DNA from: Haliotis asinina | Lineage: Eukaryota; Mollusca; Gastropoda; Lepetellida; Haliotidae | Direction of reading: 5' to 3' | Length of the DNA: 64,000 nt | Assembly (NCBI RefSeq): GCF_037392515.1 | Contig: NC_090292.1 | Coordinates: 45,001,747-45,065,746 of the forward strand | Notes under the pieces: model-generated | What the model was told of the DNA's origin: nothing | What the model saw: the letters and a program-made list of their open reading frames with translations, nothing else | Database searches by the model: none | Translations under genes and position numbers: made by a program | Shown: in pieces, positions 1 to 64,000 of the stretch | Position numbering within the stretch: the stretch's first letter is position 1 | How the letters are laid out: each line of letters starts with the position of its first letter

Positions 1-2955
1 TCTTCAAATCTGGACTGACAACCCAAGTAGGTGTAACCAATATACGGTTTGATTTCATGCAATTTATTTATACCTACTTGGGTGTCCCACCTCTTCTGCA
101 TCAGATCACGGATGTAAGTTCTAATGCTAGCTTTGTAATCACTGTAAGGAATAGGCAGTGGTGTCACAAATTTGTTGAGTGCTGCTTTAGCAGCAAGGTC
201 AGCCAATGTATTACCAGAGATCCCTACATGGCTGGGTAACCAACAGAAGACGATGTCATATTGGCGAGTAGCAAGATCATTATACAATTCAATAATTTCA
301 ATTAAGAGTGGATGTTTACAAGACATATTTTTAATAGCCTGAAGGCAAGAAAGAGAGTCGGAATATATTATATACTGTTTACGTTTCGGGTGTCTTTGAA
401 TATATTTAAGGGCTGTTGATATGGCATTAGCTTCAGCTGTAAAAATAGAACTATTGTCTGGTAATCTAGAAGATATTGTTCTGGATCCAATGACAGTGGC
501 ACAAGCAATTGCGGCACCGTCCTTGGACCCATATGTAAATAAGGAGTTATAATTGTTATATTTATGTTTAAATTGACTATATTCTTGTTTGTACTGTAAT
601 TCATTGGTTTCTGATTTTTTTAATGTAGTTAATGTTAGGTCAACTTGTGGTCTAACCAACTGCCAAGGAGGAGAAGAAAGCAGACGGCAGGGAGCTATAT
701 TTTCCAGCTCAATGCTAGAAGCAGCAAGAATTGGCTTAATTCTGAGCCCAATCAAGTTTAGATCGCACCAGTGATCTATATAAGTGAAGGAGGGTACTTT
801 GATCCCCTCCACATTTTGAATTTGAAGCAACCTTTAATAAATCGAGTGGATTCAGGCATTTGGCTTTTAGGGATTTAATATGCGGCAAAAAGGTCAAATG
901 TGAGTCGAAAATAAGTCCCAAGAACTTGGCCTCCTTGACCACTTTGATCGGGGTACCACTGAGATATAGTTCTGGGTCTTTATGGGGTTTGTATTTACGA
1001 CAGAAGTGTATACAATTGGTTTTTAATTTAGAAAATTTAAAGCCGTTTTCAAGACACCATTTATCTATTTTGTTTAAACACAGCTGCAGTTGCCGTTCAA
1101 TAGTATGCATATTTTTACCACGACAAGACATATTAAAATCATCCACAAATAAAGATCCATCTATTAAATCATTTAAAACTTTAGATAGACTGTTGATCTT
1201 GATGCTACAAAGAGTGACAGACAAAATACTGCCTTGTGGAACACCCTGATCCTGATTGTAATGATCAGACAGGGTAGAACCCACACGGACTTGAAATTGC
1301 CTGTCATTTAAAAAGTTGGATATGAATTGAGGCAAACGACCTCGCAAACCGAAATCATGTAAATCTCTTAGAATGCCATATTTCCAGGTTGTGTCATATG
1401 CTTTTTCAAGATCAAAAAAGATAGACACAGCATGTTGTTTATTAATTAGTGCGTTTTTAAGAAATGATTCTAAATGCACTAAGTGGTCGACAGTACTTCT
1501 GTTTATACGGAAACCACATTGTATATCTGTTGTGAGATTATTTGTTTCCAAGTACCAAACAAGTCGATTATTTATCATGCGTTCCATGGTCTTACAAACA
1601 CAGCTAGTTAATGAAATCGGATGATAATTGGACGGATCCGTATGATCACGTCCAGGTTTAGGTATTGGTACTACTACGGCATCACGCCACGAAGAAGGAA
1701 ATCTCCCGGAAGTCCAAACATCATCAAATATTGATAAGAGCGTCTCTAAACATTATTCTGGTAAATGCTTCAGGAGTTGATAATGTATGTTATCAGCTCC
1801 TGTAGCAGTGTCATGAGCTTGATCAAGAGCAGCATGGAGTTCATGAATAGAAAACGTTTCATTATAATCTTCCCCATTATCAGAATTGAAATTAATAGTT
1901 TTCCTTTCTTGTTGTTTTTGATATTGCTGAAATTTAGGTACATAATTTGAAGAGGAAGAATGTTTAGCAAGAGTTTCGCCCAGCCTATCTGCAATATCTG
2001 ATTTCTCAGTAAGTAATTGATCTCCATGTTTAAGATGATGGACAGTAGATTTATTACCTTTACCTATAATTTTCTGGACCATCTTCCATACCTTGGATAT
2101 GGGTGTCCGAGAATTTATTTTAGATACATAATTTTGCCAAGATTGGCGTTTGTTCTGTTTAAAAGTACGCCGTGCTTTAGCATTTAAAATTTCAAATTTA
2201 TTCAAATTATGCACCATAGGATGGCGACGGAAATAATGTTCTGCTTTTTTCCTTGCCTTCCTAGCTTGTTTGCACTCATCGTTGAACCATGGTTTTCTTA
2301 TGTGTGGAACTACAGAGGACTTTGGTATACACTCATCAGCTATGGAATTCAGTTCATCCGAAAAGCATTTAATAGCATCTGGAACGTCAATAAAGCGTTC
2401 AGGTTTAAGTTTTTCAGCACACAGTGTTTCATATAAAGCCCAGTTAGCCTTTTTAAAATTTCGTCTTAATGATGGAGGAACATCGGATGGAGTTACAAAT
2501 TTTAATACAGTAGGCAAATGGTCACTTCCACAGAGGTCATCGTGGACTGACCATTCGAATTCATTTAGTAGTTCGGAAGTTGTCAGAGACAAGTCAGGAG
2601 CAGAATAGGTGCCTGTACCAGGGTGTAAATATGTGTTGGAACCATCATTATAAATACATAAATCATTGTCAGAACAAAAGTCCTCCAACAATTTCCCTTT
2701 AGTGTTTGTAGTTACACAACCCCCGAGTGGGTTGTGGCCATTTAAGTCTCCCATTATAATACAGGGCTTCGGGAGCTGATCATATAGAGCTTGAAGGTCA
2801 GTTTTAGCAAACGTCGAAGACGGAGGAATATAAAGAGAGCATAGCGTAAACGCTACATGTAATGTAATTCTCACTGCAACAGCCTGCATATAAGTATAAA
2901 GTGAAAAAGGGCTTTGAATAACGTTTTGTTTGACTAGAATGGATGATCCGCTACA
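1..2955 (-). pseudogene. Copy A ORF2 remnant (endonuclease, RT, RNase H)
   Basis: Reverse transcriptase motifs are visible on the minus strand: the FFDLEKAYD block, GVPQGSILSV and the catalytic FVDDFN. The endonuclease keeps MGDLNGHNPL and GSDHLP. RNase H motifs fall in about 540-180. Compared with B and E, the first 40-50 residues of the endonuclease are missing at about 2950, where the text jumps to the GGSSILV region. About 300 bp are missing near position 760, so the RT ends at RSKLD and resumes at the segment before the RNase H linker. Further frame changes separate the RT (736-1587) from the endonuclease part (1753-2889). It encodes no functional protein. Confidence 0.9.
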
Positions 2956-2971
2956 AAATTATTGGAATAAA

Positions 2972-4244
2972 CTATCTTTTGGGGGGATTTATTGGGGATC
3001 TACCCCGCGCTCTTTTGGAGGGCGACAAGCTATGTGCTCTAGAATGGACGTTTTCAGAAACGTCCATCTCTTCAAGAGACCCGTATTTATTGAACAATTG
3101 AATTTTGTTCTGTGACCCTTTTGGAGCTCTGCCACTTTGTTGTTTTGAAGCATCAGGCTTTGGCTTCGATTTATTTTTCACAGTTTGTTAACTATCAGCT
3201 GTGGATTGAGACTTTGAGTTTGACTGAGATGATGATTTGTGATCAGAAGAAGACTTTGAGGTATTAGGAAGTGATTCCTCAGTCTGTGATGATATAGCTG
3301 GGTACAAAAGCTGTGGAGAATCGCAATTTACCCAAGTCAGAGTAGTTTGGCAGCCTGTGGTTGATGTAGTGCTAGATTTACATCCCGATGATGTTTTTGC
3401 TACTGTAGCATAAGTTTGTGGAAGATCAGATGTCTTTACCAGTTTTTTGGCCTCGGAAAAAGAAATATTTTGAGTAAATTTGATTTTATTGATTTCCATT
3501 TGCTCTTTCCAAATAGGACATTGCTTAGAAAATGAAGAATGGTCGCCTGAGCAATTGGTGCAATTTTTATAATCACTGTCACAATCTTCTGTTGTGTGTG
3601 TCTTCTCACCACAGTGAGCACACAACAGACAATGTGCAAGTATTCACGCCATGTCCATATTTTTGGCATTTAAAACACCTGAGCGGGTTGGGGATGTAGG
3701 TATCAACTTGTATGTTACAATAGCCTGCCTTCACTGATTTCGGAGCATTTGGACATGAAAAAGTAAACAGATAGGTATTAGTTTGGAATGTTTCATTGTT
3801 TTTTCGGGTTGAAAAGCGCTTCACATACAGCACACCTTGATCTTTCATTTCTGATCCTATGTCAATTTCGGACATATCAGCAAACAATCGATCACGATCT
3901 CTGATGATACCTTTACTAGTATTCAAGGTCTTGTGAGCAGAGACCGTGACCGGAATGCCCACGAAAGATTTCATGTTCATCAGGTTCGTTGCTTGTTGGT
4001 TTTTCCCGCATTCGACTAGCAGGGTACCCGAACGCAAGCGTCTAATGTTTTTCACCTCTCCAGCAACACCTTGAATACCCTTGGATACAGCAAAGGGGTT
4101 CAACTTTAACGGTGTCTTGTCAGGATTCTCAATAACAACGAAACGCGGCCAATATTCAATCGATGCAGACGGTCTGTGGTCAGTATCAACAGGGTCAATA
4201 TCAAGTGGACGTTTTGTTTTTTTGGTTGGGGTTTCATACGCCAT
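2972..4244 (-). pseudogene. Copy A ORF1 (gag-like, CCHC zinc knuckles), frameshifted
   Basis: The likely start is the ATG at 4244 (MAYETPTKKTKRPL), matching the start chosen for copy E. An upstream in-frame ATG at 4427 (MPRRRWLMG) would extend it. The protein has an RRM-like middle part, a CFKCQKYGHGVNTC knuckle and a second knuckle CAHCGEKTHTTEDC in another frame, so there is a frameshift near 3610. A stop lies near 3183, just before the basic tail RGRSPINPPKR. In this family ORF1 binds the element RNA to form the RNP. This copy is broken. Confidence 0.88.
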
Positions 4245-4797
4245 AGTTAGTGTAATATGGTTCATCATCCGAGCTCCCCACCCACCACGGAGTATCACAA
4301 GGACAATGGTAAAGCAAGCGGGCCTCCAGCTTGCAGCACCAAGGATACCCGGATGATATACTCCAGTAGAAGAATTACAAAGAATTAATCCACCAGATTG
4401 GCCCATGAGCCACCGCCTTCTGGGCATAAGACTCTAGGCAAAATTCAGAACTTCAAATACATTCCAAAACCAGAAACGTCGATGAATAATTCAGCCAAGA
4501 CCGAAATTAAAAGTCCAAATAAAATTTGTGCAATGACATATATATATAATCCATGCACAGGGCTTGGCATGACCAGCCGATTGGTTGAATCGGGCCAATT
4601 CAACCACCCGTCTAGGTGAAGTAAGGGCCAAAGTGGTGTGTTGGGCAAATGGAAAGCAGTTAAAAGCCCAAATGCCCTCAACCACCAGGTTCCCGTCCTC
4701 CACCGACACGGGACGCCAACAGGTTGCCCAATTTAGTCGCCTCTTACGACAAGCAATGGGGTGCTGTGGACACATTCTGTCCCGGGTCCACACGGGA
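4245..4797 (-). other. Copy A 5' leader with alternative 5' module
   Basis: Bases about 4540-4700 match, in reverse, the leader of B, D, E and F (CACCGACAC, AACCACCAGG and GGCCAAAGTGGTGT blocks). From about 4705 to 4795 the sequence differs. It contains a CGCCTCTTACGACAAGC block that also occurs in the SINE at 53995-54264 (as its reverse complement). No delta-like ribozyme fold could be drawn here. Confidence 0.6.
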
Positions 4798-4861
4798 GTC
4801 TATATACAGAAAATATTACTCAGAATTCAACCAAGAGATACATTTCCTTTAAAAAAACAAT

Positions 4862-4965
4862 AACTAAATGAGCACTGACTGTGTTAAAAAGGTCCTTAAT
4901 GGTTTTTACAGTATGATATTTCTCCCTTATGATGGGTGTGCTTCGAATTATGACATTCACACTAT
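4862..4965 (-). mobile_element. Small fragment of an ORF2 C-terminus of the same LINE family
   Basis: The text TAAATGAG...AAAAAGGTCCTTAATGG...TCTCCCTTATGATGG parallels the ORF2 3' end of copy F (30412-30490), with many changes. It is a decayed minus-strand piece next to copy A. The sequence from 4966 to 5247 shows nothing recognisable. Confidence 0.6.
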
Positions 4966-5247
4966 ACCTATTGCATATTGCTGCGATTTGATGAGTATCT
5001 TTAACAAAACCATTACAGTCAAGACAAAACTGAAGCAGATCAATAGTTTCAGATAGTATCTTGCTAAGATCACTACATCAGAATTCATCTCGGATTATTA
5101 GCAGAACTAGGCAAACAAACACTACAAAATTACACAAACACACCATGTAGATATCATGGAACAACAATCACTTGGTATTGTCTTCGTTGGTTGGCTTGTG
5201 CTTCAAGCTATTTAAAACAATGATTTATTTACTGATATGTCAAGTAC

Positions 5248-5400
5248 AGTCTGGATGGCAGCCTTTTCAATCAAGGGTGCCTCCAAGCTCACACCAAGAC
5301 CTAGGAGAGGCTAGTTGAATCCAGGACCTTCTCTTCGCGGACGACGCTGCTCTCGTCGCCCACACAGAGAAAGCACTGCACCAACAACCTATATCTGCAC
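5248..5400 (+). pseudogene. Fragment of a different reverse transcriptase (LFADDAALVAHTE motif)
   Basis: The frame beginning GACCTTCTCTTCGCGG reads DLLFADDAALVAHTEKAL, a typical RT catalytic block (FADD) of another non-LTR clade. Just upstream, in a shifted frame, DGSLFN and LQAHTKT correspond to the usual residues before that block. Only about 50 codons remain and at least one frameshift is present. The motif style points to an RTE- or CR1-type element, but the clade cannot be fixed from so little. Confidence 0.72.
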
Positions 5401-6190
5401 ACGCCCAATAAATTATGTTTCCAATCAACATTATATTCACATGCCCGACACAGACTATGTTGATATGCCCGGTAATGACGTAGCTTTTGTTTTATTTTAT
5501 TCGAAAATGAAATGGATTGGACACAAGTTGTTCAACTTAGGAAGGCCCTCTCCCAGAATTTGCATATGTCATTCTTACAATATAAAAAAAAAGAATAACA
5601 ACCTGGATTTGTTGAAACAATATATACAAGAATAAAACTACAAAAAACACTCAGTTAGCGTAATACATCTGTGTGCATGTTGAAATAATAATTGCGTTTC
5701 ATGTAGTAACAGAGTAGCATGACCAAACAATAACAAATTAATGGTATGCGATGTTTAACGACAGTATTTACATTTAGAAACAAATCTTCACGCTTTATGT
5801 ATAAAAGAACATTTTGAAAGGCAATGCCATGAATTTTCACAAGAACAACCAAAAGTACAAGAAGCATCAGCGCTTAAATTAATTCTGAATAAATCGTAAT
5901 TTAGCGAACTTGAATTGCACCTTAGTTTTGTGTGAATAATGATGTTTAATCACAAATTCTATTGGTAAATAAGCGTTTGAAGTATGGGAGGTTTAACAGT
6001 GTGATATTCAGAATGAAAGGTTTCCACCAAACTAAGAGAAAGGTTACCTTAGAAATATTGCTTCCACGCTTAAGAAACATACTCACTAAGCGTGCAGAAA
6101 GACAGTTAACCATTGACTAAATTATAAAGAAATGACAAAGCTCTCCTGTCATTTGGTTGGAATTTCAAGACAAAATGTTTACCAAGCAAC
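5401..6190. other. No recognisable gene or repeat
   Basis: AT-rich sequence with short chance open frames on both strands and no protein motif, repeat array or splice structure that I can support. Confidence 0.5.
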
Positions 6191-6212
6191 TAACCTCTGC
6201 GACAAGCCTCAC

Positions 6213-6659
6213 CTGCCTTAGTTTCGGGATACGTCGTGGTCGTAGTCGTGACTGTCACCTGTGGCAATGACGACGTTGGCAGAGTGCTTTCATTAACAGC
6301 AGTCTCCTTAGTATCTTCCTTCATCCAACAACACCTCAAATTCCAGTAGCGACGCAGTTTCCTAAGACTCTTTCTGTAGGTATATCCCTCCCGTTTTTCA
6401 CGTTGTGGCTTTCGTGTAATTGTGTTCATTTGTACCTTCATGGTCTGTGCAATGGCCTTTACACTACCTTCTTTTGCAACACCAGTTCAACACGTTCTGC
6501 CAAGGCAGCCATATTGGCAATAATGTCGACAGTTTTCAATTTCCATGTTCCCAAGTCGCTTTCCACCACTGCCACTCGTGCAGGCAAGGTTTGATCAGCC
6601 TGCACGTCTCTGATGCAAATCACCATAAGACTGAATACACTAATTGTTAAAATCTCCAT
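6213..6659 (-). pseudogene. Broken first exon of a secreted coiled-coil protein, paralogue of the gene at 49595-43059
   Basis: The ATG at 6659 opens a signal peptide (MEILTISVFSLMVICIRDVQA) followed by LPARVAVVESDLGTWK, like LADRVAVMEEEFRSWK in the paralogue. The end of the exon (ESTLPTSSL, then a TTTTTTYPET stretch) and the donor site GCAG/GTGAGGCTT at 6213 also match. Between these the frame is lost: the first part stops at about 6459, the rest continues in another frame, and about 30 codons of the coiled coil are missing. Later exons (linker, ankyrin) are not visible below 6213. It is either a pseudogene or a rearranged family member. Confidence 0.72.
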
Positions 6660-6719
6660 TATGTAAGTGTACTGCGTAGAACGCAGCTAGGAAGACAACT
6701 GCCGCGCCGTCGAGTAAAC

Positions 6720-6733
6720 GGTTTTAATATAGC
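6720..6733 (-). promoter_or_regulatory. TATA-like box of the broken exon at 6659
   Basis: The minus strand reads GCTATATTAAAACC about 65 bp before the ATG. It is followed by a 5' UTR (GTCTTCCTAGCTGCGTTCT) nearly identical to that upstream of 49595. The spacing and surrounding sequence match the second promoter at 49658-49669. Confidence 0.6.
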
Positions 6734-6734
6734 T

Positions 6735-7276
6735 CCATTGAAGTGTTAGCCAGAATGCCAGCCCAGTAGAACACATGCTCCACCGGTAGTGAGCGTAGAG
6801 GTGGCATCACGCTGCCTCCTGGATGGTGAAGATGCCCCACCTATTATGGTCATCACAATGCAACATCGTCTCTGGAGACGTCACTTACAACATGGACATG
6901 CTCGCACTGGAGCCATTGTCGGAATATAAGACAGCCACGTAAGGAGAACTGTATACCAGCGGTTGACGGGGCAACATATAGTACATACAGCCATTGATAT
7001 GACTAATTTGCGTGCACGTTACCGCCAGACAGTTCCAGCTTGGTGAAGACAGTTCCTCAGTTCAGAAGACGAGGGATGGGCTCATTCCAGACTCATTGTA
7101 ATCCGCTTATGCAATTATCAGCTTTTAATAACCTGTATGGGATACATTTTCGATGACATGATCAAAATGGATGACCAGCTGCGAGTGTGTCACAAAGGTA
7201 CATGTGTTTGGGGCACGAACGTGACAAACGTGGAATATAAACAGCCGTAGAGAGAGGTGAATGTATGGCGCCCACT
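6735..7276. other. Intergenic, nothing recognised
   Basis: No open frame with protein character and no repeat that I recognise. The stretch lies between the promoter of the broken exon and the minisatellite. Confidence 0.4.
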
Positions 7277-7869
7277 TTCTGTAAGAAAAAGTGGTACCAG
7301 AGCTTGGCAACATGGTTCTGTAAGAAATGCCGGTCTCGGGATATGAATTAGCTCCGTAAGAAATACTGATTCCGGAGTATGGCACACGGGCTCTGTAAGA
7401 ATTACTGATTCTGAGGTATGGCACATTGGCTCTGTAAGAAATACTGGTCCCGCGCTATGGCACATTGGCTCTGTAAGAAATACTGGTCCCGCGCTATGGC
7501 ACATTGGCTCTGTAAGAAATACTGGTCCTGGGCTATGGCACACTGGCTCTGTAAGAAATACTGATTCTGGGGTATGGCACATTGGCTCTGTAAGAAATAC
7601 TGGTCCCGCGCTATGGCACACTGGCTCTGTAAGAAATACTGGTCCTGGGCTATGGTACACTGGCTCTGTAAGAAATACTAGTAGTGATTCTGGGGTATGG
7701 CACATTGGCTCTGTAAGGAATACTGATTCCGCGATATAGCAAACTGTCTCTGTAAGAAAAACTGGTCCCAGGGTATGACACACTAGCTCTAGAAGAAATA
7801 CTCGCCCCTGATTATGGCACCTTGGTTGTGTAAAATATTCTGATCTGAGATTATGGTTCCTTGGTTCTA
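7277..7869. repeat. 39-bp minisatellite, about 15 units, interrupted by copy B
   Basis: Units such as CTCTGTAAGAAATACTGGTC plus 19 more bases repeat every 39 bp. One unit near 7674 has six extra bases. Because 39 is a multiple of three and the units lack stops, a long open frame runs on the minus strand (repeated FLTEPVCHS-like residues), but this looks like a by-product. Remnants continue after copy B at 13921-13960, so the retrotransposon landed inside the array. Confidence 0.88.
7859..7869. repeat. Left target-site duplication of copy B
   Basis: CCTTGGTTCTA stands directly before GGCACCC, the first base of copy B. It recurs exactly at 13910-13920 directly after the ACTC tail. Confidence 0.93.
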
Positions 7870-7927
7870 GGCACCCGTGGCGAGCCACCTCCTCGTGGTG
7901 GGTGCTGGGTAACGCCAAGAGCTCGCC
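7870..7927 (+). ncRNA. Hepatitis-delta-like self-cleaving ribozyme at the 5' terminus of copy B
   Basis: P1 pairs GGCACCC (7870-7876) with GGGTGCT (7900-7906), seven pairs starting with a G-U wobble at the cleavage site as in the delta ribozyme. P2 pairs GGCGAGC (7879-7885) with GCTCGCC (7921-7927). P3 pairs ACC with GGT around loop TCCTCGT, close to the delta L3 loop. GG at 7907-7908 can form P1.1 with the loop cytosines. GCCAAG (7914-7919) fits J4/2, with 7915 the presumed catalytic C. P4 is reduced to a four-base linker. Cleavage would occur exactly before 7870, at the target-site boundary. Confidence 0.87.
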
Positions 7928-8472
7928 GACACCCCCGTAGTGGACCCGGGGGGATATTTGGTCCACCAACCCGTTTGCCGTGGGTTGCGGCCCGTGTCGG
8001 TGGAGGAAGGGATCCTGGTGGTTGAGGGCAATAGGTCCCTGCAACTGTGTTCCTGTTGCCTAATACACCACTTTGGCCCTGACTTCACCTAGACGGGAGG
8101 TTGAATAGGCCCGGTTCAACCAATCGGCTGGTCATGCCAAGCCCTGAGCATTGTCATTGTTTTTGCTCAAATTTGACTTTTTCAAATCTTTGTAAATGGG
8201 CCTTTGTCATATAGCTTGTAGACCAGTAATATCTATTGATATATTGATGCCACATTAACCAAACTGTTATTACCTAGAGTCTAATGCCCAGAAGGCGATG
8301 GCTCATGGGTCAATCTGGTGGATTTATTGATCTTGAATTGATACTTCTGCTGGAGTATATCATCCCAGTATCCTTGGTGCTGTCAGTAGGAAACCCACTG
8401 GCATATAGCATTGTCTTTATGATACTCCGTGGTGGGTGGGGAGCTGGGATGATGAAGTTCTATGACTTTACC
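7928..8472 (+). other. Copy B 5' leader
   Basis: GC-rich sequence conserved in D, E and F, with potential stems such as GTGGACC/GGTCCAC and CAACCCG/TGGGTTG. In copy B a frame opens at 8284 (MPRRRWLMGQ) in phase with ORF1. A hydrophobic stretch before ORF1 (LLEYII, then VSLVL and ILRGGWGA) is preserved in frame in B, E and F. ORF1 may therefore start upstream, or the leader may be conserved as RNA. Confidence 0.6.
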
Positions 8473-9676
8473 ATGATACCCCCAAAACAACTCAAACGTA
8501 CTTTAGAGGATAGTTCATCTTCTGATGATGACACAGTCTCCAAAGGCAAATCTGACCATTGGTCTCGTTATTTAGGGATTTCTTCTTCAGATGATGGTCC
8601 GTTGAAACTGAATCCGTTTGCCCTGTCAAAAGCGATTTATGGCATTGCTGGTGACGTTGTGTCAATGAAAAAGATGCGATCTGGTCTTATATTACTTGAA
8701 TGCAAATCAGCGTTTCAGTCATCTACACTCTTAGCTGTTAAGCATCTCGTGTCCGTACCTGTTACTGTGTCTCCACACAAAACTCTCAACAGTTCTAAAG
8801 GCATTGTCAGAGACCGAGAACGTTGTCTGCTAGACATGTCTGAAGATGAGATAGCGTTTGAACTAAAAGACCAGGGTGTAACAGGTGTAAAACGTTTTAC
8901 AAGTCGGCAAAATGGTCAGATTGTAAACTTAAACACGTATCTGCTCAACTTTTCTGTTCCTGTTCCACCTTCATCCATCAAAGCAGGGTACTGCAATATC
9001 AATGTTGATAAGTACATACCGAACCCGCTTCGGTGTTACTCATGTCAAAAGTTTGGTCATGGTGCTAAATCTTGTACCAACAGCAAGAAATGTCATCGCT
9101 GTGGAGAACTTGCTCATGACACGTTAGATTGTCCAAACAACCCTAAATGCGTTAATTGCTCTGGCGATCATGCTGCCTCATCAAAATCTTGCCCTGTCTG
9201 GCAACAACAACATCAGATAGTGAAACTTAAACATGAAAGAAACATTACTTTCGCAGAGGCTAAACGTTTGGTTGCACAAGACAACACTCCAGTTGCAACT
9301 GTCATACTCTGCAGCTGTTACCCGTCAACGTACTAAGACTGTTAAATCAGTTGAATGCCAGACTGAAATCACTTGGGTGAATACTGAGACGTATTCTACG
9401 TGTGAAATGCAAACTGTTGCTTCCACGCAAACAGCATCACAATCCCGTCCACAATCTCGTTCACCATCACCTGTTATCGTGAATGCTAGCAAGACAGTGA
9501 ACTATTCAAAAAAGTCAGATCGGGTTCCAAAGAGTCAACGGAATCCGGTACAAATATTTAATAGATATCAACTTCTGGAAGATATGGATGTCACTCCTCA
9601 TCACCGTGTGCGCCAAAAAAGTCATTCGCCACGGTCCAGGAACAGATCGCCTGTGTTACCACCTAATGTAACATGA
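8473..9676 (+). pseudogene. Copy B ORF1 (gag-like, three CCHC knuckles), one frameshift
   Basis: The proposed start at 8473 (MIPPKQLKRTLED) is in the same place as MAYETP of the other copies; 8284 is an in-frame alternative. An RRM-like region precedes three knuckles: CYSCQKFGHGAKSC, CHRCGELAHDTLDC and CVNCSGDHAASSKSC. A single-base frameshift near 9300 moves the Ser/Gln-rich and basic tail (RSRNRSPVLPPN) to another frame, ending at TGA 9674-9676. The stop overlaps the ORF2 start as ATGA, which suggests coupled termination and reinitiation. Its usual role is RNA binding and RNP assembly. Confidence 0.9.
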
Positions 9677-12600
9677 ATAATACACTTATCCAGTGGAACT
9701 GCAGAGGCCTTAGGACCAACTTAAATGAAATACAATTATTAGTACAAGATTTTCAACCATCAGTTTTCTGTCTCCAGGAAACATATCTTAAGCAGACTGA
9801 TAAATTTGACTTACGTCAGTACAGCTCTCACCATTCCTTTTCTCCTCCGGGTGACAAAGCCACTGGAGGCTCCTCTATCTTGGTGAGGCAGGGTATAATA
9901 CACAGCCCTGTTGATCTCACTACTAACCTTCAAGCTGTTGCAGTTCGGATTTCGTTACACATTGCGTATACTTTATGCTCTTTGTATATCCCTCCATCTT
10001 CAAACCTCCAGAAATCTGACCTTCAAGCTCTGTATGATCAGCTTCCTCATCCCTGCATACTCATGGGTGATTTGAATGGACATAATCCTTTATGGGGGAG
10101 TAATGTTATCAATACCAAGGGGAAAATAATAGAAGATTTTATTTCTGACAACAGTCTCTGCATATTTAATGATGGTACACACACATATTTACACCCTGCT
10201 ACAGGTAGCTATTCTGCCTTGGACGTTACACTCACAGATGCAGATCTTCTGAATGAATTTTCATGGTCAGTTCATGATGATTTATGTGGAAGTGACCATT
10301 TCCCAACACTTCTCTCAGTCAATAACCCGTCTGATGTTCCACCCTCATCAAGGTGGAATTTTTCAAAGGCTAACTGGTCTAAATTCACATCATTGTGTAC
10401 TGAGAAACTCAAACATGAAACGTTCCAAAATATTGCTGACCCCATTCAATTGTTTTCAGATACACTGCATACTATAGCTACCGAAACAATTCCTAAGTCC
10501 TCTGTGCATCCACACATTCGTAAGCCATGGTTTGATGGCGATTGCAAACAGGTTAGGAAAAACAGGAAGAAGGCGGAAAAATATTTTCGCAAACATCCAA
10601 CTGTACATAATTTGAACAATGTTAAAGTAACCAGAGCTAAAGCTCGACGTACATTCAAGCAAAATAAACGGAAGTCATGGAGAGACTATGTCTCCAAGAT
10701 TAACTCCCGCACACCTATATCAAAGGTGTGGAATATGGTACAAAGGATCAAGGGCAAGGGTTCCAAAACAAGTGTTAAACACCTTAAAGACGGAGATCAC
10801 ATTTTGGAAGATGCTTCAGATATTGCAAACAAACTTGGTGAAACATTAGCTAAACATTCGTCTTCATCAAACTATCTTCCTGAATTCCAGAGGTACCAGA
10901 AGTTAGAAGAAAAGAAAATCATTAATTTCACCTCTGACAATGGTGAAGACTACAACGAAGTATTTTCCTTACATGAACTACAAACTGCTCTAGTGCAAGC
11001 TCATGATACAGCAACAGGGGCTGATAATATTCACTATCAGCTCTTGAAGCATTTGCCTGATTCATGTCTTGAGGTACTTTTAGACATATTTGATGAAATT
11101 TGGACTTCAGGAACATTCCCTCCCTCTTGGCGGAATGCTATTGTGGTTCCTATACCTAAGCCTGGTAAAGACCATTCAGATGCATCTAATTATCGACCTA
11201 TATCACTAACTAGCTGCGTTTGCAAGACTATGGAACGAATGGTAAATAATCGTTTAGTGTGGTATTTGGAGACCAATAATCTGATTTCTAACATTCAGTG
11301 TGGTTTCCGTAAAAACAGAAGCACTATTGACCATTTGGTTCGATTGGAATCTTTCATTAAGAATTCTATTGTTAATAACCAGCATGCTGTATCTATATTT
11401 TTCGACCTTGAAAAGGCTTATGATACTACATGGAAACATGGTATTTTAAAAGATTTACATGAATTTGGTTTACGAGGTCGTTTGCCTCATTTCATATCAC
11501 AGTTTTTAACGGGCAGACAGTTTCAAGTCCGAGTGGGATCTACCCTCTCTGATCATTACCAACAGGACCAGGGTGTTCCACAAGGCAGTATTTTGTCTGT
11601 GACTTTATTTAGTATTAAAATAAATAGTCTTTCAAAGGTTTTAACAGATTCAATCAATGGTTCTCTTTTCGTGGATGACTTTAATATTTCTTGTCGTGGC
11701 AAAAACATGCGAACCATTGAGAGACAGTTACAAATCTGTCTCAACAAAATTCATAAATGGTGCCTTGAGAACGGGTTTAAATTTTCTCAATCTAAAACAA
11801 ACTGCATTCACTTCTGCAGAAAATACAAACCTCATAAAGACCCTGACTTATTTTTAAATGGTGCACCCATCAAAATTGTCAAGGAAGCTAAGTTCCTTGG
11901 TCTCATCTTTGACTCACACTTAACCTTTCTGCCACATATTAAATACCTAAAAACCAAATGCCTGAAGGCGCTCGATTTGTTGACAGTCGTTTCAAATACA
12001 AAGTGGGGAGGAGACCAAACAACCCTCCTACATTTATACAGGTCACTCATCAGATCTAAACTGGATTACGGCTCCATTGTCTATGGTGGAGCCTGTAAAA
12101 GTAACCTCAAAATACTTGATTCTATCCATCACCAAGGTCTAAGACTTTGTCTTGGATCATTCCGAACTTCTCCTGTTGACAGTCTATACGCTGAAGCAGA
12201 CGAACCTTCTCTTGGCCACCGTCGTATTAAATTATCTTTACAGTATCTCACTAAACTGTATTCAAATAAGTCCAATCCTGCATATAACTGTGTCTTCAAT
12301 CCCCCGTATGGGGATTTGTACAATAAGATGTCTTCCCTTGTTCCGACTCTTGGACTGAGAGTTAAACCTTTTCTTTCTGCTGCTGGCATTGAGCTGGATA
12401 ATATAGCTCCTTCTCGCTTGTTTTCTTCTCCCCCTTGGCAACTGGTTAGACCGCAAGTTGACCTTACATTAAGTAAATATAAAAAATCAGGAACTAATGA
12501 CTTACAATACAAACAGGAATATAATCAATTAAAAAGTAAGTATAGTACATATAAATCCTTATTTACAGATGGGTCCAAGGATGGTGGCGCAGTTGCTTGT

Positions 12601-13311
12601 GCTACTGTCATTGGATCCAGAACAATATCTTCTAGATTACCAAATAGCAGTTCCATTTTTACAGCAGAAGCACATGCCATATTAACAGCCCTAAACTATA
12701 TTAAAAAACACTCTAAATATAAACAATATATTATTTATTCAGACTCTCTTTCATGCCTCCAGGCTATTAAAAATGTATCTTCTCAGCATTCACTTTTAGC
12801 TGACATTGTTGAATTGTATAATGAACTTGCTACTGGCCAATATGACATCGTCTTCTGTTGGTTACCCAGCCATGTTGGAATCTCTGGTAACACAATGGCT
12901 GATCGTGCTGCCAAGGTAGCACTCAACAAATCTGTGACACCACTTCTCATACCCTATTCTGATTATAAGGCTGTCATAAGATCATATATCCGTGATCTAA
13001 TGCAAAAGAAGTGGGACACCCAAGTAGGTATCAATAAATTACATGGAATAAAGCCCTATATCAGTTATACCCACTTGGGTTGTCAGTCCAGATTTGAAGA
13101 GGTTGTTATACGACGATGTCGCATTGGCCATACGCGATATACTCACGAACACTTGTTAAAAGGTGAGGATCCTCCGTTTTGTATCCCTTGTGATGAGAGA
13201 ATCACTGTTAAGCATATCCTGCTTGATTGTGTTGATTTTGCCATCACAAGGGATAAATATTTCAATGAGAAAACTGTAAAGGATCTTTTTTATAACGTTA
13301 ATCATCATTAA
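9673..13311 (+). CDS. Copy B ORF2: endonuclease, reverse transcriptase, RNase H (1212 aa)
   Basis: One open frame carries all expected motifs. The endonuclease has QWNCRGL near residue 7, LQETYL, GDLNGHNPLWG near 130 and SDH at 207-209. The reverse transcriptase has NYRPISLTS, FFDLEKAYD, GVPQGSILS and FVDD at 666-669. RNase H has TDGS at 965-968, SDSLSC and SHVGISGN near 1065. The C-terminus has a Cys/His pattern (CIPCDE, then VKHILLDC). The protein nicks target DNA and copies element RNA onto it. The start ATG overlaps the ORF1 stop. There are no breaks, so this protein could still be made, although the ORF1 of this copy is shifted. Confidence 0.95.
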   Translation: MNNTLIQWNCRGLRTNLNEIQLLVQDFQPSVFCLQETYLKQTDKFDLRQYSSHHSFSPPGDKATGGSSILVRQGIIHSPVDLTTNLQAVAVRISLHIAYTLCSLYIPPSSNLQKSDLQALYDQLPHPCILMGDLNGHNPLWGSNVINTKGKIIEDFISDNSLCIFNDGTHTYLHPATGSYSALDVTLTDADLLNEFSWSVHDDLCGSDHFPTLLSVNNPSDVPPSSRWNFSKANWSKFTSLCTEKLKHETFQNIADPIQLFSDTLHTIATETIPKSSVHPHIRKPWFDGDCKQVRKNRKKAEKYFRKHPTVHNLNNVKVTRAKARRTFKQNKRKSWRDYVSKINSRTPISKVWNMVQRIKGKGSKTSVKHLKDGDHILEDASDIANKLGETLAKHSSSSNYLPEFQRYQKLEEKKIINFTSDNGEDYNEVFSLHELQTALVQAHDTATGADNIHYQLLKHLPDSCLEVLLDIFDEIWTSGTFPPSWRNAIVVPIPKPGKDHSDASNYRPISLTSCVCKTMERMVNNRLVWYLETNNLISNIQCGFRKNRSTIDHLVRLESFIKNSIVNNQHAVSIFFDLEKAYDTTWKHGILKDLHEFGLRGRLPHFISQFLTGRQFQVRVGSTLSDHYQQDQGVPQGSILSVTLFSIKINSLSKVLTDSINGSLFVDDFNISCRGKNMRTIERQLQICLNKIHKWCLENGFKFSQSKTNCIHFCRKYKPHKDPDLFLNGAPIKIVKEAKFLGLIFDSHLTFLPHIKYLKTKCLKALDLLTVVSNTKWGGDQTTLLHLYRSLIRSKLDYGSIVYGGACKSNLKILDSIHHQGLRLCLGSFRTSPVDSLYAEADEPSLGHRRIKLSLQYLTKLYSNKSNPAYNCVFNPPYGDLYNKMSSLVPTLGLRVKPFLSAAGIELDNIAPSRLFSSPPWQLVRPQVDLTLSKYKKSGTNDLQYKQEYNQLKSKYSTYKSLFTDGSKDGGAVACATVIGSRTISSRLPNSSSIFTAEAHAILTALNYIKKHSKYKQYIIYSDSLSCLQAIKNVSSQHSLLADIVELYNELATGQYDIVFCWLPSHVGISGNTMADRAAKVALNKSVTPLLIPYSDYKAVIRSYIRDLMQKKWDTQVGINKLHGIKPYISYTHLGCQSRFEEVVIRRCRIGHTRYTHEHLLKGEDPPFCIPCDERITVKHILLDCVDFAITRDKYFNEKTVKDLFYNVNHH

Positions 13312-13909
13312 ATACTTGAATTTTTAAAGGAAATAGAATTGCTACATAAATTCTGAATATGTTTTGTACATAGATAATATATCTTTTATGCATGGTATTG
13401 TAAATTAGCAACTGCGATCGTTAGTGGCTGTGCCCTCGAGGTAGCGTAAAATTATTGTCCTCCCAAGAGGGTACGTAAGTCCCCAAAACTTTCAAAGTCG
13501 ATTTTGCTCAACCATACTTTTTAGTCGTAGTGTGTTTGTTGTTTTAATTTCTGGCTAAATCGTCCTATCATCGCCAGTGTCTGAAGCGATGGTGTAAATC
13601 CAGCCAGGGTCCATGCAGGTAGCAAAGGTACTGTAAGTCCCCATGGACCCTGGCATGGTGATCTACCTTCAGCTGCTGGTGATGTGTATAGCCCGTGTTT
13701 TATCTTGTCTTGTCCAAGTAGTTCTATCAGTTTTACCGTTCCACACTAGTTTTATCCGTAGCTGTGATATTCTAGTTGTTTTACTGTCCTTTGACGACAG
13801 TTTTTTTTTATAGTATGCACATTTCCCATTTCAATTTCCAATCTGTTCTCGTCACGATATGGCTGAAATATTGCCGATGTGACGTTAAATATTAACTCAC
13901 TCACTCACT
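13312..13909 (+). other. Copy B 3' UTR with ACTC tail
   Basis: It contains a stem of CCTCGAG/GAGGGTAC type near 13430-13470, the strong hairpin at 13604-13653, a TTTTACTGTCCTTTG block, and the terminal block GGCTGAAATATTGCCGATGT before the ACTC repeats. The terminal block is shared with SINEs in this window. Confidence 0.85.
13604..13653 (+). ncRNA. Conserved 3' UTR hairpin of the LINE (copy B)
   Basis: CCAGGGTCCATG pairs perfectly with CATGGACCCTGG, 12 pairs, around a loop conserved between copies. Copies E (30068-30117) and F (24028-23979) have different bases at two stem positions, mostly with matching partners. This supports an RNA structure, perhaps the signal read by the reverse transcriptase. 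Confidence 0.8.
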
Positions 13910-13920
13910 CCTTGGTTCTA
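13910..13920. repeat. Right target-site duplication of copy B
   Basis: CCTTGGTTCTA, identical to 7859-7869. The following 40 bp resume the 39-bp minisatellite (AAAGAAATACTTGTCCCAGG). Confidence 0.93.
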
Positions 13921-14169
13921 AAAGAAATACTTGTCCCAGGTTATGTCTGATTTTCGTTACTAATTTGTCCTCAGGTTTATTATGGTGGAAGCCGACCAGT
14001 GAGTCTGTAACTAGGTTTTCAATAACATGAGTGATCAGCTATTAGTAAAACGGAAATAAACTAGCGTCCAAAAGAAATGTCACCATTTTTTCTGCTCTAA
14101 AACAAAAGTAAATTATGATAATTAAACAACTGAAGACCAGAGTATGGCATCGGGGCATTATTCATAAAC

Positions 14170-14555
14170 CTTAGGTTACGGTATGCGGGTAATCTCTTAG
14201 AATGGTTTGAAGGTTATCTACATAGCAGAATGCAGAAAGTGGTAATAAATGGTTACAGTTCTGATATTAAAACTTTGGCTGCTGGTGTGACCCAAGGTTC
14301 CATTTTAGCACCGCACAGTAGACAGCAATATTCGCCTTTTTTTAGATGTACATCGGCATATGCTTTACTAGATGGCCATGTCACAGCAGTCGCCATTGTG
14401 GACAAAGATTTGACCAACATTTCTGATGGGGCTAACACGTGATAAGTTAGTTTTGATCCTAGTAAGACGGAGAGTGTGGCATTCACTCAAAAATGCAAAA
14501 CTACTTCAGACCGAACTTATTAATAAAAGGCGAAATTATTAAAGAACACACAGAC
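14170..14555 (+). pseudogene. Decayed RT fragment of a third non-LTR family
   Basis: The frame from about 14190 reads LLEWFEGYLHSRMQKVVING, then GVTQGSILAP, which is the RT block preceding the catalytic DD in CR1/Jockey-like elements. After a shift, FDPSKTESVAFT matches the usual SKTE block downstream. The catalytic residues themselves are not preserved. About 120 codons of one RT remain, with frameshifts, in no detectable relation to copies A-L. Confidence 0.72.
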
Positions 14556-14603
14556 ACACACACAGACACACATACACACACACACGCACACACACACACA
14601 CAT
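14548..14603. repeat. (CA)n microsatellite
   Basis: Imperfect ACACAC run with interspersed G and T. Confidence 0.9.
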
Positions 14604-14629
14604 GAATGCGAGCATAAACTAGTTGTATC

Positions 14630-15580
14630 AGTTCACTGAATGTATCTAATATGTCACTTGTATACAATTATCTGGATGTATGCAATATGTGACTTCTATC
14701 ACCGTACCTGAATGTATGCAAAATGCAACTGGTATTAACTTCACTGAATGCATGCTATACGTAGCTTGAATCAACTAACTGAACGTATGGAATATGTAGC
14801 TGGGTTTAAGTAAACAGAATGCCTAGAACATGCACCTGGTATCAGCTTAACTGAATGTACACAATATGTAGCGGGTATTAAAATATAGTGAATATATGCA
14901 TTATATAGCAGATATCAAACAAACTAAATGTATGCACTATGTAGCTGGTGTAAACCAAACTAAATGTATGCACTATGTAGCTGGTATAAACCAAACTAAA
15001 TGTATGCACTATGTAGCTGGTACAAACCAAACTAAATGTATGCACTATGTAGCTGGTATAAACCAAACTAAATGTATGCACTATGTAGCTGGTATAAACC
15101 AAACTAAATGTATGCACTATGTAGCTGGTATAAACCAAACTAAATGTATGCACTATGTAGCTGGTATAAACCAAACTAAATGTATGCACTATGTAGCTGG
15201 TATAAACCAAACTAAATGTATGCACTATGTAGCTGGTACAAACCAAACTAAATGTATGCACTATGTAGCTGGTATAAACCAAACTAAATGTATGCACTAT
15301 GTAGCTGGTATAAACCAAACTAAATGTATGCACTATGTAGCTGGTATAAACCAAACTAAATGTATGCACTATGTAGCTGGTATAAACCAAACTAAATGTA
15401 TGCACTATGTAGCTGGTATCAAATAAACTGGTATGAGTTTAACTCATGTATGGGATATGTACCTAGTTCCATGCTAAGGGAATGCATGAACTGTTCTACT
15501 GGTATCATCTTAACTGAATGTATGCAATATGGAGTTTGTATCAACGTACCTGAATCTACGGAATACACAGGTATAAAGAT
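14630..15580. repeat. 36-bp tandem array with diverged flanks
   Basis: About 14 almost identical 36-bp units (TATGCACTATGTAGCTGGTA plus 16 more bases) lie at about 14930-15425. On both sides, older units with the same words (GAATGTATGCAATATG, then GGTATCA) are diverged and less regular. The unit is 12 codons long without stops on either strand, so 175-176-codon frames appear on both strands; these are side effects of the period. Confidence 0.92.
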
Positions 15581-15820
15581 ATTTACTGTATTGAAGCTGA
15601 AGAAATAATTTCTGTATTTGGAAGTGACGAAATAGTGACGCCTCATTCTGCTTTAGTGGACGCGAAGGAACCGGAGGAGGTTGAATAGATTCTTTCTTTT
15701 TAATGACATTTTCTACAACAATGTGATCGGCCTACATTTGAATGGAGCCTGTTTGATGCGGAGCTGATCCCTACTACATGGTGTAATCGGAATGTTGTAC
15801 ACCACGGCGTAAAGGAACAA

Positions 15821-15985
15821 GTGAGTGAGTAAGTTTAGTTCGCTTTTAGCAACATTGCAGCAATATCATGCCGTAAATAGTCTATAAGATTTCTAGCCTT
15901 GTGGGTCCTTCGGCGTGACGACTTGGCAACCCAGCCGCCTCTGATTCACTGATCACAGAATCATCGGTCTTAACCCCATGAGTGC
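15821..15985 (-). mobile_element. SINE-like repeat, minus strand, diverged
   Basis: It starts on the plus strand with GTGAGTGAGTAAG, the reverse of an ACTC tail, followed by TTAGCAACATTGCAGCAATA, related to the 3' block of the LINE and of the other SINEs. The inner part differs from the SINEs at 16721 and 53995. The 5' end is not sharp. Sequence to about 16700 holds no gene I can support. Confidence 0.65.
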
Positions 15986-16706
15986 CAGATGGAAAGACAT
16001 ATGCTTGACCTACCTCTTCAACCGTTGGCATGAAATCCAATCAAATTTTAAGTATGCTGCAAACAAACACCCTGAAATTTTATTGTCACATGTAAACTTA
16101 AACATTTAGATGTTATGTACACCATAAGGTAAACGCAACTTTTTGTGTGGTTAATGGACACTATATATCACACGTTAGAACATGCAGTAAACCGACTGAT
16201 TCAATATTCCTTGAGGTTCAGTGAAGTGAATGTGTCAAAAACAACGAAGAAGAGACCATGGTGCTGAAAGGCACCAGCGCCATGTTTCATTCCCTTGCCC
16301 AAAGACCACAGACTAGACTGGCGCAGAGCGTTAGCGGTAATTATCAGCATTTCTGATTTCCCCTCTTGCTACAAATACGCAAATGATGAGAGTCATCCTA
16401 ATCACCTACATCTCATGACTATGCACAAACAATCTCTATATCATGTCACTAGTCATCGCAAAATCCTGCGTATCCTTGTCAGAACAGCTGCCATTTTGTA
16501 AGAAAACGGCCATCTGAAGAGATGTCATACGTCAACATTGTTGTACATAAAAGTCAGTTTGTCCCCGCAGATCTGTGCTTGGTGACCAGAGTTGTAACTG
16601 CATGCATACTTATGTAATCTACCACGGCACATGATCGATGAGACCTGGCTTTCTCGTCCATGTACTGACGTCGTGTCTCGTATGGATGATTATCGTGTTT
16701 ATTGGT
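15986..16706. other. Intergenic, nothing supported
   Basis: A short word block near 16330-16375 (GGTAATTATCAGCATTTCTG) recurs at about 48373-48393, suggesting an uncharacterised dispersed repeat. No coding signal. Confidence 0.4.
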
Positions 16707-16720
16707 TTGTATTACAAGAG

Positions 16721-16977
16721 TGAGTGAGTGAGTTTACGTTTTACCCTGCTCTCAGCAATATTCCAGCTATATGGTGGCGGTTTGTAAAAAGAGTCAGGAC
16801 CAGACAATCCAGTGATCAACAACATGTGCATCGATCTGCGCAAATGAGAACCGATGACATGTCAACCAACTCAGTGAGCATGACCACCCGATCCCGTTAG
16901 TTACTACAAACATAGTCACCTTTTATGGTAAACATGGTTTGCTGAAGGCCTATTCTACCCCGAGTCCTTCACGGGTC
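16721..16977 (-). mobile_element. Full-length SINE, minus strand, with 14-bp target-site duplication
   Basis: The minus strand reads from a GTGAAGGACTCGGGG head through a conserved centre (CGGGTGGTCATGCTC, GACATG, TGTTGATCACTGGATTGTC) to a tail GGAATATTGCTGAG and ACTC repeats. TTGTATTACAAGAG occurs at 16707-16720 and again at 16978-16991. The same family occurs at 52700-52905 and 53995-54264. Its 3' block resembles the LINE 3' end, so the LINE is its likely mobiliser. Confidence 0.9.
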
Positions 16978-16991
16978 TTGTATTACAAGAG

Positions 16992-18120
16992 GGTAAGCAT
17001 AGTAGCACTGTAATTGTAGAAGTGACGTGAAGCAAATGCAGGTGCGACGCCCTACTTGTTCTGGTTGTTTCATTTAATGTGCATACTCCCTAGTAATAGA
17101 AAAAAAAAGAAACTTATCGTTTGTTAGACAACACTCAAACTGAATGAAATTCTTTTAGATTTTAGTGTTCAGTTGGCAAAGTAAAATATGAGCATTCGCA
17201 ACCTTAATTTCTCTTTATTCGATTTAAATTGTTTTGAACGAAATTAATCTTTATTTTGTCACTGCACAAAGACTACAAAAGAATAATGTTTGTGATCCAG
17301 GGAAACATTATTTCCCTGCTTACCTACAAATACTTGAACACTGCAGGAATCGGAATGATATTTATTTGTACATCACATATATCATGGTTCCAGTGTACTT
17401 TATGTACATCCAATTTCACTGAACTGTTACATATGACACCCCAGATATTGGTAAAACAAATCAGTTATTGGGGGCAAATTTCTCGTTTGAAATTGCCTAG
17501 ATGTTGATTTGACAAAACTTTCCAACTTGTTCAAAGCAGAATAGTTTCGGATTGGATTCAGTGAAGAGTAACGCATCAGGTACTGACACCTCTCTGACAA
17601 GCATTTCCATAGCTCAGAATATGTGCTTTATATTTTGGTACACATGCAGTGCTAAACTACAAGACAGGCTGTACGCTGAGTGCATATAGGTGAGAGTGAC
17701 CCAGGGTAAATCTAGCACAGAGACTGGCATTGCTCACATGGAACCTGCAATACTGCACAAGCGTGTTCGCGTGATCGACTTGGAAAATGTCCAAGAAAGA
17801 CACCAGAAAGAGCCATGATGTAAACAAAGTCGTAAATCATCCGTTTTTATCAGCCTACTTGCCACATCACAGAGATATGTACTTACTAAGGTTGTAATCC
17901 CAGATGCAACGTTTGCTATTACTGCCATGTCTCCCTCCGCTCAGTCTTTGCTGTCATAACGCCATAGAGAAAGTGTAAAGTCGCCCACATTTGTTTAACT
18001 CGCTCAAAAGTATACAATAACAAAGGAGGCCATATCAAACTATAAGTACTGTCACACATCTGATCAAACATCGTGTGGTGGTTAAGACTGGACAGCACAG
18101 ACAGGTGCGTTCTTTGAGTA
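16992..18120. other. Intergenic, no supported gene
   Basis: There is a short minus-strand frame at 17928-17734 with a hydrophobic start, but no splice partner or motif supports it. Confidence 0.4.
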
Positions 18121-18130
18121 TACCATAGTT

Positions 18131-18205
18131 ATGCTGGACCTCGTGCCTTTTGTGATTTTTTTCTTGGCTGTCCTTACATTAACGATCTATAAACTCAGAT
18201 TGAGA
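18131..18205 (+). CDS. Candidate first exon: signal-anchor (membrane) segment
   Basis: ATG at 18131 opens 25 codons, MLDLVPFVIFFLAVLTLTIY followed by KLRLR, that end exactly at a consensus donor AGA/GTAAGT (18206). A hydrophobic stretch followed by basic residues is what ER-anchored enzymes such as cytochromes P450 have at their N-terminus. No downstream exon is recognised in the window, so the family is unknown. It could be chance, but the coincidence of start, membrane segment and donor site is notable. Confidence 0.4.
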
Positions 18206-18527
18206 GTAAGTATCACACAACCAAATAGGATGTAAATAATATGATATTGTTGAGAGCAGGCCTATGGCTATTACTCTCCTGTGTTGCTATACGTTTTTGT
18301 CTGACACAGACGCAGACCTCGCATGTTCAAGTTCAGATTCAACTTCAGGCAGGTGCCAAAAATGAGAGAGAGATATTTCTTTATCAAGAGGCCAGAGAGA
18401 TTGTTGTGAAAGATCACAGTATGTATCATTATAAATGAGCCAAGATAAACGTACATGCCATTCACCCATTCATCCACAGGGCGTATCCCTCTTATAGACA
18501 CAGAACAATGGTGTTAAGTGTAGGGCA

Positions 18528-18860
18528 AATATTTCCTTCAGTGGGCATCTACAGATTTCACGCTTCCGTTGTGTCTTCCGATTATTGAGAAAAGTACACT
18601 ACCATACACTACCATCAGTGGTGGTACTGCGGAAACTAGCATCGTAGGGAAAAGATTTTCTTCAATGGATGTCTGCTGATTTCAAGCTTGCTTTATGTCT
18701 TCAGATAATTGAGAAAAGTAGCGACGCAAGTTCTCCATCACGTATGATCACATAGATACCCAGAGATTGCTGATAACATTGAATCAACTAATTAAGATTT
18801 ACGACATAAACTGCTATCAGTGGTAGTACTGCGAGACCTAGATTCGTTCTTATTATTCTC
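18528..18860. repeat. Diverged tandem duplication of about 120 bp
   Basis: The blocks TTCTTCAATGGATGTCTGC...TGAGAAAAGTA and TTCCTTCAGTGGGCATCTAC...TGAGAAAAGTA follow each other. A CATCAGTGGTGGTACTGCG block also recurs (ATCAGTGGTAGTACTGCG). Confidence 0.6.
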
Positions 18861-19330
18861 TTACAGAAGGTAAAACATATCACAGTGTTGTCATGGTAAT
18901 GACAATTCAGCATACTAGGTGTCTAATTCTTCAATCTGCGATGAGAATTTGGAACAGCTAGCCGTGAGCATGCATGCTAAGAGAAAAGAAGCTGTAAAAC
19001 AAAGAGCGTTGTGATTGAAACAGTGTTCCTTTAATGGTGAGTTTCTAGCCAATTGCCTGAAAACAAACCCCCAAAACAACAACAACAACAATAAAACTAA
19101 AAAGCAAGTGAAAAAAAGTGTTTTCAAGTGTTACTTCTCCGACCATATCACAGGGCGCCTAGGCATCAAGACATGCAGATGCGCGAGAATTGCAATAGAA
19201 GCCCCGCAATGATTCTTAGGTTACCCTTAGTCTCTGAACACATATAATTTCGATAGTAACAAACTAGCCCTTCTGAACTGAAGAGGAGTCACAGTCAGAA
19301 GAGAGAGATATCCTGAACCCGAGAAAATCT
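18861..19330. other. Intergenic, nothing recognised
   Basis: Includes a short A-rich (AAC)n-like run at 19075-19110. No gene. Confidence 0.4.
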
Positions 19331-19388
19331 AGACTTGCTTCATTACATGACAATTTTATAGATAGCAACTTCTTGGGTTTATTTTCAC

Positions 19389-19423
19389 GACGTTTCGGGG
19401 CTTATCCTAGCCCCCTCATCAGG
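19389..19423 (-). ncRNA. Hammerhead ribozyme motif in the Penelope-like element
   Basis: The minus strand reads CTGATGAG, then a hairpin GGGGCTAGGATAAGCCCC (stem II), then GAAACGTC. These are the conserved core strands CUGAUGA and GAAA with the GUC cleavage triplet. Stem III is minimal and self-complementary (ACGT), as in the short hammerheads known from Penelope-like elements, which may act as dimers. Confidence 0.82.
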
Positions 19424-19730
19424 ATGAGCTGAACTGAACAGTAAGGCTAACTGTTAACTCTCTCCATGACCTCACAAGGCATATGACGTCACAATGACAA
19501 CATGATACCAGTAGCTAACAGGAATGCTATGACAACATATTAGAATTAGTAGTGAATGGTTACAACTGACATGACTCGTAGAATGAATACATCTTATTTT
19601 GTATATATATAATAGTGTTGTTGGATTATTATTATCATTATGACAGATCAATATTTTACCAAATTGTAAGTATATAGAAGTTATTGTTCATCCACGGGTG
19701 CCCTTGTCGGTGTCTTTACTACGATTTTTT

Positions 19731-20100
19731 GGTGATGCACCAGGCACTAGGGAGGTAAACCCCTTGATCTCCGGCACTAATCTTCTAATGAAGATTGACT
19801 CAAGAAGTTTTCTTTTTCGCCAATTATTGATGTTGGATGCCAAGAGTTGATAGTTGATAGAGTGATTTTGATTTTTAACAATGTGTTCTGAGAGTGCAGA
19901 TTTAAGGTCAGATTTGGTGATGCACCAGGCACTAGGGAGGTAAACCCCTTGATCTCCGGCACTAATCTTCTAATGAAGATTGACTCAAGAAGTTTTCTTT
20001 TTCGCCAATTATTGATGTTGGATGCCAAGAGTTGCCAGTTGATAGAGTGATTTTGATTTTTAACAATGTGTTTCGAGAGTGCAGATTTAAGGTCAGATTT
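19731..20100. repeat. 185-bp direct duplication inside the Penelope-like fragment
   Basis: Copies at 19731-19915 and 19916-20100 both begin GGTGATGCACCAGGCACTAG and differ at only a few bases. The duplication covers the end of the GIY-YIG domain, so the coding frame reads its C-terminus twice. Confidence 0.93.
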
Positions 20101-20340
20101 TTCAACTGACGTTTTGTGTTCTTTTAGTCTAATGTTGAAAGGCCGACAAGTTTCTCCAATATAGCTGCTTCCACAATCACAAGAAATTTTGCATATACAT
20201 CCTCTGGAATTGAACTCATTCTGGTTGCTGCCACCTATCCAATTTGCTCTCAGGATGGTTTTTAAAGTTTTATCAGAATAGAATGTCACATCCAAACCTG
20301 TAATTCTTCTAATGAGTCTGCTGATGTGATGGCTAATCTG
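19777..20340 (-). pseudogene. Penelope-like GIY-YIG endonuclease fragment
   Basis: The protein reads LDVTFYSDKTLKTILRANW, then CICKISCDCGSSYIGETCRP, then FNIRLKEHK. The CxxxYIGET plus RLKEH pattern is the GIY-YIG nuclease as found at the C-terminus of Penelope-like elements, where it nicks the target DNA. Its frame opens at the boundary with copy D and ends within the duplicated segment. No complete RT is present, and an in-frame start is lacking. Confidence 0.85.
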
Positions 20341-20924
20341 CCCTTGGTATGGAATGGAGAGTCACCTCCTCGTGGTGAGTGCTGGGTTATGCTAAGAGCT
20401 TGCCAACACACACGTAGTGGACCCGTGAGGATATTTGGTCCACCAACCCGTTTGTCGTGGGTTGCGGCCCTGTGTCGGCGGAGGTGGGGATCCTGCTGGT
20501 TTTTGAGGGCAATAGGAGCTTGCAATCGTGTTCCTGTTGCTCAATACACCACTTTGGCCCTGACTGCGCCTACACGGGTGGTCGAATGGGCCCGGTTCGA
20601 CCAATCGGCTTGTCATGCCAAGTCCTGTGCATGGAGTATTATTTACATTTATCAATGCACACATATCATTGGGAATTGTTGTAACTTTGGACTTGACTTT
20701 ATTATCTAAAACATTTTTGATTTTGAAATATGTTGTTCTGAAATTTGCCTAGAGTCTTATGCCAGAAGGCAGTGGCTCATGGGCCAAACTGGTGGAATTA
20801 TTAATATATTAATTCTTCTGCTGGAGTATATCATCCGGGTATCCTTGCTGCTGCAAGCTGGAGGCCCACATTGTCCTTGTGATACTCCGTGGTGGGTGGG
20901 GAGCTCGGATGATGAACCATATTA

Positions 20925-22160
20925 CCTTGGCTTGCAAAATACCACTAAAAAAACAAAAGGTCCACTTGATATTGACCCTGTTGATACTGACCACAGACCG
21001 TCTGCATCGATTGAATAGTGGCAACGTTTCATTGTGATTGAGACTCCTGACAAGACAAAGTTAAAACTGAACCCCTTTGCTGTGTCCAAGGGTATTCAAG
21101 GTATTGCTGGGGAGGTGAAACATTAGACGCTTGCGTTCGGGTGCCCTGCTAGTTGAATGCGGGAAAAAGCAACAAGCAACGAACCTGATGAACATGAAAT
21201 CTTTCTTGGGCATTCCGGTCACGGTCTCTGCTTACAAGACCTTGAACACGAGTAAAGGTATCGTGAGAGATCGAGATCGATTGTTTGATGATATGTCACA
21301 AATTGATATAGTGTCAGAAATGAAGGATCAAGGTGTCCTTTATGTCAAGCGCTTTTCAACTCGAAAAAAAACTGTGAAATCATCAAAACGAACACGTATC
21401 TGTTTACATTTTCATGTCCAAATGCTCCCAAATCAATGAAGACAGGCTACTGTAACATTTCAGTTGATGCCTACATCCCAAACCCGCTCAGGAGTTTTAA
21501 ATGCCAGAAATACGGACACAGTGTAAATACTAGCACATTGTCTGTTGTGTGTGCTCACTGCAGTAAGAAGACAGACACAGCAGAAGATTGTGACAGTGAT
21601 TATAAGAAATGCACCAATTGCTCAGGCGACCATTCTTCATTTCCTATTTGGAAAGACCAAATGGAGATCAATAACATAAAATTTACTCATACTATCTCTT
21701 TTTCCGAGGCCAAAAATCTCGTAAAGAGATCCGATCTTGCAGAAGGTTATGCTACAGTAGCAAAAAGCAAAAAAACATCATCGGGGTCTAGTTCTAAAAC
21801 AACATCTACCACAGGCTGCCAAACTACCTTGACTTGGGTAAATTGTGATTCTCCACAACCTTTGTACCCGGCTATATCATCACAGACTGAGGAATCACTT
21901 CCTAGTACCTCAAAGTCTTCTTCCGATCACAAATCATCATCTCAGTCACACTCAAAGTCTCAATCGACAGCTGAAAAGTGAAAAGTAAACCAAAGCCTAA
22001 GTCTGATGCTTCAAAACAACAAAGTGGCAGAGCTCCTAAGGGGTCACACAACAAAATTCAATTGTTCAATAAATATGGGTCTCTTGAAGAGATGGACGTT
22101 TCTGAAAATGTCCATTCTAGGGCACAAAGGAGTGCGGGGTAGATCCCCAATAAATCCCGG
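20925..22160 (+). pseudogene. Copy D ORF1 remnant
   Basis: The text corresponds to A and E ORF1 but the start ATG is changed (ACCTTGGCT) and a stop replaces a Trp codon near 21018. Frameshifts occur near 21125 and 21400. The knuckles are partly altered: SFKCQKYGHSVNTS has lost its first and last Cys. The tail around 22080-22160 is recognisable. Confidence 0.85.
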
Positions 22161-22189
22161 CAAAAGATAGTTTATTCCAATAATATTGT

Positions 22190-23724
22190 ACAGTGGAACT
22201 GCAGAGGATTAAGGACTAATTTACAAGAATTAAAGCATATCCTTATTTTTTTTTTAATGCATATCATAATTTTTCACCTCCGGGTGATAGAGCCACTGGC
22301 GGATCATCCATTCTGGTAAGACAAAACGTTATTCAAAGCCCTGTTTCACTTAATACTCATATGCAGGCTGTTGCAGTGAGAATTACTTTACATATAGCGT
22401 TTACCATTTGCTCTCTTTATATTTCACCGTCTTCGACGTTTGCCAAAACAGATCCTCAAGCTCTATATGACCAACTCCCGAATCCCTGTATTATAATGGG
22501 AGATCTAAATGGGCACAACCCTCTCTGGGGTAGTGTAACTACAAAAACTAAAGGTAAATTGTTGGAGGACTTTTGTTCTGACAATGATTTATGTATTTAA
22601 AATGATGGTTCCAGCACATATTTACTCCCCTGTACAGGGACTTATTCTGCTCTCAACTTGTCACTCACAAATTCAGAACTACTTAGTGAACTCGAATGGA
22701 ATGGTCAGTCCACGATGACCTCTGTGCAAGTGAGCATTTTCCTACTATACTGAAAGCTGTAACTCCATCTGATGTTCCTCCATCATCAAATCGGAATTTT
22801 AAAAAGGCTAACTGGGCTTTATATGAAAGACTGTTTGCTGAAAAACTTAAACCTGAACATTTTTTTGACGTTCCTGATGCTACTAAATGTTTTTCTGAGG
22901 AACTGAATTCCATAGCTGGTGAGTGTATTCCAAAATCCTCTGCATTTCCACATATTCGAAAACCATGGTTCACTGATGAATGCAAACAAGCTAGGAAGGC
23001 AAGGAAAAAAGCAGAACATTATCTCCGTCGTCATCCTATGGTGCATAATTTAAATATATTTAAAATTTTAAATGCTAAAGCACGGCGTACTTTTAAACAG
23101 AACTATTGCCAATCTTGGCAAAATTATGTACCCAAAATAGATTCTCGGACACCCATGCCAAAGGTATGAAAGATGGTCCTGAAAATTATAGGTAAAGGTA
23201 CTAAATCCTAGTGTCCATCATCTTAAACATGGATATCAATTACTTACAGATAAATAAGATATTGCTAATAAACTGGGCGAAACTCTCGGTAAACATTCTC
23301 CCGCTTCTAGTTATGTACCAAAATTCCAGCAATATCAGAAGCAACAAGAAAAGAAAACTATTACTTTCAATTCAGATAATGGGGAAGATTATAATGAAAC
23401 GTTTTCTATTCATGAACTTCATACTGCTCTTGATCAAGCTCATGACACTGCTAGAGGAGCTGATAACATATATTATCAACTCCTGAAGCACTTACCAGAA
23501 TCCTGTTTAGAGACGCTCTTATCAATTTTTGATGATATTTGGAATTATGGGAAATTTCCTTCTTCATGGTCTGATGCCACAGTAGTATCAATACTTAAAC
23601 CTGGACGTGATCATACGGATCCATCCAATTATCGTCCGATTTCATAAATAGCTGTGTTTGTAAGACCATGGAACGCATGATATATAATCGACTAGTTTGG
23701 TACTTGGAAACAAATAACCTCATA
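22190..23724 (+). pseudogene. Copy D ORF2 remnant, 5' part
   Basis: Endonuclease words (QWNCRGLRTN, GDLNGHNPLWG) and the linker region up to the start of the RT (SNYRPIS) are present, with several stops and frame changes. The RT continues in G at 41370. Confidence 0.88.
23712..23724. repeat. Left target-site duplication of copy F
   Basis: AAATAACCTCATA, identical to 41357-41369. It is part of the RT frame of copy D/G. Confidence 0.93.
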
Positions 23725-24263
23725 GTGAGTGAGTGAGTTAATATTTAACGTCACATCGGCAATTTTGCAGCCATATCGTGACGATAACATACATGACAAA
23801 AAAGAATATATATCGATATTATGAAGACCCTGTCTACGAAGGACAGTAAAACCACTAGACTATCACAGTTAGTATTAAAACTAGCGTAGAAACTTTAAAA
23901 AAAGATAGTATCACTATTTGGACAGTACAACATAAAAACAGGCTATAGATCGCCAACAACAGAGGGTAGATCACCATACCAGGGACCATGGGGACTTACA
24001 GTACCTCTGCTACCTGCATGGTCCCTGGCTGGATTTACACAATCTCCTCAACCGTTGGCGACTGTATGCAAGATTAGCCACAAATTAAAATGACACATAT
24101 TCTACGATTAAAGAAGTGGAAGATTAAATCTGACTTAAACCGTTTTGGGACTTACGTACCCTCTCAGGAGGACAATAATTTTACGGTACCTCAACCCCCT
24201 TCGAGGATACAGCCACTAACAATCTTAGCTGCTAATTCAACTTCCAATCATAAAATAGTTATT
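23725..24263 (-). other. Copy F 3' UTR and tail
   Basis: The reverse of the ACTC tail (GTGAGTGAGTGAG) is followed by the terminal block, the hairpin at 23979-24028 and the CCTCGAAG stem near 24160-24210. Copy E interrupts it shortly after the ORF2 stop. Confidence 0.9.
23979..24028 (-). ncRNA. Conserved 3' UTR hairpin (copy F)
   Basis: CCAGGGACCATG pairs with CATGGTCCCTGG, 12 perfect pairs. Relative to copy B both strands changed together (GGTCC/GGACC against GGACC/GGTCC). Confidence 0.8.
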
Positions 24264-24275
24264 TATTTACATGTC
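24264..24275. repeat. Left target-site duplication of copy E
   Basis: TATTTACATGTC before GGCACCC. The right copy is at 30364-30375; the first T is ambiguous with the ACTC tail. Confidence 0.92.
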
Positions 24276-24333
24276 GGCACCCGTGGCGAGCCACCTCCTC
24301 GTGGTGGGTGCTGGGTAACGCCAAGAGCTCGCC
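24276..24333 (+). ncRNA. Hepatitis-delta-like ribozyme, copy E
   Basis: The same fold as at 7870-7927, with all 58 bases identical to copy B, including the G-U closing pair of P1, the TCCTCGT loop and GCCAAG. It again starts exactly at the element boundary. Confidence 0.87.
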
Positions 24334-24853
24334 GACACCCCCGTAGTGGACCCGGGGGGATATTTGGTCCACCAACCCGTTTGCCGTGGGTTGCGGCCCT
24401 GTGTCGGTGGAGGAAGGGATCCTGGTGGTTGAGAGCATGGGAGCAGGACTATTGCTCCTATTGCTCAACACACCACTTTGGCCCTGACTTCACCTAGACG
24501 GGTGGTTGAATGGGCCCGGTTTAACCAATCGGCTGGTCATGCTAAGCCCTGTACATGTAAATGTTGTTCACAAATTTGCGAAAATATGTAATTTTTTGTC
24601 TTGGCTTCATGATGATTCATTTGTATTTCGATTGCACAATTCAAATTTCGTAACTTGCCTAGAGTCCTATGTCCAGAAGGCAGTGGCTCATGGGCCAATC
24701 AAGTGGAATAAATACTTTTGTGTTATTCTGCTTGAGTATACCATCCGGGTATCCTTGGTGCTGCAGGCAGGAAACCCGCCTGTTTTTAGCATTGTCCTTG
24801 TGATACTCCGTGGCGGGTGGGGAGCTCGGATGATGAAACAATATAAACTTACC
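24334..24853 (+). other. Copy E 5' leader
   Basis: Conserved stems as in copy B. An open frame continuous with ORF1 reaches up to 24506, because the hydrophobic LLEYTIRVSLVLQAG and ILRGGWGARMMK stretch has no stop. The nearest well-placed ATG is at 24854 (ACCATGG). Confidence 0.6.
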
Positions 24854-26140
24854 ATGGCTTACGAAACTCCCCTAAAAAAACCAAAACGTCCTCTTGATAC
24901 TACTGATCCTGATGTTGAAGACCAAGGACTGTCCACATCCATTGACTACTGGCCACGGTTTATTGTAATTGAGACCACTGACAACACTCCATTAAAGGTG
25001 AACCCTTTTGCGGTATCAAAAGGCATACAGGGCATTGCAGGTGATGTTAGAAACGTTAGACGTTTACGAACAGGTTCTTTGCTTGTTGAGTGTAATAGGA
25101 GGCAACAGGCAACCAATCTCCTTTCAACAAAATCATTTGTAGGCATTCCAGTGTCAGTCTCTCCTCACCGTACTCTTAACACTAGTAAGGGTATTGTGAG
25201 AGACCGTGATAGACTATTTGCGGATATGCTGGAAATTGACATCGCTGTAGAGATGAAGGACCAAGGTGTGTTATTTGTGAAACGTTTCACAACCCGAAGA
25301 AACAACCAGATCCAACAAACCAACACCTATTTATTTTCATTTTCCACTCCAACGGCTCCAAAATCAATAAAGGCCGGCTACTGTCACATCAAAGTGGAAA
25401 CGTTTATTCCTAATCCACTCAGATGTTTCAAGTGTCAAAAGTATGGTCACGGTGTAAATTCCTGCACATTGTCTGTTGTGTGTGCTCACTGCGGTGAGAA
25501 GACCCACACAACAGAAGATTGTGACAGTAATTACAAGAAATGCACCAATTGTTCAGGAGACCATTCGTCTTTCTCAAAAGAGTGTCCGATTTGGAAGTAC
25601 CAGATGGAAATAAACAAACTAAAATTTACTCAAAATATCAGCTTTGCCGAAGCGAAACAACTTGTTCAAAGATGCGATCCACAAGAAACATATGCTTCTA
25701 AAACAAAACCATCATCTGAACCATCCTCTAAGGCTTCTACGTCTTCTTCAGCTGCCCAAACAAACTTGACTTGGGTGCACACTGATTCCCCAGAGGTTTT
25801 TTCACCCACTACTTCTACTCAGACCGCTGAGCTACTTCCTCGCATGTCGCAAAGTCAATCAGGGCCAGCTTCGGATTCATCATCACAGCCACCTGCAAGG
25901 TCTCAATCTTTGTCAAATGTCCAACAAATTCCTAAAGGAAAAACTAAACCTATGCCTGATTCTTCAAAAAAGCAAAGTGGCAGAGCCCCAAAAGGGTCTG
26001 AAAACAGAATTAAGCTTTATAATAAATACGGATCACTTGAGGACATGGACGTGTCCGAAAACGTCCAATCAAGGGCACACAGCTTGTCGCCCTCAAAAAA
26101 AGTACGGGGTAGATCCCCAATCAACCCGCCCAAACGATAA
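24854..26140 (+). CDS. Copy E ORF1: RNA-binding gag-like protein, 428 aa, intact
   Basis: I chose the ATG at 24854 because ACCATGG is a good context and MAYETP is shared with A and F. Residues 1-40 are Lys/Pro-rich (KKPKRPLDT). An RRM-like central part follows, then three knuckles from about residue 191: CFKCQKYGHGVNSC, CAHCGEKTHTTEDC and CTNCSGDHSSFSKEC. A Ser/Gln/Pro-rich stretch and a basic tail (KKVRGRSPINPPKR) complete it. In I-type elements this protein coats the element RNA and carries it to the nucleus. It ends in TAA at 26138-26140, overlapping the ORF2 frame. Confidence 0.93.
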   Translation: MAYETPLKKPKRPLDTTDPDVEDQGLSTSIDYWPRFIVIETTDNTPLKVNPFAVSKGIQGIAGDVRNVRRLRTGSLLVECNRRQQATNLLSTKSFVGIPVSVSPHRTLNTSKGIVRDRDRLFADMLEIDIAVEMKDQGVLFVKRFTTRRNNQIQQTNTYLFSFSTPTAPKSIKAGYCHIKVETFIPNPLRCFKCQKYGHGVNSCTLSVVCAHCGEKTHTTEDCDSNYKKCTNCSGDHSSFSKECPIWKYQMEINKLKFTQNISFAEAKQLVQRCDPQETYASKTKPSSEPSSKASTSSSAAQTNLTWVHTDSPEVFSPTTSTQTAELLPRMSQSQSGPASDSSSQPPARSQSLSNVQQIPKGKTKPMPDSSKKQSGRAPKGSENRIKLYNKYGSLEDMDVSENVQSRAHSLSPSKKVRGRSPINPPKR

Positions 26141-29100
26141 TCCATTGCAAAAATATTGTACAGTGGAACTGTAGAGGCCTAAGGACCAATTTCAACGAGT
26201 TACAGCTACTTGTCCAGGATTTTGCACCATCCGCTTTCTGTCTCCAGGAAACCTATCTGAAGGAGACAGACACTTTTGATCTACGTCAGTTCACTTCATA
26301 TAATTGTTTTTCACCTCCAGGTGATAGGGCCACTGGAGGGTCTTCAATTCTTGTAAAACAGGATGTTATCCATAGTCCTGTAACACTCACAACTAGTCTA
26401 AAAGCTGTTGCAGTGAGACTAACTCTTCACGTTACCTTTACACTATGCTCTTTATATATTTCACCTTCTTCAGCACTCCAGCAGTCTGATCTTCAAGCTC
26501 TCTATGACCAACTTCCTAAACCTTGTATTTTAATGGGTGATCTCAATGGACATAACCCGATTTGGGGTGGTACAAACACAAACTCTAAAGGTAAAATACT
26601 GGAAGATTTCATAGCCAATAATGACTTGTGTATATACAATGATGATTCAAGCACTTATCTGCACCCTGCAACTGGCACCTACTCTTCTCTGGATCTGTCT
26701 CTTGCAGACCCTTCTCTACTAAATGAATTTGAGTGGTCAGTCCACAATGACCTCTGTGGAAGTGACCACTTTCCAACTATCTTAACAGCAACTAATCCAT
26801 CTGATTCTCCAACTTATACAAGATGGAATTTTTCCAAGGCAGACTGGTCGTTATTTAAAACGTTATGCACATCTAAACTACGACCGCAGTGTTTCAGTGA
26901 AGTAACTGATCATATTCGGCTTTTTTCTGACACTTTAAATGAAATAGCTGATGAGTGTATACCTAGGTCTTCTACTGCTCCACATGTACGGAAACCATGG
27001 TTCAATTCCGATTGTAGGCAAGCCAGAAAAGCGAGGAAAAAGGCGGAAAATTATTTCCGCTATCATCCAACTGTCCACAACTTGAATAAGTTTAAAATCC
27101 TCAATGCGAAAGCCCGTCGTACCTTCAACCATAACAAACGGCAATCTTGGAGGAACTACGTTTCCAGGATTAATTCGCGCACGCCAATGTCCAAGGTATG
27201 GAACATGGTTCAAAGAATTAAAGGTAAAGGTTCTAAATCTTCAGTTCACCATCTCAAAGATGGTGATAATTTAATTACTGACAAGTCTCATATTGCAAAT
27301 AAAATTGGCGAAACACTTGCCAAAAATTCTTCATCGGCAAATTATGTCCCTGAGTTTCAGAGATATCAGAAACAACAGGAAAAGAAAAAACTTAATTTCG
27401 AATCAAATAATGGTGAAGATTATAATGAAGTTTTCTCATTACATGAGTTATATACAGCTCTTGACCAAGCTCATGACACTGCAGCAGGTGATGACAATAT
27501 TCATTATCAGCTACTGAAACATTTGCCTGAACCATGTCTGGTCACACTTTTAGATATATTTGACAAAATATGGACGTCTGGAGCATTTCCTCCTTCGTGG
27601 CGTAATGCCATTGTAGTCCCAATACCAAAACCTGGCAGGGATCATACAGATCCGTCGAATTACAGACCGGTATCTCTCACTAGCTGTGTCTGTAAAACCA
27701 TGGAACGTATGGTGAATAATAGATTAGTTTGGTATCTTGAAACCAATAATCTCATTACAAATATTCAGTGTGGTTTCAGGAAAAATCGCAGTACCATTGA
27801 TCATTTGGTACGCTTAGAATCCTTCGTGAAAAATGCAATCGTAAATAAACAACATGCTGTATCAATTTTCTTTGATCTTGAGAAAGCTTATGATACGACC
27901 TGGAAGCATGGTATTTTGAGGGGTTTACATGAATTTGGATTGAGAGATCGTTTGCCTCTTTTTATATCAGAGTTTTTAAAAGACAGGCAATTTCAAGTCC
28001 GAGTAGGTTCTACCCTGTCTGATCATTATAATCAGGATCAGGGTGTCCCTCAAGGTAGTATTTTGTCTGTCACTTTGTTTAGTATTAAGATCAACAGTTT
28101 ATCCAAGGTTTTAAATGATTCAATTGATGGATCATTATTTGTGGATGATTTTAATATTTCTTGTCGTGGTAAAAATATGCACACTATTGAAAGACAACTG
28201 CAGTTATGTTTGAACAAAATAGATAAATGGTGTCTTGAAAATGGCTTCAAATTTTCTAAATCCAAAACTAATTGCATACATTTTTGTAGAAAATATAAGC
28301 CGCATAAGGACCCTGAACTATCTTTAAATGGCACTCCCATCAAGGTTGTAAAGGAGGCCAAGTTCCTGGGTTTAATTTTCGATTCTCATTTAACCTTCTT
28401 GCCACACATTAAATCCCTTAAAGCTAAATGTCTGAAGGCACTAGACTTGTTAAAGGTTGTTTCAAATTCAAAGTGGGGAGGGGATCAAGTTACCCTCCTT
28501 CACTTATACAGATCATTGGTACGATCTAAACTTGATTATGGCTCCATTGTGTATGGTGGAGCCTGTAAAAGCAACCTCAAACTATTAGATTCTGTCCACC
28601 ACCAAGGTCTAAGACTTTGTCTTGGATCTTTTAGAACCTCACCTGTTGCCAGTCTCTATGTTGAGGCTGATGAATCATCTCTTTCACAACGCCGTATAAA
28701 ATTGTCTTTACAATACATTACTAAACTATATTCTAATAAATCTAACCCAGCCTATGACTGTGTGTTCAATCCGCTTTATGAAAATTTGTATGACAAGAGG
28801 TCTTCTCTTGTTCCACCTCTAGGACACAGAATTAAACCCTTTCTTTCTTCGGCCAGAATTGAGTTGGAAAACATAGCTCCCTCCAGTCTCCTTTCTTCTC
28901 CTCTTTGGCAGTTGGTTAGGCCACAAGTTGACCTAACATTAACTTCATTTAAAAAATCAGAAACTAATGAATTACAATATAAACAAGAATATAATCAATT
29001 AAAACATAAATATAGCAATTACAAACCCTTATTTACAGATGGGTCCAAGGACGGTGGTGCAGTAGCTTGTGCCACTGTCATTGGATCGAGAACAATATCT

Positions 29101-29826
29101 TCTAGACTTCCCGAGAACAGCTCTATTTTTACTGCAGAAGCAAACGCCATATTAACTGCTCTTCAATATATTCAAAGACACCCTAAACATAAACAGTATA
29201 TAATCTATTCAGACTCTCTCTCTTGCCTTCAGGCTATTAAACATATTTCTTGTAAACATCCACTTTTGATAGAAAGTATTGAATTGTACAATAATCTTGC
29301 TACTGGCCAGTGCGACATTGTTCTTTGTTGGTTACCTAGTCACGTTGGCATTTCTGGTAACACAATGGCCGATCTTGCTGCTAGAGCAGCACTCAGCAAA
29401 TCTGTGACACCACTTCTTATTCCATACTCAGATTATAAAGCTGCAATAAGATCTTATATCCGTGATCTGATGCAGAAGAAGTGGGACACCCAAGTGGGTA
29501 TAAATAAATTACATGAAATAAAACCTTATATCGGTTATACTTACTTGGGTTGTCAGTCCAGATTTGAGGAGGTCATTATGCGACGATGTCGCATTGGCCA
29601 TACGAGGTATACTCACGAGTATTTATTAAAAGGTGAAGATCCTCCGTTTTGTATCCCTTGTGATGAAAGAATCACAGTCAAGCATGTCCTGCTTGACTGT
29701 GTTGAATACTCCATCACAAGGGATAAATATTTTAATTCACGAACTTTGAAGGATCTTTTTAATTCTGTTAGCTCTCATTTAATTATTGCATTTTTAAAAG
29801 AATTAGATTTGCTAAATGAATTGTAA
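26137..29826 (+). CDS. Copy E ORF2: endonuclease, RT, RNase H, intact but without a 5' ATG
   Basis: The frame is open from 26113 (after a TAG) to the TAA at 29824-29826, about 1229 codons counted from the ATA at 26137. The endonuclease starts at VQWNCRGLRTN (26158) and carries GDLNGHNPIWGG and GSDHFP. The RT has GVPQGSILS and FVDD. RNase H has TDGSKDGG, SDSLSC and SHVGISGN. The C-terminus has CIPCDE and VKHVLLDC. The first in-frame ATG is at 26413, inside the endonuclease, so a functional protein would need a non-AUG start. The ATA of ATAA lies where copy B has ATGA. Confidence 0.94.
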   Translation: MIHCKNIVQWNCRGLRTNFNELQLLVQDFAPSAFCLQETYLKETDTFDLRQFTSYNCFSPPGDRATGGSSILVKQDVIHSPVTLTTSLKAVAVRLTLHVTFTLCSLYISPSSALQQSDLQALYDQLPKPCILMGDLNGHNPIWGGTNTNSKGKILEDFIANNDLCIYNDDSSTYLHPATGTYSSLDLSLADPSLLNEFEWSVHNDLCGSDHFPTILTATNPSDSPTYTRWNFSKADWSLFKTLCTSKLRPQCFSEVTDHIRLFSDTLNEIADECIPRSSTAPHVRKPWFNSDCRQARKARKKAENYFRYHPTVHNLNKFKILNAKARRTFNHNKRQSWRNYVSRINSRTPMSKVWNMVQRIKGKGSKSSVHHLKDGDNLITDKSHIANKIGETLAKNSSSANYVPEFQRYQKQQEKKKLNFESNNGEDYNEVFSLHELYTALDQAHDTAAGDDNIHYQLLKHLPEPCLVTLLDIFDKIWTSGAFPPSWRNAIVVPIPKPGRDHTDPSNYRPVSLTSCVCKTMERMVNNRLVWYLETNNLITNIQCGFRKNRSTIDHLVRLESFVKNAIVNKQHAVSIFFDLEKAYDTTWKHGILRGLHEFGLRDRLPLFISEFLKDRQFQVRVGSTLSDHYNQDQGVPQGSILSVTLFSIKINSLSKVLNDSIDGSLFVDDFNISCRGKNMHTIERQLQLCLNKIDKWCLENGFKFSKSKTNCIHFCRKYKPHKDPELSLNGTPIKVVKEAKFLGLIFDSHLTFLPHIKSLKAKCLKALDLLKVVSNSKWGGDQVTLLHLYRSLVRSKLDYGSIVYGGACKSNLKLLDSVHHQGLRLCLGSFRTSPVASLYVEADESSLSQRRIKLSLQYITKLYSNKSNPAYDCVFNPLYENLYDKRSSLVPPLGHRIKPFLSSARIELENIAPSSLLSSPLWQLVRPQVDLTLTSFKKSETNELQYKQEYNQLKHKYSNYKPLFTDGSKDGGAVACATVIGSRTISSRLPENSSIFTAEANAILTALQYIQRHPKHKQYIIYSDSLSCLQAIKHISCKHPLLIESIELYNNLATGQCDIVLCWLPSHVGISGNTMADLAARAALSKSVTPLLIPYSDYKAAIRSYIRDLMQKKWDTQVGINKLHEIKPYIGYTYLGCQSRFEEVIMRRCRIGHTRYTHEYLLKGEDPPFCIPCDERITVKHVLLDCVEYSITRDKYFNSRTLKDLFNSVSSHLIIAFLKELDLLNEL

Positions 29827-30364
29827 ATAGATGAATATTTTATGCTTGGAAGTTTGAATTAGTAACTTAGAGTGTTAGTGGCTGTATCCTCGAGGGGGGT
29901 TAAAGCACTGTAAAATTATTGTCCTCCTGAGAGGATACGTAAGTCCCAAAACATTTGAAGTCAAATTTGATCTTCCATTTTGTCTTAGCCGTTGAATATG
30001 TGTCATTTTAATTTGTGGCTAATCTTGCTTACAATCACCATCAACTGAGGGGATGATGTAAATCCAGCTAGGGACCATGCAGGTAGCAGAAGTACTGTAA
30101 GTCCCCATGGCCCCTAGTATGGTGATCTACCTTCAGTTGTTGGTGATCTATATAGCCTGGTTTTATATTGGATTGTCTGAATAGGAATATTAGTTTTAAC
30201 TTTTCACGCTAGTTTTATTTCTTATTGTGATATTCTAGTTGTTTTACTGTCCTTCGTCGACAGGTTTTTATCATATACATAGATTCCTTTTTTAAGAATG
30301 CTCCGGTCACGATATGGCTGCAATACTGCCGATGTGACGTTAAATGTTAACTCACTCACTCACT
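29827..30364 (+). other. Copy E 3' UTR and ACTC tail
   Basis: It contains a GTATCCTC/GAGGATAC stem (about 29884-29938), the hairpin at 30068-30117, and the terminal block GGCTGCAATACTGCCGATGT with ACTC repeats. Confidence 0.88.
30068..30117 (+). ncRNA. Conserved 3' UTR hairpin (copy E)
   Basis: CTAGGGACCATG pairs with CATGGCCCCTAG, with one mismatch. The second pair is T-A where B and F have C-G, a compensatory change. Confidence 0.78.
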
Positions 30365-30375
30365 ATTTACATGTC
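30364..30375. repeat. Right target-site duplication of copy E
   Basis: TATTTACATGTC, as at 24264-24275. Copy F resumes directly afterwards. Confidence 0.92.
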
Positions 30376-31514
30376 AGTCAATAAATTCTATTGTTTTAAA
30401 ATTGCAATAATTAAATGAGAACGTACGTTACTAAAAAGGTCCTTCATAGTTCTTGATTTAAAATAATTGTCCCTTGTGATGGAATATTCAACACAGTCAA
30501 GCATGATATGCTTGACTGTGACGATTTCATCACAAGGGATGCAGAACGGAGGATCCTCACCTTTTAAAAGATATCCATGCGTGTACCTAGTGTGGCCAAT
30601 ACGACATCGTCGTATAATGACCTCTTCAAATCTGGATTGACAACCCAAGTAGGTGTAACCAACAAATGGTTTTATTGCACGTTATTTATTGATACCTACT
30701 TGGGTGTCCCACTGCTTCTGCATTAGATCACGGATGTAAGATCTAATGGTAGCTTTATAATCAGTATAGGGAATATGAAGTGGTGTAACAGATTTGTTTA
30801 GCGCTGCCTTAGCAGCAAGGTCAGCCAAAGTATTGGCAGAGATTCCAACATGGCTGGGTAACCAACAGAAGACAATGTCATATTGGCCAGTCGCAAGATA
30901 GTTATAAAGTTCAATAATTTCTATTAAAAGTGGATGTTTACATGCTAGGTTTTTAATAGCCTGAAGGCACGAAAGAGAGTCTGAATAGATTATGTACTGT
31001 TTGTGTTTAGGATGTCTTTGAATATATTTAAGAGCAGTTAATATGGCGTTTGCTTCTGCAGTAAAAATAGAGCTGTTATCTGGCATTCTAGAAGATATTG
31101 TTCTGGATCCAATGACAGTGGCACAAGCTACTGCACCACCGTTCTTGGAACCGTCTGTAAATAAGGATTTATAATTGCTATATTTAGTTTTTAATTGATT
31201 ATATTCTTGTTTATATTGTAATTCATTAGTTTCTGATTTTTTAAATGAAGTTAATGTTAGGTCAACTTGTGACCTAACCAACTGCCACGGAGGAGAAGCA
31301 AGAAGACGGGAGGGAGCTATGTTTTCCAGCTCAATGCTGGCCGAAGAAAGAAATGGTTTAATTCTGTGTCCTAGAGGTGGAACAAGAGAAGACCTCTTGT
31401 CGTACAAATTCTCATAAAGCGGACTGAACACACAGTTATAGGCAGGGTTAGATTTATTCGAATATAATTTAGTAATGTATTGTAAAGGCAGTTTTATACG
31501 GCGTTGTGAAAGAG
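30376..31514 (-). pseudogene. Copy F ORF2, RNase H and C-terminal part
   Basis: The minus strand reads the linker FSPLYENLYDKRSSLVPP, RNase H motifs (TDGSKNGGAVACATV, EANAILTAL, SDSLSC, SHVGISANTLAD) and the C-terminal Cys/His segment (CIPCDE, VKHIMLDC). A frame change lies between 30648 and 30682. It is separated from the RT part by the 5.4-kb DNA transposon. Confidence 0.9.
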
Positions 31515-31517
31515 ATG
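31515..31517. repeat. Left 3-bp target duplication (ATG) of the CACTA-like element
   Basis: The original text GAGATGGTTCATC of copy F is split so that ATG appears at 31515-31517 and again at 36963-36965. Confidence 0.85.
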
Positions 31518-31850
31518 CACAGCAAAAATAACTTGGTTTCCGTTCTTGCGGAAACCTGATGGATACTGGGTAATGTAGGTTTCCGCTAGGTTTCAGTTTC
31601 AGGAAACGCGCAATGAGAGTTTCCGCATAGTTTCCACAACTGAAACTAACAAGTCTTAGTTTCCGTCATGTTTCCGTCAAGTGAAACTGTAGTTGGAAGT
31701 TTCCATTTAGTTTCAGTTTACTGAAACCTTTATAGCTGGAGTGAGTAAGTTTCTGGTCTTGCGGAAACCTTGTGGATCTTGGGTAATGTAGGTTTCCGCT
31801 AGGTTTCTGTACAAGGATGATGACAATGAGAGTTCGCTTAGTTTAGAAAG
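31518..31850. repeat. Left subterminal repeat cluster of the CACTA-like element
   Basis: GCGGAAACCT, AGTTTCCG and AGGTTTCCGCTAGG words are repeated in both orientations. Such clusters bind the element proteins in CACTA elements. Confidence 0.8.
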
Positions 31851-32020
31851 CTGAAATATGTTGTATTATCTTGTTATATTTATTACATATTTATTTGAAC
31901 AAAAAACAAACGCTGGAAATATTATGATCCAACTGTTTCATTTCTTAGAAAAGCTCACATTTTAATGCAACAGGGCAGTTGCAGTAGTACACAATTCGCT
32001 GTATTAAGAAACTGGGGCGC

Positions 32021-32835
32021 TCAGAGAAGAGTAACAGAATTCTCTGCACACAAGCATTGCTCAGGAAGTAGGCACACTGAATGAAGACGAGCTAGCCAGT
32101 ACACAAAGTGCTTTGTTCTTCTGTAGATGTTTGTTGGTGTATGCGAGTCCTGGTCAATATCTGGCGAAACATCTGAATCCGAATCAATCAGGCTCTCACA
32201 TTGTGGTGGTAATAGCTCGCAAACCTTGAATGTGCTGTTAATATCTTGGTCACTGTCAGTGTCTGGAAAGGAAAAGGACATTCAGTTTGAATCATCATTT
32301 CAACTGAGAGACAATTCAATGAATGAAACACAGCAATATATATGATAATGCAGATAACATGTATTACAAATATTAAATACGTATTACCATTTGCTCACTT
32401 TCAGTTATTACAGTTACATGTATGATACATACATTAAATATATTAAACATGGATAGCAAAGTGACAGTGCAAACTCGATTTTTAGTGAAATCTACAAATT
32501 CTTTGATGACTAACCTGATGAAACATTTGTCATTCACCCGAAAAATCTTTACAAACTAACAAACATCTTGTTACGGAGATGGAGATAACGTGTTTTTCTT
32601 GAAACAGACGTCTGGCAGTGAGGACAGAAAAGCCGTATTTCTCCTGGAATTTAAAATATATGTATATATTATGCTTGAATCCGTGTACAGTTACACTTTG
32701 AGTGAGGTCAAAAAGGTTTGTTGTATGTATTAACATAGTGTCAGCTTCATTATAAAGCTATATGAATAATATTATTATAAAAGAGATTCCCTTACCGGGC
32801 ATCATTCTCCGAGTTTGTTGGTCCACAATCCATAT
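32021..32835 (-). CDS. Two exon-like pieces inside the DNA transposon, minus strand
   Basis: Exon 32835-32796 is bounded by TTTACAG and GTAAGG. Exon 32262-32021 follows CTTTCCAG and ends at a stop. Joined, they stay in frame: IWIVDQQTRRMMP, then DTDSDQDINSTFKVC, then acidic Ser/Asp-rich text and a C-terminus EQCLCAENSVTLL. Upstream exons are uncertain; one more open segment with splice-like ends lies at about 33260-33170. I do not recognise the family. It may be part of the transposon's own gene or captured host sequence. Confidence 0.45.
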
Positions 32836-34326
32836 CTGTAAAACAAATAACTGACACAACGATTCTTTCAGAAATATGAAGCTTGAGGTGTGATGATAAT
32901 GTCAATGCATTGTAGGGCTAACACATGCAACATGTACTGATGGACAAGGTTTTAATGGTTATAAACCAAATATCAAACCATGAAACTGATTAACTGGATA
33001 CACAGAACTGACACAGAACATAAGATACTAGATAATTTGATGAACTAATAAATGTATGATGTGACTTGGTTGAAATATTTCTGGAGTACAGATTATATGA
33101 ATAGATATAACGAAGACATATATGCGGAATATCTCTGGGTACCCATGTTAAAACAAATATTGTAGAAACCAACCATATTTCAGAAACGTATTCCTCGTGA
33201 TTTTAGGCTGTTTTTCTTGACAATTACTTGTCGCAATGTCCACAAAGAACTGTGTCCCTGCAGCAGAAAGTGCCACGAATAGTCTACAGAAATTATGCAT
33301 GTACAAATCATAGCCAAAGGTCAGTGGGATTGTGTTTCATTCTTCATTCACATTGACAAATGAATTAAGGTTTCAAAGAAATTGTGACACATCACCAAAT
33401 TATATTAGTAATAGTAGTAAAGTTAACTTAAAGGGTAGATAGGGATGGTAGATCTGGGTGTATAACTGAAAAGAACAAACAATGTTGTGAGCACAGTGCG
33501 TAAATTACTTACATGGTACGTGTGTGTGTGTGGGGGGGGGGGGGGTCCATCCAGCAGAAATATATCCGGATACTACCTTCTCCTGACAGGATTTTAGAAA
33601 ATAACTTATTTGCCACAATAAAGTTTCCCATGAGTGCTAAATCAGTAGGACTCATGACGCTCGGGCATGTTAAAGTAAGGTGAACATGTTTTCACAATTA
33701 ATCACTGTTAATAATCACAAGGTCTACATATTGATGCTTGACACTGAGAAAAAGCAATCAGTGACGCTAATGCGATGAAAAGACTGCTAAAACCATAACT
33801 GCTCACTGTTGTCACTTTGAGTACTTACATTCAATCCGCTGAATTCCACTTTTCACACTCCCCTTTGATGTCGGCAATGTAAACAAATAAACGATTGGCG
33901 ACAGGATCACGTCCACGCGAGACTATCTAACTGTTAATTACGATCTGCATCAAAAAGATCCGCCATATGTAGTGGTTCACTCATGGGTTTACTGGGTATT
34001 GCAAGATGTATTTCACCAATTCAGATATATTTTAAAGAATGATAAAAATGATGGGCTTTTACAATGGCAACATTTCGGTGTAATTTATTAAATGCAATCC
34101 TGGATCATTAGTGAAATGAAATTGTTTACCCCCAAATTCGCTCAGAGGGGTCAGATGTGTTTCTGAACTATTTGAGGCAAACACTAAATTCATATAAGAA
34201 ACTGTTAGCTCTGCGTAGGATACATTTAAAATTTCATGTAATTTTTCAATAATTTAATACATATGTGTTGAGCATAATCATATATATATACCTGTTATAT
34301 TTAACGTATTTGATTTAATCTTTTAG

Positions 34327-36028
34327 GCTGTTGTGAGAAAAATCTGGACACGACTGCTCCTGGAGGATCACCCTTGTCTATCGAAGGTATGTGCTCATGT
34401 TACTAGGTAATTTCACTTTGAATATTTCATTAATTCACTTCCCTACGTACGTTTTCTCAAAATGAAAAATACATGAAAGTATCATTTGCAAATGGATTTG
34501 AATAGCCGGTAAACTAAATCAGTTTAACATTACACCTGTGTGAAATTGCCATCAAACTGACCCCTTGATTTTACAATGCTTAATTGCTGCAAGGTTATGT
34601 CATGTGATATAACTAAACTTCTTTTATCATGATCTTTATGTCAGTTGTTCACTTACCGGTTGCATAACTTTGGCAAACAGGATGTACATAGAATTTGCAC
34701 GAAATAACACAAAGGATGGTTAGCCTTCTTGAAAGTTATTTTAAATCATTTAACTACAAAATGGTAAACTTTCAGAACAATATATGTATTCAAAGTTATA
34801 AATCTGCAGTTTACTTGGTTGTATAATTTTCACTGACGATCGTTAATTTTAATAGACATTGTGTTGAATGCATGATTGAATGAAGTGCAAGAAAAATGAC
34901 ATTTGTTTTTATTTCAGTAAAGCCGATGACGAGGACTCTATGAATATAGTAGTCAAAGAAACAAGTGACTATATCACGACCAAGGATGGTCAATAGGATC
35001 TTGTGAAGGTAATTTTCACTCACCTGCCTGTCATTATAAATAGTTAATGATTTAAATAATAGTGTAAAGACAGATTTATGGATGTTAACTTCAGTAACCA
35101 AGCCAGCATGGCATATATAAATACCTTTGCCTAACAGATGAACTAAAATGTGTGAAACATGCTGTATAGTACTTTAAACATTTATTTTCAGAAGCGCTTT
35201 GTAGAGTGTGGCGGAACAGGCGTGATGATCTCAGTAGACAAGAAACCGGAAGTGTCACACAGAACAGCAGCAAAAAAAACCAAAAAAAACAAAAAGAATG
35301 AAATCCGTAAGTATATCTATTCGAATAATAACATGTAACAATTCTTCTCATTACAATGTGTGACAGATTCTAAGTTCCGGAAATATACATTTAAAATGTT
35401 TATGGATTATTGCTTTTTACATTCTTAAGATATGTAACACATGATTCAGATCATAATTTCATAAATCATAACATAAGAATCAAGTCAGTTAATGGTGATA
35501 TATAAACATGTTATTACACTTCAGTGACTTCATGTCACTTCAGAGCAACAGATTGTGTGTCCATAAGAAAACAGGATATGTCATTAAATGTGATGAACTG
35601 CTTAACTTGTGTTGGGGTGATTAATGAAGTAAATAATTTTTCACGACACTTCCTTTTTAATAATTTGCAATCCATCTTGGCATTATGGTTTATCTGTTGA
35701 TTGATTTTTGTTTAATTTTCAGAAAATTGCACTGCGCATGAAAAGCCTGAAAACTATTGACTGGCCAGATCGACGAAAGGAAAGGGTTTCAACTATACTC
35801 ACCTTGGAAATGACTTCACCAGTTGTGAGTGATGAAGAAGATGCCAATTCATTGCTCTCTTACCCCTTTACCTGGGAATCTAAACTCAAGATGTCTGCAC
35901 TGGACTCAGCCACAATTTTCAACGCCACCACCAAACCTAAAGCCAACATGAAGACCAGGATGCGGCATCCAACCACAATGACAGAGATATCCGCTCAAGG
36001 ATGCCCAAGTGGGCTAGTAAATAGCTAA
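34327..36028 (+). pseudogene. Exon-like series inside the DNA transposon, plus strand
   Basis: Segments with acceptor and donor signals lie at 34327-34386 (VVRKIWTRLLLEDHPCL), 34918-35008, 35192-35306 (Lys-rich) and 35723-36028 (ends in a stop). The last encodes about 101 residues with SDEEDANSLLSYPFTWESKL and a basic tail. The phases of the pieces do not join cleanly and one contains a stop, so the gene is decayed or my exon limits are wrong. The SDEE plus P-x-W-x-S pattern recalls a family I associate with invertebrate transposon cargo, but I cannot name it. Confidence 0.4.
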
Positions 36029-36639
36029 TCGATCACATGAACGTAATTTTATCTGTGATCAATTAAATTTGAATTATTCTCAATGTAAAACTTTAATAGT
36101 TTTGATATTCTGATTGTATTTCAATTAATACAATTTTATTCAATCTTAATTTTTATCTATTTTCCAAGAGACCTTTATTTACTTTAAATACATTTTTTGT
36201 ACTTTCAATGTAACCTAAGTTCTTTATTGCATTTTATTTCATTGTTGTATTGTATTGCATGGTGTGTGTTATTATATGTTTAGCATTGACTGACTGGGGT
36301 GTGTTTTTCTGTGTCAGCGTGAGGAGGTGCAGGAGGAGTCAAGGGATGCAACTGTTATAGCATGTTTTTAGAAATATTTTTGTCATAAGTGACAAATATT
36401 GATCTGTTATCTAGTGCTATATCTTTTTATTATTTATTAGATATATGTTTGATCCATATTTGTCTGAAAATAAAACAGTGAATCTTATTGTATCTTTTGT
36501 TTTTCTTTATGTATACGTGATGATTGTACACAAACTCCTTATATTGTCTTTGCCAACCAGGAGTAACAAGAATGTTATATGCAATGACATACATTGAATG
36601 ACTCCTGTGAACCCGAGTAAATGAAATGCTGTGGAAAGT

Positions 36640-36962
36640 TTTCTGGCAACAGAAACTCTGCGGAAACCTGATGGAGTCTTGGTAACTGAAACTCTGCGGA
36701 AACCTGATGGAGTCTTGGTGACTGAAACCCTGCGGAAACCTGATGGATCTCTAACTTAACTGAAACTCAACGGAAACTTGTTGGAGCATGGGTAACGGAT
36801 ACCGTGCGGAAACCCTTAGAAAGTGGGTAATTGACAGTTTCCGTCATTGCGGAAACTCAGTGTAAAAGAACGGAAACTCACTGGATTCTTGGTGGAAACT
36901 TAAGTTTCAGTCCACTTTCCATCAGGTTTCCGCACTGCGGAAACCAGGTTATTTTTGCTGTG
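36640..36962. repeat. Right subterminal repeat cluster of the CACTA-like element
   Basis: At least five CTGCGGAAACCTGATGG-like units spaced 35-45 bp apart, with GTAACTGAAAC spacers, end at the inverted terminus at 36962. Confidence 0.85.
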
Positions 36963-36965
36963 ATG

Positions 36966-39480
36966 GTTCATCAGCCTCAACATAGAGACTGGCAACAGGT
37001 GAGGTTCTAAAAGATCCAAGACAAAGTCTTAAACCTTGGTGGTGGACAGAATCTAATAGTTTAAGGTTGCTTTTACAGGCTCCACCATATACAGTGGAGC
37101 CATAGTCAAGTTTAGATCGTACCAATGATCTGTATAAGTGAAGGAGGGTAACTTGATCCCCTCCCCACTTGGAATTTGAAACAACCTTTAACAAATCGAG
37201 TGCCTTCAGACATTTAGTTTTAAGGGATTTAATGTGTGGCAAGAACGTTAAATGAGAATCGAAAATTAAACCCAGGAACTTGGCCTCCTTTACAACCTTG
37301 ATGGGAGAGCCATTTAAAGATAGTTCAGGATCCTTATGCGGCTTATATTTCCTACAAACATGTATGCAATTAGTTTTGGATTTAGAAAATTTAAAGCCGT
37401 TTTCAAGGCACCATTTATTTATTTTATTTAAACAAAGTTGTAGTTGCCGTTCAATAGTACGTACATTTTTACCACGACAGGAAATGTTAAAATCATCCAT
37501 AAAAAGTGATCCATCAATTGAATCATTTAAAACCTTGGATAAACTGTTGATTTTAATACTACATAAAGTGACGGACAAAATACTGCCTTGAGGGACACCC
37601 TGATCATGATTGTAATGATCAGACAGGGTTGAACCCACTCGTACTTGAAATTGTCTGTCTTTTAAAAACTCTGATATAAAAAGAGGCAAACGGCCTCTGA
37701 ACCCAAAATCATGTAAATCCTTCAAAATGCCATGCTTCCAGGTCGTATCATAAACTTTCTCGAGATCAAAGAAAATCGATACAGCGTGTTGTTTATTTAC
37801 TATAGCATTTTTAACGAAGGATTCTAAACGTACCAAATGATCAATGGTACTACGATTGTTCGTGAAACCACACTGAATATTTGTGATCAGGTTATTGGTT
37901 TCAAGATACCAAGTTAATCTATTATTTACCATACGTTCCATGGTTTTACAGACACAACTGGTTAGAGATATCGGTCTGTAATTCGACGGATCTGTATGAT
38001 CCCTGCCAGGTTTTGGTATTGGGACTACAATGGCATTACTCCATGAAGGGGGAAATTCCCCCGACGTCCATATTTGATCAAATATATCTAAAAGTGCCAT
38101 TAAACATGGTTCAGGTAAGTGTTTCAGTAGCTGATAATGTATATTATCATCACCAGTTGCAGTGTCAAGTGCAATATGTAGCTCATGTAAAGAAAACACT
38201 TCATTGTAGTCTTCACCATTATTTGAATGGAAATTAAGTTTTGTCTTTTCCTGTTGTTTCTGGTATCTCTGAAACTCAGGAACATAATTTGTCGATGATG
38301 GCAAGTGTTTCTCCAAGTTTATTTGCAATTTTAGGTGTGTCAGTAATTAAATTGTCACCATCTTTAAGATGGTGAACAGCAACTTTTGAACCTTTGCCTT
38401 TAATTCTTTGAACCATGTTCCATACCTTAGACATTGGCGTACGTGAGTTAATTTTGGAGACATAGTTCCTCCAAGATTGCCGTTTATTTTGTTTGAAAGT
38501 ACGACGCGCCTTCGCATTGATTATCTTAAATTTGTTTAAATTATGGACAGTTGGGTGACGACGGAAATAATTTTCTGCCTTTTTCCTCGCTTTCCTGGCT
38601 TGTCTACAATCTGTATTAAACCATGGTTTCCGTACATGTGGAGTTGTAGAGGACTTTGGTATACATTCATCAGCAATTTTATTTAAAACGTCAGAAAATA
38701 ATTGAATAGGATCGGTTATATGACTGAAACATTCAGGTCTTAATTTAGATGCACATAAAGTTTGAAATAACGACCAGTCTGCCTTGGCAAAATTCCATCT
38801 GGTATATGATGGAGAGTCAGATGGAGTATTTTCTGATAATATAGTTGGAAAGTGGTCACTTCCACAGAGGTCATTGTGGACTGACCAATCAAATTCATTA
38901 AGTAGAGTAGAATCTGCGAGAGACAAATCTAGACAAGAGTAGGTGCCAGTTGCAGGATGCAGATAAGTGCTTGAATCATCATTGTATATACACAAGTCAT
39001 TATTGGCTATAAAATCTTCCAGTAGTTTACCTTTAGTGTTAGTGTTTGTACCACCCCAAATTGGGTTATGGCCATTGAGATCACCCATTATGATGCAAGG
39101 TTTAGGAAGTTGGTCATAGAGACCTTGTAGATCAGACTGCTGGAGTGCTGAAGAAGGCGGAATATACAGAGAGCATAGTGTAAAGGTAACATGAAGAGTT
39201 AGTCTCACTGCAACAGCTTGGAGATTTGTTGTGAGTGCTACAGGACTATGGATAACATCCTGCTTTACAAGGATTGAAGACCCTCCTGTGGCCCTGTCAC
39301 CCGGAGGTGACAAATAATTATATGAAACGAACTAACGTAAATCAAAAGTATCTGTCTGCTTCAAATAGGTTTCCTGCAGACAGAAGGCCGATGGTGCAAA
39401 ATCCTGGATTAGTAGCTGTAACTCATTGAAATTGGTCCTTAACCCTCTACAATTCCACTGTACTACAGTTTTGGAACGGA
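36966..39480 (-). pseudogene. Copy F ORF2, endonuclease and RT part
   Basis: The minus strand reads VQWNCRG-like text after ORF1, then GDLNGHNPIWGG, GSDHFP, NYRPISLTS, FFDLEKVYD, GVPQGSILS and FMDDFN. A TAG replaces a Gln codon near 39335, and a frameshift near 38300 separates the endonuclease from the RT. The reading continues in 31514-30376 beyond the DNA transposon. Confidence 0.9.
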
Positions 39481-40765
39481 CTATCTTTTAGGGGCATTGA
39501 TTGGGGATCTGCCCCGCTTTTTTTTGGTGGGCGACAAGCTATGTGCCCTTTGATGGGTGTGTTCGGACACGTCCATGTCCTCAAGCGAACCATATTTATT
39601 ATAAAGTTGAACACGATTTTCTGATCCTTTGGAGACTCTGCCACTCTGAAGTTTTTTAGAAAGATCTGGCCTTGGTTTGGGTTTACTTTTAACAACCTGT
39701 TTGACATTTGCACTGGAGTGAGGTGGTGCTATCTCCTGTGGTGTAGATGTGTCATGATTACTCAAAGACTCAGATTGGATTTGGGCTGAAACTGATGTTT
39801 GGGTGGATTGTTCCGGTGAAAACCTCTCGGGAGTATTAGTTTTCACACATGTCAAGTCTGTTTGACAGGTTATTGATGTAGTTTTGACTTTAGATTGTTT
39901 TAGGGTTGAATCTGATAGTGGTCTAGTTACTGATGCATACGTTTCAGTTAGTTCTGGAGATTGTATAAGTTTTTTTAGCTTCTGCAAAACTGATGTTTCT
40001 AGTAAATTTAATTTTGTTAATCTCCATCTGCTTTTTCCACATCGGGCACTCCTTGGAGGACGACGAGTGTGCTCCAAAGCAGTTGGCACACTTTCTAAAA
40101 CTGCTCTCACAATCTTCCGTCACATGCGTCTTCTCACTGCAGTGAGCGCACGTGACAGACAACGTACAGGTGTTCACACCGTGGCCAAACTTCTGACATT
40201 TGCAACACCTGAGAGGGTTGGGAATGTATGTTTCAACCCTGATATTGTAGTAGCCAGCCTTTATGGATTGAGGAGCAGTTGGAGAAGAAAACGAAAAGAG
40301 ATACGTATTTGTTTGATGGATTTCTGAGTTTTTACGCGTGGTAAATCGTTTCACAAACATGACGCCTTGGTCTTTCATTTCGGTGGCTATATCCAGTTCA
40401 GTCATGTCAGAGAACAATCGATCCCGATCTCTTACAATACCTTTACTTGTGTTTAGAGTTTGGTGTGCAGAAACGGACACAGGTGTACCAACAAATGATT
40501 CAATGGAAAGGAGGTTGGATGCTTGCTGTCGTTTGCTACATTCAATTAACAAAGCACCCGAACGCAAGCGTCTAATGTTTTTCACGTCTCCTGCAATGCC
40601 TTGAATGCCTTTAGAAACCGCAAACGGATTTAATTTCAACGGTGTTTTATCAATAGTTTCAATCACTAGAAACCGTGGTCAGTAATCAATACATTGTGAA
40701 GGTCGCTGTTCATCATCGTTGTCAAGTGGACGTTTAGTTTTTTTTGAGGGAGTTTCGTAAGCCAT
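39481..40765 (-). pseudogene. Copy F ORF1
   Basis: The start ATG at 40765 (MAYETPSKKTKRPL) is in good context. A TGG-to-TGA change gives a stop at 40679. Knuckles CCKCQKFGHGVNTC, CAHCSEKTHVTEDC and CANCFGAHSSSSKEC are intact. A frameshift near 39980 precedes the Ser/Gln-rich part and the basic tail GRSPINAPKR. The stop TAG overlaps an ATA in the ORF2 frame, as in copy E. Confidence 0.9.
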
Positions 40766-41298
40766 GGTGAATGAGTCATTTTTCATCATCCGAGCTCCCC
40801 ATCCACCACGGAGTATCACAAGGACAATGCTAAAAACAAGCGGATCTCCAGCTTGAAGCACCAAGGATACCCGGATGATATACTCCAGCAGAAAAATTAA
40901 AGAATTATTCCACCAGATTGGCCCATGAGCCACCGCCTTCTGGGTATAAGCATTAGACTCTAGGCAAAGTTCATAACATCAGTTTTCAAATCTAAAATGT
41001 TTTGTTAGTGAAAAGCCAAGACCAAAAATGAAACAAACACAAAATCAAATTTGTGCAATTACATGAATAATCCCCGCACAGGGCTTGGCATGGCCAGCCG
41101 ATTGGTCGAACCGGGCCCATTCGACCACCCGTCTAGGCGAAGTCAGGGCCAAAGTGGTGTATTGAGCAACAGGAACACCATTGCAGGTCCCTATTGCCCT
41201 CAACCACCAGGATCCCCTCCTCCACCGACACAGGGCCGCAACCCACGGCAAACGGGTTGGTGGACCAAATATCCCCCCGGGTCCACAACGGGGGTGTC
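40766..41298 (-). other. Copy F 5' leader
   Basis: Collinear with the leaders of B, D and E, including the hydrophobic in-frame stretch (LLEYIIRVSLVLQAG) before ORF1. Confidence 0.7.
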
Positions 41299-41356
41299 GG
41301 CGAGCTCTTCCCGTTACCCAGCACCCACCACGAGGAGGTGGCTCGCCATGGGTGCC
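41299..41356 (-). ncRNA. Delta-like ribozyme of copy F, catalytic C replaced
   Basis: P1 (GGCACCC/GGGTGCT), P2 (GGCGAGC/GCTCGCC), P3 and the TCCTCGT loop are conserved. J4/2 reads GGGAAG instead of GCCAAG, so the presumed catalytic cytosine is a G. The fold should form, but cleavage is expected to be lost. The 5' end again coincides with the target-site duplication. Confidence 0.82.
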
Positions 41357-42597
41357 AAATAACCTCATAACAGATATACAGTGTGGTTTCCGTAAAAACA
41401 GAGGTACAGTCGAACACTTAGTGCCTTTGGAATCATTTTTGAAAACCCCACTGATTAATAAACAAGAAGCTGAGTCTATCTTTTTTTATCTTGAGAAGGC
41501 ATATGACACTACCTGGAAATATGGCATTTTAAGAGATTTACATGACTTCGGGTTCCGAGGTCGTTTGCCTGAATTGATAGTGAAGTTTTTAAATAACAAA
41601 CAATTCCAGGTCCGTGTGGGTTCTACCCTGTCTGGTCATTACAATCAGGATCAGGGTGTTCCACAAGGCAGTATTTTGTCAGTCACTCTTTTTAGCATCA
41701 AGATCAACAGTTCATCTAAAGTATTAAACGATTCAATGGATCGATCGTTATTTGTGGATGATTTTAGTATTGTAGTAAATCCTAGTGTCCATCATCTTAA
41801 ACATGGATATCAATTACTTACTGATAAATCAGATATTGCTAATAAACTGGGCGAAACTCTCGGTAAACATTCTCCCGCATTGATAGTGAAGTTTTTAAAT
41901 AACAAACAATTCCAGGTCCGTGTGGGTTCTACCCTGTCTGATCATTACAATCAGGATCAGGGTGTTCCACAAAGGCAGTATTTTGTCAGTCACTCTTTTT
42001 AGCATCAAGATCAACAGTTCATCTAAAGTATTAAACGATTCAATGGATGGATCATTATTTGTGGATGAATTTAGTATTTCTTATCGTGGTAAAAATATGT
42101 ATACTATTGAACGGCAACTGCAGCTGTGTTTGAACAAAATAGATATATGGTGTCTTGGAAAATAGTTTCAAATTTTCTAAATCCAAAACCAATTGTATAC
42201 ATGTCTGCCGTAAATATAAACCTCATAAAGACCCAGAACTATTTCTAAGTGGCACCCCTATCAATATTGTCAAGGAGGCTAAGTTCTGGGGGCTTATTTT
42301 CGATTCCCATTTAACCTTTTTGCCCCATATTAAATCCCTAAAGGCCAAATGCTTGAAGGCACTCGATTTATTAAAGGTTGTTTCTAATTCAAAGTGGGGA
42401 GGGGATCAGACTACCCTCCTTCACGTATATAGATCACTCATCCGCTCAAAACTTGATTATGGCTCCATCGTATATGGTGGAGCCTGTAAAAGCAACCTGA
42501 AACTATTAGATTCTGTCCATCACCAAGGTCTATGACTTTGGCTTTGGTTTCTTCAGAACTTCACTACTGACACTCTCTACGTTATTCAGATGCTATC
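41357..42597 (+). pseudogene. Copy G: RT part of the split element D/G, internally rearranged
   Basis: It starts with the 13-bp duplication AAATAACCTCATA and continues the RT of copy D (NNLITDIQCGFRKNRG). An RT segment of about 205 bp (from about 41573) appears twice, the second time from about 41879. Between the copies lies about 105 bp (41774-41878) that belongs about 1 kb upstream in the element (compare 23207-23314). Homology ends near 42597 after the HHQGL block; RNase H and 3' UTR are missing. Confidence 0.88.
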
Positions 42598-43058
42598 GGG
42601 TTCAAGATCTCGTCACGGTATCGTACACCTGTTTTACTGCCGCTAACACTTGTGACTTTGTATACCTTGCTCTCGTGGCATAATAATACATAATTTGAAC
42701 GTTTATGATTAGTTTTGTTTGCTGGTTCACAAGGGGATTTCTTAACCGTAACAGTTGTCTATTTCACAATTCGCGCGATTCAAAGAACAAACGTACCACA
42801 GAATTATGTCAAGACGGACGACGTTTACGCACAATCCCTCATCTTTACCCTCACTTCACAATTTTCTTACCTGATCGTGCGAGGTTCCAAACACAAAACA
42901 TGACACAATGCCTGAAAATACATTCAACAACTCTTCTTTATATTCACAAAGAAAAAAAGAAATCACCTGAATCATGACACACGATTACGTGAACGGCACA
43001 CACCACGCCATTGTCAGTAACAACACGTGCTCCGTCTCTGTCTACACCAACACTAACT
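42598..43058. other. Likely 3' UTR or intergenic sequence after the ankyrin exon
   Basis: No protein motif. On the minus strand it follows the stop of the gene at 43059, and AATATAAAG near 42940 could serve as a weak polyadenylation signal. Confidence 0.35.
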
Positions 43059-46000
43059 TCAGTGTGCACCATGTGACACCAAGAGTTTCATCACTCGCTT
43101 AAGTCTATAGACTCTCGCCCAGTCGGCCGCTGTGTTCCCGTAGTTGTCCCTGGCGTTGACGTCCAGCACCTTGAGGTCCAGGATCAGCTTCACCGCCTCC
43201 AGGTCTCCATCAAGACAAGCCAAGTGAAGGACGTTGTAACCGCGTCTGTCCACCAGTGACACATCAGCCCCTCTACCCACCAGGAACTCCACCACCTCCC
43301 TGTGTCCATTCCGTGCTGCCCACATCACTGGTGTCCTGCTGTAGACTCCTCCTCTATAGTTGATGTTCACGTGACCTGCTGCCAGGATCCGCTTCACTCT
43401 CTCCAGGTCACCGCGCATGCTGGCGTGGTAAAGGCGGAGGCCTCTTGCTGGTGATGGAGTTGCTGTAACACGAAGTAAACTGTGTACACCAGACATCTTT
43501 GTCACACATCTACAATGTTTACATCAAGCTGATACGTGACTCGGACATTGCTACATCATTGATACAATTCCATCATGGCTGACAACAATCCAAATTGACG
43601 GGAATGTCAACATGTGGTTTCTGGAATTAACGATGGAGTGTTTAATATGTAACTTTCTGTTAGAGTCAGAAGTTGTAGCATTTGTTTGTGTACGACTTGA
43701 CAGTGTTGATGTTTGCTGAACTTTACAAGGTGATAGTGTCAGTACAACTGTCGTTGCTGGGTTTTCCACCTACTGTGGTCATCAGAGTCCTTTGTCGTCA
43801 CTGGAGCCAGTGGAACCGTCTTGCTGGGTGTCAGATCCTCACTCGCGTCAGTTGTGGAGGCTGAAACAGGGAATATGTTGTTCAGAAGACTATACATGGC
43901 ACATAAGCATTTCTACTGACGATCTGTTTTCGCCTTTCGAGATATGTTTGCCCTTTCAGTATCATGCATGATTAAAATATAAAAAAATATCCTATGGAAA
44001 TATATTAGTCATATATCGTTCAGTTTGATTGAGATAACTCTTAATAGCATTCCTAATATTAATTTTTCAGTTGGAAATTCTGTGATTGACAACGTCCATC
44101 AAAACCGGGTGAGATCCATCCCTCTTGTCAAAATCACCACGGGCATATACATCAATGTGTTAAATGCAGGGAGAATTAAAAACTGAGCTTCCTGTCTGCT
44201 GTGTTTCCCACCTACCCTGTAAGTCTTGTGCCGCCACTGGCACTGGTGGAACCATGCTGTTTGGGCTCGGGTCAGTCGAGGCTGAAACAGGGAATATTGT
44301 AAATTGTAATAAGAATTACATATGAGCCCAAAACATTTATATTTACACTGTTGTGACTACTGGCATCAGGTTCCGCATTCCATAAATATTTTGCCTTACA
44401 GTATTATATATGGATGAAGTCCATATACATCTGTTACAAATGATGGTTTAATTTGATGGATGTGTCATTTCCTAAATATACTTTCACAGTTTGATTTAGT
44501 TAACTGAATACGCTCACCGTTGTGTACTGTTTGTGAGATAACAGATTAGATCCTCCTCTTTGTTGAAATGTTTGAATTGAATAGATGGCTCGGTTTTGGG
44601 GGTTTCTTTTAGCATAAACATGAACGGTGAAACAGTCAGTTCACCCTCATGATTAGGAATAGGTTAGGGATGCATAGTTTACGGGGACTTCATATGTAAG
44701 TATATATTATTTTCGCATCGTTGTTGTTAATATATAAACAAAAAATAGCATCACTTTTACCTACTCATAATTCCTCGTTATGGAATGACTACCTTTTTAG
44801 TTTGAGTTCATAACCATGGCCGAAATTTAAAAATGTCTTTCCTAACTGTCCCCTCTCTGTTTATCGCACCTGGTGTTTCAAGCAATTCCGTCAATTCTAA
44901 TATGAAGCATGCCATCGCTAGTGTTTATCAAACAATGTTAATGACAACAGAGCAGCTTGGCTCCGTGTTTGTACAACACAGTTGCAATGTGTATCAGGCA
45001 GTCTCTGTTAAGCACTCACAAAACGTCAAAATATCGAGTTACAGTGACACACAGACCAATTATCAAACAACTGGTAATCGTTGGAAAGCAATGCCACATG
45101 TCGATGGAAGAAATATGATTTGATAAGAGACAAGGGTACAAACACGTGGCAGTATGTTGTGGTAAAGATCGAAATTTCGATTGCCCGGCATTCTTGCTCT
45201 GTTTCAATATTGCAAAGAACGAACTTAAAGCCTAATTGCCTTTCCATAGTGTACTTCCCATTGAATTTCAGGTAAAAAGATACCTTTGGCCATGTGCTAC
45301 AGCAGGGATGTATTTCAATGCAATGTAGCAGCCCTGAGTAAAAAAAACACGATACATTCGCAGGGGGGCGAAAACGGTTTTTAGGCATTTTGATATGCAT
45401 TTTCAAGGCTTCTGGTAGCATTATTTTCAAAAACATGCAACACATACAACAGGTAAAACAATGACATATATCCACATACCTGGTTAAGTTGAATTTGACC
45501 TTGAAAGAAGAAACTGCTGTGATCTGAGCTTGTTGCATTAAGTACAAACAGGTATTCCCCACTTAAGTCTAGGTGTGAAATAGAGATACCCAGATACAGT
45601 GCACCCTGCTTATAATATATGTTGTGCTACGTGTAGACAGACATTCCCTAACTCAGTCAAGGTGTGAAATAGAGATACCCAGATACAGTGCACTCTGCTT
45701 ATAATATATGTTGTGCTACGTGTAGACAGACATTCCCCAACTCAGTCAAGGTGTGAAATAGAGATACCCTGACACAGTGCACCCTGCTTATAATGTATGT
45801 TGTGCTACGTGTAGACAGACATTCCCCAACTCAGTCAAGGTGTGAAATAGAGATACCCTGACACAGTGCACCCTGCTTATAATGTATGTTGTGCTACGTG
45901 TAGACAGACATTCCCCAACTCAGTCAAGGTGTGAAATAGAGATACCCAGATACAGTGCACCCTGCTTATAATGTATGTTGTGCTACGTGTAGACAGACAT

Positions 46001-47131
46001 TCCCCAACTCAGTCAAGGTGTGAAATAGAGATACCCTGACACAGTGCACCCTGCTTATAATGTATGTTGTGCTACGTGTAGACAGACATTCCCCAACTCA
46101 GTCAAAGTGTGAAATAGAGATACCCAGATACAGTGCACCCTGCTTATAATGTATGTTGTGCTACGTGTAGACAGACATTCCCCAACTCAGTCAAGGTGTG
46201 AAATGGAGATACCCAGATACAGTGCACCCTGCTTATAATATATGTTGTGCTACGTGTAGACAGACATTCCCCAACTCAGTCAAGGTGTGAAATAGAGATA
46301 CCCTGACACAGTGCACCCTGCTTATAATGTATGTTGTGCTACGTGTAGACAGACATTCCCCAACTCAGTCAAGGTGTGAAATAGAGATACCCTGACACAG
46401 TGCACCCTGCTTATAATGTATGTTGTGCTACGTGTAGACAGACATTCCCCATCTCAGTCTAGCCCCTTGATGCCAGATGGACATAAATGTCATTCTACTT
46501 CAACCCTCACCTTGAATTCCAATACAATTCCAAATATATCAATCACACAAATATAATTCACAGTTTTGATTTCTGTGGCTAATTTCCTGTTTCGACATAC
46601 CATTCACTATTATCGCAGAAAAAGCTAAAATGATTTAAATTACCTTTCAAAGTAGGCTTCATCGTAAATATCGTCCTTTGATACAGTGCGACATCGCTAT
46701 TCTCAGGGTTATTTACTGCATTTTGAAATATCAAAACCCGATAATTAACAGGTGTATTGAATTTCAGGTTTTCATGAAATCACTACTGCCGTTGCCGATG
46801 AACCCAGAATCGGTTCAGATGTTTTCCAAAATACACTTACAGGAATGCCGAAGCGCGCCACCATCTTGGATAGTGTTTACAAAATCACGTTTGGTGAAGG
46901 CCGGTATTGAGACACCTATTACATCATGTATATTTCATTGTCAACTGCCACAAATGCATCAATGAGTGGGCGATTTTGTTGTAGCGAGGGGAGATAACTG
47001 AAAAGAAGGCAGAATCGCTGGTTGTTCTTGTAAGTTTACTTGCATTCAGTTTTCATCATAGGCACTCGCAATATCTGCGAGTCAAGGCAGCTGGCAAGGT
47101 ACACCCAAACACAGACAACACGTGGTTATAC

Positions 47132-47162
<31 letters not shown>

Positions 47163-49595
47163 ACACACACAAAAATAAATAAAATAAATAAATAAATAAA
47201 TATATAAAAAAAATAAAAATAAAAAAAATGCAAGGTTAAAAAAAACCCCAAAACCGAGCTTGTGATGGGTGTATGCAATTATCGAACTGTCATGAATCGA
47301 AAATGGATTAGGCTTCTTATCTGCTTGAAATTCGAAAGTCACATAATTACTTTCGGAAAAAAAAACTAGCGTCGGTCCAGCTTCTCGCTTTAAGTCTGGT
47401 TCCCGACACAATGTGCGCTGCGACAACTTGCTACATGTACAGAGAAAAACCAAGTTTACGCGTTGCCCTGGCCACTTTCATTGAAAAAAACAAAAAACAA
47501 AAAAAAAACTCTCGTTTACAACGATCAGCCATTAACTGACATATGTTCTGCTTGGCCGCTCGCTGTGTTACATTCTACATAACTGTTTCGCTCTTGCACT
47601 AAGACTTGCTGAGTTTGCTGTATTATATTTTGCGACCCATTGTCTTACATTTTGTCTCACTTGTATTGTATTTGAAATCGGTATTGTGAAACTGACTTGT
47701 GACTTTGTTCTATTTTGCTGGTTCAAAGGGGATTTCCATTCTCTTCCCACAGAGGTTACTCCTGCCATATCTTCCTACGTAACCTCTGTTCTAATACGTC
47801 AGTAAGACCGCTTCCCTAACTTCCATAAACATTCAAATGATAAAATAGTGTTTTAAATCAACTGAAAAATATCGTTCAAGATTAAAGTCAAAATACAAAG
47901 GTTTTCCGAAGCGGGGTTTGGACCGCAATTGTCTCATTCGTAGGCAGACGCTCTACCGCACGTCCGCCAGGCCAACGAAGGTGGATGGGGTTAAATTATC
48001 TACTTATAGTTACTGTCATTCAATTGATTTTACGCATGCTTAAGTTATGTAATTTTTGTTATGTAATTTACACAATCCCATTTATTTGGGATTTCACTTT
48101 CTTAGTAACGTACACAGTCTAGACTACCAGTTGTTCGACTTCCTATGAAGTCTCAGTGACTGAGCGGGCTAGCCGGCTGACCTTGTGTCCTGAGAATTAG
48201 GTGCCTGACTCTGAGTACGCGGGTTGAATCCTAGATGGGACTAAACCCAAAAGGTATTTGAATTTGTATTTTACTAAGAAAGTGTATGACGTATGTTAAA
48301 CTCAAAAGAAATCATCAAATTTTCCGCCCAGCCTGACGCTATTACTGACGCAAAATCAGTCAGAACGAGAACGGTAATTATCAGCATTTCTGGCTTCTCA
48401 TCTAACTTACAATGAAAACGATAAAATGTATAAAAATACACAAATAGTTGGAAAATAGTTTCGGTGTAGTTCCTGTCATCATTATCAAGGAAATGATACA
48501 CAACATATACAACAAGGAGAGCAACAGACACATGGAAATCTAGCATTTGTCCAGAGACATTGTAAGCCCTGTTCTGGCATCACCTCTTAATGTTTACATG
48601 CCTTGTAAGCCCTTGGTTGCCTGCATGGCCAACAAACTCAGTGCAGGACATGCAATAGTGGCATGTCCCTTTAGCCTTATGATCAAATGTACAATAAACT
48701 CCACATTCCACGTATCTACAATCCCCAGTATCTTATATGTTCCCATACCCAATAAAATATATGTCCTATCAACATTATGTTGACACGCGCAACAAAACCT
48801 GTACTGATGTGATGTAACCAGTATCTTAAAATGTCCTGTAAAGGCATGGCCTGTATGTTAAAATAAATCTATTAGTAAACAAGGATTTGAAATACTTGCA
48901 GTTCAAAACTGTCAAATTCTGAAATGAATGTTTTCCATAAAACGCAGGAAGTATACGTCCAACATATTGTTTCAAACGTTCGCAAATCTTTGGGCTGGAA
49001 TAGTAATATTTTAACCAAGAGACAAATCTCTGCTAAAAGCCTCACCTGTCGTAGGTCCAGAATACGTTGTTGTCGCTGTCGTGAACACCCCATGCGACAA
49101 AGACGATGTTGTCAGCGAACTCTCATTACCACCAGTCTCATCAGCTTCTTGCCGCATCCCACAACAACTGATATTCAGTGTCATCAATTCCTGGGTAAGA
49201 CCTGTGATTTGTTGTTTTGTAGCCAGATCTCCATTGGTCAGACTCAGCTGTAATGCGCGAACGTTTTCGATCATGTCGCCTCGTAATTTTCCAAGACTAT
49301 TCCTGTAAATGCCTCTTTCCCGTCGAACATGTCTCAGCTCTTGACTTATTATTTTCAGGTGTGTCTTTGTATTTTGTAGGCTGGATTTAAGGCTGTTAAT
49401 CTCAGCGAACGCCAGTCTCATACGTCTAGCCAAGGTACTACGTTTGGTCTTAGCTTGAACAGTTACAATTTTCCAAGATCTAAATTCCTCCTCCATCACT
49501 GCCACTCGATCAGCCAATTTCGGTCCACTTCGACCAGCCTGTACACCGAGTACACCAAACACCACAAGAAAGAAGATAAAGATTGAGATCTTCAT
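43059..49595 (-). CDS. Secreted coiled-coil protein with ankyrin repeats, four-exon gene (368 aa model)
   Basis: Proposed exons are 49595-49046, 44281-44216, 43860-43774 and 43462-43059. All introns begin GT, end AG and are in phase 1; the junctions give Ala, Ala and Thr. Residues 1-20 form a signal peptide (MKISIFIFFLVVFGVLGVQA). Residues about 25-150 look coiled-coil, rich in Lys, Arg, Leu and Glu, with CCGMR near the end. A Ser/Thr linker follows, then two short Pro/Thr-rich exons that resemble each other. The last exon has about four ankyrin repeats (TPVMWAARNGHREVVEFLV, YNVLHLACLDGDLEAVKLIL). Its function is unknown. A signal peptide with ankyrin repeats and no visible membrane segment is unusual, so a membrane exon may be missed in the large intron. 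Confidence 0.65.
44291..45566. other. Intron sequence, nothing else supported
   Basis: Part of the large first intron of the gene above. Overlapping long frames on both strands at 44833-45562 have no recognisable protein character. Confidence 0.4.
45567..46462. repeat. 89-bp tandem array, about ten units, in the large intron
   Basis: Units begin AGTCAAGGTGTGAAATAGAG and recur every 89 bp. Two variants (CCCAGATACAG and CCCTGACACAG) are interspersed, and divergence is low. Confidence 0.93.
46463..47094. other. Intron sequence, nothing recognised
   Basis: No repeat array or coding motif that I can support. Confidence 0.4.
47129..47232. repeat. Low-complexity run: C tract, (CA)n, (AAAT)n
   Basis: About 19 C, then ACACAC, then A-rich AAATAAAT. 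Its length is likely variable between individuals. Confidence 0.9.
47739..47800. mobile_element. Solo arm of the small inverted-repeat element
   Basis: TTCTCTTCCCACAGAGGTTA and TAACCTCTGTTCTAATACG are the same words as the two arms of the element at 51503-51955. No partner arm is seen nearby. Confidence 0.65.
47918..47990 (-). other. tRNA-like sequence, minus strand
   Basis: The minus strand reads GCGGTAGAGCGTCTGCCTAC (A-box and anticodon-stem style) and GCGGTCCAAACCCCGC (T-arm style with TCCAAAC instead of TTCGAAT). It looks like a tRNA pseudogene or the head of a tRNA-derived SINE. It is not a functional tRNA by eye. Confidence 0.5.
48150..48245 (+). other. tRNA-like SINE head or tRNA pseudogene
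   Basis: TGAGCGGGCTAGCCGGCTGA and CGCGGGTTGAATCCTAGATG resemble A and B boxes of a class II tRNA with a long variable arm. The B box lacks one base compared with GGTTCGAATCC. No acceptor stem closes cleanly. Confidence 0.45.
48246..49020. other. Intron sequence, nothing else supported
   Basis: It contains the short block GGTAATTATCAGCATTTCTG shared with about 16336-16355. Confidence 0.4.
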
Positions 49596-49657
49596 TATTC
49601 CAGTGTACTGTGCAGAACGCAGCTAGGAAGAAGACTGCCCCGCCACCGACTAAACGC

Positions 49658-49669
49658 CTTTTATATAGT
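49658..49669 (-). promoter_or_regulatory. TATA box of the coiled-coil/ankyrin gene
   Basis: The minus strand reads CTATATAAAAGG about 65 bp before the ATG at 49595. The following 5' UTR (TCTTCCTAGCTGCGTTCTGC) is shared with the broken paralogue upstream of 6659. Confidence 0.75.
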
Positions 49670-49867
49670 CCGACTCAGGTGTTTGGTGCAACGCCAGCTC
49701 GGGGAACCAACCACACGCTACACCAGTAGTGTGCGTACATGTTACGTCATAACGACTAACATGGCAGACAACTACATGGGAATACTGAGATGAGTCTAGA
49801 CCACCAGGTATTCAGTAATCCTAACACTGTTCTGCATAATGTGTCTATTAAATCAACGCAAATTAAC

Positions 49868-50510
49868 TATTTCAAATCAAGAACAATGAAGGATCTTTTT
49901 AGAAATGTTAGTTCTCATTTAATCATTGCGGTTTTAAAAGAAGTAGACCTGTTACGTGACTTGTAAATAGATAGATATTTTATGAGTGGAAGTTGAATTG
50001 GCAACTAAGGTTGTTAGTAGCTGTATCCTCGAAGGGGGTTCAAGTATTGTAAACTTATTGACCTCCTGAGAGGGTACATAAGTCCACAAACATTCAAAGT
50101 AAATTCTAAATTTCCAGGGTTTTAATCATAGAATAAGTGTCTCTTTATTGTATGGCTAGATTTCCCAAATTGCTGACGGCTGAGGGGATGATGTAAATCC
50201 AGCTAGGGTCCATGCAGGTAACAAAAGTACTGTAAGTCCCCATGGTCCCTAGTATGGTGATCTAACTTCAGTTGTTAGCAATCTATAGCCCATTTTATAT
50301 TATATTGTCCTCTACAGATAAATTGTTTTAGGTATAGTTACTAGTTTTACATTCGTTTCTGTGATATTCTAGTTGTTTTACTGCCCTTTGTCGACAGGTT
50401 TTTATAATACTCATATATTCCATTTCAATGTTATGTTCCCGTCACGATATGGCTGAAATATTGCCGATGTCACGTTACATATTAACTCACTCACTCACTC
50501 ACTCACTCAC
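49868..50510 (+). mobile_element. Fragment I: 5'-truncated LINE 3' end
   Basis: It starts inside the last codons of ORF2 (YFKSRTMKDLFRNVSSHLII), ends ORF2 near 49965 and continues through the 3' UTR, the hairpin (near 50207-50257) and an (ACTC)n tail. This is a typical truncated insertion by target-primed reverse transcription. I did not find a clear target duplication. Confidence 0.9.
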
Positions 50511-50819
50511 TTTACAAGGCACAGCTACAATGCTCAATAAAACCACATTTATCCAATTAAGTACAAATCTGGGAGTGCAAAAAAGTATAAAACCATTTAA
50601 AATGCAATAGGTCTGCAATACCTTACTTACTTTTCTGAATTAACTAAATTGGCTTGCGAATGAGTCGTCGTGGAGGCCAAGCTCTACAACAGCATTAGCA
50701 AATGGTTTGCGATTCCTATAGAAACTATACATATACTGTTAGCCGTAGCCATTGTCCGGAGTATACTCCAGCATATTCACATGACGTCGATGGTGAGAAT
50801 TTAAAGTTGGTTGAAAACT
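50511..50819. other. Intergenic, nothing recognised
   Basis: Short sequence between two LINE 3' ends. No coding signal. Confidence 0.4.
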
Positions 50820-51001
50820 GTTTGGCAATATAATTATTAACTCTAATCTATTATAATCTAATTATTTTATTGTCCTGGTTTGACAGTTTTTTTACAATTT
50901 ACCATTGATTTTTATGCATAAAATTTTATGTTCTCATCACAAGGCTGAAATATTGCCAACGTGACGATATGTTATAACTCACTCACTCACTCACTCACTC
51001 A
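50820..51001 (+). mobile_element. Fragment L: diverged LINE 3' end
   Basis: TTTTATTGTCCTGGTTTGAC, GGCTGAAATATTGCCAACGT and an ACTC run match the last 180 bp of the LINE 3' UTR with many substitutions. Confidence 0.75.
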
Positions 51002-51502
51002 CAGGCTTACTCTCTTATGTAAGCACAGTATTAATGATGTACCTCTGCTGTATTCAGAAGACTTACACACTCTCTTACGGCAAAGCATAAAATAACCACT
51101 GATTTAAAACTCTATGTGATGTACAGGAAATTCATGTAGCAACGGAAAACACCAGACTGTGTGCCTCTTGTACTATATTCTGAGCTTAGCAAGAACACTA
51201 CATCTTGTCAAGGTCAGACACAGATAAATACCTACTGCGTTTCACCAACATCTACATGTTAATGCTGTTTTTTTGTTAATCTGCTTAAAAGATACAATGC
51301 GCCAAGCTGCACGAGCTAATATGTTTGTGTTGGCAAATCGCCAGCTTCTCTCACAACACACCACATTGCAGCAAGTGTTTTCATGCCTGTTTACTGCCTT
51401 TAAGGACATCCTACATCCTGACTGTAATACTCAAAACAGGTAGAACCCACGCGGACTTAATATTGCCTGTCATTTATTTTTTTCGAAATCAAAAGACATC
51501 TC
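51002..51502. other. Intergenic, nothing recognised
   Basis: No gene or repeat identified. Confidence 0.4.
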
Positions 51503-51955
51503 ATTCTCTTCCCACAGACGTTACTAGTCATATCTTCGTACCTAACCTCTGTTCTAATACGGCCACATTTCGCGGTTCTCATAAAATCCCCTAGCGGCAA
51601 AAAATGGCAGCAGATTTATCTCCCTTTTTCTGTCCAATCAGAACACGTATTACATCGATCTAGATTCAACTTGACAAATGCAAGCAATGTGGAGAAACAA
51701 ATACCACGTGACTGAGTTCTGTCTAGAAGAAACATTTGAGTATCGCGCTCGGGAAGAGGTTCTAGTGTTCACGATGCATCCGGAAATTACCGAGATCTTG
51801 CGAACGATGACTTTTGAAACAAGGTCGCTGATTGCACAACTAAATCTGATTGCCTCCAATCACGAGTCGTGAACACTCGCACTATGAAAGGGTCTTATTA
51901 GAACAGAGGTTAGGTAGTAAGATATGACAAATAACCTCTGTGGGAAGAGAATGAA
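51503..51955. mobile_element. MITE-like element with about 60-bp inverted arms
   Basis: The left arm (51503-51563) reads CATTCTCTTCCCACAGACGT, then CCTAACCTCTGTTCTAATAC. The right arm (51891-51955) is its reverse complement with a few changes. Each arm itself contains an imperfect palindrome (ACAGAGGTTA/TAACCTCTGT). No target duplication could be fixed. The 330-bp centre has no transposase. Confidence 0.75.
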
Positions 51956-51999
51956 GACATCCACGCTGCGTGATGTTTTTGAATAATGACATATCTAAA

Positions 52000-52680
52000 T
52001 GCATCAAATGATCGATGGTACTTCTGTTTTTACGGAAACGACATTGAATAGCTAAGAACGTTGGTTTCTAAGTACCAAAAAGGCAATTATTTATCATACG
52101 TTCCATGGTCTTCTGAATGCAGCTAGTTAGAGATCTCGATCGATAATTCGAACGACCAGAATGGTCACGTGCAGGTTTAGGGAAGGGAACAACAGTATGA
52201 AGAAGGAAATACGTCCACATATCATCAAAATGTTTAAGAAAGTCTCTAAACATGATTCCGGTAAGTGCTTCAGAAGTAATGTATGTCATGAGCTCGTGAA
52301 TAGAACATATTTCATTAAAATCTTCCCCATTATCGTAATGGAAATTGATAGACAGACTTCTTTTGTCTGTTATCTGTATTTTCTGGGAGCTGTGGTACAT
52401 AATTCGACAAGGAAGAGTGTTTGGTCCAAGTTTCTCAAAGCTTATTTGCAATATCAGATTTATGAGTTAATAATCCATCACCATCTTTACGATGCTTGAT
52501 GCTTCATTGAACACGGTTACCTTTCATTTTCTGGATCACGTTTCATCACTTTGAAATCGGGGTTCGCGAATTAATTCTTGACATATAATTTCGCCAGTAT
52601 GGACCTTTAATTTGCTTGAAGGTACGCAGTTCCTTGGCATTTAAGTTTTTCAATGTATTCAAACCCTTGAAGGTCCAGGT
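52000..52680 (-). pseudogene. Fragment H: very old LINE ORF2 piece (linker and start of RT)
   Basis: The minus strand reads FHYDNGEDFNEICSIHEL, then FPKPARDHSGRSNYRS, then KTMERMINNCL, collinear with the region before the RT in B and E. It has many frameshifts and small deletions. It continues toward the endonuclease linker (NAKELRTFKQIKG) until the SINE at about 52700. A few more bases near 52895-52930 (MVHSLNN) continue it beyond the SINE. Confidence 0.85.
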
Positions 52681-52699
52681 TAGAATATCGACGTTCAGT

Positions 52700-52905
52700 A
52701 ACCAATGATTGCTGTAAGAGGTGGCCAACGGGATCGGGTGGTCAGGCTCTCTGACTTGGTTGACACATGTCATCGTTTCCCATGTGTGCAGATCGATGCT
52801 CGTGCCGTTGATCAGCATGTCTGATCCAGACTCGATTATTTACTGATCAGCGATATACAGCTAGACTATTGATGGGTGAGACGTTACACTAAACTTACTG
52901 ACCTA
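52700..52905 (+). mobile_element. SINE fragment, plus strand, inserted in fragment H
   Basis: AACGGGATCGGGTGGTCAGG, GACACATGTCATCG and GCAGATCGATGCTCGTG match the SINE at 53995-54264. Its head and 3' tail are degraded. Confidence 0.8.
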
Positions 52906-53009
52906 GAATTATTCAAACTATGGACCATACCAGGAATTGGGACTTTAATACAGACAATCACTGCTCTGGTGAAAAGATTTGGTGGTGGTGGAAGATCTTA
53001 ATCATATTT

Positions 53010-53994
53010 AGGACCAGGGCTTAAATTCGAACATGCACAATATTTTCATAAACATAACAAGAGTTGAATCAAGAAGTTAGCAGTCTATTTAAAGCAAAAC
53101 ATGAACTTGAAACTGTTATGGCACTCACATACTAAATGTAGTAATATCAAACTGCCCTCATCAGCGCTTGACCTACTTAGTCGCTGTTGACCACTCGCTC
53201 TCTTGCACTCAATAAAACTGTTTCTCACTCTCACACCAAGACTTTGTTGAGGGGAAATTATATTTTGTGACCCATTACTTTAGATTTGACCATGTCGCAT
53301 TGAACATGATACCTCTACTGTGAATCCTTGTATCATTCTTTGTGCTTAATTTGAGAAATCTGAGACTTATCAGTATTATCTCTTGCTGGTGGGATTTCTT
53401 ACTCCTTTTTTCGTCAATGACAGTAATCAGTGTGAAGGTCTCATTCAAACAGCTCTTCCTCAGAATCAAATGGATCATCAGCATTATTGCCACCCATATC
53501 GACTTCCGCCAAACTGGAGAGGAATTCACAGAACTTCCAGCAATCTTCCATTCAGGTGAACTACTGGAACTTCATTTCTATTTTCGGCAATGCCACACAA
53601 CTTAAAAGAGCGGGTAACTGTAGATGTCTGAATGGCTTCGACTGATTTGGAAGTAGGAAGACTGTTTTCTGTTTCCGGCGGTGTATGCCTTTTCTCCATT
53701 TACAAAGCAGTCTTATCATTCTTTGTGAAGTCTGGATTTGAAGTGTCCATTCACTCCTCCAGAGACATCAAAGTGGTTGGAGACAGAGCTTTATCGACTT
53801 CCATGAGCAACAGTGACGAGGTAGTGATTTAAGCCCACTAAACAACCGCTGTTTGACAGGTACAAGCAAATGTTGCTAGGAAGCTCACACTCTGGAATGT
53901 TAACCAAACCCTTTAAGATGACCATGGCTTTTACCACTCGCCCATCCACGCACATGCTCAACACAACTGTAAATCAGTTCTTCTCCTTCTCCTA
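53010..53994. other. Mostly unrecognised; decayed coding-like text on the minus strand
   Basis: At about 53835-53440 the minus strand has stretches with protein character in broken frames, for example SEEELFE preceded by GGNNADDPFD, and TSKSVEAIQTSTVTRSFKL. No family is recognised. The piece 53180-53290 shares words with 47540-47650 (TTTGTGACCCATT), a dispersed repeat. Confidence 0.35.
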
Positions 53995-54264
53995 CCCGTG
54001 AAGGTCTCGGGGTAGAAAAGGCCTTCAGCTATCCCATGCTTGCCATAAAAGGCGACTATGCTTGTCGTAAGAGGCGACTAACGGGATCGGGTGGTCAGGC
54101 TTGCTGACTTGGTTGGCACATGTCATCGGTTCCCAATTGCGCAGATCGATACTCATGTTCTTGATCATTGGATTGTCTGGTCCAGACTTGATTATTTCCA
54201 GACCGCCGCTATATAGCTGTAATAATGCTGAGTGCAACGTAAAACTAATCTCACTCACTCACTC
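53995..54264 (+). mobile_element. Full-length SINE, plus strand
   Basis: It runs from CCCGTGAAGGTCTCGGGG through GGCGACTATGCTTGTCGTAA, GGGATCGGGTGGTCAGGC and ATTGGATTGTCTGGTCCAG to the tail AATAATGCTGAGTGCAACGT and ACTC repeats. It is the same family as 16721-16977. A target duplication is not obvious. The 5' half shares a block with the leader of LINE copy A. Confidence 0.9.
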
Positions 54265-54489
54265 TTTTTGTTCTCTGCATGTGCCGCGTCGACAGTTTTA
54301 TTTTCTGAGAAGTCAAGAGTGTTTCTGCCAGTCATGTCCACGTAGCGTTTCGTCCATGCTGAAGATGACGTTCCTGAACAATCCAAGAGTGAGTTGCACA
54401 CAGATGAGAGTCGTATCCAATAGAGATAAAAGATGCAGGAATTTCGAGGCCTCCACGTAGTAGGTATGAACGTATGGCAAGCCGTTTTC

Positions 54490-55010
54490 ACATTTATTCA
54501 GGAATTACAGAGATCTTCAATTGTTTTAAAGATATCTGTATTATCTTTAAAGATATCAATAATGATTTAAAGATATATGTAAATATTTGAAAATATCTCT
54601 AATTAATTTCACATATCCAAAATAGAATTACTGATATCTAAAAATGTTATAAAGATATCAAGATAATATTTCGTGATATCTCTAAATGTTTTAAAGATAT
54701 CTGCAAAACAATTTACGATCATAGTGTACATTATTGTATGAGGAAATAATTCAAGATATCTTGAATTCAATTCAACATATCTGGAATTCAATTCTAGGTA
54801 TCTTGAAATGATCGGTACAAATCCACAAATGCATCTTCAATTCAATTAGAGATATCTTGAATTCAATTCTTGCTATTACTGATATCTAAAATTGTTTTAC
54901 AGATATCTTGAATTGATTTGAAGATGTCTTGAATTGAATTAGAGATATCTTGAAATGAATTCAAGATATCTTGAATAGGAACTGTTTCAAGATATCTTCA
55001 AATACTTCCG
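54490..55010. repeat. Left array of GATATC palindromes
   Basis: More than 20 occurrences of AGATATCT-like words, often extended to TTCAAGATATCTTGAAT, are spaced about 20-30 bp apart in AT-rich sequence. Every unit is self-complementary. Confidence 0.9.
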
Positions 55011-55394
55011 GCTACATATCCGTAAATACCTCCAGGTGGAAATGGTTGGTGACCATGCATGTACAGCCCTTACATGCCGAGAGCCGAGATGCGGTCGAAA
55101 CATGATCAAAACACCGCCGATATCAGTTCAACCAAGAGTCCCGTGGTCTATTACCCCTCGTAGTTTTTTGAGTCAGTTCCTGTATCAACGCTAGCGAGCT
55201 AAAACGTGGCAATGCGCCACATTTTTATAGTCTGTTTCTGAGAGTGTTCTACAGCGGCGGTGCACAATGTTCATTCGAGCTTTCATTTTCGCTTTTTTTC
55301 ACTTTAAAGAACGAATAAACTTTGGAGGTTTTCATACACTTTTAACCATTAACATATAAAAGACCTACGGTTAGTTTTGTGCAGAACACCAAAT

Positions 55395-55847
55395 TCATTC
55401 TTTGAAAAACTTGTGCTTAGTTAATGACGAGCGATTAAAAGTAGCCCAAAAGTCGTCTGCTTCCCTCTCGCCCGTTAACGAAACCACAAACAGGTTACGT
55501 ACATCTGTGGCCAAAGCACTGCATCGAACCGCTGTGACGTCATGTAAGGAAGGGTTTTTGGTTACACATGTATATAAAATGTGTAACAAGCTCGTAAATT
55601 TGCTGATTTCTCGACGTCGACAAAAACGTGCAATCATGGCTTTGCCCTCAACCCATGGGTCGGGTGACGGTGTCACCATGCACAAATATCCACCGGACCC
55701 GCAGTTCCTGTTTAATGGGTTGTTTGTGAAGCGAGCGTTGAAGTAGCCCATGGTACATTTTAAATTCTTAAATTCATGGATTGACCCTCCCTTGCTTAAA
55801 GATAGAAAATGCCGTTTAAGATTTGGTTTGATCAAGATGAAAAACAA
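55395..55847. other. Open frames inside the foldback element, product unknown
   Basis: Two overlapping frames exist: minus 55847-55395 (150 codons) and plus 55402-55746 (114 codons). The plus frame ends with GDGVTMHKYPPDPQFLFNG. The HKYPPDP word recalls the FHxFPxDP signature of THAP DNA-binding domains, but the zinc-binding cysteines are not in place. It may be a residue of a transposase N-terminus. The evidence is weak and either frame could be chance. Confidence 0.25.
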
Positions 55848-56224
55848 AAGTAATTACTAGTTGTAGTAAACGCTTAATGACAAAAAGGATTTTGAAACTC
55901 ACCCGCTTCCAAGAGTGAATTTGTTATCTATTAATCAATGTCCTGCAAAATCCTATAGGACACCAATCAAATACATATTTTACTACCAGTAGAAAGCACT
56001 TTAAGTTTTGTTACTCGGTGGAAATACATCTTAATGGCATTTATTCCCAGACTGGCGGATGTTAGCCACTGGGCGCTGCTACATTTCTTTAGATCTTGGC
56101 GTCACGGGTTAAATTCAATTTGGGAAATTGGGTTTAGACAAACCAGTAAAAAAGACAAATTATCCTCGGAAATGTACAGTGCCCCACATAGGCATAAATC
56201 ACTTTAAATCACAGAGGCCGACCC

Positions 56225-56242
56225 TCCCCACCCCGCCCCCAC

Positions 56243-56273
<31 letters not shown>

Positions 56274-56296
56274 TAGTGAGAGAGAGAGTATGTTTA
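56225..56296. repeat. Low-complexity C-rich, (CA)n and (GA)n run
   Basis: CCCCACC, ACACAC, TATATA and GAGAGA runs in succession. Confidence 0.85.
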
Positions 56297-56621
56297 AGTT
56301 GTTATATTTGCGTTCATGTCATAATTTACAGATTTCCTTGCACAGGACACTTAACCCCCTTGTTACCGATTGTCTTTTTCTGACGCACATTTTCATAAGA
56401 TCGTTGTATATGTATGTTGATTAGTATACATCTAACCAGATTCCCGTTCAAGGTATAAACATATTGATATTAGAGATAAAGCTAATGGATTCCCCAGTTC
56501 TAATTGTCTAAACAGCTTTGATTTAAATGAAGTACAAATATTGTCTCACAACCACAGCTCTTTAGAACATTGCCCTGTGATTTGGCACACGGGTCAGTGA
56601 AACTGTAATGTAAACACCCGT

Positions 56622-57145
56622 CGAGTGAGTGAGAGAGTTAATATTTAACGTCACATCGGCAATATTTCAGCCATATCGTGACGAGAACATTTCTATATTG
56701 AAATGAAATATGTATACATTATAAACACCTGTCGTCAAAGGACAGTAAAACAACTAGAATATCACAGTTACAATTAAAACTAGTGTGGAGAGTTATAACA
56801 AATACCACTATTTGGACAATACAATATAAAATACGGGCTGTAGATCGCCAACAACTGAAGGTACATCACCATACTAGGGACCATGGGGACTTACATTACT
56901 TTTGCTACCTGCATGGACCCTAGATGGATTTACACCATCCCCTCAGCCGTTGGTGATTGTAGGAAAATGTAGCCGAAATTTAAAATGACAAAGATACTAC
57001 GACTAAAAAATTGGTCAGTTTAGATTTCACTTTGAAAGTTTAGGGACTTACGTATCCTCTCAGGGGGACAATAATTTTACGCTACTTTAACCCCGTTTCA
57101 GGGTACAGCCACTAACAATCGCAGTTGACAATTCTTACCACCATG
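56622..57145 (-). mobile_element. Fragment K: LINE 3' UTR only, inside the foldback element
   Basis: The reverse of an ACTC tail is followed by AACGTCACATCGGCAATATT, the hairpin region (about 56875-56927) and the CCCCGTTTCAGGGTACAGCC block. It contains no ORF2 codons. It is a strongly 5'-truncated insertion. Confidence 0.88.
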
Positions 57146-57839
57146 GTTAAAATATCAGCTTTCTATTTACAAAACATATTATTGAAAATTTATGTAATAG
57201 GCGAATCTGTGCAGAGAAGCGTACTTTATGACTGTAATAACAGTTACTATTGAATTGCTTATCATGAATTTAAGTTTGCTTGGATTTTGAAATCTAACTT
57301 TGGGGAATATTTGCTGGCATTGCGTACCGCCAATGCTGAACACCTACAGAAATGGACTATAGAAAATTGGCACACGCGCACAACATGTCAACAGGTCAGC
57401 TCGCTACCGTTGATACAAGAATTGAAGGGTTTACCGGCCTATTAATATCTAAATTCATGGTAATAAAATATGACAGTTAAATGTATGTACAGGGAAGTTA
57501 TCTGAGAGTATATCGATATCAATGTTTTAGTCAAAACCACACGGGAAATATTTCTAGAACGTCTCGAGAAAATATGAGGGGTAGTCGGCCACGAGAATCT
57601 GAAGAGGGTTGTGTTGACTTTTTACGTCGCATTGGCATTATTTCGACCATATAGCGACGAATCTGGGTAGGATGTACAAAAGCGGTGTTCTCGGCCGCAA
57701 TGCAGTATCATGTCTTGACAGTACAGGACCGCTTCTCGGCTCTCGGCACGTGCGAGTCGTACATGTATGGTCACCCGCCATTTTCCGAACCTGAAGTATT
57801 TACGGATATGTAGCCGGAAGTATTTGAAAATATTTTGAA

Positions 57840-58240
57840 ATTGTTTGTATTCAAGATATCTTTAATTCATTTCAAGATACCTCTAACGCAATTTAAGATA
57901 TCTTCAATTCGATTCGAGATATCTTTAAAACAATTTCAGATATCAGTAATCCCTTAATATATTTTCTCTATTTGAGATATCTTTAATTTCAAGATATCTC
58001 CAATTCAATGCAAGATATCATTAATTCTTTTTTAAGATATCATTAATATGATTCAACATATCCTTAATTCAATTCGCGATATCTTTAATTTCATTGGTGA
58101 TATAAAAAATTATCTCAATTCCAGATATCTTCAATGTAATTCAAGATACCTTAAATTCAATTCAAGATACCTTCTATTCGGTTTAAGATATCTTTAAAAC
58201 TATTCAAGATATCTTTAATACCTTAATAAAAGTGAAAACG
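57840..58240. repeat. Right array of GATATC palindromes
   Basis: AAGATATCTTTAATT-like words repeated about 16-18 times, the counterpart of the left array in the opposite arm. Confidence 0.88.
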
Positions 58241-58619
58241 GCTTGCCATATGAATGTCTGGGTTGAGTGTCACACACCTGCTCTTGAACGACCCCCGCCT
58301 CTTCTTATAAAGAAATTTCACACACGGCTTTGCCATGTCCAGTCAACACATGCTTCATTTTAACTGGAATTGCATGCATATAATATGGGTTAAGATCATC
58401 AGTTTTCGTCTCTAATAACTGCCCTGTAACTAGCGTCCAAAATGTTCTGTAGACGTGATAATCTCTCACAACACTACTAAAGCTGAAAAAAGTCGAATTC
58501 GACATGCGCTTGGAAAGGAACGCCGTTCTAAGCACCCAAGAGTTTATTTCAGATTTATGCCCATCGGATAAATCTCGTGTGGGACTTAAGACAGCAGTTC
58601 CCGACAGGATGGCTTTGGA

Positions 58620-59275
58620 AAAAATGCTCAGTTTTTCTACGTGTCTTCCTAGCCCGTTTGTACTCATTGTTGAACCATGCTTTTTGCAACTGCAGATGAT
58701 TTGGGTATAGAGTCACCAGCTATTGAGTTCATCAGAGAAATCCTTTATAGCATACAGAACCCTTATAAAAACTTCAGGTTTATGTCTGTTACAACATGTG
58801 CGCAAACGTAATAATTATTGTAAGCCGTTTTATAAGGAAATAGCGACACTTGTTAAAACACTTGTATGTATATGAACAATCCTGACTGAAACACCCATTC
58901 ATCATAATCATTTAACGTAAAATATATCATAACTGCACATTGTAATCTTCATCAAACAGGAGGAAATAAAGATTATCTATCTATCTGTCTGTTACAACAT
59001 GTGCGCTGACGTTTTTGCCTAGAATATGGGATAATATCAGATGGGTTCACAGGCTTAATACTGATGGAAAATGGCCACTTGCGCAGAGGTCATAATGATC
59101 GGAGTCTGTAATTGATAAATCAAGTGCTGAATAAGTTTCGATGTCAGGATGTAAATACATTGTGGAACCGTCATTATATCTGCGTAAATCATTATCAAAA
59201 CAGAACACTTCCAATCGTTTACCTTTATGATTAGTAGGTCCACCACCCCAGAGTGGAATGTGACCATTTACGCCA
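58620..59275 (-). pseudogene. Fragment J: old LINE piece (endonuclease and linker), interrupted
   Basis: Bases 58625-58783 match the linker region (the reverse of GTTTGTACTCATTGTTGAAC), and 59005-59275 match the end of the endonuclease (GGAATGTGACCATTT, GTCCACCACCCC and CCACTTGCGCAGAGGTCAT blocks). Between them is a separate 181-bp insertion. Heavily mutated. Confidence 0.82.
58804..58984 (+). mobile_element. Short retroposon with TATC tail and 20-bp target duplication
   Basis: A perfect 20-bp direct repeat lies at 58784-58803 and 58985-59004. The 181 bp between them end in AATAAAGATTATCTATCTATC, a tail of short tandem repeats. Its body resembles none of the SINEs or the LINE in this window, so it belongs to another SINE or a truncated LINE. 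Confidence 0.8.
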
Positions 59276-59492
59276 CAAACGTGCGAAGCCCTAACAGTTC
59301 TTAACTTTTATCGCAACCAATGTGTTACGAATGAGATTAATAATGATTGATAAATTATAAATCATACACCAAACGTTTTCAAGGGCTTCCTTGACATTCG
59401 AAATTTACTCAGCATGCACTTACCCACTGAATAAGGTCAGGGACATATAGTCAAGGTCATAAAAGACCAAGGGATGGATCACGGTAGGGACA

Positions 59493-59640
59493 CAATATGA
59501 TGAATCACAGTGATGACACCAGTTGATGAATCTCAGTGATGACACCAGTTGATGAATCTCAGTGATAAAAGCAGATGATGAATCAGTGATGACAGCAGGT
59601 GATGAATGACAGTGATACCTGGTATTTATGAATCACACTG
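59493..59640. repeat. 26-bp tandem repeat, about six units
   Basis: Units of the type CAGTTGATGAATCTCAGTGA plus TGACAC, increasingly diverged toward the right. Confidence 0.8.
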
Positions 59641-59676
59641 GCGGCACCAGGTATAGAATGACAGTGTGATGAGATG

Positions 59677-59775
59677 GGCGTGCAGGTGTTCATGTGACGG
59701 GGAGTGCAGGTTTTCATATGACGGGGAGAGCCGGTGTTCATGAGACGGGAAATGCAGATGTTCATGAGACGCGGA
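59677..59775. repeat. 24-bp tandem repeat, four units
   Basis: Units GGAGTGCAGGTTTTCATATG plus ACGG with a few substitutions. Confidence 0.85.
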
Positions 59776-59819
59776 GTGCCCTACCAGTCTCATTTGTTAT
59801 AAACAGATGCAAGGACAAG

Positions 59820-60068
59820 TCAATTGTTACGTTGATAAAAATAACCAAACTGTCGGACCCTCTGAGACAAATCAAAATGGAAGACATCACCAGATGGCAT
59901 TTTTGTCACTGATGCGTTAGACGTTTTTGTGCCTTCCACTGATGTACTGAACAACTGGCTGAGTGCTTTACTGGGGTCTATTATGTTAAAACCTTTAACG
60001 AACATTTCCTGAGCAGGAGCGGGATGCACTTTTTGAAATTGTGGTGAAAAGAGCATATTCCATTGTAC
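59820..60068 (-). CDS. Candidate terminal exon, unknown protein
   Basis: On the minus strand a pyrimidine tract and TTTCACAG acceptor end at 60069. The exon then reads 82 codons in phase 0, from VQWNMLFSPQFQKVHPAP through FNIIDPSKALSQLF to FHFDLSQRVRQFGYFYQ, and a stop at 59820. Composition and acceptor suggest a genuine last coding exon. Upstream exons would lie above 60068 and are not recognised before the satellite starts at 60718. Family unknown. Confidence 0.42.
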   Translation of the reverse strand, partial: VQWNMLFSPQFQKVHPAPAQEMFVKGFNIIDPSKALSQLFSTSVEGTKTSNASVTKMPSGDVFHFDLSQRVRQFGYFYQRNN

Positions 60069-60089
60069 CTGTGAAATATAAAAAAAAGA

Positions 60090-60717
60090 GAAAATGCTGG
60101 AGTACCAGTTATGTGGACGACACTTGGCAAGAATACAGGTAGGTTTTATCAGCCTGGCACCAGCATGCATGGACGACGTAGTTGTTCTTGTCAGAGTGCC
60201 AAGACACTGGAATGGAGTCGACAAGAATAGTAACGGTGCATGTAAAGATACATAAAGCAATGGAACGACTATTACATTCTGCACGTTATAGTTTCCAACT
60301 TGTACATTTTTAAAACTTTCAGACCTATATTCAAGTGTTAAAATGTATAACACCACTAGTAATGATTGGATTGCAGATTGTCAAGACAGTCTGCATTTCA
60401 TTGTACATTGTAATTATTCCCTTGTACACTATATACACTTTGTACTGTGTTTCCACAATGACAAGCTACAGTTGAAACGTAGCATTCGGGAAAATGGAGC
60501 ATGATTGCGTTAGGTGAAGAAATTTGAAGACCGTTGATTTCGTACAACGGGTTTCGCAGGGACTTCATATTTTCTGTATATCTTATCTGTCAAATTCAAG
60601 TTATTCATTTTCTTTGAATTGCTGACACGATCACTTCTTTAGCGTGGGATCATGAATCTTAAACAACTCTATTTAAAGTGTTCTAGTTTCATTAGCATCA
60701 TACATGAAGAACAGTAA
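60090..60717. other. Intergenic or intron, nothing recognised
   Basis: No coding motif. It precedes the satellite array. Confidence 0.4.
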
Positions 60718-63700
60718 CGCTCCACGCTATGAAGGCCACATTAATGACTTCCTTTAAACACAGTAACACTCTCTCTATGAAGGCCACATTAATGACTTCC
60801 TTTAAACACAGTAACGCTCCACTCTATGAAGGCCACATTAATGACTTCCTTTAACCACAGTAACACTCTCTGTATGAAGGCCACATTAATGACTTCCTTT
60901 AAACACAGTAACACTCCACTCTAGGAAGGCCACACTAATGACTTCCTTTAAACACAGTAACACTCTCTCTATGAAGGCCACATTAATGACTTCCTTTAAA
61001 CACAGTAACACTCCACTCTATGAAGGCCACATTAATGACTTCCTTTAAACACAGTAACACTCACTCTATGAAGGTCACTTTAATGACTTCCTTTAAACAA
61101 AGTAACACTCACTCTATGAAGGCCACATTAATGACTTCCTTTAAACACGGTAACACTCCACTCTATGAAGGCCACATTAATGACTTCCCTTAAACACACT
61201 AACACTCACTCTATGAAGGCCACATTAATGACTTCCTTTAAACACAGTAACACTCTCTTTATGAAGGCCACATTAATGACTTCCTTTAAACACAGTAACA
61301 CTCACTCTATGAAGGCCACATTAATGACTTCCTTTAAACACAGTAACACTCTCTCTATGAAGGCCACACTAATGACTTCCTTTAAACACAGTAACGCTCC
61401 ATTCTATGAAGGCCACATTAATGACTTCCTTTAAACACAGTAACACTCTCTCTATGAAGGCCACATTAATGACTTCCTTTAAACACAGTAACACTCACTC
61501 TATGAAGGCCACATTAATGACTTCCTTTAAACACAGTAACACTCTCTCTATGAAGGCCACATTAATGACTTCCTTTAAACACAGTAACGCTCCATTCTAT
61601 GAAGGCCACATTAATGACTTCCTTTAAACACAGTAACACTCACTCTATGAAGGCCACATTAATGACTTCCTTTAAACACAGTAACGCTCCATTCTATGAA
61701 GGCCACATTAATGACTTCCTTTAAACACAGTAACGCTCCATTCTATGAAGGCCACATTAATGACTTCCTTTAAACACAGTAACGCTCCATTCTATGAAGG
61801 CCACATTAATGACTTCCTTTAAACACAGTAACACTCTCCCAAGTTAGGCCACATTAATGACTTTCTTTAAACACAGTAACACTCTCTCTATGAAGGCCAC
61901 ATTAATGACTTTCTTTAAACACAGTAACACTCACTCTATGAAGGCCACATTAATGACTTTCTTTAAACACAGTAACGCTCCACTCTATGAAGGCCACATT
62001 AATGACTTCCTTTAAACACAGTAACACTCTCTCTATGAAGGCCACATTAATGACTTCCTTTAAACACAGTAACACTCCACTCTATGAAGGCCACATTAAT
62101 GACTTCCTTTAAACACAGTAACACTCACTCTATGAAGGTCACATTAATGACTTCCTTTAAACACAGTAACACTCACTCTATGAAGGCCACATTAATGACT
62201 TCCTTTAAACACAGTAACGCTCCACTCTATGAAGGCCACATTAATGACTTCCTTTAAACACAGTAACACACTCTCTATGAAGGCCACATTAATGACTTCC
62301 TTTAAACACAGTAACACTCCACTCTATGAAGGCCACATTAATGACTTCCTTTAAACACAGTAACACTCACTCTATGAAGGTCACATTAATGACTTCCTTT
62401 AAACACAGTAACACTCACTCTATGAAGGCCACATTAATGATTTCCTTTAAACACAGTAACACTCCACTCTATGAAGGCCACATGAATGACTTCCCTTAAA
62501 AACAGTAACACTCACTCTATGAAGGCCACATTAATGACTTCCTTTAAACACAGTAACACTCTCTCTATGAAGGCCACATTAATGACTTCCTTTAAACACA
62601 GTAACGCTTCACTCTATGAAGGCCACATTAATGACTTCCTTTAACCACAGTAACACTCTCTCTATGAAGGCCACATTAATGACTTCCTTTAAACACAGTA
62701 ACACTCCACTCTAGGAAGGCCACACTAATGACTTCCTTTAAACACAGTAACACTCTCTCTATGAAGGCCACATTAATGACTTCCTTTAAACACAGTAACA
62801 CTCCACTCTATGAAGGCCACATTAATGACTTCCTTTAAACACAATAACACTCACTCTATGAAGGTCACTTTAATGACTTCCTTTAAACACAGTAACACTC
62901 ACTCTATGAAGGCCACATTAATGACTTCCTTTAAACACGGTAACACTCCACTCTATGAAGGCCACATTAATGACTTCCCTTAAACACAGTAACACTCACT
63001 CTATGAAGGCCACATTAATGACTTCCTTTAAACACAGTAACACTCTCTCTATGAAGGCCACATTAATGACTTCCTTTAAACACAGTAACACTCACTCTAT
63101 GAAGGCCACATTAATGACTTCCTTTAAACACAGTAACACTCTCTCTATGAAGGCCACACTAATGACTTCCTTTAAACACAGTAACGCTCCATTCTATGAA
63201 GGCCACATTAATGACTTCCTTTAAACACAGTAACGCTCCATTCTATGAAGGCCACATTAATGACTTCCTTTAAACACAGTAACACTCTCCAAAGTTAGGC
63301 CACATTAATGACTTTCTTTAAACACAGTAACACTCTCTCTATGAAGGCCACATTAATGACTTTCTTTAAACACAGTAACACTCACTCTATGAAGGCCACA
63401 TTAATGACTTCCTTTAAACACAGTAACGCTCCACTCTATGAAGGCCACATTAATGACTTCCTTTAAACACAGTAACACTCTCTCTATGAAGGCCACATTA
63501 ATGACTTCCTTTAAACACAGTAACACTCCACTCTATGAAGGCCACATTAATGACTTCCTTTAAACACAGTAACACTCACTCTATGAAGGTCACATTAATG
63601 ACTTCCTTTAAACACAGTAACACTCACTCTATGAAGGCCACATTAATGACTTCCTTTAAACACAGTAACGCTCCACTCTATGAAGGCCACATTAATGACT

Positions 63701-64000
63701 TCCTTTAAACACAGTAAGACTCTCTCTATGAAGGCCACATTAATGACTTCCTTTAAACACAGTAACACTCCACTCTATGAAGGCCACATTAACGACTTCC
63801 TTTAAACACAGTAACACTCACTCTATGAAGGTCACATTAATGACTTCCTTTAAACACAGTAACACTCACTCTATGAAGGCCACATTAATGACTTCCCTTA
63901 AACACAGTAACACTCACTCTATGAAGGCCACATTAATGACTTCCTTTAAACACAGTAACACTCTCTCTATGAAGGCCACATTAATGACTTCCTTTAAACA
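60718..64000. repeat. 48/49-bp satellite array with 1790-bp higher-order period, runs off the window
   Basis: More than 65 units of the type TATGAAGGCCACATTAATGA plus 28-29 more bases. Variants ACTCTCTC and ACTCACTC give 48 bp, and ACTCCACTC or GCTCCACTC gives 49. Rare variants recur in order at a distance of 1790 bp: TTAACCACAG at 60851 and 62641, CTAGGAAGGC at 60921 and 62711, AAGGTCACTT at 61071 and 62861. A later marker (AAGTTAGGCC, 61841 and 63292) is only 1451 apart, so about seven units were lost in the second copy. Short frames reading MKATLMTSFKHSNT repeats are by-products of the 48-bp length. Confidence 0.95.

Follow-up and report, generated by a model that had tools for sequence, protein, structure and literature searches.

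The stretch of Haliotis asinina DNA analysed here, 64,000 nucleotides long and hereafter called the window, carries on its plus strand a LINE copy, E1, flanked by two exact 12-nt copies of the target-site duplication TCCTTGGTTCTA (7858-7869 on the 5' side and 13909-13920 on the 3' side). Because these duplications bound the element, its first base is G7870; a 39-bp minisatellite array adjoins it just upstream. The first 58 nt of E1 (7870-7927) contain the putative ribozyme that is the subject of this study, and a conserved 5'-UTR module follows directly at 7928-8155, also found in the other window copies and in the locus L002 described below. Further downstream on the same strand lies an ORF1-like frame with zinc knuckles (8278-9336), whose cysteine motifs were read by eye. 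This frame is shorter than that of E2, another copy in the window, and Pfam gave no match on 8392-9336. ORF2 (9676-13311) matched the Pfam models for endonuclease (PF03372/PF14529), reverse transcriptase (PF00078) and RNase H (PF00075), and the element ends with an (ACTC)n tail at 13895-13908. The AP-type endonuclease, reverse transcriptase and RNase H encoded in ORF2 place the element in the I superfamily of LINEs, as either Nimb or Ingi, in agreement with the original prediction of an RNase H-bearing I-type LINE. In a survey across molluscs, Nimb and Ingi are the only clades of this superfamily besides an unknown one (PMC10294476).

As RNA, the core at 7870-7927 reads GGCACCC GU GGCGAGC C ACC UCCUCGU GGU GGGUGCU GGGUAACG CCAAGA GCUCGCC, and its segments fit the nested double pseudoknot of a delta-like (HDV-like) ribozyme with a predicted cleavage site 5' of G7870. 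P1 comprises 7 bp between GGCACCC (7870-7876) and GGGTGCT (7900-7906); it begins at the first base of the element, G1, and its G7870.U7906 pair adjoins the predicted cleavage site, as in HDV-like ribozymes. After a 2-nt J1/2 between the 5' strands of P1 and P2, the 7-bp P2 (GGCGAGC at 7879-7885 with GCTCGCC at 7921-7927) crosses P1 as it does in a delta ribozyme. P3 and L3 occupy 7887-7899, the P3 strands ACC and GGT lying at 7887-7889 and 7897-7899 and L3 (UCCUCGU) at 7890-7896. The letters of the pyrimidine-rich L3, the 3-bp P3 and the GG after P1 are present in four window copies. The catalytic-type cytosine of J4/2 is located at 7915 and is followed by CAAG. Thus, the P1, P2, loop and J4/2 segments that had been claimed were each found where they were predicted within 7870-7927. 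The same cannot be said of the P4 described there as reduced to four bases: P4 is absent, and the 8-nt joining strand GGGUAACG (7907-7914), which replaces P1.1/P4, alone lies between P1 and C7915. This strand starts with GGGUAA (7907-7912) directly after P1, and its GG may pair as P1.1; it is gap-free in an alignment of loci from both sets of divergent copies described below. Forms lacking P4 have been published before (minimal and theta ribozymes, silkmoth R2 and an abalone example).

The window holds further copies of the element. E2 (24276-30363, plus strand) begins with the same ribozyme as E1 (24276-24333) and lies between perfect 12-nt target-site duplications TATTTACATGTC at 24264-24275 and 30364-30375. 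On the minus strand, E3 extends from 41356 down to 23725 with a perfect 13-nt duplication TATGAGGTTATTT, and in its ribozyme (41299-41356) the catalytic C is changed to G. Thus each of the window copies with flanking target-site duplications, namely E1, E2 and E3, has G1 of the ribozyme as its first base. The older copy E4 retains a ribozyme remnant at 20355-20404 (plus strand), in which the 5' strand of P1 is lost, six of the seven P2 pairs are formed and CUAAG is kept; no target-site duplication was seen for E4 in the window. E5, near 4800 on the minus strand, begins after the ribozyme, and its 3' end falls outside the window. BLAST pieces, duplications and matching element coordinates point to nested insertions across 20355-50508, E2 sitting within the 3' region of E3, and E3 within the older E4. 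The first 100 nt of E1 and E2 are identical (100/100), as against 192 of 378 four-fold sites in ORF2 (51%) and 975/1211 for the proteins. Such identity exceeds what the fold needs and may stem in part from exchange or recombination of 5' ends among subfamilies, or from a signal at the DNA level.

The source genome (1,143,192,487 bases in 159 contigs) was then searched with the 408-nt 5' end, and 42 matches were listed from the 40 scored of 3,242 first-look candidates. Forty of the matches listed span the whole 408-nt query at 99-100% identity, one of them being the window's own, and the other two are short pieces beside two full-length ones. The 39 other full-length copies, which were examined, are the best-scoring ones and are hence near-identical by selection. 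Every one of these 39 best-scoring copies begins at the same base, 38 with GGCACCC and one with GGTACCC, and their upstream 30-mers fall into 35 distinct sequences without a common pattern. No copy among them extends upstream of this start into related flanking sequence, and the claim that the ribozyme forms the exact 5' end of the LINE is therefore borne out both by the three bounded window copies and by 39 of 39 best-scoring genomic copies. The 58-nt core is identical to that of E1 in 25 of the 39, and the catalytic C is unchanged in all of them. The position changed most often is the base after the catalytic C, which may vary freely in delta ribozymes and differs from E1 in 5/39 copies; position 14 comes next, with changes in four copies that share one flank.

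As the four window copies alone gave no covariation, divergent genomic copies were taken. Pattern one fixed most of P3-L3 and the GGG and required a change at P1 position 35, while pattern two fixed similar letters, demanded changed letters at two sites of the P2 5' strand and put no constraint on the P2 3' strand. Genome-wide, pattern one gave 86 matches and pattern two 1,234, and the reversed-pattern control gave 0 in each case. The 30 loci per set were the first in contig order (set one from C1-C4, set two from C1 only) rather than a random sample; the 30 loci of set two comprise 18 distinct sequences, some intact and some decayed. Over the resulting 60 loci, the 5'-UTR module of the LINE follows directly after the ribozyme at 56, ORF1 or ORF2 is found on the same strand within 1.5 kb at 55, and module and ORF occur together at 53. 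Upstream similarity reaching the junction was observed for seven pairs of loci. In six of them identity is 99.5-100% across all 400 nt, as expected of segmental duplicates, and in the seventh it is 93.8% over about 200 nt. The ribozyme is thus the mark of the 5' end in a large family of LINEs.

In set two, P2 is fully paired at 23/30 loci and has at least 6 of 7 pairs at 29/30, with a mean of 6.73 pairs compared with 4.67 if the 3' strand were that of E1. The corresponding numbers for set one are 18/30 and 26/30. Four P2 positions have switched together with pairing kept, giving the pair types GGCGAGC/GCTCGCC, GAAGAGC/GCTCTTC, GAACGGC or T/GCCGTTC and GAACAGC/GCTGTTC. The covariation set consisted of the 60 divergent loci with E1, E2 and E3 (E4 left out), i.e. 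63 sequences, 48 of them distinct. In this set, both partners had changed while still pairing in 65 cells, of which 62 belong to P2 and 3 to P1; the cells do not represent independent events, and most of them come from a few subfamilies. Shuffles gave 22.9 such cells (s.d. 6.4) and 0/500 reached 65; structures slid by 1-3 columns gave 3 to 8. The number of pair types was not distinct from shuffles (87/500 reach the observed one). Within P2, 93.2% of cells are paired and double changes occur in five of the seven pairs. Hence the long-range P2 helix proposed in the original prediction is supported by 62 double-changed cells among 63 sequences, and, by the pattern of these substitutions, P2 pairing is under selection.

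P1 hardly covaries (3 cells), set one having been chosen for a change in P1 and set two varying little there. In set one, a P1 pair is broken at 29/30 loci and P1 is intact at 1/30, as the copies were selected for change there; in set two, without such selection, P1 is intact at 22/30. P3 is invariant and L3 nearly so in the 48 distinct copies, with most of their letters imposed by the search patterns, and the constancy of P3, most of L3 and the GGG is therefore no evidence. The catalytic C is kept in 57/60 divergent copies (27/30 and 30/30 in the two sets), and all four letters occur at the base after it. It is absent in E3 and at the loci L091, L092 and L095. In L091 and L095 the following base is a C (ACAAGA), so that a variant form of J4/2 is conceivable there. 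L075, L080 and L081 lack some or most of the 5' strand of P1.

Rfam gave no match at 7870-7927 at gathering cut-offs. Below the cut-offs, E1 scored 24.0 bits (E 0.25; gathering 50) with HDV_ribozyme (RF00094) and 22.7 bits (E 0.05; gathering 44) with HDV-F-prausnitzii (RF02682), and the alignment of the latter spans G1 through J4/2. The same two models gave 25.6 and 21.4 bits for E3, also below gathering. HDV-F-prausnitzii gave 30.7, 27.0 and 21.3 bits for the three genomic loci scanned, L084 (of the GAAGAGC type), L083 and L060, respectively. Thus at E1, E3 and these three loci the best covariance-model matches were delta ribozymes, with scores of 21-31 bits against gathering scores of 44-50 for models from which the present ribozyme differs by having no P4. 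The Rfam gathering score is a curated detection threshold and not a defining structural feature, and P4-less members have been published. For E4 the sole match was a weak one to drz-agam-1 (15.9 bits, E 1.7), and neither HDV_ribozyme nor HDV-F-prausnitzii matched. The best nested fold of the core was a different hairpin, with a stability no better than that of shuffles (z -0.49). Thermodynamic folding programs cannot score such a pseudoknot. The 291-nt 5' region gave z -1.64 versus shuffles, and from these folding models the flank of E1 may compete with the ribozyme fold. The stem of the alternative hairpin of the core (positions 11-15 with 23-27) loses its pair at position 12 in the subfamilies of the GAAGAGC and GAACGGC types, whose P2 remains paired.

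That the fold arose by chance in a GC-rich 5' UTR is hardly credible. A loose descriptor does match two extra places in the window, but with 51 matches across 100 dinucleotide shuffles of the whole window this is background, and 47/21557 shuffles of the GC-rich 281-nt stretch match as well. The strict descriptor, however, found just two loci on both strands of the 64 kb (7870 and 24276), both of them element starts, and no match on both strands of the same 100 shuffles; the exact coincidence with the 5' end and the covariation of P2 likewise speak against chance. A fossil ribozyme without cleavage, whose conservation would reflect recent descent from a few master elements, is a very improbable account. 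It would fit the near-identity of the 39 copies, which are the best-scoring ones and share the core sequence of E1 in 25 cases, and also the loss of the catalytic C in one window copy and 3/60 divergent copies, but four positions of P2 have changed without loss of pairing, which indicates that selection acted while the subfamilies diverged.

We regard it as possible, though on the unlikely side, that the 5' block is primarily an internal promoter for RNA polymerase II, made up of an initiator and a downstream element, with the fold secondary or an added function, like the trypanosomatid Pr77. The core has CGTG at +25 to +28 (7894-7897), which corresponds in motif and position to the promoter element of L1Tc (PMC4748587), and the identity of all first 100 nt between E1 and E2 beyond the need of the fold would suit a DNA-level function. 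Yet the geometry of the ribozyme (7 nt of P1, 2 nt of J1/2, 7 nt of P2, then P3) already dictates where CGTG falls, so that its position does not count as independent evidence; in the divergent copies the motif is constant because the search patterns fixed it, and the paired changes on both sides of P2 are not explained by a DNA promoter. The CGTG motif is accordingly a lead only.

HDV-like ribozymes are known at the 5' ends of other LINEs, namely R2, R4/Dong, baggins and RTE (PMC3774820). The likeness lies in a cleavage site at the 5' end of the element, which is predicted in the present case; the LINE described here belongs to a different clade, has an RNase H and is not rDNA-specific. According to the same source, cleavage by the R2 ribozyme falls within the 28S gene in most species tested, and silkmoth R2 and an abalone example are also P4-less (PMC3774820). 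Another such case is L1TcRz/Pr77 of L1Tc/ingi, where an RNase H-bearing LINE has an HDV-like ribozyme at its very 5' end together with CGTG at +25 to +28; there, however, the host is a trypanosomatid, and promoter activity has been demonstrated in L1Tc (PMC4748587 and PMC4035085). The original prediction named no such ribozyme for RNase H-bearing I/Nimb elements in molluscs; RNase H-bearing relatives that carry one are known in L1Tc/ingi. Among the papers listed in a search of mostly open literature, none dealt with an I-superfamily LINE of molluscs that carries a delta-like ribozyme, which is weak evidence of absence.

In an HDV-like ribozyme of Haliotis discus, 5 nt replace P4 (PMC3774820, citing Webb and Luptak 2011). 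The likeness to the present ribozyme is the missing P4, the two being compared by description only. The present ribozyme may be the same as that of Haliotis discus, because the SINE and ACTC tails in the window are presumably typical of abalone. Minimal drz and theta ribozymes also show an HDV-like fold without P4 and with a catalytic C in J4/2, and nearly all of them occur in Caudoviricetes phages, theta often next to tRNAs (PMC10879173). Assignment to the theta ribozymes was rejected: the present copies mark the 5' ends of LINEs in a genome of 1.14 Gb, not a cleavage site beside a tRNA in a phage genome.

Relatives were also sought elsewhere. Two 5'-region patterns, a SINE-like-motif pattern and an ORF2 alignment found nothing in viral contigs, and no related locus was found in phages. 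Among genome contigs, four loci related to the ORF2 of the LINE (L001 to L004) were present in bacterial assemblies, their hosts being a Sulfurovum MAG and Solemya symbionts; they are probably animal contamination or chimeric scaffolds, and for L002, in a Solemya velum symbiont record, our guess is host contamination or a chimera. In the L002 LINE, a 61-nt piece of the 5'-UTR module (window 7967-8155; L002 4020-4207) is 88.5% identical, and the module motif TGTCGTAAGAGGCGACTAA is present in E5 and L002. No ribozyme was found in L002 by a descriptor looser than the strict one, by Rfam or by model R1. The longest word common to both L002 flanks is 8 nt, and because such words are too short to place its 5' end, L002 argues neither for nor against the ribozyme. 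Within the window, a SINE at 53990-54265 has an (ACTC)n tail like that of the LINE and a head with the GTCGTAAGAGGCGACT motif of E5. Their similarity suggests that the LINE mobilises the SINE, at whose start no ribozyme was seen by eye. A 48-bp tandem array of 68 copies occupies 60711-64000 and runs past the window end.

Taken as a whole, 7870-7927 is very probably a P4-less delta-like self-cleaving ribozyme that forms the 5' terminus of an I-superfamily LINE and frees its 5' end, so that the element would probably process its own 5' terminus. Read-through transcription from the surroundings would carry the element into a longer RNA, which would fold into the double pseudoknot with P1 and P3 stacked and P2 as the long-range helix. 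Because folding programs favour another hairpin, refolding during transcription would be needed. The predicted cut just before G7870 would release the element RNA with G1 first, and as the released RNA would retain the whole ribozyme, new copies would inherit it. The role in 5'-end release is proposed because of the comparison with R2 and L1Tc (PMC3774820, PMC4035085); the ribozyme might also help translation or integration.

A more far-reaching idea, which we consider rather doubtful, is that RNase H-bearing LINEs of the I superfamily (Ingi, Nimb) inherited from a common ancestor a 5'-terminal P4-less delta-like ribozyme that also acts as a promoter through CGTG at +25 to +28, and have kept this module by common descent from trypanosomatids to molluscs. 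This genome, with its 1,234 copies of rewritten P2 besides the E1-like ones, would then be an exceptionally large natural collection of delta-like ribozymes. A delta-like ribozyme tied to an RNase H-bearing LINE in a mollusc would be a new carrier of a known trick. The 1,234 copies with changed P2 offer a natural test set for the bases that a P4-less ribozyme needs, and the same copies could show whether losing cleavage stops the spread of the element.
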